Shown one piece after another: positions 1-64,000 of a DNA stretch of 64,000 nt. Source of the stretch: Isoetes taiwanensis (lineage: Eukaryota > Streptophyta > Lycopodiopsida > Isoetales > Isoetaceae); assembly GCA_021234155.1 (NCBI GenBank), contig JAJEKV010000059.1:7632779-7696778 (forward strand), written 5' to 3'. Made by a program: the position numbers and the translations under genes. How positions within the stretch are numbered: the first letter of the stretch is position 1; every line of letters starts with the position of its first letter. Below the pieces are notes generated by a model. That model did no database searches and had not been told where the DNA came from. It saw nothing but the letters and a program-made list of their open reading frames with translations.

Positions 1-840
1 TTTGATTAGATGTAACCAACTCGTTATATCGTCCCCAGATAAATGCAAGTTATGGGAAATAGACGTGACACTTATTTTTATTTACTCCCATTTGGCAGCA
101 TTGGTAGATCATGTTCTCTCGCTCTTCTCGGACCCATATTCTCATCTCAATTTCGAGGAGATGTGCCCTAGTTCAAATGGAAATCGTCACACGCTTCTTC
201 ATGGATGAATGTGTTGACAAATACTGCTCTGGACACCTGGCAAGTGTCATTGATCTATCTTTTATAATACGTTGTCTTTACCAACTCTAAAGCATTGACA
301 TTTCACAACTTACTAAAGCAAGCACGTGCCTAGGTAATGCTTGAGGCGATTGTGATCCTCGTTATTCTGCACCTATATGTAACCATGTTCCTTCACATTG
401 TATCTAGAGGACCAGATTGCTTGCTGCTCCTTTCAACATGCTTTTAGGCATTGTGCATGGCCATTATGTAGGCGAAGTGTTAAGAACTACTTGCATATCG
501 AAAAACGTAGGGGATAAATGATGCATTAAAGAATAGAATAGAATAGAATAGAATAATACCACGTTAATATGGTTTTTCTGCAACCAACATTATTTAAACA
601 TAAATGCAACGTTCTTTTGATGTAATAATGTTTTCCAAACATATTTTTCAGCCAAAGAATAATATTTTTCAGAAAGTTCTTATAAACAGATTTTCGGTTA
701 AAAGTTCTTGTTGGGACAATGGGATAGAGCTCTATGGCAAAAAGAAGCCTATCTGCAGCCTATTCTGTGACAAGAAGAAGATATTTTGGTTTGGACGTGC
801 CATCAGGAGGTTAAAGAGTGCAGACTTGTGAACTCCATGT
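1..840. other. AT-rich region without recognised gene
   Basis: No open frame here resembles a known protein. The longest frame, at the left edge (2-208, 68 codons), has no recognisable motif and could be the end of something outside the window. The stretch holds a short pentanucleotide array near 531-555 and otherwise unstructured AT-rich sequence. Confidence 0.5.
531..555. repeat. (GAATA)n microsatellite
   Basis: About five tandem copies of GAATA. Read on the minus strand this is (TATTC)n, the same pentamer that follows a LINE-type 3' end at 2990-3016 and 52212-52232. It could be the tail of another minus-strand insertion, but the GTGGACG motif that precedes the other two tails is absent. 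Confidence 0.7.
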
Positions 841-844
841 ATAA

Positions 845-1165
845 GGGCATAAGCATGCTACAGGTGTCCACTTTTGGAACCTGCCAAAGTACCTACACTG
901 GGTACTTTAGAAATGGGTACTGTTTTCTTATTCTTTTTATCAAAACTAATTCAAAAGTCCAAAATAAAAGTCAAAAGCATGTTAATGTTGAAGGCCAAGA
1001 TAAAGACAGTACTATTGGAGGTGAAAATGAATGAACCCAATTTAATACTTATTAGTTATTGAGCCATCATATAAGTACCCAGTACCTAGTATTGGGTACT
1101 TTTTTAGGTAGTTTTATGGTCCCTAAATAATACTTTTTAAGGTACACTGTAACATGCTTATGCCC
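845..1165. mobile_element. Tourist-like MITE, 321 bp
   Basis: The left end reads GGGCATAAGCATGCTACAGG and the right end, reverse-complemented, reads GGGCATAAGCATGTTACAGT. This gives terminal inverted repeats of roughly 25-29 bp with few mismatches. The direct repeat ATAA lies immediately outside both ends (841-844 and 1166-1169) and contains TAA. Ends starting with GGG and TAA-like target duplications are typical of PIF/Harbinger-derived Tourist MITEs. The interior repeats the motif GGGTACTT and encodes no transposase. Two short open frames inside it are not considered genes. Confidence 0.8.
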
Positions 1166-1199
1166 ATAAGCTAGTTCTTGATACTGATACTCTTCCTCC

Positions 1200-2030
1200 C
1201 TCTAATAAGTAGCCCCTTCAACTCCCTCCTCCTCAATGGCAGCAGATGTGGACTTGGGCATGGGATAAGCTACTTCATCCTAAAGTGGATGTACTTTGAA
1301 GCACAGTTTCATCAAATATGGAATATACAAGGTAAGTTGGAATAATTTTAATGTAAGGTTATTGGAGGGTTATGTACACCTCTATACTTATAGTAGGGTT
1401 ATATGTATTAAAAATGGTTATATATACATGTTTGAGGAGAAGGTTATGTATACCGTGTATGTTACTATTTACATATATATGCATATATGTGTACATGATA
1501 CTCAAATATATAACCAATCCTTCCAATGCATGGTTGGTGCAGGGTTATCCTAAATTGGAAGGGTTCCAATGAAAGGGTTATATATACCCATATAATGGTA
1601 TACATATACCATTTTATACATTATCTATCTTTAATATATAAAATACATATACATAAGTATCAACCATGCATAAGACGCTTACCATATGCCATTATAGCCT
1701 CCTCTATGTCATTTGTTCCAACATCTGCAACAAGAAGAAGAGGATGGAAATATATTATGAATTATACACAACCAGACTTTCTGGACCACAAGCATACTAT
1801 GGATGGTGTATCTTTTCAATGGCATATCACAAACCACAATTTCTTTATTCACATAATAGGAAGACATCTTGCATGGTTGGAAAAGGTCATTTGTGGGTTC
1901 ATGTCATCAAATCTTCTAAATGGCATAGTTGGTCCATTTAATATGGATCTATTATGGCAATTAGATGATGTCATATAATAGAGTGTCATCCATATTTAAA
2001 GCTAAATGGAATGGTCAAGTATCTTTGTTG
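1200..2030. other. AT-rich intergenic DNA
   Basis: Contains scattered GGTTAT motifs at 1355-1450 and TATA-rich stretches near 1470-1640. The open frames are short, overlap one another and have biased composition. No recognisable gene. Confidence 0.4.
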
Positions 2031-2039
2031 GAGTTATAT

Positions 2040-2300
2040 AGCCTAAATATGGATGAAGGTTGCATTTCAATAGAGCTTAAATGGCGCAACGGCCTATTTC
2101 AAGCTAAATGAAGCTAGGGAACTATTTAAATGGCGCACATGCTCCATTTAGCTTAATGGAGAAAAAGTAACTCCATTGAATTTTGGCTCCATTTAAGCTA
2201 AATGGAGTTTATGCCCATTTTGATGGTAATTTCAACTTGAAATGAGGGTCGTCGCACCATTTAAAGCTCTATTTGAACTCAACTTTCAGCTTTATTTAAG
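2040..2300. repeat. Cluster of AGCTAAATGGA-type short inverted motifs
   Basis: Variants of CTCCATTTAAGCTAAATGGAG occur several times in direct and inverted orientation (for example around 2142-2161 and 2188-2208). Each can fold on itself. This may be the remnant of a small foldback element. No coding potential was seen. Confidence 0.5.
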
Positions 2301-2871
2301 CTATATTTTAACTCAAAAAACCTGGATACCATTTACATATATTAGCTCTATGAGATGGGCCAGATCTTTTATTTATATTATTATATCTAATTGGTATCAG
2401 TTCAATTGTATACTATCAATGCACATTAAGTAGTGGCATAGCGAAGTTGCCAATTTATCCACAAGTCGATTCAACAAATATAACAATTTCAACAAGATCT
2501 GCATGCGCCTAAGATAAACTCAATGTAAGCACAGAGGCAAACTCAACGAGATCAATTGCCATCTAATTTACCAAGATCAACACAATGTGGAGGCGGCAGA
2601 GGCGATGGAGGCAGGCTCAAGAATAAAAGCCAAATAGCATCCTTCCCAAAGAAATTGTACAGTCCACATTGAAGGGTTTTTGAATTTTGAACGTGGAATA
2701 TTGGGGGGAACTCATATTTTGAATTTTAAATCACGGGCAGGATTTTGAGGGGGAAATTTAAATATGGAAGGAGATCTAAAATTCAAATTTGAAAGTGCAA
2801 AAAGCGGGGCCTGGATTTTATTCGTTTCTTCTCCTCCTCCACCATTCCCTGCCCACTCCCTGCCCCACTTC

Positions 2872-3141
2872 AGCTATTACATTTGCATCTACCTCATCCC
2901 CTCCATCGCCTTCTGACTCCTGTAGTACTTCCTCCTCTAGCGCCTCCTCTAGGATTGTATGGGTCCCATGACCTATTGGTCTCCGTGGACGTTAAAAAAA
3001 CTATTCTATTCTATTCCTCCTCCACCCCTCTACGGCTCCCCTGCTCCTCCAGCTCCTCCTCCACTGTTATATTTGCATCTACCTCATCCCCTCCATCACC
3101 TTCCGACTCCTATAATGCTTCTTCCTTTAGTGCCACCTCTG
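2872..3141 (+). repeat. Duplicated Ser/Pro-coding block split by a LINE tail
   Basis: A block of about 77 bp at 2876-2952 recurs at 3065-3141 with minor changes. Both copies can encode a Ser/Pro-rich stretch. The DNA between them (about 2953-3016) contains a LINE-type 3' tail, so the second copy may be an older tandem duplicate into which the tail was inserted. Whether the Ser-rich frame is part of a protein is unknown. Confidence 0.6.
2957..3016 (+). mobile_element. LINE-family 3' end with (CTATT)n tail
   Basis: The sequence TATGGGTCCCATGACC, then ATTGGTCTCCGTGGACG and TTAAAAAAA, precedes a (CTATT)n run. The same block occurs on the minus strand at 54276-54320, at the 3' end of the GC-rich LINE there, with only a few mismatches. 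This copy is therefore read as a severely 5'-truncated insertion of that family or of a SINE that borrows its tail. Confidence 0.7.
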
Positions 3142-3379
3142 GTGCCTTCTTTTTTTACAACATTTGATCCCTAGCCAATACCTTATACAATTGGAATGCA
3201 TATTATATGGTCGATTGTGCCCCCGCTTCTCTAAGATCTGGGCCTTCCACAGTCTGCTGTCATGCTTCCAATACAAGATCATGTGTTCTTGCAGAGTCTA
3301 GTAGGAATAAGAGGATAAATAAAAATAGAAACATCTAGAATCTTATAGGTTTTTCCAAATAGCCAATACAGGTCAAGGT

Positions 3380-3690
3380 TCCTAGAGATGGTTACAGATT
3401 CTCAAATTCTCACATGGTTACAGATCCTCAAATCGCGTCAGATCCGCTTCAGATGTCATGGCCTGAGATCCAATCGCGCCCAAGGGGGGAGGAAAGTGAC
3501 GAAGTCGGGGAAACTGGATAAAGGCAAGAAACTGGAAATTAGCTCAGCCAATAGGACGAGGATACCAGGATTGCAATCTCAGCCATCCACCTTGGCCAAC
3601 ATCTGTGCCATCCATTCCATCACTTCAACCAATAGGATTACACTACGGGGATTGCAATCTTGGCCGTCTATATCGGCCAAAATCTAGGCC
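3380..3690 (+). repeat. Short imperfect tandem duplications
   Basis: A block near 3388-3430 repeats GGTTACAGAT-TCTCAAAT. A block of about 85-90 bp starting near 3565 recurs near 3650, with GGATTGCAATCT as the shared core. Two CCAATAGGA motifs are present (3547 and 3639 regions). They match CCAAT-box sequence but no downstream gene supports promoter use. Confidence 0.5.
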
Positions 3691-4605
3691 GGCCATCTCG
3701 GCACTACATATATCAATCTTTAAAATTTAATTTTTGACATGTGATAACATGTTGCATTATTTTTTACAGGGGTATCGTTCCCTATGGGTTCTGCTATATT
3801 CGGGCCATATGGCCATGGCCAATTGAGAAATAATAGCATAATCACAAACAAGGTACTCAGGCAAAAATTATGAAATGGAAGGAGGAATGTGAAAATTATA
3901 GAGCAACGATCCATTTCACATTTCTACAGGAGGCAAAGGTTGTGATGAAATTAATGGTTAAATTTCAACAATGAAAATATTTCTTTTTTGCATATACACA
4001 TGGATGAATTTGTATGCCACAGCTTAGGATCTTTCTAGACCTTATTTGCTTAAAATCATCCAAATTTAGACTCTATTTGTTTGGGATCTAATCTTCGTTG
4101 AAGAATGATATGCTTTAGAAGATGCCATGCATAAACAACTTTTTTTAAAACTATGGATTAATATCTGGAACTGACCAGTTAAAATTCTAATCTGCGAAGA
4201 AAAGAAAAAATAAAAAGGAAGTAGAGCAAAAGTACATGTAAGTCTTTCTTGGAGCTTGAAAAATACTTGCCAAGACCAAGACAGAGCACCGTAAGCTTGC
4301 CAAGAAATTTAGAAAACAGTGAAATACATATAGACTACATTAGCTGCAGACTATGATTTGACATCACGACATAAGCTGTCGGATTGGCAAGCCTTACACA
4401 TGCAATTAAGCGTTTTCCAGAACCCTTGTGATTCAGAATCAGATGGATTGAGCGACTAGCACCTATGCATGCTTGTCGAACAAAATAAGAAAAAACGACG
4501 TTTATAGAAAAAAGATTTGCTTTTGTAAGTTCGAATTGACACTTTTATCTTATCGGACTCTTGTGTGTAAAGAGTGAGTGCTGATATCCTTACCTTTCTT
4601 TCTAC

Positions 4606-5050
4606 ATGTCATGCCAAGTAAGCAAGGCCACCTTTTGACTACGCCAAAAATAAAAAAATGTGCAACTTTGGTTTTCCATGGGGTGATGTGGCAATTTTTT
4701 GGTGACACGGCAAGATATTGGGGGATGTAGACATGATGATGACTCTATGCAAACTCTCAGGCGTCTTTATCTCCATCTCTATGCAAAAAACATAGGGTTC
4801 ATGTTATGGGCTGCTTCCCTTGCCATAAGTGGCCAGGACTTGACAGCCCATGCCTTTACCCTTGTGGCACCAACAAACAGCATAAAAAAGATGATGTGGC
4901 ACTCCAAGTCGTAACATGGCATGCTAAGTAAGCAAGGTTAAGTTTTGACTAGGCCAAAAATGAAAAGATGGCCGTCTTTGGTCTTTTCATTGGGTGATGT
5001 TGACAAATTTTGGGTGACATGTCTAGATGGTGGTGGTGTGAACATGATGA
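4606..5050 (+). repeat. Direct duplication of about 137 bp
   Basis: 4606-4743 and 4914-5050 are diverged copies sharing AAGTAAGCAAGG, TTTTGACTA and GGGTGATGT blocks. They lie about 308 bp apart with unrelated DNA between. No gene is encoded. Confidence 0.65.
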
Positions 5051-5249
5051 CTAGGACTTTATGCATTGGAATTTTTGGTAGAGGAGTTTTGGCGAGGGAT
5101 AAAATTGAAGGATCTTGAAGAACTTAAAGCACTGGCACCCTTCTCCAAGTCGAACAAGGCCAGGACTTTGTGTGGCTGCCTCACCAGAGGGGAGAGGCCC
5201 GACCCATGAGACGAACCCAAGAAAGATTGTCGAGGCAGCCTTTCCTGAC

Positions 5250-8200
5250 AGTGCTCCCCCGGGAGGCCGTATGCTAATGCCCCACCTCCCAAAGCTCGAT
5301 TTCTTGATCCGTCCGTTGAATCCTCCTTTCAAGGACCAGGCTTCGAGTAGGTTAAAAAAAAATCAAAGATCGGTGCTGGAGAACTTATCAAACCGCGAAG
5401 CTTCCTGGGGGCGACCATATAGAAACCCAAGTATTTTATCATTTGGGAAGTACAGAGGCTCCAAAATGGCGAAATTACCCTAGCGACCAAGTTACACGGT
5501 CATTTTTTACAAGGAAAGAAACACGAACGCTCGACATGGCATTGTTCCGGAGCCACGTCCTAGGCCAATTGACTATGAACGTGTTGGACATGAGCTACTT
5601 TGGCGCTTCTTGGAGAAACGGTGGTCTTCTACCCATGAAACTTGGTCCCTAGGGTAATGTCGACGTTCTGAGTCCATTGGCAGAGCCACTTCACAGTTCC
5701 GAAGTGGGTGAGCCGCTCGTCTGTTGCCAGGGGCCTTTGGGAGAGGACTTTTGGGGCGAGCTGCTTCCGGAAGGTTTTAAGGGTCCGTCTCTTCTGGCAT
5801 CAACACCCTCCCTCTACATAATGACATTATGCAAGATCCTGGTCAATTCTGACTAGGATATGGCAGAAGAAACGTAAATACTGTGTGTTGCTAGGTTATT
5901 GAAGGGTTTATGTTATGGAGGTTGAGTTTTGGTCGTTTGCACTTGGTACATGGTCGAGAAGCTGCAGTTGAAGACGCGAAGCAATAGGAATTGATGGAAT
6001 GGGGTTTGGATCTATTCTCCTCCTGCACTTAAAAGTCAAGAGCCACTTTTGCAGTAGCAAGACATTGTTTGGGATATTCTCGACGACAAATAGATCTGAA
6101 CCCCATTTTTTCAGTAGCCATAGCACTGCATGCATGTTTAGATGGTGCACTAAGCTATCCATAAAAACAACCATGTTTCAGCCTCCGAAACGTAAACCTT
6201 ATGTGTCGCTAGGTTCTTGAAGGGTTTACGTTTTGGAGGTCGAGTTTTGGTCTGTTACACTTGGGACGTAGATGAGAAGTCGCAGTAAAGAGCAATTAAA
6301 AGTCAAGAGCTGCCTGCAGTAGCAAGACATTGTTTGGGATCGTTATAGATGGCCGATAGATCCGAACCCCATATTTTCAATTTGCCATGGCTCTGCATGC
6401 ATGTTTAGAGATGGTGCATTGTTATCTATGAAAAGGACAATGTTTCAATCTCCAAAATGTAAAACCCTATGAGCTGCTAGGTTCTTGAAAGGTTTACATT
6501 TCGGAGGTCGCATTTTGGTCTTTTACATTTAGACCACATGCTTTGATATGGGTAAGGCATGTTAGAACCTCCAAGTTGCTTAAGGCAACCAATCTTTATG
6601 CAAAATTTACAAAATGACATTATTACATTAGGATCCCTAAAGCAAAATGAGGTAGTTGCACTCAGATACTAATATCTCGAGCCATGCTGATCTTTTTAAA
6701 ATGATTTTTGGAGGAACAACAAGATAAAAGTTGTGGTGAGATGTATAATAAAGCTTGGCTCAATTTGGATCTGGGATGTTTGAGAAAATCGCGTTCAAAA
6801 TTGGAAAAAAAATTGATTAGTGCACTTCCCTGAGACAGAAAACGGACTGCACACTCAAATGATAATATCTTGAATTTTACTAAACATTTTTGGATGATTT
6901 TTAAAATTACTATCAAAGAAAATTTGTAGGAACATGTTGAAAAAAAGTTGGCCTGATCTAGAGCTGAGATGATGGAGAAAAATGAGTTCAAAGTGGATCA
7001 AAAATTCTGTCAGCGAACTGTCACAAAAAACCAGCAAGCAGTTTCCTGAATCTCGAGCTTTACAAGGGTTTCTTTTCATGATTTCAACTGCCACATGTCT
7101 AAAATAGGGCCTTAGATCATGTGCAGGGTCAATAATTCCATTTGGACACTTCTATTAAAGATAATATGCATAAATTAGCTCTTGACCTCTAATTGCCACA
7201 GTGGGAGGAGAATAGATCCAAATCCCATTCCGTCAGTTCCTATTGCTTTGTGTCTTCAACTGCAACTTCTCAACCACATCCCAAGTGCAAACGACCAAAA
7301 CTCGACCTCCATAATGTAAACCCTACAATAACCTGGCAACACACACGATTTATGTTCGGGAGGCCGAAACGTAGTTGTTTTCATAGATAACTAGGTGCAC
7401 TATCTCTAAACGTGCATGCAGCAACGTGGCCACTAAAATAATAGAGTTTGGATCTATCGGTCATCCTGAACGATCCCAAACAACCTTGCTACTGCAAAAG
7501 GCGCTCTTGACTTCTAATTGCCACATTGGGCGGAGGATAAATCTAAACCCCATTCCGTCAGTTCCGATTGCTTCGCATTTCCAACTGCAGTTCTCGATCA
7601 TGTCTCAAGTGAAAACGACCAAAACTTAACCTCCCTAATGTAAACCCTACAGTAACCTAGCAACACACATGGTTTATGTTTCGGAGGCCATATCCTAGTC
7701 AGATTCGAACAGGACTTTGCGCCATATCATCATGTAGAGGGAGAGCATTGATGCCAGAAGAAGGACCCTTAAAATCCCCCGAAGCAACTCGCCCCAAAAA
7801 TCCTCTCCTGAAGGCCCCTGGCCATGGACGAGCAACTCTCATTGCGGAAATGTCAATTGGCTCTGCGAATGGACTCGGAATATCGACATTACTCTAAAGA
7901 CCAAGTTTCATGGGCAGAAGATCACTCCTTCTCCAAGAAGCGCTAAAGTAGCTCATATCCAACAGATTTTTAGTCAATTGGATTAGGAGGTCGCTGTGGA
8001 ATACTGCCATTTAGAGTGTTCATGTTTCTTTCATTGCCAAAACTGACTATATAATGTGGTCTCTAGGGTAATTTTGCCATTTCGGACGATATGGGAAAGT
8101 CAAATCACCATTCCGGAGCCTCTATATTGCCTGAACGACGAAACACTTGTGTTTTTACACGGTCTCTCGCAGGACGCTTCACGGTTTGATAAGTTCTCCT

Positions 8201-8312
8201 GGACCGATCTTGGATTTTTTTGCACCTGCTCGAAGTAGGATCCGGGAATGGTGGATTCAACAGTTGGATAGGAGGGGGGCATCAGCATATGGCCTCCCGG
8301 AAAGAGAGGGGG
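5250..8312. mobile_element. Large foldback element, ~3.06 kb
   Basis: The left arm (about 5250-6545) is matched in inverted orientation by the right arm (about 7160-8312), with a loop of about 600 bp. Matching landmarks are GGGAGGCCGTATGCTGATGC-like outer ends (5258 region and 8280-8300), a block containing GGAGAACTTATCAAACC (5377 region; complement near 8190), the AGGATATGG/CCATATCCTAG block (5850; 7690), and GGAGGTCGAGTTTTGGTC (6230; complement near 7300). The arms also contain tandem subunits of about 300 bp. No transposase is visible in arms or loop, so this is a non-autonomous foldback or an inverted duplication. Confidence 0.85.
6655..7095 (+). repeat. Dispersed ~190-bp repeat in the foldback loop
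   Basis: Two diverged units of about 190 bp each start with a CTGCACACTCAAATGATAAT-like sequence (6660 and 6848). Related fragments occur at 10805-10990 (CACACTCAAATGATGATATC) and 21655-21780 (AAATTTTCTGTCAATGAACT, like 6995-7020). The family is therefore dispersed at least three times in the window. Open frames on the minus strand here are Phe/Leu-rich and not considered genes. Confidence 0.65.
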
Positions 8313-8346
8313 AGGGGGAGGGGGAGAGGGAGAGGGAAAGAGAGAA
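8306..8346 (+). repeat. Purine tract (GGGGGA/GAGAGGG)n
   Basis: An almost pure purine run sits exactly between the right end of the foldback and the first unit of the 19-bp satellite. It is a junction marker and a possible non-B DNA site. Confidence 0.8.
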
Positions 8347-8360
8347 TGTTGAAGACTAGG

Positions 8361-10786
8361 TGGCATATTTGAGCCACCTTGGCATGTTGGAGCCTAGGTA
8401 CCATGTTTGAGCCACCTTAGCATGTTGGAGCCTAGGTGGCATGTTGGAGCCACCTTGGCATGTTGGACCCTAGGTGGCATGTTGGAGCCACCTTGGCATG
8501 TTGGAGCCCGCGTGACATGTTGGAGCCTAGGTGGCATGTTGGAGCCGGCGTGGCATGTTGGAGCCACCTTGGCATGTTTGAGCCTAGCTGGCGTGTTCGA
8601 GCCCGCGTGGCATGTTGGAGCCACCTTCGCATGTTTGAGCGTAGGTGGCATGTTAGAGCCCGCGTGGCATGTTTGAGCCACCTTGGCATGTTTGAGCCTA
8701 GGTGGCATGTTGGAGTCTAGGTGGCATGTTTGAGCCACCTTGGCAAGTTGGAGCCTAGGTGGCATGTTGGAGCCCGGCGTGGCATGTTTCAGCCACCTTG
8801 GCATGTTGAAGCCTAGGTGGCATGTTGGAGCATAGGTGGCATGTTTGAGCCACCTTGGCATGTGTGGAGCCTGCGTGGCATGTTGGAGCTACCTAGGTTG
8901 CATGTTGGAGCCTAGGTGGCATGTTGGAGCTCGCATGGCATGTTTGAGCCACCTTGGCATGTTGGAGCCTAGGTGGCATGTTAGAGCCCGCGTGGCATGT
9001 TTGAGCCACCTTGGCATGTTTTAGCCTAGGTGGCATGTTGGAGCCCAGGTGGCATGTTGGAGCCACCTTGGCATGTGAGCCACCTTGGCATGTTGGAGCT
9101 CGCGTGGCATGTTTGAGCTTGGTGGCATGTTTGAGCCAACTTAGCATGTTGGAGCCCACATGGCATGTTTGAGCCACCTTGGCATGTTGGAACTTGTGTG
9201 GCATGTTGAGCCCATGTGGCATGTTAGAGCCACCTTGGCATGTTTGCGCCACCTTGGCATGTTAGAGCCTAGGTGGCATGTTTGGCGACCTTGATGTTTG
9301 AGCCTAGGTGGCATGTTGGAGCCGCGTGGCATGTTTGAGCCCACGTGGCATGTTTGAGTTTAGGTGGCATGTTGGAGCCTAGGTGGCATGTTTGAACCAC
9401 CTTGCATGTTGGAGCCTAGATGGCATGTTGGAACCATGGGGGCATGTTTGAGCCACCTTGGCATGTTGGAGCCTAGGTGGCATGTTGGAGTCCACGTGGC
9501 ATGTTTGAGCTACCTTGGCATGTTTGAGCCACCTTGGCCTGCTGGAGCCTATTTGGCATGGAGCCCATGTGGCATGTTTGAGCCAACTTGGCATGTTTGA
9601 GCCTAGGTGGCATGTTGGAGCCCACGTGGCATGTTAGATACCGTGTGGCATGTTGGAGCTACCTTGGCATGTTGGAGCCACCTTGGTGGCATGTTTGAGC
9701 CTAGGTGGCATGTTGGAGCCGGCGCATGTTGGAGCCCACGCGGCATGTTTGAGCCACCTTGGCATGTTAGAGCCTAGTTGGCATGTTGGAGCCCGCATGG
9801 CATGTTTGAGCCTAGGTAGCATGTTGGAGCCTAGGTGGCATGTTGAAGCCCGTGGCATGTTGGAGCCTAGTTGGCATGTTTGAGCCACCATGGCATGTTT
9901 GAGCCTAGGTCGCATGTTCGAGCCACCTTGGCATGTTTGAGCCCAGGTGGCATGTTTGAGCCACCTTGCCATGTTGGAGCCTAGGTGACATGTCGGAGCC
10001 CGCATGGCATGTTTCATCCACCTTGCCATGTTGGATCCTAGTGGCATGTTTGAGGCGCCTTGGCATGTTGGAGCCAGCGTAGCATGTTTGACCCACCTTG
10101 GCATATTGGAGCCAGCGTGGCATGTTTGAGCCAGCTTGGTATATTGGAGCCTTGGTGGCATGTTTGAGCCACCTTGGCATGTTGGAGGCCACATGGCATG
10201 TTTGAGACACCTTGTCATGTTGGAGCCCACATGGCATGTTTGAGCCACCTTGTCATGTTTGAGCCTATGTGGCATGTTGGAGCCCACGTGGCATGTTTGA
10301 GCCACCTTGGCATGTTTGCACCACCTTGGCATGTTTGAGCCTAGGTGGCATGTTTGAGCCACCTTGGCATGTTGGAGCCTAGGTGGCTTGTTGTGAGCCA
10401 CCTTGGCATGTTTGAGCCTAGGTGGCATCTGAAGCCCGCGTGGCATGTTTGAGCCTAGGTGGCATGTTTGAGTTTAGGTGGCACGTTGGAGCCTAGGTGG
10501 CATGTTTGAACCATCTTGCATGTTGGAGTCTAGGTGGCATGTTGGAACCACGTGACATGTTTGAGCCACCTTGCCATGTTTGAGCCACCTTGGCATGTTG
10601 GAGCCTAGGTGGCATGTTGGAGCCCACGTCGCATGTTTGAGCCACCTTGGCAAGTTGGAGCCTAGGTGTCATGTTGGAGCCTATGTGACATGTTTGAGCT
10701 ACCTTGGCATGTTTGAGCCTAAGTGGCCTGTTGGAGCCACCTTGGCATTTTTGAGCCTAGGTGGCATGTTTGAGCCAAGTGGACAG
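8361..10786. repeat. 19-bp minisatellite, ~125 units
   Basis: The unit is TGGCATGTT-(G/T)-GAGCC followed by four variable bases: mostly TAGG, ACCT, CGCG or CACG. One 19-bp step per unit over about 2.4 kb gives roughly 125 copies, with a few deletions. GCCACCT in one unit type is the reverse complement of AGGTGGC formed at TAGG units, so neighbouring units can pair. The array leaves long open frames on both strands (up to 270 codons on the minus strand) only because the unit lacks stops in several frames. These are not believed to be genes. Confidence 0.97.
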
Positions 10787-11040
10787 AAAATTTGGCTATT
10801 GCACATCCCTATGGCAGAAAAAGGTATGCACACTCAAATGATGATATCTTGAGTGTTTTTTAACTTTTCTGACTGATATTTGAAATAGTGACTATCAGGA
10901 AAAACTTATAGGAACACTAGTAATGGTACCTAGCATTGCTGGGCATAAGTTGAGAACTTATGTGGACGGAAACCTGTTCAGCTCTAACTCCTTTTCATAA
11001 ATCTAGAAACCAACCCCAGTGTTGGTGGGCTATAAAAAGT
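10787..11040 (+). repeat. Second copy of the dispersed repeat
   Basis: 10805-10990 shares CACACTCAAATGATGATATC and the following block with 6848-6960 in the foldback loop. A segment near 10916-10975 (ACTAGTAATGG, GGGCATAAGT, ATGTGGACGG) loosely resembles 18780-18830. No gene. Confidence 0.5.
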
Positions 11041-11049
11041 TTTTATGCA

Positions 11050-12000
11050 TTAGAAATTGGTTCCCTTTGCCTTTTTCTCTATCCCATGTTTCCACTTTTT
11101 CTTTCCCATTTTCATTTTCCTACATACTTTCCTTTTTCCTTTTCTCATTTCCCCTACACATTTATGTTTCCCTTTTTTCTTTTTTAGCCATCTCTTCCCC
11201 TTTTCTCTCTTTTTCTTTTATTGACGGACTTTTTCCCTTCCCTTTTCATCCTTCCCCTGCCCTCCCCCTTCTTTTCTTTTTTCTCTTTCACCTTCGCTTT
11301 TTCCATGCCCTTTTTTTCATTCCCATTTTCTCACATTTTCCAGGTGCCCATTTTTCTCCTTTCCCCACCCTCTTCTCCTTTTCCCCTCGCTCATTCCTAT
11401 CATTTTGTTTTCCTTTTTCATGCTCTTTCTGTCTTCCTTTTTCCCCTCTTCCCCTTTTTTCCATGCTCTTTTCCCTTTCTCTTCTGTCATTTCCCACTCT
11501 CATTTTTCTCGTGCCCTTATTCCCTTCCCTTCCCCCCTTTTCGCCCTCTTTTTTTTTTCTTTCCCTTTCCTTTTTATCCTTTCCCGCTTTTCCCCTTTTC
11601 ATGTGCTCTCTTTCCCTTCCCCCCCTTCTTTTTTTTTTCATTTTTCTCTTTCCCAATCTCGTGTCTTTTTCCGTTTCCTTTCTTCCACCTTTTTCATGTG
11701 CCCTTTTTCCTCTTTTTCCCAATCTCTTCCCTTTTCTATGCCCATTCCCCCTCCCTTTTTCTTTTTTCTTTCCTCACGCTCTTTTTTACCTCCTTTTTGC
11801 TGCTTCCTCACCCTTCATCCCTCTTTCCTCTTTTCCGGTGCTTTCCCCTCCTCTTTTCGCATTTTCCTCGTTCTAATTCCCTTCTCTTCCCCCCTTGTTG
11901 CCTCTCTTTTTCTTTTTCTTTTTCTTTTTCTTTTTCTTTTTCTTTTTCTTTTTCTTTTTCTTTTTCTTTTTCTTTTTCTTTTTCTTTTTCCTTTCCTTTT
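11050..12000 (+). repeat. Polypyrimidine tract, ends in (TTTTTC)n
   Basis: Nearly 1 kb is over 85 percent C+T by eye, built of CCCTTTTTCC-type blocks with a recurring CATGCCC or CATGCTC interruption every 60-90 bp. The right end (about 11903-11990) is a near-perfect (TTTTTC)n run of about 14 units. Long Phe/Ser/Pro frames (285 and 291 codons) are composition artefacts. The same motif style appears inverted at 21900-22520. Confidence 0.9.
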
Positions 12001-12726
12001 ATTACAGATTTGTGCAGTTTCTCCACTTCCCCTTTTCTTCGTTTCCTTTTTGGGTTGCCCCTAGGGGGGCAAACCCTTGTTTATATGGGTTTCTAGCATA
12101 TTCTAGGTATATGTTGGAATATACCTAGATATGCCGATGACTGCTCAAAACCTATTCTTCCCTGTAAACTGGCGGTCAGCTGAGTTATGGATTGCGGATT
12201 TTTGAACCGGCTAACTGGCGAGGTAGATTGAAGCTCCAATCTTGCATTCCTTATTCCTTTCATCTTTTTTATATTCCATCTTCTGGACTCCCTTGCACTC
12301 CTTTTCTATCTTTGAGAAGATATAGCAGCAAGCAATTTCGACAAAGGGGTGTTGCAGAAAAGAAAGAACAGCAGATAGAGGAACTCAGTAAGCAGGAACA
12401 ATGGCATATACTTGTCCTGAAAATCGTGTTTGTCCTGACAGCCTGAAACAATGGCATTTTGGGACCACGTATTGAAGAGCTGCAGACATCCATCATGCCC
12501 AGCTGTTGAAGACGCTTTGCAAGAAACGGTGAAAACCGACATGGATTGTTGCAGGAGCTTGTATAAAGAATGCCAGGTTAGTCCTTCAAAGTATCTCCCT
12601 TCTATCCATCTAATTAATTATCTATCTTCAAGGTATTTCCTTTCATTCTAAGAATGCCTTCCTTCTTACCCACAGCGAAAAGAATTATCTTCCTTTCTCA
12701 AAAGAAGCATTTTTTGATCTATCCTG

Positions 12727-12930
12727 GCTGCCTTAAACGTTGATGCTGACGTAGAATGCCGAAGATTTGTTGTGGACACCAATGCTTTCAACCACTCTCT
12801 ATTTAGGGATCTGCTTCACAGATCTGCCCAAGAGTTTGGATTTGAGTACAATGGTGGTCTTACCATTCCATGTGATCCATCTGTTTGAGCTTTTCTTGTG
12901 GATCATGTCACACTCTGAGCTTTCATCTTC
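12727..12930 (+). pseudogene. SAUR-family auxin-responsive protein, broken copy
   Basis: One frame reads ECRRFVVDTNAFNHSLFRDL, then LHRSAQEFGFEYNGGLTIPC and CDPSV. This is the hallmark core of SAUR (small auxin up RNA) proteins, where RRFVV, HPLF-RDLL, EEFGF and GGLTIPC are conserved. A TGA at 12886-12888 interrupts the frame just before AFLVDHV, which is the expected continuation. No start codon and no upstream KGH-AVYVG block are seen, so the 5' part is missing or unrecognisable. Intact SAURs act in auxin-driven cell expansion through PP2C.D phosphatase inhibition. This copy is unlikely to do so. It lies just upstream of the L1-like insertion. Confidence 0.8.
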
Positions 12931-13337
12931 AATGTCTAGCTCAGATGTGGATGATCTCTTGCAATTTTACTCCTCATGAGATTGTCAACACATGAATTGT
13001 ACAGAATTAGGCTTAGGGGCAAAGATTGTTGCTAAATTTCGACAGTAATAGATAATGTAACAGTGCTCGAAAATTTCAGATAGATCTTTGGAACTTACCA
13101 GTTGGAGTTTATTTTTAGGTTAATGAGCATAAAATTTCTGTAGAAATATTATAAAAGTAACCCATCACATCGAAAGTTCTCAATGACTGGAGACCTATCT
13201 CTTTAACAAATTCTTCCTATAAAATTTGTGCCAAAATAATTGCAAATAGGATCAAAGGTCATCTTCAAAAGGTCATTAGCTATTGCCAATCTGCATTTTT
13301 ACCAAACAGATTTATTCTTGACAATTATATTGCTGCC

Positions 13338-15425
13338 ATGGAGGGCCTTCATTGGAATTCTCTAACTAATCAGAACTGCATCCTCTTGAAGCTTGATTTC
13401 TCCAAAGCCTTTGACACAGTGAGGTGGGATTTTCTGGAGTTTGCTTTGACTAAGCTTGGTTTCTCTGATAAAATTATAAAGTTGATCCTTGGCCTCAATC
13501 AAAGATCTCAGTCTGCTATCTTAATTAATGGCTCTCCTACCAAATTCTTCCATCTCAGCCGAGGAGTCAGGCAAGGTTGCCCCCTTGCCCCATATTTATT
13601 CTTGGCTGTGGCTCAAATGCTCACATCTGCCATTCATTTCCATCAAACTGTCAATGATCTCCATGGCCTAAATCTGCCTGATAATTCCTCTCTTACCATC
13701 TCACAATATGCAGATGATACTTTCACTTTTCTCAAAAATGATCCTGACAATATTGAGTTCTTCTTCAAAATTATAGAGTCCTTTAGTGCTGCCTCGGGTG
13801 TCCATTTGAATAAGGAGAAATGTGTTATCATTGGCGACATCTCAGTTGACAATATCTTGGGCATTAAATGTGTACATTCCAATGACTCTACCAAGCTGCT
13901 AGGTATGCCTTTGTCCTCTAATCCCTCTATTAAAGGCCTCTGGTCCCCAATTATCTCCAGGATAAAGAAGAAATTATCAAACTATGGCAATTGTTTATCT
14001 TTAGCTGGCAGAACCATTATTGCCAACTCTGTCATAGCCAGCTCCCACATTTACTTCTCTTCAGCCCTTCTTGCCCCGAAATCTATCTATCAGCAGCTTG
14101 AGAGAATCATTAGAAACTTTATTTGGGGTAAGCATCATATGGTCAATTGGAAATCTATTGCCAGAGGTAAATATCAAGGGGGTCTTGGATGTAAGAATCT
14201 TCTATTTCAAGGCTATGCCCTTGCTGGTAAATATGTTTGGAGATCCCTCTTTCATGGTAATAATCCTGCTTCTATCTTTATCAAATATTGGCTCTCTTGT
14301 AGTCATATCAAAGGTCATCCTTCTATTTTGCATCAATTACCTTATTCTGCCTTTTTCAATCTGAAATCTGGTGCAAACACATCTTCCCTTATGAGAAATC
14401 TTATTCTTGCATGGAATTTCTCTCACAAAGCTTTCAATCATGTGGAGCTTCAGAAGTGTAACCTAAGCTCATCTATTTTCTGGAATCCTCTTCTATCCAA
14501 TGACAATTCTACACCTCTAGCTGTTATTCATCCCAGGATATATAAAAAATGGAGCACTCATAACATCTTGACCTTAGGTGATCTGAGACAGGGTAATAGG
14601 TGGATTACTTGGACTGCCTTCAGGCATAGAATAAGGGGGACCTCAACAGACAGGACTCTTTTTAAGTGCATTATCCAATCATTCAACTGTCATAATATTG
14701 AAGCAAATATAAATTCCAATATTGATTGGACTCTGAACAATAAAGGCATTTACAAAGTCTCATTGATTTATAAATTCTTGAACAAGCCTACTTCAGCATC
14801 CAAAGCTAAGAATTTCTGGAATATCTCTGAGGAATCTGAGTCTAAACTTTTCAAAAGTGTATGGAATTCTTACCTCACCCCGAAGATAAATTATTTTATT
14901 TGGCTTTTAGCTAATGGTAGTGTTCCAAATCTTATCTCATTTGCCAAACATCAAGTCAGGAATGCTGATCCAATTGATACTCATTGCCCTCTGCATTGTA
15001 ATGAATTGGAAGATATGAATCATATTTTTAACTGCCCCAAGCTGGATTCTTTATGGAATTGGTTTGAATACCATTTTGCTATTCCCAAGCCCACCTCCCT
15101 CTTAAATTTTCTCTCAAATGATGATGCTTTCTTAAACTCTTTATCCTTTACTGCTTTATGGAACATATGGAAACACAGAAATAGATGTTTTCATGGCAAG
15201 CATTCTGTCTCATGCACGTGGATTAAATTGCATATTATTTATGACCTTGAACTAGCAGCTTCATGCAATAAAAACAGCAAAGACAATCATTTTGAAGACA
15301 GATGGAACAACTTGGGAGTATTTTATGGTTCATTTAATCTCTTTAGATTGCATTGTCATGAAGAATTTTCTAACTCAGATTTATTATCTATCAGACTATA
15401 TCAACAACCTGAGGGCAGATCTTAG
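13338..15425 (+). CDS. LINE ORF2 fragment: reverse transcriptase + zf-RVT
   Basis: The frame is open back to 13161 and reads LNDWRPISLTNSSYKI from about 13180, so the first ATG at 13338 is internal to the domain rather than a true start. Counting from that Met, FSKAFD with the first catalytic Asp (LDF) is at residues 20-26, GVRQGCPLAPYLF at about 76-88, and YADD at 124-127. All catalytic residues are intact. Thumb-like region follows (LLGMPLSS, GRTIIANSV, NFIWG). Near residues 550-567, C-P-L-H-C-(x7)-H-(x3)-C forms a zf-RVT zinc-binding motif, as in plant L1 ORF2. The endonuclease domain is missing. The product would copy LINE RNA at the nick site, but this truncated copy should be non-autonomous. 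There are no stops or frameshifts in 695 codons. Confidence 0.93.
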   Translation: MEGLHWNSLTNQNCILLKLDFSKAFDTVRWDFLEFALTKLGFSDKIIKLILGLNQRSQSAILINGSPTKFFHLSRGVRQGCPLAPYLFLAVAQMLTSAIHFHQTVNDLHGLNLPDNSSLTISQYADDTFTFLKNDPDNIEFFFKIIESFSAASGVHLNKEKCVIIGDISVDNILGIKCVHSNDSTKLLGMPLSSNPSIKGLWSPIISRIKKKLSNYGNCLSLAGRTIIANSVIASSHIYFSSALLAPKSIYQQLERIIRNFIWGKHHMVNWKSIARGKYQGGLGCKNLLFQGYALAGKYVWRSLFHGNNPASIFIKYWLSCSHIKGHPSILHQLPYSAFFNLKSGANTSSLMRNLILAWNFSHKAFNHVELQKCNLSSSIFWNPLLSNDNSTPLAVIHPRIYKKWSTHNILTLGDLRQGNRWITWTAFRHRIRGTSTDRTLFKCIIQSFNCHNIEANINSNIDWTLNNKGIYKVSLIYKFLNKPTSASKAKNFWNISEESESKLFKSVWNSYLTPKINYFIWLLANGSVPNLISFAKHQVRNADPIDTHCPLHCNELEDMNHIFNCPKLDSLWNWFEYHFAIPKPTSLLNFLSNDDAFLNSLSFTALWNIWKHRNRCFHGKHSVSCTWIKLHIIYDLELAASCNKNSKDNHFEDRWNNLGVFYGSFNLFRLHCHEEFSNSDLLSIRLYQQPEGRS

Positions 15426-15837
15426 ACGTGAATTACAGATTTTTGTGGAGCAGCTTGTGGATCAGGACATTGAATATTCTGAGGGCCTTTGGACAGGGAT
15501 AGTAAGGGGCAGAACAGACGTGGACATCTTAGATATTCCAGATTTGGAGATTGATTGGGCAATTGAATTCTGCAGAGGCACTTACCTTATGGTGGAATTA
15601 TGGTGGTTCCTGGAAAGATTTGGCACTTATATGACAGAGATTCAGTTTGATTACTACAGGGGCTGTTATTATTATCACAGGAGTATGGCTGATGCATATG
15701 GCTCCCTTATACTTCTCAGGGCTACTACACGTTATGGCACTTTGATTCAGGAATTAAATTGGGGAAATAACCACACTCTGATTATTCAGCTAGATTATCC
15801 CTCTCACTTCCATTATATTGACTCATATCTTTTCTAA
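15358..15837 (+). CDS. Overlapping ORF at LINE 3' end, unknown function
   Basis: An ATG at 15358 opens a 159-codon frame shifted +1 from ORF2, overlapping its last 68 bases and running to 15837, just before the 3'UTR. The product is acidic and rich in Trp and Tyr (DIPDLEIDWAIEFC, ELWWFLERFGTYMT, FDYYRGCYYYH). No family is recognised. It could be an extra ORF of this LINE lineage, or ORF2 sequence displaced by an old frameshift; the lack of stops and uniform composition favour a real reading frame. Classical L1 ORF2 ends soon after the zinc motif, so this tail is unusual. Confidence 0.55.
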   Translation: MKNFLTQIYYLSDYINNLRADLRRELQIFVEQLVDQDIEYSEGLWTGIVRGRTDVDILDIPDLEIDWAIEFCRGTYLMVELWWFLERFGTYMTEIQFDYYRGCYYYHRSMADAYGSLILLRATTRYGTLIQELNWGNNHTLIIQLDYPSHFHYIDSYLF

Positions 15838-16077
15838 TTCCTTTATCCTTTCCTTTTTGTCACTTCACCTTTTACCAATCTACATATTCTGACTCCAGAA
15901 CTCCCTTAAGTGCTTTCGCTTCAGTATCTAAACTTCGGGTTTTTTTTAACTAAGTTCATACTTAGTGTATTATTGTATTCACTACTACTTTTATTTACAT
16001 TGTCATATCTATACAGTGACAATGTGCTCTTTTGTATCTTTTTTACATAATTAATGGAAAAAACTTCATTCTCTCTC

Positions 16078-16105
<28 letters not shown>

Positions 16106-16108
<3 letters not shown>

Positions 16109-18420
16109 CTCAGTGGAACCTATGGAAAAATCTGTTGTTGAGATTGAAGAATACTCCTTTATGCTATATTCCGGCATGCAAACCAGTAAAAATGCAACTT
16201 AAAAGAGCATTCTTGTTATGGCAGAATTCTTGTAAGTCTATAGAATTGTGGAAATGTGAAGTAAATTTGGAAGAGAGCAAACAGTTGCGCAAGTTTGCAT
16301 GAAGCTTAAGGTTTGCAGCAAAATCCTAGAAAGAAGTTGCTCTCAAAGAACTGCATCAACTCTACTTCTACAAATTTCTACAAATTGCTGGCCGGGTTAG
16401 GAGCGCCTACTAGCCGATAACCAGATTTGCTTGCAGACTGGAGCAGATTTTGCAATGTTTGAAGAGAAGCTCCTAATTAGCTAGGGAGTTTGGAAACAAA
16501 GCAAGAAGGACCAGGTGGTGCAACTTGGAGTTGCTTGTAAAACCAAGAGTATATCTCTTGGGTCTTACTCAAAACAGGTATATAGTAGCTTTTCGCTAAG
16601 TACCATGCATGTAAAACTTATCTTGCTATAAACTTGGAAAAGAAAGGATTATCTCATATAAATAGCTAAGTTCGTATCAACATATCTTTAAACACAATGC
16701 TCAGAGTTTTGATATGATTTAGCACAAATCTATTTCTGAAGAATTGTGCAGCAATTGGAGCTATGGAAATCTTGGGCCTCAATATATTAAATGCATTGGT
16801 CCTCCTTGTGCTGGCTCCTTGACATACCAAGTCAATCTTTCTAGAAGGAGCAATCTGTACATCATTTCAATTTCAGAGGCTCTTTTTAACGATGTGCCCA
16901 AATCAAGCATGCTAAAGATAGTCCATTCATTATCTGGTGCTGCAACCTTACCCCTTCTCTATTTTCTACAGATTACAGCATTAAAGAGCAGATCTGCTTA
17001 GATGCATCCTCTATGTCTCAACAATATGAAGTTGTTCAACAAAATTTTACAGAGTCAATATTCTATGGTGGCTGGACATTGGACAAAGTTTATGCTTTCC
17101 AACTGCTGCAAGAAGAAGCATAGGCTGCTTGGAATATCTTTGTTTCTGTCCGTGTTGTGGCAAAGGTGGCATCCAGGACTTCTAATACTTTGGTTACTTC
17201 TGGTTAGATGTCTTCATACACTTCGGAAGATTTATCTTCATTGTATTTCATTTGGTTGATATATAAACAGAAGCTTAAAAATAATTTCTTATGTGTGCAG
17301 GTGGTACAAATTCTATGCAACATCTGGAAGAAAGCTAATGCAACCAGATGCTCAAAAAGAGCAACGATAAAACGGGAAGGTAATAGGTACTAGATCTATT
17401 TACCCGACTTAAGAAGTAATTCTTCTTCTATAAATTTTGTTGTGCATGCCATTTGAAGCTGAAATAGAGAAAGCATCCTCAAGTGTGTCCCTGTGTTTTG
17501 TTCTAGTGTAGAGATGGAAAGATGGCTTTCTGCCACCTCACTGGGTCCATATAAAATAAATCTGCAATTCCATCTAGAGACTTAAGTCTCACCTAGCATA
17601 GAAGTCTTTGAAATCCATTAAAAGACACATTCAGCTAGATCCTCATGCAATTGACTGACGGTGAGCAGATAACTCAAAGCAAATTATTGGAAAAAGTGAT
17701 GAAGGGATATGAGATGGGACGATTGTAACCTAAAGGAATTAGTTTTTCATATAGATCTTCCACTTTTTGAAGTACGCGAAAAGCATGTAGGCCAATCTCC
17801 AATTCATAATTTGGATTGTTCTAGATTCATGTCGCAACAGAGAAGGAGCATCTCTATTATTCTCATCTAAGCCAACAAATACTTAATAGCAAGAAGTACA
17901 AATGTTCCAACTATTAGTTCTCCCTTCTAGCATATTAATGCCTCATGGAAAGACAATAAGTATTGCAAAGGATGATGCGGAATTACAAAACCATGATGTT
18001 GACCTATATTTGGGGAAATCCCAGCTTTAATTAACAATGTCAAAGTTAATGAGCTTTAGTTAACAATGTCAAAGTTAATGATAGTTAAAAGTGCCAATGT
18101 GACAAATTGAATTGATGGATAATATTAAAGCATTATCTCATCGTTGTAGAATGACATATTCAGATGATGGTAAGAGTATTCCCATGCCCATGAATTCAGA
18201 ACCCTGAATAGGGTGACAAACTAGAATTTAGAATTCTGAAGAAAACATTATCTATGGGTTCTTATAAGAAGACAAGTCTGACGTTGATGAAGTCAAGTAC
18301 AAGATCGATGATGAAGACAAAGAAAAGGCATATTGAGCTCAAAAGGGTGGTTGTAGTATCCTTTTATATGTATTGTTATATTTGTAATATTTGTTGCTGA
18401 TTGAATGAGTCTTTTTATTA
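16106..18420. other. Host-like flank, no recognised gene
   Basis: AT-rich sequence resuming immediately after the LINE target duplication. Open frames at 16744-17001, 17002-17259 and 17208-17393 are short and match nothing I recognise. A 22-bp segment around TTAACAATGTCAAAGTTAAT is tandemly duplicated at 18033-18082. Possible exons cannot be excluded. Confidence 0.4.
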
Positions 18421-20290
18421 CATTTATCCTTTGTCTTGTATATTACCTTGAGTATTTTCTTTTGCTTTTGGACAAATTGCCCATGATTAGTTGAATAAAC
18501 AAGAAATTGTACCAAAGTCTGGTTTTGTGGGTTTTATTAGATGGATTGCAAGTCTCACTTTGGTGCAGATATGATTTGAAGCAATACATGGTATACTCAA
18601 TAATGTTGATGATGATCCAAATATACATTCTTGTTAGCATAGCATGCATAATTTGGCCTTAACTGATGCTGAATTCAGCTCATGCTTGATGAATGTGAAA
18701 TCTACACACAACTTTTAATTCAATTCAAAATCCTCAACATATGCAGGCAGGTATGCACATAAATGAAACAACATAATACTAGAAACGTGTGCCCAGCGAT
18801 GTCGGGCATTAGTCATGGACGCGTGGAATGTATATATGTGGAGTTTATAGGTGAAATATAGAGTTATAAATGTAATCATGTCCATAGATGTAATGATGTG
18901 TCAAATAATGTCCATAGACATAATGGGATAATATTGTAATAAGATTGGGAAGGCCAGGCATTAATCATGGACACATGGAATAGGCAAACATAATAGAATA
19001 CAAAGACCCTAAACCAAACCCTTTGGAATTGTCTCCATTTATAAAAGATATAAAAACAGTCACAATATCCTATCTAGACACACAAATCCTACATTCCTAG
19101 CCCTAAAACTAAAACCCTAAGTTTGTGTTATGGTGATATGGTTGATATCATTGCCTGCTCCATCTAGGAGTTGCATGTTAGATTGATTTTTTTTTAGAAC
19201 TAAGAGTATGGTAAAGTTGTAACCCCTATATCCTAAATCAAACCCTTTGGAATGGTCTCCAACTTTACCCATCTTGTTCTAGACAATACCAAGGCATATC
19301 TTCTGCTCCTAAAACTAAGTCAAAATTGCCCTTGCTTGTCACCTTTTTTGATACGGCTTTCCACTAATCAAATATTCTTGAAAGTGCAGGTCTCAGGCAC
19401 ATTGAGATTGAATATAACTGGCGACAACAAGGTCGTGAAGATATGCAATTGCTTGCAACAAGGTAGTGTCGGATAGTGTCTACGAGACGTGTGGCAACAA
19501 TGACATGACGAAAGAGTTAACAATGTTCGGTGACATTGACACTACATCCAAGACGTTACATGTGTAGGAGCATTTCTTGACAGGAGCATTTCTTGACAAT
19601 AGTAGAGCACTGGCTACAATGAAGACAGATCCTCGATCATTGCGCCAAAGCGTATTGAAGAGCCGGGGTAAATACAAGTTTGAGCTGAACCAAAGGACTC
19701 CAAATCATTGCCTTCGATAGGCCTAGGCTCAGAACTCGACCCATAACTATTGAGCAACAAAAGACATGCCTTTTCATTTTTAAGTAGCTTTACTTTGCTT
19801 GCAACTTCCATGTATTTCATGCTATTAAATTCTTAGCAACCTTCTTTAATTTATAAGATCGAGTTCTTCCACGTCCTGAACAAAATTGACATGCAAAACA
19901 ATTGACAGTTCCTAAGTCCTTTTGCAACCCCCTCCCCAACCCCTTCTTTTTGTCTCACTAGCAATTTCAGACAACTAAAAGATCAAACTATAATGTGCAA
20001 AGCTTTTTAAGCATAGATATGCTAAATGCAAAGCTCGGTTGTGCAAACCCATCGAAATTTAGTGCACATATTATCAGCAAACATGTATTTCCATTCTCTG
20101 CTCTTATATTAGACTTGTCCTTATGCTTTTGCAATCCTTGTTCCATGTCGAGGATCGGAGATTTCTTCAGGCCAATTTTCATAAAATCATGGTAGCAAGT
20201 ATTGTATTGTTTTGAAGTAGCAATTTTGATTGATTGCGAAAATATGACTCTGAATTATAATTTAAACCACTTCACCTTCGTGCCATGGAC
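18420..20290. other. Unassigned DNA with small duplications
   Basis: AAACCCTTTGGAAT-GTCTCC with its leader occurs at about 19005-19040 and again at 19235-19262. A 23-bp segment around GGAGCATTTCTTGACA is tandemly duplicated at 19568-19600. A motif at 18780-18815 (TACTAGAAACGTGTGCCC...GTCGGGCA) has a faint resemblance to plant Helitron 5' ends, not enough to call one. No gene is supported. Confidence 0.4.
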
Positions 20291-20299
20291 CCTCCGTGG

Positions 20300-21515
20300 G
20301 CAGCACCTTGTTTCTTTTTTGTTTTCCCCCCTCTTTTTCATTTCCCTCCCCCCCCTTTTTGTTTTTCTTTCTTTCCTTTTTCCTTTTCCTTTCCTTTTTT
20401 CTTCTTCCCCTTTCTTCCATTCTAGCTTTTATTCTTTTTTTCTTTACCCTTTTTCACTTTAATTCTTTTTGCTTTTACCCTTTTTACCTTTTTGTTTTTT
20501 CCTTTTTCCTTTTTCCTCTTTCCATTTTTCCTTCTTCTTTTTTTCTCCTTTATCTTTTTTTGCCCTTCCCCTTTTCTTTTTTCCTTCTCCCATTCCCTTT
20601 TCGACTATCGTTTTGAGTGAATTTTAGCCATCGGTTCTTTTACCTTCCCCTTTCCCTTTTTTCCTTCTCTTTCCCTTTTTTTCTTCCTTGTCTTTTTTTT
20701 GTTACTTATATCTCCCTTCCTTTTTTTGTTTTCCTAGCTTTTATTCTTTTTTTCTTTACCTTTTTTCACTTTGTTTCTGTTTTATTTTACCCTTTTTACC
20801 TTTTTGCTTCTTTCCTCTTTTTTTTTTTTCCTTTTTTCTTTCTCCTTCCTTTTCCATTTTCCCTTCTCCTTTTTTCCCTTTATCTTTTTTTCCCTTCTCC
20901 TTTTCCTTTTTCCTTTTCTCTTTTCGACTATCAGATTTAGAGAATTTTGGCCATCGATCATTTTACCTTCCCCTTTTCCCCTTCTCTCCTTTTCTTTCAC
21001 ATTTCCCCTTCCTTGCTTTTTTTCCCTTTTCTCCCTTTCCCTTTTTGGTTTTTTATTTCCCTTTTTTTATTTGTTCTTATTTTCTAGTTTTTATTCTTTT
21101 TTTCTTTACTTTTTTTTTTTTTTCGCTTCGTTTCATTTTGCTTTTGCCCTTTTTACCTTTTTCCTTCTTTCCTCTTTTATGCATTTTTCTTTTTCCGTCT
21201 TTCCTTTCCTTGTTTTCCTTTTCTACTTTTTCCTTCCTTTATTTTTTCCCTTTATCTTTTTTTTTTCCCACTTCCCCTTTTCCTTTTATCTTTCCTTTTT
21301 CCCTTTTCCCATTCTCTTTCCCCTTTCCCCTTCCTTGCTTTTTTTGGTTCTTTTTCTCCCTTCCCATTTTTCGTTTTCTAGTTTCCCTTTTCCATTTTTT
21401 ATCTTTCCATATTCCTATTTCCCCTTTTCCCTTTCTTTTTTTCCTTTTGTCCTTCAATTTCTCCTTCCCTTTTTCCTTCCCCTTTTCTCTTTTTCCTTTG
21501 ATTGTTCGACTGTCG
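20300..21515 (+). repeat. Polypyrimidine tract with ~315-350-bp higher-order repeat
   Basis: The tract is almost pure C+T, broken by a recurring non-pyrimidine marker TCGACTATC (20606, 20923 and, as TCGACTGTC, about 21505). A block CTAGCTTTTATTC...CTTTACC recurs at about 20420, 20732 and 21083. The spacing is 312-351 bp, so this is a degenerate tandem array, not a simple microsatellite. Phe-rich frames of nearly 300 codons here are artefacts. Confidence 0.85.
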
Positions 21516-21654
21516 GATTGAGTGATTCATATCGAAGCAATGGTCAAGATGAAATTTTATTTGAAGACACGCACACATCATCTCTACTGTTGGTCGATCA
21601 AATCCTTGCCGTCCGATCTAGGTCTTCGTTGAAGACACACGCTATAATTTTATA

Positions 21655-21785
21655 ATATAAGAAGACGTGGAAAGAAATTTGGATTGATTTGGAACTAAGA
21701 CAATGGAGAGATTCAAATTGGATAAAATTTTCTGTCAATGAACTGTAAGAAAAAACCAGCAAACAATTTGTTGAATCATCTTATC
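21655..21785 (+). repeat. Third copy of the dispersed repeat
   Basis: The block with GGAGAGATTCAAATTGGATA and AAATTTTCTGTCAATGAACT, plus AAAAAACCAGCAAACA, parallels 6970-7045 in the foldback loop. It separates the pyrimidine tract on the left from the purine tract on the right and is followed by (TTATC)n. Confidence 0.6.
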
Positions 21786-21899
21786 TTATCTTATCTTATA
21801 TTATAATGTTTTAGCATGTTGTATCAAGCCCTAATTTGAATGGCAGAGATAATTTGATTGCATCCAAAGGTCGGGATTTATTGCACAGCTTCCCACCAC

Positions 21900-22525
21900 C
21901 GTTAAGGGAAAAGGGAAAAAGAAAAGGGGAAAAAGGAAAAGTGAGAATCAAAGGGACAATGTGAAGGGAAAAAGGGCGAGGGGAAAGGGGAAAAAAAGAG
22001 AGGAAAAAAAAGGGAAAAAATGGCATGGGAAAAGAGAAAGAAAATGAGAAATGAAAAAGGAAGGAGGATAGGGAAGGGAAAAAGGGCAAGGGGAAAAGGG
22101 AAGAAGGAAAGGGTGGGGAAAGGAGGAAAAGGGAAGGAAGAAAGGGGAACAAGACAAGGGTGAAGAGAAGAGAAGCTAAAAAGGGCATGGGAAGAGAAAA
22201 AGAAAAAGGAAAAGGAAAAAGGGACGGTGAAATGGAACCTGAAAAAAAAGGGTACGAGAAAAAGGGGAAGAGGAAAATGGAAGGGAGAAGGGGCACGGGA
22301 AAAAATGGAAGACGGTGAAGAAGGAGAAAAAAGAAAGCAAAAAAAAACATGAGAAAAGGGAAGGAAAGGGAAAAGGGCATGAGAAAAAAGGAAGGGGAGA
22401 GGAGAAAATAGAAGAGAAAAAGGGCACGGGAAAAATGAGAAGAGAGAAAGGGTGGGGAGAGGAGAAAAAGGGAAGGGAAAAAGACCACTGAGAAAAGGGA
22501 AAATGAAGCGAAGGGATGCATGCAA
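21900..22525 (-). repeat. Polypurine tract (inverted relative of 11.05-12.0 kb)
   Basis: About 620 bp of nearly pure A+G with GGGCATG or GGGCACG interruptions every 50-90 bp. Reverse-complemented, it has the CCCTTTTTCC plus CATGCCC grammar of the tract at 11050-12000, so the two appear to be one family in opposite orientation. Minus-strand Phe/Ser/Pro frames (236 codons and others) are not genes. Confidence 0.85.
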
Positions 22526-22559
22526 TGATTGCTAAGCTTAAGGTTTTTCGGAATGCAAA

Positions 22560-23600
22560 ATCATAGCAGACTTTTTGTCTCATGATTTATATTGCACGAA
22601 GGAGCCAAAATTTAGGCTTTCTCAAATCTGGTTATTGGCCGGATCATTTTAGGGCGACTTTAACAGCATAGAAGCAAAGTAGCAGGTAAAAATCCTCCTT
22701 TTATTTTTTCTAATTCTGTAGAGCTATAGGAGTCGGCCCAAATAAGAGAATAGAATAGAATAGACATTCATTTTTCGTAGTTCGATGTCCAAGAAATTGA
22801 TTAGATTATGCATCTGTTGAAGTGGAATAGGTATTGAATAAGATCCATTTTTATGATTTGTATATAGTTGTATAGTAGAAAACCATTATAATGCTCCAGA
22901 ATGCAAGCATGGATGCTACTATTGCATTGCACCGATTTGCCACTGCCACTGATCTGCCCGAGTTCATGCTTCAAAGATGCAAGATTAAGGGGATAGAGCC
23001 CATGTACTAACTTCTAGCTTCGAGTATGATGTCTTGGATCGAAGGAATGTGGAGCCATCTGCCCGAGTTCATGCTTCGAAACAGTTGAACCATGAATTGA
23101 AAATTGGAAAATACCCATATGAATGGGTGAGTTTTGTTCTCTAAATCCATGTCCATTTTAATATTTTCTTGGCCTTTTATGCAACCCAACTAAGAGAGCG
23201 AAGACATTCATTGTTCATAGGTTGATGTCCAAGAAATTGATTATGTAACTCTTGAAGTGGAGTTGGTTGGAGTGATGGAGACCTGTGATGTTCCATGTAT
23301 TTATACGCCCTTTTAGGTATAAATACATGACACGTCACTAGGAATAATTAATGGTGTGTTAATTATTCATAAGCTAAGGTTAGCTATGTTAACTCATTAA
23401 TTATTAAGGTAAAAACCTAACCCTAAACCTTAATTCGAATTTAAGGCTTAACCTAATATTAAAAAGGCTAAAATATTCAATTAGCTAATGATAACTAATC
23501 TAGAGTTGCCATGAACATCGATTGCTTACATGTAAGAACTTATGCCAGTCATGGGACTTCAAACCAGTTAGCTCCCCAGTACTCGTGAATGAGGTTCGCA
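22560..23600. repeat. AT-rich DNA with ~60-bp dispersed duplications
   Basis: GATGTCCAAGAAATTGATTA with flanking GACATTCATT and CTTGAAGTGGA occurs at 22766-22825 and again at 23203-23262. ATCTGCCCGAGTTCATGCTTC occurs at 22952-22973 and 23058-23078. A (GAATA)n run is at 22748-22765. No gene recognised. Confidence 0.6.
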
Positions 23601-25100
23601 ATGATTGCATAGAACTCGTTGGTGTCCTAAGGATTCTCAGATCAACATAAATAGCCCGATGGTCAGCCCTAGCAATAACCCATTGTGCTGGAGGAGCTGG
23701 TCCCCTTCACCTCAGATCCATGACTCTTCCTTTGTATTACTCACATTAAGGTCCATCCTCGCATTTGGCCAAATACATGCTTCCATAAAGAGTTTTCCAC
23801 GTTCTTGAACATGTGCATTGTAGTCGATAAAAAATGGACTTCCTTTTCATATTCGCAGTAAAGACTTCCTCACCACCACTGTCTGGTTCCTTATCTTTAT
23901 TGTCTACCTTGACTTCCTCAGCTTCCTTAGCTGCAGGTGCCCTCCTGTAGATTTTCCCTTATGGATTCCCCCCTTCGGCTTTCTTATCCCAATGCGCATC
24001 CCATTCTCGTATGGTAATTCTGCTTGGTAGTTCTGTATAGTCTACAGTGCCGCCAAATTGTGCCTGTTGACTTCCAAAGAGGTGTGTGAGCGGCAAATAC
24101 TTCATAAAACCCTTGTATACTACTTTCTTCAAGTGCTTAGAGTGACGGTGCTACAACTTTTCCCTGCATATCATGCATGAAGTGGCCCGATGTCTTAAAC
24201 CCAGAACACTGGATGAATCTAGGAAAGTCATGTATAGTCCACAATAGTATACCTCAGAGATTGAAAACGTTGTTTGTATGTGCATCGTAGACATGAATAC
24301 CTCTGTTCCACAAAGGCAATAACTCATCCACAATTATTCTTAGGTATACATCTAAATTACTTGGTTTTTTCTTTCCATGTATCAATAAAGTCATAATAAT
24401 GTGCCCACTCTTCATCAATAACCATGGGAGTATGTACGTGTAATCGTGAAGTCCATTAGACTAGCCAATGTCTTGTAATGAAACATCAACTTTAAGCTAT
24501 ATAATATATGAGAATACATTGGGGAATGTATAATATTGAAAAGAAGTGAATCTACAATTATTTGTGAGTAGTGATGTGTATATCTTGGGATTAAGTGTTG
24601 AATACCTTTTTGAGGTATTGTTTTTCCTTTTAGATCGTCCCTGTATCTAATGCATTACACGAGGCAGTGAGTGGACTTTTCATGCTCGGTTTTGGGGGAT
24701 AGAAGATCATACAATCATTTGGACATACATATATAACTTTATAACCAAGGTCAGTCGCTTGAATCCTTTTCTTAATTTGAGATCTATCAGTAGGCACATT
24801 ATTGTTCTCTGAAAGGATCTTCTTGTGCAATAACCTGCACATCTAAGAGTGGTAAGATAAAACATTGGAGAGAGTGGTAAGATAGAAGAGTTGATAAGTA
24901 TGTCACCTCAATAGAGCAGATACACTAGCATTGCTCCACTTGAACTTGATTTGGAGAATGGGAGGTTCGAGAGGCAGGGAACAACTGCGTTTTTGCTTCG
25001 ATGGCGATAGGGTCATCGTCTGTATGGCCAGTTCTCGAAGGGTATTGCATACCTTCTGCCATGTCCTCTCCACCACCATCCTCGATGTCATCTAAATCAA
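23600..25100 (-). pseudogene. CACTA (En/Spm) tnp2-type transposase, decayed
   Basis: On the minus strand near 24360-24150 one frame reads VDELLPLWNRGIHVYDAHTN, then NVFNL, a stop, GILLWTIHDFP and CSGFKTSGHF. This follows the tnp2 transposase family (PF02992 in plants), where LW-GV-TYDA, FNLRA-LLWTI-DFPA and SG-T-G-ACP-C are conserved. Upstream, at about 24730-24640, YKVIYVCPNDCMIFY matches the CPN-C---Y motif of the same protein. Downstream, near 24110-23960, KYLPLTHLFGSQQAQFGGTV may continue it in another frame. Several stops and frame changes show it is dead. No CACTA termini were located with confidence. Confidence 0.8.
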
Positions 25101-25454
25101 TATCAGATAATTATTGAAGAGCGTGAAACATATCGAGCATCGGCTCGTCATAAAAGACTCTGCTCTCAGGTTTGTCAATAAGCTTATCCTCTTCATATTG
25201 ATCGTATGCAACATCTTCATATTGGTGGGCTTTCACGATGATAGGTTTCCCTTTGCCTGTAACTTAGAACTAATGAACCGGGATGGAGACCGCCCTGAAT
25301 AAGTTCATTAAACAGGAGGAACATATTAAACATCACGTAAAAAAATGTAACAACTATAGAATACACACGGGTGTAAATTCTATACTGGTGATCAAAAAAA
25401 CGCGACAGCACCCAGCACCTAAAGCACTTGGATCCCGTCAGCCTTGTGTCACGC

Positions 25455-25590
25455 AATTAATGTTGGCAGTTCCCGCGCCATAACCGTACGCCATAGCCAT
25501 AAGCCATAGCTTCTAGTCGAACTTTCTCGCGCCATAGCCATAGCTTTTAGTCTGGGAATTTCTCGCGCCATAGCCATACTGAAAGCCAAA
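25455..25590 (+). repeat. CGCGCCATAGCCATA short tandem motifs
   Basis: GCCATAGCCATA with a CGCGCCATAG lead recurs four to five times at spacings of about 15-45 bp. It lies just outside the CACTA remnant and could be a subterminal repeat of that element, as CACTA transposons carry such arrays near their ends. Confidence 0.55.
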
Positions 25591-26319
25591 TGGAAAGCAT
25601 CAGAATGGGCGAAGCAGTGACAGTAGAAGATTTTGTGGAAATGCTTGGATTGTCGGATGATGGACTAATTTCGGCTCTAAAAATGAAATATTTGGAGAAA
25701 AAAATCACCAAAGAAGATTGGCTATCAGTTTGGAGAGAGGAGATAAATTCGAACCACGATAAAAATCTCCATTTGGTACGTACCACATCCGAAAAGAACA
25801 ATTACAAACATTGATAAAAAAAAAGCTTTATCAGTGAGGGATTATGCAATAATGAGGTCGAGAAAACATATGGCCTATGCTTTTGCATGGGAAAATTGCA
25901 TATCTGCACAAAAATTCCCCGAAAAGCACAAGGTAAATTGGGCTCAACTGCTTTGAGCTCAAATTATGAAATCTGAGGAGGTGTAGGAAGTCCAATCATT
26001 GGAACCAAAAAATACAGAGAAGAAGGCGGTAGAAGCCTGAAGGGGAAAAGAAGTTGGCGATGGAATCTTTTATTTTGAACACAAAAATTTTCTGAGAAAT
26101 GTAGAACTGATCGAGAATGAGATCACCCGAAATTTCTAGTGAGAGAGAAGCTTGTGCATTGGAGTTTAATGACATCCTTGTCACATTGGCGTGAGAGGAT
26201 CTCTCAAACCGGGCTTTTAAGTGGCAATGTGGCGGAAGCAAACAATAATATTGAGCAAATGAAAAAGAATTAGAACTCAAAAAATCTTTGCGGGTAACTC
26301 GAGTTAGAGAAAGACATTC

Positions 26320-26907
26320 TTGAGCTTGAAACAAGTATTATGCTTGAGACCTATATGCGACAAAAAAAATGGCAAGTTACGGGGAAGGTCAATCCAAACC
26401 ACGACATCAAGAAGGGATGAATTGCAAGGTGAACTTCACATGAAGGATGCTAACCTCTCAATACTGAGATCAAACCTCAAAAACTTGGAAGAACTGAAAG
26501 GTATGAAATTTTTACCAATTAGAGTCAATGCAGTTAGTAGAGACTTACCTGTGCTATTTGAGGACGCTTGTGCTGCATGTGGATTAGCATTCTCCAGCAA
26601 TTATAGGTTATCAAGAAAACTAAAATGTGATCATGAGTATCACTTAATGTGCCACTGACTTTTTTGGCTAAAGGTAAATGCATTGTTTGCACTTCATCTA
26701 TCGGTTACGCTTTATTTTTAGAGCTTGGTATGGCCGTGCACGTGGGGCGAGGCAGTGCTTGAAAATACAGGATCACCTTCCATTGTACATGATAGGATAT
26801 CAACTCTTGGAAATCTTGCTCTGCTACCCTCAACTTCAAGATCTCCTTATAAGATTGGAGCAAATAATGTTATACTAACAGATGATGAGGGTGAAGTCAC
26901 TTTCTGA
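26320..26907 (+). pseudogene. Zinc-finger-like fragment, family uncertain
   Basis: The frame ending near 26658 reads DACAACGLAFSSNYRLS, then KLKCDHEYHLMCH, giving C-x2-C-x16-C-x-H-x2-H-x3-C spacing as in RING or treble-clef fingers. It stops at 26656. After a short gap, VNCIVCTSS and GMAVHVGRGSA-like residues in other frames resemble a second C-x2-C pair, so the finger appears interrupted by stops or frame changes. No family name is certain. It may belong with the FCP1-like copy 1.2 kb downstream on the same strand, or with a transposon. Confidence 0.4.
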
Positions 26908-27265
26908 AAAAACCTTGGGAAGGTTGTTGAGGAGAAAGGAAATTCAGTCACATGAAGAGAGTGACCACGAGATAGAAGTGGTGAAGGAACATTCAAGAAA
27001 AAAGAAATTTTCTCCCAAATCAAAAGTCACGGGTTCAAAGAAACGCGAGAAAAGCAAAGATAAAGCAAGCAGGAAAGGAGAAGCACCTAAGAGGACTTAT
27101 CCATTCAGAAGCAAGAAGAATCTGAAAGATGCATTAGAGGCTGATGAGAATACAAGTTTAGAGTTGCAGCAAACAACAGATGAAGCACTTGTAGCACTTA
27201 ATAATGTTGCTACTTGGGAAAGCATCATCCGCAGACAGTCAATCTGCCACCCGCTTCTTTGTTGA
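26882..27265 (+). CDS. Lys/Arg-rich hypothetical frame
   Basis: A 127-codon frame encodes a highly basic product with KKKFSPKSK, SKKREKSKDKAS and YPFRSKKNLKD stretches and an acidic C-terminal half. It resembles a nuclear linker region and may be an exon of the same broken locus as the flanking zinc-finger and phosphatase-like pieces. No family recognised. Confidence 0.35.
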   Translation: MMRVKSLSEKTLGRLLRRKEIQSHEESDHEIEVVKEHSRKKKFSPKSKVTGSKKREKSKDKASRKGEAPKRTYPFRSKKNLKDALEADENTSLELQQTTDEALVALNNVATWESIIRRQSICHPLLC

Positions 27266-27892
27266 AGTAGAAGATCGAGGTCCAACTCCAAAAGAAGGTA
27301 TTCTATTTCAAGCTATACTTGATGCTCAATGACAAAAATGATTCTGTCTCAATCAAAGAGTCTGTTTACATGAAAATTAGCTGGCCTTGATTCCATGCAG
27401 GGACAATTGGAAATAATTCTATATCAATGAAAGGCAGTGTTGTAGCCATTAGAAGGTATTTGAGTGTTCATTGTAGCCATTTGAGTGTTATTAATAAAAA
27501 AAATTTAAATTGCTTTGCAATGGTTGTTTGAATTTGTTTTGTTCTAATGTAGGTCTGCACGAAAGTCAAACAAATTTGATAATGAAAAAGAGAAATCAAA
27601 TATCATCAATAAAGTGAAGAAAAGGAGAGCAGAAACGGAGAGTGAAACTATAGTTCAACCAACTATAGTTGAGCCAAATATAGTTGAGACATTTGAGACA
27701 AGTGTTGAGCCAGCTTTTGTTCCACAAAATATAGTTTGAGAGGCAAATATAGTACAGCCCACAATGGTTCAACATTGTGTTGATCTGATTATTAAAACAT
27801 TTGAAACAAGTGTTGAGCCGACAAGTTTGCGGCAAGTGTGTTGAGCCAGGCCGAGGTTCAACAAGTAAAAGCGACACATAGCGAGAGATATC

Positions 27893-28527
27893 ATGGTGAG
27901 TAGAAAGCTATTGATTATGGAACTCAATGGTGTTTTGGTTAAAACATATTCAAAGTCTGAAAAAACTTGAAATACACCGCCCACACATTATAGAGTATAC
28001 AAAAAACAAGATAGTTTTATTCGGGCACGGTGTTCTGAATTTTTAAACAAGGTAAGTGTTTACTATGACTTGGCTATATGGTCATCTATGGTTGGTTTCA
28101 ATGCAAAGGAGGTGTTCTGAAGTTGTGTCCATTACTTATACACAGGTTTGTTTTTATTTGGGGACAAGAGTTTTGTGACAAAATGCCTTTCCGTTACACG
28201 GACATGTTGACAAACCGGTTTTCATGAAACCTTTGGAAAAGGTGTCTTTGCCAGATTTCCTCAATACAATTGAAAGATGTATTTTGGTTGATGACTTCGG
28301 TTTATAAGACATTCTTGTCTCCACCTTATACAACTGTTATTGCGACAAGCATGAAGATTGAAGAATTTAAGTCAAGTTCAAGTTTGCTAGTGGATTCCAT
28401 ATTTCCATTGTTGTATCAACTTGCAATGGATGATAACTGGAAGACATTATTGAAGAGAGCACAATTTGTGGAGTTATTTGATATGGAGGCCGTGGAAATT
28501 CTTGAGAGGTTGAATGCACAATATTAA
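27893..28527 (+). pseudogene. FCP1-like (HAD/NLI-interacting factor) phosphatase homologue, broken
   Basis: From ATG 27893 the frame reads KLLIMELNGVLVKTYSKSEK, then a stop, then FIRARCSEFLNK and YDLAIWSSM. Further on, in other frames, come KPVFMKPLEKV, CILVDDFG and YKTFLSPPYTTVI. This is the order of plant FCP1-like proteins: KLLVLDLNGLL, a -R--EFL motif, IWSS, a KPLF-K-L-KVW motif, and LLVDDSPYKALLNPP. These proteins belong to the HAD phosphatase fold and may dephosphorylate RNA polymerase II tail or other substrates. Here the first nucleophile Asp is replaced by Glu (MELNG). At least one in-frame stop and two frame changes show it is a pseudogene. The upstream stretch 27590-27880 repeats ETFETSVEP. 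Confidence 0.75.
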
Positions 28528-28822
28528 CTGTTCCTCAGTGAGGTTTCTTTTGATCTCTATTACTCTACATTTGTGAAGTGGTGATGAGCAGGCGGATAAA
28601 AGTTCATCAACAACTCGCCTTTGCAACACACAAAACAATTTGTAAATAGTTAGGTGAAACAAATTGTAAATAGTTTCGACTAACGACCCGACCATTTTGT
28701 TGTTCATGTAGGCTGGCCAATTTTGTATACATTTTGATATATCCTTTGGATCTGGATATACTTATTAAGTTATCAATGAATATTTTTATCTTCTTTGCAC
28801 AATTGATGATTGGAAACTGTTA

Positions 28823-31800
28823 TCAACTTGAAGGTAGGCTACTCATTATTTGTTGGCATGTCTGCTCATCCATACTATACAGGTTGGCTTCCACCAAAGT
28901 CATGTCAAATTTGCAAATCCTAACGAGGTGGCTGTACACTGTGGCCAGTGGTTTGTCTAAAAGAAGTTGAAAACTTAATTCTCCTTCCAATTGTTTGTAA
29001 TAGTAGCCAGAAAGTATGACCTCACCAATTCCAAAAACATTGCCCCAGCCATCTTCATAATCATCTAGTAATGTGTTCTTTGTCTCAATACATTTCAGGA
29101 CATAAAAGTCTACATCCTCAGCATTGCCTTCTTCTGCATTCACTTTGCAAAATTGTCCCCTACTTCTACATTAGAGCTGATCGGATCATGGCACCATCAT
29201 CTTCACTATCCCGTCTCCTCCTCGTGTTCGACACAACCTCATTGTCGGGAATTTCCTGCAGGTTCTACTCTTTTGGGACCAACTCATTTGTCTCCCAACC
29301 TCCTATCTGAGATTTAGTGCTTCAGAGTCCCATTTCCCTTCTTTGGCAAGACATGCAAAAACATGACAAAGGTCTATCGCGCAAGCTTCAAAGGATTTTC
29401 TCTATCAAAAGGCCTGATGCAATGAATTTTAGTTGTCCCTTTGAGGGTCTGAGCATCATACCTTTCTGGTCTATCTATACTATGAGGGTCAATTTCCCAA
29501 AAGTACCTGCAGGGCAACAATTAATCAAGTGTTGTAAGTGCTTAAGCTGCTTTAAAGTGTTATGCAATTAAGTAAACATTCCAATAACAAAAAAAATGTT
29601 CAAAATGTTATATTTGTACATAAATGGCCTTCAACATGTATAAAACTAGTAAAGTATCACCAAACATACATAAAAATCATGCACAATAATTATTATAGAG
29701 TACAGGTCTAGATGCTTCAAGTGCTTCAAGTGCTACAAGTCAAGATTTACACACGTATATCGGAATCGGATGAGCTTGTTGGTAAAGAATTCATTTAAAA
29801 AATCGAGCGACATCTGCGGCCTGCATTAATCGGAGTTTTCTCCCATTATACTTCAGTTTGTGAAAATCTTTTACCAACTTTGCTCCTTGGCCATCATGCT
29901 CACCTTTTCCATGCGGTGGCAAAGAAATTCCAAATAATCTCCTTCCCAAGATCTCTGTACCATCTACCCAAGAAATATAATGGTCTTGCAGACTTAAATT
30001 GAGATGAACAACCATCTGACCATACGTAATGCTTGAAATATTGAATACCATTTAACTCCAACCAAGTGGCATGTTTTAAGAGGCAATGCTGTACAAATTC
30101 AGTGTCATGAGACTTCTCATCTGAAATATAGAAGTGACACTCTTTTATAATTTCTCTGTTATCATCTTTTTGCTTCATATCTTTTCTTTTTTTCTTGATG
30201 TCATTGCCATCCACCTCTTGTTTCCTTCCAAACCTGTAAGTGATATGAACTAAAATGGATACCTGGTCAATGTGCCAATGACATGATTGCGCTTCCTGCT
30301 GAACTTTGAAACCATAGTTTTTACGCAAAGTCAATTCTGAAACTATTGTGTCTTCTCCAAAACTTGCCAAACATTGTCTGAATTATTTTGCTTGCCAATG
30401 AGCCTTGTAGTTGTGTGGCACAAATGCTGCCATTGTTTTTCTTGCATGTTCCTGAAATTCAAAAGGGCTACCAGTCTTGTAGGCCAATCTTGTAACTTTA
30501 GTTGGTTTCTTCTTAGGGTTTCTCTTAGAAACAGCTTCTTGCTGCAAGTAGTAGAATCAACAAATTAGTATAAATGATGTGATTCTTCTAACACAAACTC
30601 AACACTAACTTTTTCAAAAACTTTCCAATCCACCAGGTGTTCTAATGATTTACTTGTTTCCCTTGGACACTTTGGAATCCTGTATAAAGTGGATTAGAGA
30701 AAGTATTGTAAGAGAATATTGAAGCTAGATATCATAGAAATGAAAAGTTAAACAACATATATGCCATATGTTATCTAGATATCATAGAAATGAAAAGTTA
30801 AACAATATATATGAGCTATGTTAATAACTTACCTCTTGAGACCAGATTTCTTGCAGGTTTGCATCAAACATGCATGTTTGTGCCATTCATCTGCTTCTAC
30901 TTTGGGGCATACCACATTTCTCCAATACTCACTTGTAGATTTGAAAATATTGTCCTTAGCATTGCATGTTGGACTGGACCACATACCACCATGCACATTT
31001 GCAATCTTTGTGCACACCATAAGGATCAGACCTCATGTTATTAATTGCCTGCATGACAAAATCAAGGTGCATGTGGTACTGGCAGCAACAAGTCTCTCTT
31101 TCTTGCAATCTCCTAATATAGCTTGGTTTAAGCTTCTCAAAGGTTTGCTGGCATATATTGATCTCAGGATACTCTTTCCTGAATTGAAGATAAAACTGCA
31201 ACTGATCATAACACAGATTCAGCAACAATATCATGCAAAATACAGAAAAAAAAAGAGGCAGAATGTGCTTACTTGTGTCACCTCCAGCAAATGAATAGGA
31301 TGATCAATCTTTTCACCTGTTTCACTAACATGTTTTCTCACATGTTTTTTATATGGTGAGATCCTAGTATTCTCATCCCAAAAATTCTTTATCTTACCTA
31401 TTGCTTCATCTGAAAGTGCATCAGACCTTTTGCTCCTCTGAAACATTGACTAGGGACCTGCTTCAAATTCTGCATACACCGCGTCTACGAAATGCTCTTG
31501 CCCGCAGTTCTTCTTGGAATAGATAGAAGCCTTGCTATTGCTGATTGATTCACTCCCTTTGTTGAAGATCAGACCATTTGCGATTGTACTCCTTTTTGCT
31601 TGAAGAACATCAGTATTTCTATCATATTTTTGAGCTTGAAAAGTCTCTTTCACATTCAAAATTAAATCACTCATAAGGGCATTTTCTTTTGGATCTGCTA
31701 CATCAACATCGAGTGGAAGATGTTTAATCTTCTTGAAGAATCTCGATGTTAACTTCTCTTTGTCCACATTCGAGGCAAAAGTAATTGTAATTTCATTGAA

Positions 31801-31995
31801 ATAATTTTCCAAATTCTTCGACAATTTCTGTAATCTTCTTTCACTCAAAACACCACAATCTTTGGTATTGTAAGGAGGATTGTTTTCCTTCTCTCTCTGT
31901 CTCTTCCTTTCTCGGGATTTTCTTCTATTTTCAGCTTGAATTTGCAAGAAAATCATTCTTCTAGTTGAATCGATGCTTTCAGGGGAGCTTTCCAT
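28823..31995 (-). pseudogene. DDE-like transposase homologue with HGKGEHDGQGA motif
   Basis: Minus-strand pieces run in order. 31995-31450 is a basic N-terminal coiled region (RRKSRERKRQREKE). 31446-31231 reads DENTRISPYKKHVRKH. 31234-30956 reads FRKEYPEINICQQTFEKLKP and ERETCCCQYHMHLD, a Cys-rich motif. 30540-29900 contains FVPHNYKAHWQAKQF, YWH-like CHWHIDQVSILVHITY and VWSDGCSSQFKS. 30051-29791 contains PPHGKGEHDGQGAK. 29143-28823 reads DGWGNVFGIGEVIL and GYYYKQLEGELS. The order matches a widespread but poorly classified transposase-like family (SDGC-SQFKS and HGKGEHDGAGA). The usual VDFAENY block is replaced by LTLRKNYGF, so one acidic residue may be lost. A frameshift separates WNFFAT from HGKGEHDG. 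Confidence 0.7.
30728..30815. repeat. ~53-bp tandem duplication
   Basis: CTAGATATCATAGAAATGAA plus AAGTTAAACAA-ATATATG occurs twice in a row, within an intron-like gap of the transposase homologue. Confidence 0.85.
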
Positions 31996-32456
31996 TGAAA
32001 TTCACGAGACAGATTTCACGACTCGAATTACAATTCCAAATTGAAAATTCAATTGAAACAATGCAAAATTTGTTCGAATTGTATGAATTGGTATTGCAAT
32101 TCTCTAATTGCAATTCTGAATTCTGATTTCTCCCGCCAACCACTCAAGGAAACTCCAACCATCCTCCCCGCCAACAGAGTTCCCGCGTCTTTGGAGATTC
32201 TAGTCACTGATCCCTGCCATTCCGGAATTGCATATACTATTCTTGGTGCATGCCAATTCTGTTTTAATTCGGTTGGACGTCACACGACTAAGGAGGTACT
32301 AAGCGGTTTCAGCACATAAAGCACATGTCTGGACAGTGCTTTTTGTACACCACTATAGAATTTACACCCATACAACCATATGCATAGACTCATGAATGAC
32401 AAAAATCATATTAAAAAATGATGCTCTTTATTCATTTTTTTTTAAGTACAACAATA

Positions 32457-33100
32457 CTATTGTTCCATCTCGAATGGGAGAGGTCTATCACAGCGATAGT
32501 TGATGAATAACTCATCTCCAATGTTTATGCTTTTAATAGCACACACCATAATAAATCCTTTTTTTTTACATTTCTCGTAAAAAAATCTTCCTTCCGAAAT
32601 TCACAATTGCATCGCTCAAGTTGCCAATAGGACTGTTGATGAACCCTGCAATATTCCCATGAACCCCTGGCCGACCATTAATAAACATCAACTCATCACT
32701 CGCCCCCATAGCTACCGATGTGGCATTGTAATTCATTCCATAAATCCTCATACGCCAAGCATATTTGGTCAAAGTTTGCCAAGTTTTTCAATCGTACTCA
32801 AGACCTGCATATGGCATTAATGGAACGTTTGTGCCTCGCTCCACTTCTACATGGGTGATGGAGATAAAGACAAGTCCAGCTTCAGACAAATGCAGCTTTG
32901 CATAATTATGTATCTTCTTCCCCAATAAGCAAATTCCTGATCTATGGGGATAGGCAAGATTATCAGCCACAAGCCAAGCGTCTTTCGGTCCCTAACAAAG
33001 GGTCGGACCAATCCTTGTAGCTCTTTAGGAATTTCATACTCGGGTAGTGAGGCCACGAGTTCTTGGAAAATTTGCAACACATGTGCGCTACCATCCACAT
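32457..33100 (-). pseudogene. SET-domain-like protein, broken
   Basis: In one frame from 32970 downward: AKLHLSEAGLVFISITHVEV, GLEYD, a stop where Trp is plausible, KTWQTLTKYAWRM and GRPGVHGNIAGFINSP. After a frameshift in an A-run at about 32572, the frame reads GFIMVCAIKSINIGDELFIN, YRCDRPLPFEMEQ and a terminal stop at 32457. The sequence N-(I/V)-A-(G/A)-F-I-N near the middle and I--G-ELF-NY at the end is the core of SET methyltransferase domains. The usual pre-SET or post-SET cysteines are not obvious, so methyltransferase activity is not implied. One stop and one frameshift make it a likely pseudogene. The segment 33098-32847 (MDGSAHVLQIFQELVASLPE) is upstream in another frame and could belong to it. 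Confidence 0.6.
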
Positions 33101-33263
33101 TATTGATGAATTAGATGACTGCTTTGGTTTCATATGCCTCTATGACAACATTAAACCAATATCTACATCTATTTTGGAGGAAACATCAGCATCATCTACC
33201 TACATAGTTAAATATCATAAAATGTAGGAATATATACTTGAGGTGGAAGAGATACTGTAACAA

Positions 33264-33512
33264 AAAATAAAAATAAAAATAAAAATAAAAATAGAAATAG
33301 AAATAGAAATAGAAATAGAAATAGAAATAGAAATAGAAATAGAAATAGAAATAGAAATAGAAATAGAAATAGAAATAGAAATAGAAATAGAAATAGAAAT
33401 AGAAATAGAAATAGAAATAGAAATAGAAATAGAAATAGAAATAGAAATAGAAATAGAAATAGAAATAAAATAGAAATAGAAATAGAAATAGAAATAAAAA
33501 TAAAAATAATCC
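33264..33512. repeat. (AAATAG)n microsatellite
   Basis: About 40 hexamer units with AAATAA variants at both ends and one slip near 33464. The minus-strand Phe-Tyr or Phe-Leu frames across it are artefacts. The length suggests high polymorphism. Confidence 0.98.
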
Positions 33513-33689
33513 TTGTACCAACTTCATATCTATGACGAGCATCAGATCTCATCGGTTGTTCAAATCTACCAAATCTTATCAGATGGTCATCAACGACTGT
33601 TCTAATTTGTCACTTTAGAGTTGAACATCTTTTACAATCGCAAACTATTTTGTCCCTCTGCCAATTACAAAATATAAGTAATAGAGCTG

Positions 33690-33935
33690 ACCATGCCCTT
33701 TCCCGAATATGACCCTTAAGTTTCTATTGCAATAAAGAGTTTGGAGATGCGCTTAGACCCGGTACAAATAGAGTCCCCTCCACTTAATGTGAAGTTGACA
33801 TATGACCTTGACTAAGCGACACCTCAGTTTTGTAATCTACTTTGTACTCAGAAAGGTATAAAGGTGAGTTTGGACCCGACGCACCTGGTCCTCTCCACTC
33901 AAAGTGGAGCCGACCGTGTCCTTGACCAAAATCTC
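33690..33935 (+). repeat. ~125-bp tandem duplication
   Basis: The blocks TTTGGAGATGCGCTTAGACC...CCTTGAC and TGAGTTTGGACCC...TCCTTGACC are diverged copies sharing TCCCCTCCACTTAA-like cores. No gene. Confidence 0.55.
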
Positions 33936-33939
33936 TACC

Positions 33940-35160
33940 TTTTTTTCCATTATCCTAATTTATATTACATCTAGACTACTAAATACAAGAAACATTCACT
34001 CACATGCGATGGTGTCGCAATTGAAGCCTTCCGTGGTGGCAAGACAGTGTCAATCGACCTCCTAGCCATCTCTAAGCGCCGCTCAGAGGCCAGCCTACGA
34101 CCATGGCGATCCATATAGGTTGCAATAGAAATTGTAGGCAGTGGTAGAAGAAAAGCAACAAAGGCACTAGGCGAGCAAGAGGAGCAAAAAATAACAATGC
34201 GACCCCCGAAGCAAGCACTGTTTCATTATTTATGGACTTTCCCCAAGTCCATACGTCTCCGAAATTGAGTCAAATTTCTAAAATATGATGGTTTTTTAAA
34301 TAGAAGGACGGAATTTTTCGGAAGCGTCTTTGGTAGGTGATATGGCGAAGCTTTTTCTATTAAGCCAAGGACAAGCCCGCCCAACTTCAGCGGTCAAGCA
34401 AAAGCGGCGTCCCCGTGTGTGTGGTGTTGCTAGTGAGGCTTTGTTTTGCAAATGCATGCGGCATAGATTCATAACGAAGCGGTGAGAATGGTTGAAGCGA
34501 GGCGCCGGGTATGGATTCACAATGGCCGAAATGCAGTCCCATATCGGTGGCGAGATCTTAGCCCACGCGAATCAATTGCGGGTTGAGGTGCGAGAATGAG
34601 ATAAATCGAGAATGGAAGAAAGCGAAATCGATTAGGCGGGTCATGAAGCTCCTCAGGTGGGGATGGGTTGTTAAAGGACAACAATTATCAACTCACTAGG
34701 GTGGAGTTGGAAGCTTCCACGATATCATTGAAGCGACTTGTCTGGGGGGGAGGCCACGAAGAGGCTACTCAAATTAGAGGATGTTTGGCTACACAACTCA
34801 TTCGGACCATTATTTAAGAAGCTTTATAAAAAGGAGAAAAGGCGTGAAGATTTGGTAACCAAGCTCATTGTCAACACTCCTCACTCGATCCTTGAATTGG
34901 ATGAATGGCTGGACTGTATAGCGAAATTACATTGATGAGTTCGATCGGGGTGATCTTATTCAAGTCGAACTAGCCATTGGTGGCCTTTTGCCCTGATATT
35001 TTCTACTTTGTATTCTGTTTTTGTCGAACTACCTATGTCGAGGCATCTTGTTTTATTTGGTTTTATAATATGTGTATGACATCTATGTAATGCATTTCTT
35101 AATGAATGGAACCGGTTCTATCTATTTTTATGATGGAGCATAGGCCACAATCCTAGACAC
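33940..35160. other. Unassigned DNA before the palindrome region
   Basis: Plus-strand frame 34738-34935 (LEDVWLHNSFGPLFKKLYKK, 65 codons) and minus-strand frame 34296-34520 have plausible composition but no recognised family. This is likely transposon-derived. Confidence 0.35.
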
Positions 35161-35175
35161 CAATTTGTTTTGTGG

Positions 35176-36108
35176 AAATTGGGCGCCAATTTTTGCCCTC
35201 GTAGTCGTCTGAACAAAGTTTAATACTAGCCTCCAAAGGAAATAGGGCGGCCGCCCAATTTCGTTAGACTTGCGAGAAAATACAAATACAGACTGTCACA
35301 AATATAATTAATCCAACTTGAAAACTATGCGACCAAGTGTGGATGCTACCTATAACGATCATTTCAGGATATAAATTCTTATGAACTTATGAAATACATC
35401 TCATAGATTGTAATTATTGGTGATTTTGTCAATCTCATAAAAGCGTCGCTCGGAACCCAAACAATATGGATAGTAACATGGTACTCGCCGGGGGAGTCTT
35501 TCGGTCGACCAGTAGCTATACCATGCAGCCAGGTATCAAGGGTGATCCCTTTGATAATGCATGCATGAAGGTCGTCGAAAGTCATGAGGCAAGTGAGGGT
35601 GTCCAAATGCTCTGGAGGTGGAGGCAATTGGGACCTCTGAAGAACTCTAGCAGGGCGGCGAGACATTGCAAAGGGCTGTGCTATGCAATCGAATGCGGCA
35701 ATACTTATAGCCAAGTAATTATTGATGAAGCACTGTAGTAACATTATTGGTACATATTTGGTAGTAAGTATATCCAATAATTATTGTGTATAATACCAAC
35801 AATAATTTTGGTTGGTATAAATATATACTTCATGTTCAACTGCTCGCACTGATAGCCTTAAGGTTCAAATTGGGCGCCCGCCCAATTTCCATGAGGGAAC
35901 TCTTCTAGTGCAGGGAAATTTTCGACATGTATTTATTTTCTTGGTCAATGTACATAAGTTTTTTTCAGTCAATTTCATTATAAAAACCTATATAGTGAGT
36001 AACAGTGGTGCGAAATTGGGCGCCCGCCCAATTTGCACCCCCGTGCTCACTCTAAACACATATACCGCGAGTGTCGGAGATCTTGCGAAGCAATTAGGCA
36101 GCCCAATT
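35176..36108. repeat. Dispersed single copies of the AAATTGGGCG palindrome
   Basis: Copies of AAATTGGGCG...CGCCCAATTT occur at 35867-35888 and 36013-36034 in identical 22-bp form, with variants at 35176-35196, 35240-35261 and near 36091-36108. The flanking DNA is unrelated between copies. The same core makes up three tandem arrays further right. Confidence 0.85.
35379..35777 (-). CDS. Hypothetical frame, 132 codons
   Basis: A minus-strand frame lies between two palindrome copies, with segments CLMTFDDLHACIIKGITLDT and GEYHVTIHIVWVPSDAFMRL. Amino-acid composition is protein-like. No family is recognised. It may be part of the minus-strand transposon ORFs that follow at 36.1-40.4 kb. Confidence 0.35.
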   Translation of the reverse strand: MDILTTKYVPIMLLQCFINNYLAISIAAFDCIAQPFAMSRRPARVLQRSQLPPPPEHLDTLTCLMTFDDLHACIIKGITLDTWLHGIATGRPKDSPGEYHVTIHIVWVPSDAFMRLTKSPIITIYEMYFISS

Positions 36109-36150
36109 TGCACCCCCCTAAAAGGTGCTAACAAAACATACTCCTTGTGC

Positions 36151-36877
36151 TCAAGGGTCCACCCCTTCGGTGGCGTTGTTGTGTGGCAGCTTAATCTTTC
36201 TTCTCCCCACTTTGTGCTTGCTTAAGGAGTTCCATCGGCGTGGAATTCTTGATTGGTTAAGCGTAAGCGTCGAGGGAGCATCCTTCTCAATTTCCATTTC
36301 AACATCATCCTCCTTCTCATTTTCCTCGTCCTCCTGCTCAACTTCCTCCTCCTCCTTCTCAACTTCCTCGTCCTCCTTCTCAACTTCCTCGTCCTCCTTC
36401 TCAACTTCCTTCTCCTTTTCGACATCCTTTTCTTGCTCTGATGGTAGCGGGTCCACAGGTTGAGCTTCTTGTGTCTCCAAGACAACAGAAGGTTCTCCAT
36501 CCTTGAGGAGTAGCTGCGTAAACTTCGAGCTACCCTCGATCACATCTTGGGTGCACACTAATGTAGTGCCCGCCAAAGCATTAATGTTATCCTTCTTCTT
36601 TCTAAAGAAAGACGTCCTTTGCTCCAAAACACGCAACCTTTCTCAAATGGTGCGTGGCGAGAATCTTTAGACAACCCGGGAGAGTGGATTGCAACTCTTG
36701 CACCCGTTTGTGCGGGAATGGACAAGGAGGTGGAGGAGTGGACACTACAGCACTTGCCTTGGAGCCGCTTGTTTTCTTTTTACCCTCTGCTATTTTTTGC
36801 AATGCACGGGCTCTCGATTTCTTCTCATCCAGCATTACTTCGAGTTGATCAAAAATCTGAGTAAGTTTAAGCTGCAT
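36151..36877 (-). CDS. Acidic coiled-coil protein fragment, transposon ORF?
   Basis: 36877-36602 reads FDQLEVMLDEKKSRARALQK, a Pro-rich stretch (STPPPPCPFPHKRVQ), and LATHHLRKVA. A shift to the next frame then gives RVLEQRTSFFRKKKDN, VCTQDVIEGSSKFTQ, and a Glu-rich repeat. At DNA level the acidic part is a 24-bp tandem (about 36330-36412). The two frames fit end to end, so one frameshift breaks a longer protein. The product would be a nuclear-style acidic protein. No family recognised; it is read as one of several minus-strand ORFs of a large transposon. Confidence 0.45.
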
Positions 36878-37289
36878 ATTCTCATCACTCTCAAAGGCGG
36901 TGGCTTTATACCCTTAAGCACATAGGCTGCGGCTAAAGGATCCTCGAGAGAAGAAATCAAGGACCTTTGCATCCCTCAAGCATAAATTTCGGGACAAGGT
37001 ATGTGCATGTCCTAGAATCTAATTGATGTGGCAAAAGGGCACCCGCCTCTCCTGCCACACTCTTGTCACCCCAAGGCCGATACAACCCGGTATCTTTGAA
37101 GCAAAAGTACAACCGTTATAAGTGGCATTGAAAAGAAATAGACGCCCCTTGAGACCCACAGGTTTTAAATCATGTTACTGCTGCGCACTCATGATCGGGG
37201 AGGTTCTTCTCTATGTCCTCCACTTCTTTCAAGTCTTTGGGGAACTTGGAATACTCTTTGAGGATGGTCCGCATCGTTGAAGCATAGAT

Positions 37290-38290
37290 TCAGTCATTCA
37301 TTGCGGGGCAGTTGCGGTCTCTGGCCACATACATTACAAAGCGAGAGTCTGCAGCTTTCATGAACACGAGAGGAAGGGTTTCTCTTTTTAGGATCATTAT
37401 GCGCTCCCACCCATACCACGACTCCCCGTCTATAGTCTTCATGGCGGACAAGCATTCACTCAAGCGATCTGGGTGATAAAGATCGTGATCCAATATAATT
37501 GCTGGTCCGTAAGTAAGCACCTTGATCTGGTCCAAGAACTTCCGGTAATCCTCCATGCTCCATTTCTTGATATTTACTGAAATCACATCCAACAAACCGG
37601 AAGCGGTATTGACCACATCAATGACATTCCCGGAGGGGGACGACGGTAGCATTTGAATGATTTTGATCCCTCTTCCACTTGTCCCCGCGGATACTCATTA
37701 ACCTTCGGGATAAGAGCCTTTGGAAGGTTAAGCTTTTACGCCTCCTTGCGGCTATCAACCCAATCACCTACCTTTGTTGGCGAACATCAACATCAAATTC
37801 TCCGTGAATATAGGATGAATTTTCCTCAAATCGGTCATGTTGTCAACATGAAGCTTTTCACATCTTTGAGATATTTAAGGAGTGCATGCTCGGCGGTTGC
37901 CAATCTTCTTGATTTCGCTTTGCCGCGATTTTCATGACCGCCTTCGATTATAATTTTTGGTGGTCTTTATATGCGTGGTGGGCTGTCATAATCTCTGTCA
38001 AAAGTCTTTGCGGATCCATTGGATGCATGGACTTTAAAGGTCGGCACTTGTTATTAAGTGAACATTCTTAGGCGGTCCTTTACCACTATCGTCTCACCCA
38101 ATTCATCTTTTAGCTGGTCTTCATAGAATAAGCGAGCCACTTGTAGGCACATATTCCAAGTTTAGGTCATCCGGTACCGCGAAGTAATCGTAGTCTCGCA
38201 TGCTAAGCTTCTTCAATGTACGCCCTTCGCTATAGCGAGCCAATCTACTCGCACATTTGAAATATCTGATCATAAAAATTTAGCAATGCA
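37290..38290 (-). pseudogene. Transposon-like ORF fragments, minus strand
   Basis: 37652-37290 reads MEDYRKFLDQIKVLTYGPAI, then ESWYGWERIMILKRETLPLV and ADSRFVMYVARDRNCPAMND. Near 38275-38110 another frame reads RLARYSEGRTLKKLSMRDYD and YDYFAVPDDLNLEY. The composition is protein-like but no conserved domain is recognised, and frames are interrupted. These pieces lie between palindrome arrays and probably derive from one element with 36151-36877 and 38783-40410. Confidence 0.4.
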
Positions 38291-38329
38291 CAAGCTAACA
38301 TGCAATGCACATGAGGGCCCGGCGCAAAT

Positions 38330-38762
38330 TGGAAGCCCTTAATTTCATAGGCGAGGCTATGCAATTTAACATGCTATATTCACATGGGGCCAACCCAAAT
38401 TGAGGCCCGCCCAATTTCATAGACAAGGAGATGCAATTTGACATGCTATATTCACATGGGGCCAGCAAAATTGAAACCAGCCCAATTTCATAGACAAGGA
38501 GATGCAATTTGACATGCTATATTCACATAGGGCCAACCCAAATTGAAACCAAATTTCATACCCCCAAATTGCGGATGCAATTTAATATGTGTCATGTAGT
38601 ATCACGGCATCTGAAATGGGCCGCCCCAATTTCAAACCCAGCGGATGCAATTTAACATGTGTCATGTAGTATCACGGCATCTGAAATTGGGCAGCCCAAT
38701 TTCATAGCCAAACATTTGCCGAAAACATGGGAGGCCTCCCAAATTGGGCCCCCCAATTTGAT
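38330..38762. repeat. Palindrome array I (~78-bp then ~70-bp units)
   Basis: Three units of about 78 bp share GAGATGCAATTTGACATGCT and TATTCACATGGGGCC and each carry a degenerate CCAAATTG...CCCAATTT core. Two units of about 70 bp with CATGTAGTATCACGGCATCT follow, ending in AAATTGGGC-GCCCAATTT forms. The core resembles the palindrome of arrays II and III while the spacer is different. Confidence 0.85.
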
Positions 38763-38782
38763 GGCCAAAAGATTTATGAAAA

Positions 38783-39231
38783 AAAAAAAGCGGTTTGCAT
38801 CCACAATTAGAAATGACTTCTTGAATATCGCTATCTTGGGATAGTCCACGCTTTCCTTTCTTGACTTTCCATAGAATGCCCATTGATTCCCCTAAAATTT
38901 CTCTTGTATTTGTTGAGTAGACATCGATGGATAGTATTCTTGGTGATATCGTTGCTCTCTGGCTGACCTTCACATATTCGATGGGGGTGAGGTTCCCCCG
39001 CCCGACCTGACATTTTCTTTTGGCGTGAAAGAAAAGATAAGATCTTTCGGATGAGCCCTTTCTGGCCCATTCCAACGCTGGTTGACAAGAATTTGGGCAA
39101 GCTGCGGTAGTGTGATTGCCATTTACAATCCGAGTTCTGCATTGTCCAAATCGGTGGCCTTCTTCCACCCGATTACCGTCCCGATGGCGGATCAAAGGGT
39201 ACAACATCCGCTGGGGTGGATGCATCTGCAC
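38783..39231 (-). CDS. Hypothetical transposon frame
   Basis: The minus-strand frame opens at 39231 and reads RHRDGNRVEEGHRFGQCRTR, TTAACPNSCQPALEWARKGS, and LTPIEYVKVSQRATISPRIL. It runs leftward into palindrome array I, where the reading is meaningless. It has one C-x3-C pair but no recognised family. The frame in 39142-38831 is an overlapping alternative. Confidence 0.35.
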
Positions 39232-39960
39232 ATTAATAAATGATTCATAGAGTGTATCAACATGTTGCGGGTGATGACCTGCGGGTCATATTTGCGGTGC
39301 TTGATGCATTTTGAAGATATCCACCTCTATTTGAATTCAACACCAAGAGGATAGATCCTTTCCACATGCTTAATGTTGATCAATGCGGTTTGGGACAGCT
39401 CACGTTTGCTTTCTTGAGTCAGCGCCCGCCCGGATGTCGAGCACTTCACAATTTGCACATCGTCTTCACGTGAGCACATGTCGGTCCCACTCCCCCATCG
39501 GATGCACGATGTTGATGGTGGAGTAGGGTCTCTTCTTTTCTTAGGCGAGGAAGCTATTGCCTCGTCGCCGACTTAAGCTTTGTTCCTTGCTTTTTACGGT
39601 GGGGACTTTGTTCGGATACCTCCTGCGATCTAATGCTAACGTCCGGACTCGTGATGTTCTTCCCATACCACCAAGAATCGGGTTTTGGAGTTGATGTTTA
39701 CGATCTTTTCTTCTTAGGAACCTTTTCGATGACACGGCCAGTGGGGTTTCTCTGTCCCCTTGATTCCGTCACCCTTCTTAGGAACTCCATAGCGTGATCT
39801 CAACCCGCGCCGTGTCATAGACCTTTGGTTGGCTCTTCCCATGATACTCGTGTAAAGGGCCTTTGATCGATTTTGTTTGTGATCGGTATGCAGCATGTCT
39901 AAGCGTATTAAATCCATCTATAATATCTCCCCGTTTGGTGAGTCCGGATCTCTCAAGGCT

Positions 39961-40410
39961 TTACGTGAAGAAGGCGGGACCCGACCCTTGGCGACACGAA
40001 TGTGAAGCCTCGGTGATGCTTGCATGCATTAGCTGAGGATTGTAAGTCCCAAAGGGTAACCTGTATCCTTGAAATGACTTATCAAGCACGTCCTCTACGA
40101 CAACCTCTAACTCGTTGGCCATCTCAGTGCTCACGGACATGTCGATTGCTATACCTGCATTCTGTGTCCTCCGAGTCCCGGGCTCAGCAAAGTACAGGCA
40201 CAGATCCTTGAGGTGATTCGTGCTAGACCCAGGGTGGATATTGCCTACCTCTATGCACCAAGTAAATTTATCTGCTACGGCAGTCATTAGTTCCGGGACG
40301 ACTTCAATACCATTGAATTCCCTCCTCTGCTTCCTTTGCTTTGCGGCAAATGCCCATTATAGCGGAGGGCGGATCACGGTGCACGTCGCGGTTTGTTTAG
40401 TTCTTGCCAT
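39961..40410 (-). pseudogene. ORF beginning with the exact H3 N-tail (MARTKQTA), unknown body
   Basis: An ATG at 40410-40408 opens MARTKQTATCTVIRPPL, then a TAA at 40359-40357, and the same frame continues WAFAAKQRKQRREFNGIEVV, LMTAVADKFTWCIEVGNIHP, and VSTEMANELEVVVEDVLDKS, ending at 39961. The first eight residues equal the histone H3 N-terminus, which carries the K4 methylation site. Nothing after residue 8 resembles H3, so this is not a normal histone gene. The body is unrecognised and has a basic AAKQRKQRRE stretch. Without the in-frame stop it would be a 149-codon frame. It sits 110 bp from palindrome array II. It could be a captured H3 5' end, mimicry, or chance. Confidence 0.5.
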
Positions 40411-40520
40411 GGGTGCTGCATAACATCAATCATGAATCCCATTAGTGGTGTGTCAAACAATTAGAAGAGCAATTTGCCAGAGCAGAGGAGATTACAAAAC
40501 TAACCAAAGATTGCAAGAGG

Positions 40521-40985
40521 TCCCAAATTGGGCCCCCCAATTTGCGAATGAAGGAGATTACAAGAAGAGAGAAGCCCGAGGGTCCCAAATTGGGCGCCCG
40601 CCCAATTTGCCAGAGCAGAGGAGGTTACAGGAAGAGAGAGGCCAAAGGGTCCCAAATTGGGCGCCCGCCCAATTTGCCAGAGCAGAGGGTCCCAAATTGG
40701 GCGCCCAATTTGCCCAATTCTGGGTGCGAGGAGATTACAAGAAGAGAAAAAGCAGGGTCCCAAATTGGGCTCCCAATTTGCCGCAGAGGAGGTTACAAGA
40801 AGAGAGAGGCTGAGGGTCCCAAATTGGGCGCCTTAATTTGCCCGAGAGCGAGGAGGTTACAAGAAGAGAGAGGCAGAGGGTCCCAAATTGGGCGCCCGCC
40901 CAATTTACATGAGGTTACCTAGAAGAGAGACCTCCAAATGACTTACGAAAGCAAGAGCAGACAAATGGGCGCCCGCCCAATTTGC
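40521..40985. repeat. Palindrome array II (~60-80-bp units)
   Basis: Eight palindromes (starts near 40525, 40587, 40654, 40694, 40762, 40821, 40885 and 40961) each read AAATTGGGC-GCCCAATTT with small variations. The spacer contains GAGGAG(A/G)TTACAAGAAGAG and GGGTCCC. Plus-strand frames across it (122-126 codons) are repeat artefacts. A ninth half-copy is at 41093. Confidence 0.93.
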
Positions 40986-41199
40986 CCCAGCTTTGGGAGG
41001 TTAGAAAGCAGTAAGAAGGTTTAGAGCTTTGATAGATTTGGGCTACTCTCACCGACGGTTGATCCAAGGACTTATGAAGCCAAGAGGAGACAAATTGGGC
41101 CCATACGTGGTAATTAGAATGATCCAACGGGCCAAAGGGTTATTGGGTGCGGAGGAGACAACTTCGAGGTACAAAGTGACAACCAAGCGAGAGAGAGAG

Positions 41200-42250
41200 C
41201 GGCCCATATGATTGGGTGGACTCCTTAAGGCGATGGCTTATCTCTGCACTAATGTAAAGAACGAAGTTGAAGAAAAGAGCGTTACCTTTTCCTCCCTTCA
41301 CGGGTCGACTTTCCATGAAAGCAGTGGCACCTGGAAGCTAGCAGTCAGCGCTTGGAAGAAATCACTTTGAACCACGACAGCGCTGGTAGCTTGGATAAGC
41401 GCTTGGAAGAAATCGGTGTGAACACGATAGGCAAAATATGCTACGTGTCGGTAACCGAAGAAATCGATATGAACAGGCTCAAAGAATGCCTGAATGCGAA
41501 AAGGAATGGGCGGTTAGGTTTAACTGATGAGTGACAAGTGGCGACCATGCAAAAGAGGACCCTAAAAATAGGCGTTTTAAGTAAATATGGACCAAAGGAC
41601 GAGAACAATAAAAATAGACAGACTTTGCAATAAATGTGCGAAAAAGTAAAAGCGCTTTTTAAATTGACATACCGTCACGTATTGAAATTTAAATTTTAAA
41701 TTTTGAATTCTCCACGGCCTTGTAATTTCAAATTTATAGTGCGGTCCTTTGGTACATTTTCAATTTAAAATTAGGGCCCCACCAATATTTGATTTACGTC
41801 CACTTTGCATTTGAATTTGAATTTGAATATATATTGAACTATGGTGGGAGAATTGATTTTTGAAATACTCTCGAGGAAGCGGGCGCGGCTAAAGCCATTC
41901 GTTCTCTCACATTCTTGGGCAACAACTTCTTGGATGGATGGCGTCGCGATTCACCAAAGGTAGGTTTCTTTTGGTATATCGTTCATTCTTTGCTGGATTG
42001 GTATAGAACATTATTGATGATAAGATTAAACGGATAAAAAAGATAATTTTGAGAGATGTATGTTCGGTCCCCTCTATATTCTATCTCGGGTAGCATGGAA
42101 GCAGGGCCAAATGGGTGCCAAATGGGCGGATATACCTCCTGAATATGTATCATTCCTGGGTGCCTGCCTTAGAAAGAGTGGCTATGTTTCATTTATGTAT
42201 AGCACCTCAAGATTACTAGACCGGGGGAGCCCGTTTTTAGCGACTAAAGA
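41200..42250. other. AT-rich spacer between arrays II and III
   Basis: A small duplication of AGCGCTTGGAAGAAATC is at 41347-41370 and 41397-41420. The stretch 41690-41840 is built of AAATTT-type motifs. A 79-codon frame at 42060-42299 is unassigned and runs into the array. Confidence 0.4.
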
Positions 42251-42254
42251 AGCA

Positions 42255-42745
42255 CCTTGGGGGAGGAAATTGGGCGGATGTTCAATTTCAACTCCTTAAA
42301 GTTACTAGAGCAGGGAGCAAATTGGGCGCTCGCCCAATTTCAGCAGCTAAGAAACACTGCAACAGGGAGGAAATTGGGCGGCTGCCCAATTTCAACTCCT
42401 CAAAGTTACTATACCAGGGAGCAAATTGGGCGCTCGCCCAATTTCAGCAGCTAAAACACTGCAACAGGGTGGAAATAGGGCGGGTGCCCAATTTCAACTC
42501 CTCAAAGTTACTATACCAGGGAGCAAATTGGGCGCTCGCCCAATTTCAGCAAAAAAAACATCAAGAGGGGTGGAAATTGGGCGGCTGCCCAATTTCAACT
42601 TCTCGAAGTTACTAGACCAGGGAGCAAATTGGGCGCTCGCCCAATTTGAGCAGCAACAGGGAGGAAATAGGGCGGCTGCCCAATTTCACCTTTCCAATTT
42701 ACGTAACAACAGGGAGAAAATTGGGCGCCCGCCCAATTTCACCAT
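42255..42745. repeat. Palindrome array III (~104-bp units, two palindromes each)
   Basis: Each unit holds one GGAAATTGGGCGGCTGCCCA-type palindrome and one GCAAATTGGGCGCTCGCCCA-type palindrome, spaced by CAACTCCTCAAAGTTACTA and CAGCAGCTAA...CAACAGGG. Unit starts are near 42260, 42364, 42468, 42570 and 42660. The last palindrome, near 42717-42740, has the exact 22-bp form of the single copies at 35.9 and 36.0 kb. Confidence 0.94.
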
Positions 42746-42792
42746 CTAAGGAGCATGTGCTGTAACTTTGCTCTTGAACTGATTCATTTTTT

Positions 42793-43011
42793 TTGGTGCA
42801 GGAGGTGTACCTATTCAAAGATGGTCGGGCAGTTGGCAAAGGGACCATGGGAGCTAGGGAGAGATGCCACTTTAAAGACATCCCAGATGGACTTGTGAGT
42901 GTGGGTGTTCTAGCTGTCTTTGAGGGGCATCATGTTCTCTCTTGGCCTACTCGGCAACCAAGTACCTTAGGTGAGGCATTGGGTTCCTTCATTCTCACGG
43001 AGGGAAAGTGA
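42793..43011 (+). CDS. DUF8039-like transposon domain fragment
   Basis: The frame reads QEVYLFKDGRAVGKGTMGAR, HFKDIPDGLVSVGVLAVFEG and HVLSWPTRQPSTLGEALGSF. Plant transposon proteins with DUF8039 have a similar order: KDG--VG-G-V, P----VVV, and a TVG-AVG-FV-WP end. The fragment begins just after array III and is followed by frames without recognised content. It is a probable accessory ORF of a CACTA-type or related element. There is no true start, since a CAG acceptor-like sequence precedes it. Confidence 0.45.
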   Translation: MVQEVYLFKDGRAVGKGTMGARERCHFKDIPDGLVSVGVLAVFEGHHVLSWPTRQPSTLGEALGSFILTEGK

Positions 43012-43448
43012 TGTTCATGACTCGATGTAGTGGGCGTGCCCGTCGGCATCAAAAAGACAATGAGGGGGAAGCAACAGAGACACCATGTCGCTAACTAGGT
43101 ACACACCTCTTGGAGACCGATTTGTGAAATTTATCACTCTTGTCTTTGCCATCCCTGCCCGAAGGGATTTATATCCTTCACTTGGTCCGGGCGATGCGAT
43201 ATGTGACCCGGTTCTTGGGTATGAAGACCGTAGGGGTGTCTGATGCTTGAAGGCTTTCCCCCCGAAGAGAGGTGAACTTCCGGTGTCCGGCATGTTTGAC
43301 AATACCTAAAAGCGGGCATGCTTTTGAGGTGGAATAATGATCTAGTTAGGGTTTGTGGGGTGAAGGTGTCGGAAATTTTAAGTGCAAACGCCGATGGAAC
43401 AACATGATCTGACGTCGAGCCAGGCAGCCTTCGGAGATTGAAGCATCC

Positions 43449-45953
43449 ATGCGATCTGAGAAGCGTAAATACACCTTCCATTCTCGTCGGCCAAAGAAAG
43501 CATCAAAGCCTCAAAAGATAGATCGGCTAACAACCAATGAAGCCATCTTGAGGTATAGGAAGACCATGTGTTGCAAAAAAGAGAGATGTTGTGAGAAATT
43601 CACTAGGGATCAAGCTATAAACATGCGAAAAGGATTTCTTTGCCATGAAATCGAAAGTGACAGGGACCACTTTTGTGTATGACATGTTAGGCAACAATAT
43701 GAAGGGTAGAAGGGTTCATCGACTAGTCTTGCAAGGCATCGATTAATACGTGAGAGGGCTTGGTACCTTGGTCTTGGGATTTCAAAGTCGGGGTATCCGA
43801 AGTGGAAGGCATTCCGCTCCCGGTGCTTTCGAAAGGCCGAGCATGGCAATTCGTGCACTATGAAAACGCGTCGCCACCTTGGCCTCGAGGAGGCTTTTTC
43901 CATGTTCGTGAAGGAAAATTGTGAGTCTTTACCTCACCGTAGCGGGGAGGAATGATGATGGGATTCGAAAAACGTGAGGAAGTTGCACCGCTATGTTTAC
44001 GAAGACATGCATTCTCGAAGAGGTCAACGCCAAGTGATGGCTCTCCACAGGCAAGAAGGTATCTCCGGCCGAGGATTTCATAGGGCGTGGAGGCGTAGCT
44101 TCAAGGGCGTCGGTATTGCTAAGAAGAATGCATTCTCCAAGTGTGACACTTGCGGGGTTATCCGCCTGAAGCTGTTGAAGACCAAGGATGAGGCTAGAGG
44201 AGAATATTGCATGATCGAGAGAAGGGCACATAGACTAGAGCAGCAATCATGTCGCACCCCATCTTGGTCATGGAGATGTTATCCCCATAGGCATCCTCGA
44301 GACTTTGTATGTATCATTCCGACAAAATGGATCGGAGCAAAGACTATGATTCCAAAGTTGTTCGATTAGTGAAGTCCCTTTGGAGACTAGATAAGCTAAA
44401 GACTTCATTGACAGTGCACTTACCCACGGCCATGGGAGAGGGTGCTATGGAAATTTTGCTTTGGATCGTGTGGTCGACGACTCCAACTTCCATGTAGGTT
44501 CTTTGAATAGTATTTTGAAAAGGTTGGAGATGCCTAATGAGTTTGCAGGAGGCCATCTTGCACTGTCTGATCCATCAGTCCCAGATTGGGCGAGGGCCTT
44601 ACGTGACACCACTGCGCTAGCGTCCAAGTTGTCGCTGTCTGGGAAGAGCATCTCCGTTGCCATCCCTCAACCTTGAGGGACCCTCATTGAAGCGTCTCCC
44701 TCGCAAATTGCTGTTGCAACTAGACAATGCATCCGGACAAAACAAAATAGGTATGTATTCTCGTATCTTTCATACCTTGTATATCCGGGTGTTTTCGAGG
44801 AGATTGAGTTAGGGTTTATGATGCCCGGCCATACACATGACGATATAGATGCTATGTTTGGAAATTTTTCATCTACCTTGAAGAAAGCCGAAGTGCTAAC
44901 CATGCCCGAGTTGTTGTATGAATTTCATACGTGCAATCTCAACACGCCAGTGCCATATGTTGTTCATAAGGTTCCGTGTTTGGAAAGGTTTCATAGAAGG
45001 GTATATCCCCGATGGGGAAGATAGATTGACAGTCACAGCGAGCCTCGACCTTTTTGTTTGCTATGAATGGTGGCCCGGCCCGTCATGTACCATAAGGCTC
45101 GTCCCTACGTTAGTGGATTGGCTACTGCGGGTGGAATAAGAATGTGGAAAGAAGGAGAGGATGGAAAACCCCTAATGCCATCCGGAAATCCGAAGATGCT
45201 AGCACCTAAGAGCTTCGGTGAAAGACATTGGTCAGCTCTCAAACAAGGTATCCATAAGCATATCCTCCATTGGGTCGCATGCTCGACGAACAAGAAGGGC
45301 ACACCGAGAGGCGGCCAAATATACAACACAATTTTACTGGCGACAATTGAATATTGGATGGGACTCTTGGAGCATCCGGTAACATCACCAACGTGGAAGG
45401 TCCTTACGAGGACTTTTGGTAAAAGCGCACTAGGCAAGATAGACTTGACGTGCACGATGTGGTGGCGTGGTGGGAGCCAATTGCAACCATCACTCTTGCT
45501 TATGTTGGTCCATTGAAGGATAAGCCCGTACGAAATTCAATCCTTTCAAGGATTTGAAGAAGGGCATGTTTGTATTGGCGCTACGATGATGTCTTGTGCC
45601 CAACATGGCTAGGGTATGCTGCTGAAGAACCCCAAATGGATGATAAGAAAGACAACTTCGAGACTATCCAGTCACTTGGTGGGAGCTCGTCCTCAAGTAG
45701 GGAACCGGTGTTCCCGACCAACTATGTCAATTGTTGGAAGAAGAGATGGAGGCCGACCACCGCTAGTGACCGCATTGAGATAGAGAGTATCGACTACGCT
45801 TTGGAGTCCTTGAATAAGAAGAAGCTACCAAACACCGCCAAGATTCCCACACTTGTTGCGTATATATGCGGCACTTGCCTCGGGATGTATGTTAGTGTTA
45901 TCGAAGCCTCTTTTAATAAAAAGTCCACAATTCAAGGTATTGTCCATATTTAA
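43449..45953 (+). pseudogene. DUF7869-type transposase-like protein, frameshifted
   Basis: 43449-43682 reads KTMCCKKERCCEKFTRDQAI, a Cys-rich N-terminal motif. 43974-44300 contains FSKCDTCGVIRLKLLKTKDE. 44309-44450 reads DKMDRSKDYDSKVV and TSLTVHLPTAMGEG. Near 44700-44745 a frame reads LLLQLDNASGQNK, and after a one-base shift NRYVFSYLSYLVYPGVFEEI and GHTHDDIDAMFGNFSSTLKK. 45067-45516 and 45570-45953 continue. The ordered motifs FxKCxxC, DxMDxSK, LDN----NKNRY and GHTH-DID are those of proteins annotated with DUF7869, a transposase-like domain widespread in animals, algae and plants. At least three frame changes make it inactive. Confidence 0.75.
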
Positions 45954-45984
45954 TGAAACTGTGCTTAAGCCAGTTATAAACAAT

Positions 45985-46515
45985 TGACTTTACCTCGTAG
46001 GCGACGTGACGTCGCATACGATGCTAAGTCAACTGTCAATAACCACGTCACGTGGCCGTTGGCGCCACGTAAACTCAAAGTGCTGACACATGGAGCGTTC
46101 GAAATTGCGCCGTGATGTCGTTGAAAGGCCAGACGATTGTGACAAATGCAGCCTCGTCATAACGACGCGGTGGCAGACGTCACCTGTGTCACGTCATGCA
46201 TCGTCTATGTGACGTATGCCGTGACACATGCGACGTCTGCCACTGCGTCGCTATGACGTCACACATGCGACATCTACCACCGCGTCGCTATGACGAGGCC
46301 GCATTTGTCATGTCAGTTGTTCTTTCAACAACATCGTGTCGCAAATGATGTCATGTCGCAATACCAAATGCTCCACGTCATGTCGACATCATGTCATACG
46401 TCGTCTGTGTCACGTCATGCTTAACGTCACATGCGACGTCTAAGCGATATCTTGTCACCACTGCGACGTTATCGACGACGTCTGGCGTGACCTGGTCACG
46501 TCATATATGATGTTG
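45985..46515. repeat. Inverted-repeat block rich in ACGTCA/TGACGT
   Basis: About 530 bp is packed with CGTCATGACG-type words. A left segment (about 46140-46200: TGACAAATGCAGCCTCGTCA and GACGCGGTGGCAGA) is matched inverted by a right segment (about 46255-46318: its complement reads TGACAAATGCGGCCTCGTCA). The block can therefore form a long hairpin with further nested pairs. It lies directly after the last frame of the DUF7869-like relic and may be that element's terminal region or an independent MITE. TGACG/ACGTCA words also match bZIP (TGA, ABF) binding cores, but their density is explained by the repeat. Confidence 0.8.
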
Positions 46516-46519
46516 CGTG

Positions 46520-47025
46520 ACCCAGAAATCACTACCCCACGTCTCTAAATGCCCATTCTCTTGTTGTGGAATTCTTCCCGTGGAATGGAGCCCCATGAAG
46601 AAGAAGGCCTTCCATATAGCTAGGGTCTGGAGAATTTGGTTAATAGGAAAATTGAGGAATGCCCAAGTCTTTGTCGAGAACCAAGTGGAATACATATCAC
46701 TAATCCAGATACTTCATATGATACTCAAAAGAGTAAAAAAAATTCGATTAGTGTTTGAGAGTGAAGAAGCTATAAAGGTAGAAATATGGGGTACCTATCT
46801 AAACCTACTCTAGATTGGTAAAAACAACAGTGCAAGTTGGAGCCATGTAGTTGTCCCCATCTCCTATCAAAGATGAGTGCACCCTTGCCATGTAGTTGTC
46901 CCCATCTCGTATCAAAGATGAGTCCACCCTTGCCATGTGGCTTTGGCTTTGTATTTTTTTCTCGAAGTAAATGAAATCTATTTTTTATCCTTCAAAAAAA
47001 CAAAAAATAAAATAATAATAAATAA
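46520..47025 (+). mobile_element. 3' fragment of an L1-like LINE
   Basis: The frame 46517-46813 reads HVSKCPFSCCG, then FHIARVWRIWLIGKLRNAQV and FVENQVEY. This resembles the L1 ORF2 C-terminus, where A--W-IW--RN---F follows the zinc motif. A 3'UTR-like stretch with TGAAATCTATTTTTTATCCT leads into an A-rich tail from 46996. Inside it 46838-46937 is a 50-bp tandem duplication around TGTAGTTGTCCCCATCTC. This is a heavily 5'-truncated copy. Confidence 0.55.
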
Positions 47026-47239
47026 AGTATACTGGAGTAAAACAAGAAGGTGCCAGATGATGCAACATGAATTGACCACCATACGGGGCAAATTTACCTA
47101 CAAAGTGGGGCCACGTCAAGGATTTTGTTGCGATTGATTTTGATCATTTTGTTGTGCAATTGTTAGTCCAAATATTGTTATGTTGGTCGCACAGGAACAT
47201 ATTCCTATTATTGCAAATATTACTAGTGGGTGCCCCCTC

Positions 47240-47242
47240 CCA

Positions 47243-47280
<38 letters not shown>

Positions 47281-47287
47281 AAGGAAG

Positions 47288-47325
<38 letters not shown>
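47240..47325. repeat. Two adjacent A-tracts, ~39 and ~33-43 nt
   Basis: Two long A homopolymers are separated by GGAAGGAAGTAT. They may be retroposon tails inserted one into another, though no upstream element is recognised. Homopolymer lengths are uncertain in any assembly. Confidence 0.85.
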
Positions 47326-47326
<1 letters not shown>

Positions 47327-47339
47327 AGTCAATTTCTAA

Positions 47340-48560
47340 ACTGTATACATTTGTATTTGATATATATTGAGGTAAACTTATATCACAAAATTTTAAGGTG
47401 CTTGTTAATAGTGTGAGATAAATAGAGGCAAAAAATAGAAATTTAAGAATTATCCTTCTGGCTGTGAGACTTTTATTTTTTCCACACATGGTCTAGACTA
47501 TGTATGTCCCTAGAAATTACTTCTACAATGAGTTGTCTATGCCTATAAACTGTGCATATTCTAAACAAGGTGCGCCCTACACTACATCAGTCGTGGGATC
47601 CATTGACCCTACGACCTAGAGCATATGTTGCAACCCTTGATGCCTCTCATTTTGATGGTTTATAATTGGGGGTGCCTATGATTTTTAAATATTAAATACG
47701 GTTGCACCTACGATTTCATTTTACCTACGGTTTCAGAATATGAAATACAGGGACTCGAACCACTACTAAAATCATTCAATGCAATAAAAATACTCTGACC
47801 AATACAACTAGCAAAATAACGTGATTTTTTTTAAGGGTATAATTATTAATACATCCAAAGGAATCCCCTTGGACCCTTATTTTGGTGCAAGATAACCCTT
47901 ATACACTTGCCTGTATCAGAGCAATTGCAAAGACACATGAGATTCACAATGTTATGTTCATCATTACTGCTTCCATAACATAATAGCATGACGACACATC
48001 CGATTCTTGTTCACATAAAAATATCGATAAGAAAATTATAGTAATATAAATTAGCGACAATAACACGTCATTACCTATATGCTGGCACATAATTGAAATT
48101 CCAATCACTCCATGAGCTTGCATGTGCAAATGACAGCATACGAGCTACAATTGATGCACATACTGGATGCACATTCGGATGTACATTAGGAAGGGCTTGC
48201 ATGCATGTGCTTCAGAAGGTACTATGCACAGTTGATGAGCCTATCGGGAGTAATCTGGATGACAACCACAAGACTTAGGGAGGCACCTCAGTACTAGGTG
48301 ACACGACGAGGTGGTCGCAGCACCTGTATGTCAGGTTGTCAGCAGGCTGTAATTTGGCAGCGAATTGGGAGTGCTTTGCAGGAATAGAGCGGCTGGATGG
48401 GGATGCTAGCATAAATAATGGAGGAGAGGATATTCAAGAACAGGGATAGAGATTCACATGGAGTGGTAGGGTGTCTCTTAATGAATTGCTAGAGATTTTA
48501 CTAAGAGACAGGAAGAGCCCAAGTTGGGGGTGATGTGGCAGAAGAAATATGTAGATATTA
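47340..48560. other. Unassigned AT-rich DNA
   Basis: No frame longer than about 80 codons and no recognised motif. Composition rises in GC after 48280, toward the MFT-like gene. Confidence 0.4.
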
Positions 48561-49318
48561 AGGGTGGGGCGCGAAAGTGGTGGACAGCAAGTTGGTACTA
48601 TTGGACGGGCAGGATGCAAATCTGGGGATCCCAACGGACGGCGAGGATGCGAGGGAGGAAGGTAAATTATCTGGACAAGAAAATACGTCTTGTTTGATGG
48701 TCTTTTTGTCGCGTTCAAAAAGGCCCAGACGCTGGTTGACACGCGTCGCAACGTTCTCTTCGAGGTCCGTCGACCTGTTTTCGCCTTATCCTGCCACGTA
48801 TCAGAATACATGTAGCCCTTTTATCGGCAGACACGTATCACAAACAGAATATCCCCTGCCGTCAACGCCCCGCATATTCCGTCTCCCTTCGTCCTTTCGC
48901 CCGCATATTCCATCCCCCAACCCGCATAACCTGCGTGGAGGTTCCGTTTCCCACCATTACGCAAATCCGACGAAGGGGCCCTTCTCTCCTCGGAGCTCGA
49001 CACTTGCCGCTGCTCCAACTACGGTAGGCCGATCTGCCGGGGTTTTTCTTCGGGCCGATTCTTCGTCTGATTCAAGTTTTCCTCATTCTGGCGATGTTTC
49101 AACCTTGTCTTTAGCCATTATATCGCCCGTGTGTCGCCATTTCCTTCATTTTCGCCTAATATCTCCCTCTCTTTTTTTAATCTCTTCCTTGCTCCGGATG
49201 AGGTTGAATATTCTGGGTTTTGCCTAAATTCTGAAGTTCCGGTATTGGAGTCCTGATCTTGGAGCAAGATTTGTGTAAATAAAGATTATTCAAGCTGGGT
49301 TCCCGACCTAGAAGCCGT
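48560..49318 (+). promoter_or_regulatory. Upstream region / putative promoter and 5' leader of MFT-like gene
   Basis: This 0.75-kb region is GC-richer than its surroundings. It contains CACGTATC (48796 and 48830 regions) and other ACGT-core words that could bind bZIP factors; MFT genes are ABA-responsive in seed plants, but function here is inferred only. A 216-codon plus-strand frame (48577-49227), rich in Ser/Pro/Arg, and a 125-codon minus-strand frame overlap it. Neither has a recognised domain, and both are probably open by composition. A TATA box was not identified with confidence. Confidence 0.35.
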
Positions 49319-50327
49319 ATGGCCAAATCCACCGATCCCCTTGTTCTGGGAGGGTGATTGGTGATGTTTTGGACATGTTTATGCCTACTGTAAATATGGC
49401 TGTGCATTATGGTTCCAGACAAGTAAATAATGGATGTGAGCTTAAGCCTTCTGCCACAGTTTCTGCACCAAATCTTCAAGTTGCTGGTGCAAATGATGGT
49501 AGCCTGTATACATTGGTAAGATTACAAACCCAGCTGTAAAATTTGTTTCCTTAAAGCTCTTGCTCTATAAGATCATTTTTGGCCTTAAAATTCTTCTGCA
49601 TCATTCCAAGTATTTTCTCAAGTTGAAGATGGGAGACTTCTGTCTTGAAAACTGTGTTGTCAGACTGCAGGCTTTATAAATTTCAAATGTTTAAGGAAAG
49701 TTTAAGGTCGTAGAGGAACGGCCCTGCAAGTCTTTAAAATATCTTCTAGAAATTGCTCATGTCCTTTTCTGCCGAATATTTACAGCTTGATCTTGTTCTC
49801 GGCTCTAAATCTAATCTTTCGGACCTGTGTGGCAGATAATGACAGATCCAGACGCACCAAGTCCAAGCGAGCCAAGCATGAGAGAATGGGTTCATTGGTA
49901 ATGTTCATTTTTCTCATATTTGCTTCTTAAGCGTGATGGGTTTATGGGTTTTACTTCTAATTCGTTTTATGAAACAAAAAACTATTTGCAATATGCAGGA
50001 TTGTAACAGACATTCCAGCAGGTGGGAATATAAGCCAAGGTACTGAAATCAATGTATTTTTGCAGTTTATCATGTCATAGATATTGATTAAAAAAATGTG
50101 ATCCAGGAAGAGAAATTCTATCCTATGTTGGACCAAAGCCTCCAATAGGCATACACAGATATGTTTTTGTGCTATTCCGTCAGATGGGGCCAATGATGAT
50201 GATGCTACCTCCTTTATCTCGCCAAAATTTCAACACAAGATGGTTTGCTCAAGAATACTGTTTGGGTTTGCCTGTGGCAGCAGTATATTTCAACGCTCAA
50301 AAAGAACCAGCAAGCAGAAGGCGCTGA
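49319..50327 (+). CDS. MFT-like: MFT-like PEBP protein, four exons, one-base frameshift in exon 1
   Basis: Exons: 49319-49515, 49836-49897 (62 bp), 49999-50039 (41 bp), 50107-50327, all with GT/AG borders. The 62- and 41-bp middle exons and the phases are those of the plant FT/TFL1/MFT family. Exon 2 gives MTDPDAPSPSEPSMREWVHW. Exon 4 gives GPKPPIGIHRYVFVLFRQMG and ends in VYFNAQKEPASRRR. The DPDxP and GxHR ligand-pocket motifs are intact. Trp in REWVHW (Tyr in FT, His in TFL1) and the QKEPASRRR end identify the MFT clade. MFT proteins regulate germination and ABA responses in seed plants and are the ancestral PEBP type in seed-free plants. ATG 49319 starts MAKSTDPLVLG, but a base is missing at GGGAGGG (49348-49354), where GRVIGDV continues in the next frame. 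This may be an assembly error or a real break. An ATG at 49375 would give an N-truncated protein. Confidence 0.93.
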
Positions 50328-52110
50328 AAGGAAGAATTTTGTTCATATTAAAAGAGCTCTGCAACCTAATCCCCCAACTTGGAAAAAGGAGCTCTCAGAT
50401 CTGACGCCATAAGATTGGATTAAAACCTCAAGTAAGAAAATACAAATACTAGATGGGCTGATCAACCTATGAATCCGATCGCTGGTATGAGCAAAAAAAC
50501 CACAAGTGATCAAACAACCTATTTGCCTGGTGCAGGCAAAGCTATAGAAGGCAGTAGAGGGAAGAAAAAATGCTGAGCAGATATATATAATGCTTAAGTA
50601 CAGTTAGGATATATGAAGCTCGAGAGGCCGAAGTTGGATATGGTGTGTATTTTTTTTGTTGTCATGACGTTTTTGGTAAGTTGTACAAGGCAGAATCTAG
50701 GAGGCTTATATGGGCGGCAGTGCCAATTATTTTTAGACTTTTAGAGCAAAACAAGTTGGCCTGTTGGTACCATATTCTCCAGTACTCCTGTAACTGCCTG
50801 TAGTTTTTTCCCACATATATGCTGGGTTTTCTGTTGTGCAACTTGTTTCATTTGAAAACTTCTATGTTCTGTTCATTTGCCTTGTGTGACATGCTGCTTC
50901 GATTTGCATTTGTGTTTTGTTTTTTTTCCCCATGACTTTGGACTTGTCCTTTTCTTTACTGCCCACTTGGGCTTTCTAGGCCTCTGCACACTGTTCATCA
51001 CCACCTCGAATTTACCTCGAATTTGAATTCTTTTATTGTCATTACTAGAAATTGCCCACTTGGTGGGTTTTTCACAAGTTGCCTTATTTATCAACCACGG
51101 TCATGTTTGGAAAAAAAAATACACAGAGGTTTTTTTGGACAACGGATTTTTAGAGTGTCATGTTAAAGCCACATCAAAGGAAAAATACACAGAATTTTTT
51201 TTTTATTTCATGCTGGTTCAAACATGACCATGGTTGTTAAATAAGACGATCGGGCCTTTCATATGATTATATATAAGAATGTGTTGCATGTAATATAGCA
51301 TTTTAAACTTTGAGAAAAAATGGCACTTAGAAACCTCTTGTTTTCGACAAAGATGGTTAGGACGGAAAAAACCTCTTGTTATGGACAATTTAACTTTTCT
51401 CATTTAGGCTAAAAAGCTTATATAGTGGTGGTTTATACCAATGCTGTTTTTATACTTCACATCCAAAAGTTTTGCACAATCTTTTTTTTATTGTGGAGGG
51501 TACTCAAGCATTGGTTGGGAATAAGATTTTTATGAGTATTGTATTTGTGGTCGTATGAATATGAAGTTTGAGGTGCATTGGTTGGGAATAAGAATTTTAT
51601 GCAGTATTGTGGTCGTATAGAATACGAAGTTTGAGGTGCTTATTGTTAAACTTAGTGAAAAGAAAATTTGAGGTGCTTGTTGCTAAAATTAGAGGTGCTT
51701 AATTTTTGAGTATTTTTTACCGGTGTTTGTGTTAATTGTTGAAGGAATGGATTTGTTTCAGAAAGAAGTAGAAAGTGGTTGCTTCCTGGATAATACCCAT
51801 GCGTAATCTTACGGATTTGATACTTGGCCTACCATTTTGAAGTGTCGTTTGTAGTACAAGAATGGAACGCAAAGGTGGGTCCGGTTCATTAATTGATCTA
51901 CGATAATTGCGCCCATGTAATTAATCCACTGTGGGAATTTTCACGCACAAATATGGCGCATTCATCGTTGTCATTAAAGGGCATTCATGTCCAATTCAAG
52001 CCCGGATGCATGCTTGACCAATCCATAGGGCTATTGTTCAATCAATCATAGAGGTGGGATTGAAACATTCTTCAATGAAAGCCATGGCAAAAGATGGTTT
52101 CGATGAGAGG
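50328..52110. other. 3' flank of the MFT-like gene; small tandem duplication
   Basis: No gene recognised. At 51500-51640 a unit of about 80 bp (CATTGGTTGGGAATAAGA, GTGGTCGTAT, GAAGTTTGAGGTGC) occurs twice. A related pair at 51105-51240 repeats AAAATACACAGA and contains an inverted CAACCACGGTCATGTTTG/CAAACATGACCATGGTTG pair, making a possible hairpin or small MITE (51090-51240). Confidence 0.5.
51090..51240. repeat. Short inverted repeat, possible MITE
   Basis: TCAACCACGGTCATGTTTG at about 51090-51108 is matched by CAAACATGACCATGGTTG at about 51219-51236. The pair bounds about 150 bp, with TTTAT-like sequence outside on one side and TTAAATAA outside on the other. No coding content. Confidence 0.65.
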
Positions 52111-52235
52111 CCTAGTAAGGCCGCTATGGTATGGACGTTAGAATCACCGCTAGGGTTTCCGCATGCTTTGCCGTGTTTAGCCAAAGCAGCCTATGTGGAC
52201 GCTTAAAAATCTATTCTATTCTATTCTATTCTTGG
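52110..52235 (+). mobile_element. SINE- or LINE-tail-like insertion with (CTATT)n
   Basis: GCCTATGTGGACGCTTAAAAAT precedes (CTATT)n, paralleling the GTGGACGTTAAAAAAA-(CTATT)n end at 2985-3016. The upstream 80 bp (GATGAGAGGCCTAGTAAGGC, CGCTAGGGTTTCCGC) has no further match seen. This is read as a short truncated copy of the same family. Confidence 0.55.
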
Positions 52236-52239
52236 TTGC

Positions 52240-53900
52240 TTGAACAATGGTTGGAAGGCCTTAAACCATTGGTTTGGCTTTTGCATTCGTTGCACCATTG
52301 GTCCAAGTGCAAGTGTTTTCAAGGCGTAAAATATGCTGACCTTGGATGTGGTAGATTCCACGAAATCTCCCATGATCCAAGGGTCCCAAATTGCCAATAA
52401 AAACATGGACCATAAAGAAAGTGATACGATAGCCAATGTTGTTTTTTATACTTCATACCCAATATGCTGCAATAGAAAGTAATGTGTATGCAATTTGGAC
52501 TTTAAATGGACAAAGGATTCTGCAAATATGGCATAAAAAATAAGTGAAAAATTAATTTGTTCTCTTGCCTATTGTGAAGTATATAATTGATACCAGAGTA
52601 AGGTGATAATATGCCAAAGCAATCTCTAAAGTATATCAATCTACAAAGTCTAGCATGTTGCATTCACTTGGAGATATATCATATTCAGTATTTGGAATTC
52701 GGATCAATTGACCACTTCTTTGGGGAAAAAAATTTGCTTTATGTAAAGAGTTCTGGTACTTGTAGCCTTGTTAACGGTATTATTGATATGCTTCATAAAG
52801 CCGATCGGCAAGTAGTGCCAGCAAATCATTGAACTCATGCTACACCTCATAGCTTAGGATATCCAAGCATCTTCAAGAGCTGGATCCAGTTTGAAACTAT
52901 GTATATGGAAAACTTAAGTCTTATTAAATATATAATCTGCACAGGAGTAATTTTTTCGCAAAGTGTCTCTATCGTGCATTTTATTTCTGACTTATATTTC
53001 TACTTTGTATTTCTTTAGGACATTTAACTTTTGTCTAAACTGACATGGTAGGTGAGCCGCCTTTTCATCCTAGAACCGTGAGGTTTAACCATTTTCTCGA
53101 AAAGCATTGGCATTATTATAAGCTTGTCTAATGGCCTCATTTGCGTAAACACGTGCAACACTAATCGTCCTACTTGGGAATGATATTCCGTCATATTCAT
53201 TTTGTACTAGCCTCTAAGAGGAATAATAACAGGCATCGGACAAAAAGTACGGTTATAAACGAAAAGCCTCTCATAACTTTATATAATACAAGAAATTTAT
53301 CGCAAGGCCGCCGTGAACATTTCGTTAGTTCCAACCATGTGAAAGACTTTGCAAAAAGTTCCAGGTCGTGTTAGCTGCAAATGAATAAAGCAACATCCAA
53401 AGCGATGAAAACAAATGACATCATCTCTAAGAAAAGAAACTTGAAACAACATAGATAGCAATAGAATAGATAGCAATATGAAAGAAGTAAATAGAGAATA
53501 TATTCTTAATGGTTGAAGCATGTGGAATGCACAAAAAACACCAAGATTCACTCTATGGAGACTCTTGCTCTTCAAATTAAGGTACATGGTGTATATTTCT
53601 TCATTATATGTTTGTGCAAAATACCTGTCAGTTGCAAATACTTAATAGCACTAGACCCAGATCTCTAACTAAATCTAGCAAGTTTCTTCTTAGTCAATAC
53701 GACTAATACCATCTTTCAAGAATACCAAATATCTAGTGTCATGATATTCTTTTTTCTTGATTCAATCTAGCACATTGTTAAATCATTGTTCCTTTGTGCC
53801 TTGTAGATGAGAAGGATGATTCATAACTTATTCTCTTTTTACCTCTTTTTTTACCCTACTATGATCATAGGTAGGTTCATGCAAATACAACATTTTCTCA
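52240..53900. other. Unassigned AT-rich DNA
   Basis: Only short frames (up to 96 codons, minus strand 53587-53297) and none recognised. 53285-53325 on the minus strand shares AAATGTTC-CGGCGGCC and GCGATAAATTTCTTGTATTA with 63833-63882 on the plus strand, an additional dispersed repeat. Confidence 0.45.
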
Positions 53901-54244
53901 TTTCAAAAAATCAACATACAATTTGCTTTGTATCTTTGTCATATTATTAAGCATTATATAATCCTCAAGGGGACGATTCCTTTGGCATATTCGAAGGTGG
54001 TGCTTGCCTCTAAAGCGGCCACGTTTTTCCGGAAGGAAAAAATAGGGAGAGAAAAAGAAGGCCAGAGAAAATAGAACTGAAAGAAGGAAAAAATAGAATC
54101 GGTGATTTCTGCGCGGATTCGATCTGGACGGAACAATGTGGACCGGATTTGATTGCTGTGCAGCTGGACGGCAAGGGTTTGCTGATGGAGAGGTGTCGTC
54201 TTTGTGTTTTTTTCTTCCAGTTGTGTTATTGTATTGTAGATAAG

Positions 54245-57200
54245 ATTCTAGCAGGAAGGAAGGAAGGAAGGAAGGTACTTTTATCGTCCACGGAGACCAA
54301 TCGGTCTATGGGACCCAATACAAAAACGCAGCAAGCGGATTACTGCCCGGATTAAAAACCCCGCCTCAAGGGTTTTCGAGGGAAAACCGCGGGCGCAAAT
54401 CACTGGCCGACAAACCGTGCTAATCATATAAAATGCGTAAACATCCCAATATATACATTCATGCACCACCCCCCGTAGTGCCTAGTCACGGACAAACAAA
54501 GGGGCAAATGTGACCTCGCAGTCCAAGACCTCGGATGTATGACCCTGTGGCACGCATCGACGGCGGTGTTCATCAAGAAATGCAAGGGCACGTCCGCCGC
54601 ATTAAGGGAGCGATCTCGCCCCGGACCGACCAACACCGGGCAACTCGAAAGTGTGAGACTCATCCTCAATGGCACCCGCTTGACAAAGACCGACAGAGCC
54701 CCGCCCCGGGCGGGCTCCCCCAATCCACCGCCTGGCCTCGAGCGCGTAAGATGGTGGGCACCGTATGTAATGGAGGCAATGAGTCCGCTGCTGTGGGCAA
54801 AATTGAATGCGTAGAGCCGCAGCCCGGCTAACACTCGGGTTGATGTGCTCCCTTTGTAATGGGCCATTTTGACCTGCTTCTAGAGCAATGGGGTCCCGTG
54901 AGCTTGCCAAGGAAACAAGCATCTAGGTACTCCCGCAGGTCACGACGACGTCACCGCGCCTACCAGACGACTGCGGTTCCCGCACGCTCCATCCGGCGAA
55001 CCACCGATCTCTTACACTTCCAACAAAGCCCTAAGCCACCAAGGACTCATGGCCACAAGAAGCTGTAAAAGGAGCCGAAAGCATCACCCATAGTAACCAC
55101 TTTCTCAAAATAGACGATGTGTCTATCAAGGGCTGCCCGCTGAAGTGGCAAGAATCCGCCTCGCAGTTGAACCGATAGGGGACCAAGGTTTCACCCCAAG
55201 TGCCCGTAAAAATGCCTTCAAGACTGCCCTAAGTCATTCCAGTCGCCAAAGAGACGACTGCCCCAAACCTCGACCCCCGCATGTATGACAGCTCACCCGC
55301 CCTCGAATGTATGTGGACCGATGGCCCCAATCATATAGCTCGCCAAGGATCGTTGTTCCGCGATGGCATAAAGCGCTTCCACACACCCGCAGTTTGATAG
55401 ACGCCTCCCCAGAGAGCGAGGAGGGGAACTCCACCCCTAGGTACTTTGTAGGTGGGCATGACGCCCACAAAGCCCCCGATATGTGAGTGCAGGAGGCATG
55501 GGTGACGCGAAGAGGATATGAGAACCACCCCGGTCTTGGCCGATTGACGCGCGATGTCCAGAAGCCCGACAAAATGTGTCTAGGGCATCCAGTGAGATCG
55601 CGATAGCTTCGGGGTGGGGCCAGCAGGCCAACATCGTCCGGTGATAGATGAGTCATGCTGATGACCTGGTGCAAAAGCCGTGATGCCATCCCCCCATGCT
55701 CAAGAAGCCGTGGCTCTAACCGACCAATGTAGAGGCCAAAAGTGTTGGCGAGAGGGGCAACCCCGCCGGACCCTCGATACCATCGGTGAATGCTTGGCCC
55801 ATCGGGCGTGATCCCCGCCAAAACAACTCTCATACAACCTCAGATATGGCATTCGCGACAGACAATGGAGCCCCGGCTTGACGCAGATTTAGCCCACGCC
55901 TTTTCCCGGGACCGTGATCAAAAAAGCTTTGGCGAAGTCCACAAAGCAGAATACAAGTCCACCGATGATTCCGGGTTGCCTTCAATCAGCCCGCAGCCAG
56001 AAAGATATGGTCAATCGCTGAGTGGCGGGGTCGAAAGCCCGCCAGGTGAGGGGGCTCGCGACATCCGGCCGCCCGCCTGGTGGGTCAATCACCGCCGAGG
56101 ATGCCAAACAACAGTTTGGCAAATACCGAACCGACTATGATCGTCCTAAATTGGTCGGACAAAGGGGGGTCGCCCGCTTTGTGAATGGGAACAACCCCGC
56201 TTTGTGGTCCATTGTCGGGGAAACCCTCCCCGCAATGCTCGCTGAACAGATAGTGAGGACCGGCACAAGCGGCCGCCCCCGCCTACTTGAGTAACTCCGC
56301 CCGATACCATCGAGGTCACCGCCTTCCCATTAGCTAGCCGCTGCAGCCCTCCTCAACATCCTCGCCCACGAACCAATGGGGGCCATCCCCGGGAGGTATG
56401 GGCGACGCTGCCCCTCAAGTAGGTCATAGAGTCGCCGCAAGTAATCGCCCCACCGCCTGTGATGTCCCCCGAGGGTCGGGTCTGGCCTTCGCACTCGCTA
56501 CCAAAAGGTTCGAGGATGAGTGTCCAGCAAATCGAACATCTCCCCGATAAAGCTTATAAGGTACCGCTTTGTGTCCTTCGATGGGCGCTGCAATCGCGGT
56601 GGTGGCCTCGCAAGCGGGTACCGGATCCGTATCGATCGAGAGCTGCCGCTATGCTTTACAACCGCGATCAAACCATCGGTTACGCTGAATGTTAGCCGAC
56701 CCCGAAGCGCGACGCTTAAATGCCAAAGCACTGGCCCGGGCCGTGATCCCGTGAATAGCGGGGTCACCGGTCCGTCACGCTTCAGTGTGGAGGTCCGGCA
56801 GAATTACCGGGAGGGCGCCCATGAGCATCTCTACAGTCCTCCGGCCGCCATAATCGAAGTCTCAACCGAGGACTCCGCGAGGGGCTGGCATAGTGGGGGT
56901 CTCCGCGCTCGCCAAACCAGGTCCAAATAAAGTGGGAGGTGATCCGAAGTCGACCTCCTCATCCCACCGCCTCGTGCGCTCCACCCGAAACGACCGATGA
57001 GATGCATATCTTGCGCAACTACAAGCACATAGTCCACCACACTAGACCCTCCCCCGATTGTCCCCGCTACTCGCATGTGCACTTCATGAGAGTCCGCCAC
57101 CGCGGAAAGGCCATTGCAAATTATCAAGTCAAAATGCCACATAGCAGAGCAATCAAATCGGGCCAAAAGCGAAAGTGACTGGCCGCTATCCGAATTCCGG

Positions 57201-59410
57201 GGGCCAAGCTACTTCGGGGGGGCTGAGCCGCAGGACATCGCCGCCGAGGGGGTCAAGTCGCGATGGGCTGCTTCTACTCCCGTCCGCATTGAAATCTCCA
57301 AGAAGGACGACCTTACCCAACCGCCGATGTCGCCAGATGTCATCATATAGATCGACATACGGGTCCATCCTATCCGCAGACGGGTGGCTGCGATAGAAGG
57401 TGCCGGCCCGTGAGGGAAATAACAGCGCCGTAAAAGAGGGTTGCCACCGGTATTATGCACACGAACGCAGAAGTACCGGGTTGTGTCCGCCTGCCTTCCG
57501 AGGGTAACCGAATGTGCTAAGGTTGTCCGGTAGTAGCAAGCCACTCCCCATGACCCCGCCCTTCCCCGACATGTATTGAAGACCGAAATGTTGGTAACCC
57601 GCAAATCGTAGCCCAGGCTCAAAGATGCTCCCCATGTTCCATGAGGAAGATGAGATCCATACCACCGCCACGAAGTTCGACCGGCCCCTTCCGCCAAGGG
57701 AAGCCTCGACAATTCCATGAGACCACCCGAGGCACAATTCCTATTTGTCGGCAGGGATGGTATGCGCAGCCGAGTCGCGGGAGGATCGGAAGCAGGGTCG
57801 AAAGTGAGAAGTAGATGGAGCGGAGGCAAAGATGTGGCCGAGGGGGCGTGGGCCGCGAGGGAGCAGGAGTAGGAGCAGGAGAAGGGGGGCCGTGGTAGTA
57901 GAAGCAGTATGGGCCGCGGTACCGGGGTTGGGGCCGCTGGTCTGCAGCAGAGTGTGCAGCCTAAAATGTGCATCCCCGCCGAATCCAACTCCTGGCACCC
58001 CTCTGGCATAATGCCTCCGGACCCCGATTAAGCCCCCCGCCAAGGCCTCCCGCTGCATGGGTGTGAGGTCCCGGCCCACGCATGTGGATGTCCCTTCAAC
58101 ATCCGCCCCCGGGCGCAATATGGCATCACGCACTGCATCCGCAACCGCGGAATATGATACGCGGCCACGTTCGCACCGGCTGCCCCCATGCCGGGCTGCT
58201 CGAGAAATGTGAACTGCCTCGGAATGTCATCCGACGAGAATGTGTGTTCGATGTGGTGGGCGACTCTCCCCCGCCGTTTCGCATGCCTCAACTACCGGGG
58301 ATTGTGGCCTCCTCCACCAAGGCCTCGAGTTCTCCGCGGCCAAGGGTCCAAGGTGGGGCGGCCGTCCCGGTGGCCGGGGTGGTGGTGGTGGCTGATGGCG
58401 GGGAGTGACCGGAGTGTGGCCGGATGGCGTGGAGTGGCTGGAGAGCGGGCAGAAGCGGGGGCGCAATGCCGCCGGTGGGAGGCCGTGGGCGGGATAGCTG
58501 TCCGAGCCGCGCTCGCCCCCCGGAAGTTTCGGGAGGACAGTTTCTTGGCAGAGCTCGCCACCGCTTGGCTATCTCCTCACCGCGACCGCCGCAAGAGTCG
58601 ACTATGAACCCTGTGAGGGAGACCCCGCTCGGCTCTCAGGATCTGCCAGTTCGCAACCCCGAGCCCCGTGCCTCGAAAGCGAGATGCGTGCCGAGCCCCA
58701 AAGACATCTGTCGAGGGCCGGGCTTGCTGTTCGATCTTACTCAAGATCCCGGAAGCCGGTGGTTCCGTCATGCGAAGAGCGCACTGTGCTCCCCGCGCCA
58801 TGGTGGTGGTCGCCTCTACCTCCCCGAATCAAGCCGGGCAGCCAATGCGTGACCATCGTCTCTCGCCAGATTGCGCTCCTCTCTGTGTCATGGTGTCCGG
58901 AGTGATGAACACAGAGTCTAGGGCCCCGCATGTCAATCGACCTCCTGCCCCCTCTTTAGGGCCGCCGGCGTGCAAGGCCAAGGCCATCTTCACATCACGA
59001 CATCACGGGTCTCCAAGCCTCGGTGATACAGTTCTTCTCGACCCGGGTTGCCTTTGAGCACATGGAATGCCGAGGACTCCATCTCCAGCGCCATGCCCGC
59101 CCCGGCCGGCACTTTAGTAGCCTCAATCGAACCTTTATTAGCCTCCATTCCCGCTTTGACGTAGCTCCAATTCTCTGCCGAGGCGGAGTTCCTATGTGGT
59201 CCGAGCAATTAATCCCTTCCTACGGGCCGGGCCTCGCCGAGGGGGTCTTAGCCTTAGCCCGAGCCTCCTTCTTCATGGAGGATGACTCTCCCCCCATGAT
59301 GGCTGATCGGGACCGCTTTGGGCGGGCGGGCCCTCGCCTTGGGTTTCCAGTGCGCCCATCTTCCGTGGGCCATGACTCCCAAAGTTTGAGGGGTCTCGGC
59401 CATGGAAAGG
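54245..59410 (-). mobile_element. GC-rich APE-type LINE, near full length, decayed
   Basis: Reading the minus strand, left-hand end is 3'. 59208-57900 is a probable ORF1 region without a recognised motif. 57735-56900 is an apurinic-like endonuclease: VVSWNCRG, LLGDFNADG (about 57300) and SDHLPLYLDLVW (about 56930). 56600-55400 is reverse transcriptase: LISFIGEMFDLLDT, AFVDFAKAF (about 55940), PLANTFGLYIGRLEPRLLEH, and SPDDVGLLAP (about 55635). 55450 onward reads KYLGVEFPSS. The 3' end is GTCTCCGTGGACGATAAAAG followed by (TTCC)n at 54254-54275. The element is much richer in GC than the flanks. Many stops and frame changes exist, and YADD reads SPDD, so it is inactive. Confidence 0.85.
54254..54275 (-). 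repeat. (GGAA)n tail of the minus-strand LINE
   Basis: Five GGAA units (TTCC on the element strand) directly abut the element's 3' end. The related 3' ends elsewhere in the window carry (CTATT)n instead, so the tail appears to be a microsatellite rather than poly(A). Confidence 0.75.
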
Positions 59411-59985
59411 GTGCCTAGAATTGAATTTGGGGACTCAAGAACGCTGGCAGAGCACCTTTTGGGTTAGTCAACTAAAACCCTAAGTGGTGGGCGGGGGGGT
59501 GTCTGGTGTGTTTCTAGCGAGCCCAAAGAACACCCTGTAGGGGTGCCCACCACCTTTGACTTTGACTTTGACCCACCGCCAACGCTTCTCATAGGTCTTT
59601 CCAAAGCTTTGTATAATACGACACCATTTAACATGCCATCGCTTCTAATCTATCGCCACCGCTTCTCATAGATTAGAATAGAACTTCACTCACAATTATT
59701 GCAGTGCCAACTACAAGCTAGGTGTGGGGTTTTGAGGGCTCCAAAGTCCGAGGGGGTCTCCCGGCTGCCTCAAGGGTGCTTAGAATCCCGCTTGGGGCTC
59801 CTGGAAGGCGGGTGGAGCCTTTTGGGGGTTTGGGGGTTTTGGGTCTAGAGAGAGATTGTAAACCCTAGAGAGAGAAAGCCCTGAAAGGGGCAAATCAAGG
59901 GGTCTATGCAAGGGGGAGTGAGGGCTAGAGAGAGAGGGGGCGTCGTGGGGCGCTATGACCTCCTAGAGGAAGGGTGGTCCCTCAC
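59395..59985 (-). repeat. Direct repeat of ~85 bp at the LINE 5' side
   Basis: GGGTCTCGGCCATGG...GTGCCTAGAATTGAATTTGG...CACCTTTTGGG (59392-59462) recurs in diverged form at 59752-59828 (GGGGTCTCCCGGCTG, GTGCTTAGAATCCCGC, GAGCCTTTTGGG). The pair may be 5'UTR promoter monomers of the LINE. A GA-rich stretch with AGAGAGA words follows at 59850-59940. Confidence 0.5.
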
Positions 59986-60169
59986 GGGCGCATCTTCTCG
60001 GCCAGATTACCACAAATCTATAGACAATTGGGCGGTTGGACGTAGATATGCGGTGGATAGTTCTACGTGTAAATGGTTTTTTGGCTTTCTGTAGGTATAA
60101 ATAGGCTTAGATTTTTCACCGTGAGATGCTTCATACACAGCGCTGCTTTCTCCTTTTGCTGTCTGATGC

Positions 60170-60412
60170 AGGATGTGCAGGGTCTTATGCCTGCTGATGA
60201 AGAGAGCTTGACTGATGAAATCATATGGGGGACATTACCGGTACAGTAGTAACTTCAAAGATTAATGGAGCTACTTTGCCATTTTTTTATTTTTGCATAA
60301 TAGTTTAGTATAATATTCCAAACTCTTTTCATGTCTGCAGTACTTTTGGATAGCTGTCTCAATGGTGTTCTTCATGGCAGCTACTGTGTTCACAATGTTA
60401 AAACTAACTGGT
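60170..60412 (+). CDS. Two exon-like blocks encoding a C-terminal membrane anchor
   Basis: 60172-60239 reads QDVQGLMPADEESLTDEIIW and GTLP, then a GTACAG donor. After a TGCAG acceptor at about 60340 it reads YFWIAVSMVFFMAATVFTML and KLTG, followed by GTAAGG. The second block is a hydrophobic span of about 20 residues. Both borders look like genuine splice sites, and the joined peptide has an acidic lead and a membrane segment. I do not recognise the family. It may be part of the same locus as the transporter fragment at 61.7 kb or a separate gene. Confidence 0.45.
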
Positions 60413-60419
60413 AAGGCTC

Positions 60420-61640
60420 ACATCTGAATGTTGATTTTCGTCTTTTAACATGTGTCAGGAAAGGGAAGGTGCAATTTGGTCAAGCCCTGATGTAGTGTGC
60501 CATGCGGAATTAATATGGATGAGCAGATTATTCTGTTCCCTGAGTTAGCATTGTGCAACCTCAAAGGTATATTTGAGCTATGCATGCGTGCTGATTATTT
60601 TGCCAAACCAATTGTTCTATGGAAGAATCATCGAAATAGTTCATAGCATTGTTTTTTATGGCATTTTTTTTAGAAATATTATGTGAGACATTTGTTTATA
60701 TTTATTCACAAGAGTTGCATATGTTCCAGCATATGTGCCCTTTAGAAGTGGACATTCATGTGAAGCTTAAGCAGGAGCTGAGCTGAACAAAGGATGTGCA
60801 AATTATAGGAATGCTTTACTGGTCTCTATGACAGAGAAGTCACAAACAGATGAGGAATTGCGAGGCAATCCAAGGATAATCAAGTGCACTACACATTTTC
60901 AATCTGTGACCCTTGGCATTCACTCATTTGAAGCATGTCCGCTTTGCAAAACATCCTCAGTAGTAGAAATTTGTGCAAGTCCTATGGGGAGAAGGCACCG
61001 CAGTGATCCTTGGTCCGCTATGGTGTGTGGAAGTTTGCCAGTAATCATGGGTAATTAAACTGTTTCCTCCTGCATTTCTTACACTTTCAATTTCCAGGTT
61101 TAATGCAGTGGATATGTACCATCTTCATTTGGGGTCTCTGATGCAACTGTGCAACGTGCCTTGAAGATAAGTACAAAATGATTCTTGCACTCTCTCTCCC
61201 TTTAGCTTCAGTGAGATACTTCAGTACTGGCATTTGCATTTTGAAACCATATGCAGTATGGTAGTTGATAGTGAAGATCAGTATAATTGCTCATGCATGG
61301 TGGAAAGTTGGGTGTCCAAAAGTTTAGTGGCAAAGTGTTGCTCATCTTTGTTAAGCATGGTAGCATCACAATGCAGTCCAGCTGGTATAACCGTTAGTTG
61401 TCGCAGCCCGTCGAACAAAAGCATTTCATGAGTTGTTTAGAGAGTCTTAAGCTCAGCTTCTGTAGTACACAAGCTTACTGCAGCTAGTTCCTTTAAAGCC
61501 GGGGCAATAATGCCTCTTTTCCTGCTACATTGGCAACAATGGAAACCAATTGATTTTGCTCCATACCAAAATGCTCTAAGATAATATCTGATACTCAAGT
61601 TTATGCTGCCAATACTGAGAGCATATCGGGGTACTGCAGA
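60420..61640. other. Intron-like or intergenic DNA
   Basis: A frame at 60828-61058 (HSFEACPLCKTSSVVEICAS, one C-x2-C) and one at 61234-61431 are unassigned. No other feature. This could be intron between the exon-like blocks on either side. Confidence 0.35.
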
Positions 61641-61682
61641 AAGAAACTATTATGCACTTGCAACGGGCGCTATTCCATTAAG

Positions 61683-62305
61683 CTCGTGAAACGTAATTGT
61701 TTGAAAAGTCCAAACTTGCATGATTTGCAGTTGTATGGTGTAATTACCACCTTCGTTTTGTGCCTTATTGTTTTTGGCGGGGTGAAAGTTATCAATAAGG
61801 TGGCCCCAGCATTTGTTTTCCCAGTTTTATTATCAGTCTTTCTGATCTTTATTGGAATCTTCGCTGCATCAAGGGAAAAGGACCCATGTAAGTGCTTTTA
61901 AAATACTTACATTGCTTTCCTTTTTTAGGTTTTGTTCATGTTTTCCTTGGATATCTGATGAAGAAACTCGCAACTTCAGCTAGACTCAAATGGCAAACAT
62001 TGGTGAGGAATTGGGGTCCAAAGTCAGCGGACAAATCGTGCTGGTATACAGCAGTTGATGGCGTCATATATTGGAGATTTGAGTATCAAGCATTTGTTTC
62101 TTCCTATAAATCGAAGTTTGTATACTCAGCGTTCGATATTTGTTGGAACACTAGTGGTAATAGGAAGAACTACAGGCCTGTATTTCGTATCGATTTTCAT
62201 GTTGGGGCAGTGGCAACTAGGGATAAATTTGGCAGGATAAATTGGGCTTCAGAATTAATGCATTCTTTCTTCTATGTTTTAAAGGCTAATTTGACAAGTC
62301 GCTGA
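61683..62305 (+). pseudogene. Cation-chloride cotransporter (plant CCC1 type), frameshifted fragment
   Basis: 61686-61887 reads SPNLHDLQLYGVITTFVLCL, then IVFGGVKVINKVAPAFVFPV and LLSVFLIFIGIFAA, then a GTAAGT donor. Plant CCC1 has the same stretch (VYG-----LC-IVFGGVK-IN-VAPAFL-PVLLS). A second block after the acceptor at 61928 reads LVRNWGPKSAD and VDGVIYWRFEYQAF. The frame then changes to INRSLYTQRSIFVGTL and LYFVSIFMLG, and changes back to VGAVATRDKF. These match the VYW-FN, GSNRS-SL-DTQRSIP-GTL, LY--SV and FGAVATRDKL motifs. Plant CCCs move K, Na and Cl together across endomembranes. Two frame changes inside one exon indicate a pseudogene. Exons for both ends of the protein are missing, though 62400-62640 might hold a weak continuation. 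Confidence 0.82.
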
Positions 62306-62645
62306 TGCAGGTTCGTGACATAGAATCCGAGTCCTACCAGGGCGTTTATTCTTTGCTTGGCCTTGGGCTAGATTTTCTCGATCCAAAATCTTTGACTCGG
62401 ATTTCATTGCATTTTTTATAGTGGGCTTCATTTCGTTCATGATCTTCTTCACCGACTTCATATCAGTGCTTGCACCAGGGTTCAATGATCTGCATCGGGT
62501 TGGAATTGTAAAAGATAACAATCGACTTGTTATCAGAGGCTCCTTGCACAAGATGTTAATGTTTTTCTCCCAAGGCCCCCGACCCAGGCATTTGATTTGC
62601 AATGATTTTTGTGAAAATAGGCAAGGAATACGTAAACATTAACAA
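62300..62645 (+). other. Possible decayed continuation of the transporter
   Basis: The frame at 62421-62642 reads FISFMIFFTDFISVLAPGFN, then DLHRVGIVKDNNRLVI. It could be a degraded form of the CCC segment with SLTGAPRLL-AIA-D, but alignment is weak. Two exchangeable readings exist, so no gene is called. Confidence 0.25.
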
Positions 62646-62989
62646 CTGCTGAATGTTCTTGAGTATATCTAGACCACAATGGGCTAGACTTTGTCTATTG
62701 TAAGCTTTCCATATGTTTCCCATATCAATGTAATCTTATACTATTCCCATAAAATCTATGCTTTTTGTAATTACTATACTAGTGTAACTAAGCTTTTTGT
62801 CCAAAGTAATTAGGGTCAATCGATTTCTTTCTGCGGCAAAGAAAGAATATACACTGACATGGACCCATCCGCTAATGCGTTTAAATGATAGAGTTCCACA
62901 GATGAACCAAATTTCAATCTCCTTCTATCTTCTCCCTTCGCCCTTCTATGTTTGCAAACACCGCCTGTGGATCAAATCGGCCATCTCTC

Positions 62990-63070
62990 GCAAACATTTC
63001 TATGGGAGAAAATTCCAAAATGAACTGATGAAAACATTTCTATGGGAGAAAATTCCAAAATGAACTGATG
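62990..63070 (+). repeat. 39-bp tandem duplication
   Basis: AAACATTTCTATGGGAGAAA plus ATTCCAAAATGAACTGATG occurs twice in direct succession, with no sequence difference seen. It is probably recent slippage. Confidence 0.93.
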
Positions 63071-63204
63071 AGCTATCCGGTCCGGGCTCCTTGAATTGCG
63101 AGCCATCGCCGCTCGGCCTGCGGTTGTGCCTTTTGGTCGCTTCGCTTGTGTCTGCTTTCTTCTAATGTCACCGCCCATTTAGAATCTTGAAAACAAAATG
63201 CATG

Positions 63205-63306
63205 GTCACAGGCCATTCCATCTTCACAATCAAAAGCAAAGTAGGAGTTTGTTTGTTACAGGACGTTCCATCTTCACAATCGAAATGCTAAATAGGAGTT
63301 TGTTGC
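63205..63306 (+). repeat. ~52-bp imperfect tandem duplication
   Basis: TTCCATCTTCACAATC and TAGGAGTTTGTT blocks with their leader occur at 63216-63252 and 63267-63304. Confidence 0.75.
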
Positions 63307-63309
63307 TGT

Positions 63310-64000
63310 CTCTATATTTCATATGGTTCCCCTTTTTTCTTTTTGTTCTTCTAAAACAATTCGTGCCTTTTGCTACCTTTTCATAACAATACGTGTCTAT
63401 TGGTATCAATTGTCCAAGTAGGAATATGGCGTTATCATTATAATAGACATGGTAACAACTCACACAAGCATATAAATACCACAAGTATGCTAATACGTGG
63501 ACAAGAGCTCCCAAGACGGAACAAAAACAACAATTGCCATACATTTCATCCCTTGAAAATTGACGATTTTCAATCGAAAACCATAGAAGAATTTTGTGGA
63601 ATGTATTATCATTTCGCGTGTTCTAAATCTTTTCGAGACCGTTAGATTGCAGTAGTTTATGGGGAATATTCTATGTTGGGCACTCTAGACCGAACAGACA
63701 TGTCTTGACTTGCCTCACAGTACGTGAACTGCAATCAACATACATCTCCATCGTCGCATCTCAAGGATGTCCAGAATTGAGATCTATTCGACTTAGAACA
63801 AAACTTCTTTTGCAGCGGGTTGGAGAAGAGAAATGTTCGCGGCGGCCGCAAGGCCGCCGCGATAAATTTCTTGTATTATTAAGCATTATTAAATGCATCT
63901 TCTCCTTAGGTCCTCGTATTAAAGTCTTCCTCCTGTCCTGCTGGCCAACAATGACAGGCCTTTTGTAGGCACCATGTAGCGCAACTTTTCGCCGGCAACA
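63310..64000. other. Unassigned right end of window
   Basis: No gene recognised. 63833-63882 (AAATGTTCGCGGCGGCCGCA, GATAAATTTCTTGTATTATT) is the second copy of the dispersed repeat also at 53285-53325 (inverted). The GCGGCGGCCGC...GCGGCCGC part is itself a palindrome. Confidence 0.45.

Follow-up and report, generated by a model that had tools for sequence, protein, structure and literature searches.

The window, by which we mean the whole 64,000-nucleotide stretch of the Isoetes taiwanensis genome that was analyzed, contains a decayed element in which two genes are arranged back to back (Table 1). The plus-strand gene encodes a DUF7869 domain, which we take to be that of a transposase, and runs away from a minus-strand gene, referred to here as the accessory gene; arrays of AAATTGGGCGCCCGCCCAATTT-type palindromes lie between the two. 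The first eight codons of the accessory gene, ATG GCA AGA ACT AAA CAA ACC GCG, read on the minus strand from position 40410, spell MARTKQTA, the start of the histone H3 tail, just as an earlier note on this DNA had claimed.

Table 1. Features of the element in the window, with positions counted from the first nucleotide of the window
Feature	Position	Strand	Basis
MARTKQTA codons (H3 residues 1-7 behind Met)	40387..40410	-	sequence
In-frame TAA at codon 18, breaking the window copy	40357..40359	-	sequence
Accessory gene, remnant of its first coding exon, with stops and frame shifts	38839..40410	-	end set by peptide GKRGLS
Putative splice acceptor (AG), with its end 5 nt ahead of the ATG	40411..40417	-	read by eye
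AAATTGGGCGCCCGCCCAATTT-type palindrome array immediately 5' of the accessory gene	40470..40991	.	
Second palindrome array, immediately 5' of the plus-strand gene	42243..42749	.	
Tandem repeats bearing palindromes, downstream of exon 1, perhaps intronic	38315..38760	.	
Fourth palindrome cluster	35176..36112	.	
Decayed divergent DUF7869 gene, presumed transposase gene	42803..45950	+	extent inferred from open frames
DUF7869 domain (PF25273, E 9.5e-23)	44677..45021	+	Pfam
Accessory gene, possible later exon	37290..37694	-	coding-like codon periodicity, without family match
Possible later exon for a glutamate-rich tract	36151..36642	-	

The window copy of the accessory gene is broken. The earlier note had read the in-frame TAA at codon 18 correctly, but the 149 codons that it assigned to a single frame are not an open reading frame: stops bound a frame of 22 codons (40425-40360), which is followed by a separate frame of 131 codons, and an intact frame in the window is thereby ruled out. 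A stop-free stretch of that length is in itself unremarkable, an equally long one being present in 141 of 200 shuffles of the 13 kb. The window copy matches H3 residues 1-7 only. Its anchored extension past codon 8 scored 0, no extension was found when frameshifts were allowed, and the best local similarity to H3 beyond the tail was unremarkable (it was reached in 17 of 100 shuffles). The statement that likeness to H3 ends at codon 8 therefore holds for this copy but not for the family, as R8, which is lost here, is present in less decayed copies.

A resemblance by chance has to be considered, given that many frames, famous peptides, and windows were inspected. The composition-based expectation for the MARTKQTA peptide is about 2e-6 per window, a figure that applies to this one peptide only, when many other famous peptides would also have caught notice. 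The ATG at 40410 is unique among the 2,986 ATGs of the window in that more than three leading H3 residues, Met counted, are matched behind it. With the persistence of the tail across copies that are 53-67% identical, and a large genome-wide excess of such starts over a reversed-pattern control (both described below), the probability left to chance is negligible, and the earlier judgement that a chance match was unlikely stands.

The palindrome array reported beside the frame is real. The window holds 50 half sites of the AAATTGGGCGCCCGCCCAATTT type versus 2.85 expected in shuffles, and 46 of these fall within 35-43 kb. The arrangement recurs in the close copies of the accessory gene: in all 38 copies the 1 kb upstream of the ATG holds four or more half sites (mean 12.3), and the 1.5 kb downstream holds none. 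Another copy, composed of loci L069 and L037, is collinear with the window over 44360-42263 (84%), 42072-41234 (68%), and 40906-38325 (75%), and so the divergent layout belongs to the element. The far end of that copy is unlike the window's, and the DUF7869 domain itself was seen in the window only, L037 having the neighboring exon and not the domain. A ParB-like reading of the motif FWIVNGNHTTAVAQ was dropped, as no search gave it support.

In all six frames of 34-47 kb DUF7869 was the sole Pfam match at E values up to 0.05, and hence no Histone match, and no histone fold core, was found there; tblastn with H3 gave nothing better than E 1.4, and nothing reached the gathering score in Rfam. 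A search of the open PMC literature on the word DUF7869 found no paper. Codon periodicity in the window element is weak evidence of coding (14 of 500 shuffles for the 131-codon frame, 4 of 500 for the frame at 37293, and 127 of 500 for the DUF7869 frame). No convincing pair of terminal inverted repeats or CACTA ends was found in the window element. The transposon setting proposed in the earlier note draws its support from copy number and from the DUF7869 gene. Just past the DUF7869 gene, at 46140-46425, are GC-rich nested inverted repeats (58-nt arms, 88% complementary), possibly the element's end or another element. Elsewhere the window contains a long, degenerate 19-nt tandem array of about 128 copies (8360-10782) and an open 695-codon frame for a LINE-type reverse transcriptase with zf-RVT (13338-15425).

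We searched the genome assembly (1,658,258,908 bases in 1,110 contigs) with a 450-base query covering the start of the accessory gene. The best 40 of 242 candidates were scored, and all of them, the window copy included, were matches, with identities of 83-100%. Judged from these sequences, the accessory gene belongs to a large DNA-transposon-like family in I. taiwanensis. The ATG is at the same place in 38 of the 40 scored copies (L024 is without its 5' end, and L042 is shifted), and 37 of those 38 start with MARTKQ; L039 has H at residue 8. Copies that keep the frame read MARTKQTAR-(V/A)PG-(A/S)GPPLAQAFAAAKEA, and open frames of 590 (L037), 549 (L019), 480 (L011), 431, and 409 codons were found, whereas most of the 38 run into a stop within the first 100 codons. 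Several long open frames thus begin MARTKQTAR, without the stop of the window copy. Because in-frame copies elsewhere read this peptide in long frames, we regard the window copy as a decayed member of the family and its MARTKQTA start as the family's start. As for paralogs without the peptide, which the earlier note had named as evidence against its reading, MARTKQ is kept in 37 of the 40 close copies, while among 20 divergent ones eight carry one or two changes in the tail and three have lost the start.

In copies such as L009, L010, L014, L026, and L029, the breaks cluster just after codon 6 and consist of varied small changes. Breaks in codons 7-24 reflect either a decay hot spot or assembly error. 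Since the assembly is described as having been built from Nanopore reads with Illumina polishing (PMC8566536), some frame breaks in repeats could be errors of this kind.

In L019 and L037 the first exon of the accessory gene comprises 529 codons up to the peptide GKRGLS, and a comparable layout of putative splice sites was read by eye in other subfamilies. The L019 and L037 proteins had no Pfam domain and no Histone match, the accessory protein had no credible match in the PDB (best E 1), and two AlphaFold models of it had mean pLDDT values of 34.9 and 30.1, below usable confidence. No relatives were found in the viral contigs scanned. By reading of the sequences, the middle of the protein contains basic, NLS-like stretches.

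To reach further into the family we used the 529-residue first exon of L019 as a protein query, which gave at least 94 matches (82 of 4,716 candidates were scored). Among the matches listed, full-length ones reach down to about 53% identity, and full-length, stop-free relatives were found at 57-67%. The starts of 20 divergent copies, 53-67% identical, were read. Seventeen have an in-frame ATG in place; nine of these begin with exactly MARTKQTAR, spelled with different codons, four have one change in the tail, and four have two. The start was lost in the remaining three: L092 and L110 are shifted, and L091 reads MALNKAVLSG and yet has a stop-free frame of 605 codons. The sequence that follows the tail differs by subfamily (VPGPAPRFAEA, (L/M)PGYGPGIPQA, or IPGHGPRIAHA).

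Pooling 17 divergent starts, 15 close in-frame starts, and that of L076 (a locus from the genome-wide search described below) gave 33 starts, which were chosen for an in-frame ATG, L091, L092, and L110 being outside the count as their starts are lost or shifted. In these 33, which share ancestry and so are not independent counts, A1 was kept in 33, R2 in 32, T3 in 31, K4 in 33, Q5 in 28, T6 in 32, A7 in 32, and R8 in 30, and the whole tail was exact in 24. At position 9, where H3 has lysine, every one of the 33 has V, L, M, I, or A instead; in most starts PG follows the hydrophobic residue, P usually replacing S10. The ratio pN/pS was 0.088 in codons 2-9, where pS was 0.641, versus 0.425 in codons 10-20. 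Taken alone, the 18 divergent starts gave 0.167 in the tail and 0.470 after it. A smaller count of 28 starts, which left out the in-frame L020, L023, L025, L039, and L045 that the larger one contains, gave 0.093 and 0.421. Finally, seven stop-free matches among those listed cover at least residues 13-527, and the starts of six were read: the tail is exact in L019, L037, and L096, has one change in L094 and two in L098, and is lost in L091, K4 being kept (by alignment) in five of the six.

Because the start is kept in most in-frame copies, those that have diverged by about half among them, and with silent codon changes, we consider it very probable that the start of the accessory protein is a selected mimic of the H3 tail. 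The changed or lost tails of L091, L094, and L098 lowered our estimate for a mimic and raised that for a passive relic, that is, a functionless peptide left from a captured H3 5' end or taken from the genome's other H3-like elements. Capture of H3 by transposons is on record in fungi (PMC6710886), an AG just before the ATG is shared with seven of the 15 canonical H3 genes of the genome (tgcagct-ATG), and L091 is long and stop-free without a tail. The low pN/pS of the tail, also in the divergent starts alone and in the face of a high pS, argues against a relic, as does the lack of consistent H3 similarity on either side of the tail. Past residue 9 the element protein has no consistent likeness to host H3, nor have the 100 bases upstream of the ATG in the four copies tested, where the similarity to host H3 genes compared with 200 shuffles as 4 (L011), 52 (L037), 179 (L019), and 175 (L016). 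Only L011 stands out, and this inconsistency argues against capture of upstream sequence from host H3 genes. A relic of either sort we hold to be distinctly improbable. Of the two sources that the earlier note had offered, capture or mimicry, a mimic under selection is therefore favored as to function, while the origin is not settled: capture of a short H3 5' end, transfer from H3-like elements, and convergence all remain candidates.

The nucleotides before the start have a pattern of their own. GCAG or GTAG was seen by eye within 15 nt before the ATG in 17 of 17 divergent in-frame starts, and GCAG precedes it in 23 of 38 close copies, being variable there. This is consistent with a predicted intron in the 5' untranslated region.

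What might the tail do? It follows the Met immediately, as it must if it is to form a free N-terminus, and Ala at position 2 permits removal of the initiator Met. Once the Met was removed, the protein would expose a free N-terminal A1-R2-T3-K4-Q5-T6-A7-R8, which the readers, writers, and erasers of H3K4 in the host may fail to tell from H3. The strict retention of A1 and K4 is a better fit to N-terminal readers or K4-site enzymes than to enzymes of K9. The rest of the protein would bind DNA of the element itself, with the palindromes as the most likely target, and the tail, which could not be methylated at position 9, would recruit activating H3K4 factors to the element's own promoters; alternatively, it may be used to occupy host silencing factors there. 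The accessory protein would then be an anti-silencing protein, similar to VANC or TnpA in its working, with a histone tail as bait. Self-targeted anti-silencing through docking of proteins that bind the H3K4 tail is put forward tentatively, as a mechanism that we would sooner doubt than assert. The best explanation overall, and one toward which we lean, is the broader one of a tail mimic on a transposon accessory protein with an anti-silencing role.

The substitution at position 9 bears on a different use of the tail, as a decoy substrate in which T6-A7-R8 and the hydrophobic residue in place of K9 would jam H3K9 methyltransferases of the SUVH4/KYP type in the manner of K-to-M histones. The absence of lysine from all 33 starts is as a decoy would have it, and there are precedents: the geminivirus protein TrAP reportedly inhibits KYP, and EZHIP is said to work through a K27M-like mimic. 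However, the best-kept residues are A1 and K4, which K9 enzymes would not require, P usually stands where S10 would be, and V inhibits less well than M. We think a decoy unlikely; the loss of K9 as such is compatible both with avoidance of silencing marks and with a pseudo-substrate. Less likely again is a role of the N-terminus in nuclear import, or in deposition, through histone carriers (an importin or a chaperone) in place of K4 reading. The tail region of H3 does serve as an import signal (Kap123), but the accessory protein already has NLS-like stretches of its own, and strict retention of A1 and K4 should be unnecessary for import.

A mimic of the H3 tail suggests that the family imitates host chromatin, and it is not alone in carrying such a start. 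ATG-led MARTKQTA followed by R or S occurs 1,888 times in the genome (904 + 984), versus none (0 + 0) for the reversed pattern and about 0.01 expected from degeneracy alone. At 20 places with distinct spellings, taken from 100 listed, 19 read MARTKQTAR and one MARTKQTAS. None of the 20 continues as H3, the frame stops before 100 codons in ten, and by eye they form several unrelated groups, L076 resembling the family studied here.

Other multi-copy elements (L083 with L090, L086 with L111, and L074) combine MARTKQTARK with a charged linker and a divergent H3 histone fold. In L083 the tail, the linker, and an H3 core that matches Pfam Histone (2.4e-21) and is identical to host H3 at 48 of 99 residues share a 388-codon frame; L086 has a different linker, and its H3 core (53% over 47 residues) is in another frame, some 1.1 kb further downstream. 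Used as a query, the L083 protein gave at least 111 matches (106 of 35,087 candidates were scored), 29 of the 111 listed extending stop-free from residue 1 to residue 387 or beyond, and L074 (C4) covers residues 1-388 of L083 with one stop. When H3 itself was the query, the best 150 of 9,022 candidates were scored and all were matches: the 15 H3 genes, at 96-98%, and 135 others at 71-86% identity, which are mostly core only and many of which lie in long frames. Loci L064-L068 represent this other abundant class with an H3 core of 71-86% identity; L068 has a 567-codon frame without a tail start and with the H3 core at its end (Histone, 8.1e-41), and a second open reading frame follows.

It is conceivable, and in our view only a little short of an even prospect, that mobile elements in this genome make a general strategy of imitating H3, with at least two unrelated kinds and thousands of tails in competition with host H3. 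One kind would be the DUF7869 elements, whose accessory protein bears a bare H3 tail minus K9. The other would be elements with varied linkers that encode long H3-like histones, composed of the tail, a linker of some 300 residues, and an H3 core.

Viruses and a few host proteins are known to mimic histones. The mimics NS1, ORF8, EZHIP, and G9a resemble the present case in that a short H3-like stretch on a nonhistone protein engages chromatin enzymes. To our knowledge, that stretch is internal or C-terminal in the known viral and host mimics, whereas the present one corresponds to residues 1-8, forms the true N-terminus, and is carried by a mobile element. No transposon protein starting with the H3 tail was found among the matches listed in a search of the open PMC literature.

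Among transposons, the nearest parallels are VANDAL and fungal hAT elements. In Arabidopsis, VANC is encoded by a VANDAL element and binds dense motifs in that element's noncoding DNA (PMC5735166); likewise, the family in the window has an accessory protein and dense arrays of short motifs, mainly in noncoding DNA. The passages on VANC in that report describe no histone-like peptide, and no Pfam domain links the accessory protein to VANC. The hAT elements of Dothideomycete fungi, which captured and multiplied histone H3, provide a precedent for H3 sequence that is carried and multiplied by a DNA transposon; as described in the account of those elements, the captured sequence is an intronless H3 coding sequence, which RIP has inactivated in all but the original gene (PMC6710886). 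In contrast, the elements described here carry no more of H3 than its first eight residues, which appear to be maintained by selection and which head an unrelated protein.

If our reading is true, these elements would resist silencing through a docking tail of their own on which K9 methylation is impossible. The family would also amount to a natural mutational scan of the H3 tail, replicated many times over, in which A1 and K4 appear to matter most. It raises the question of how the plant distinguishes its nucleosomes from what may be thousands of counterfeit tails.
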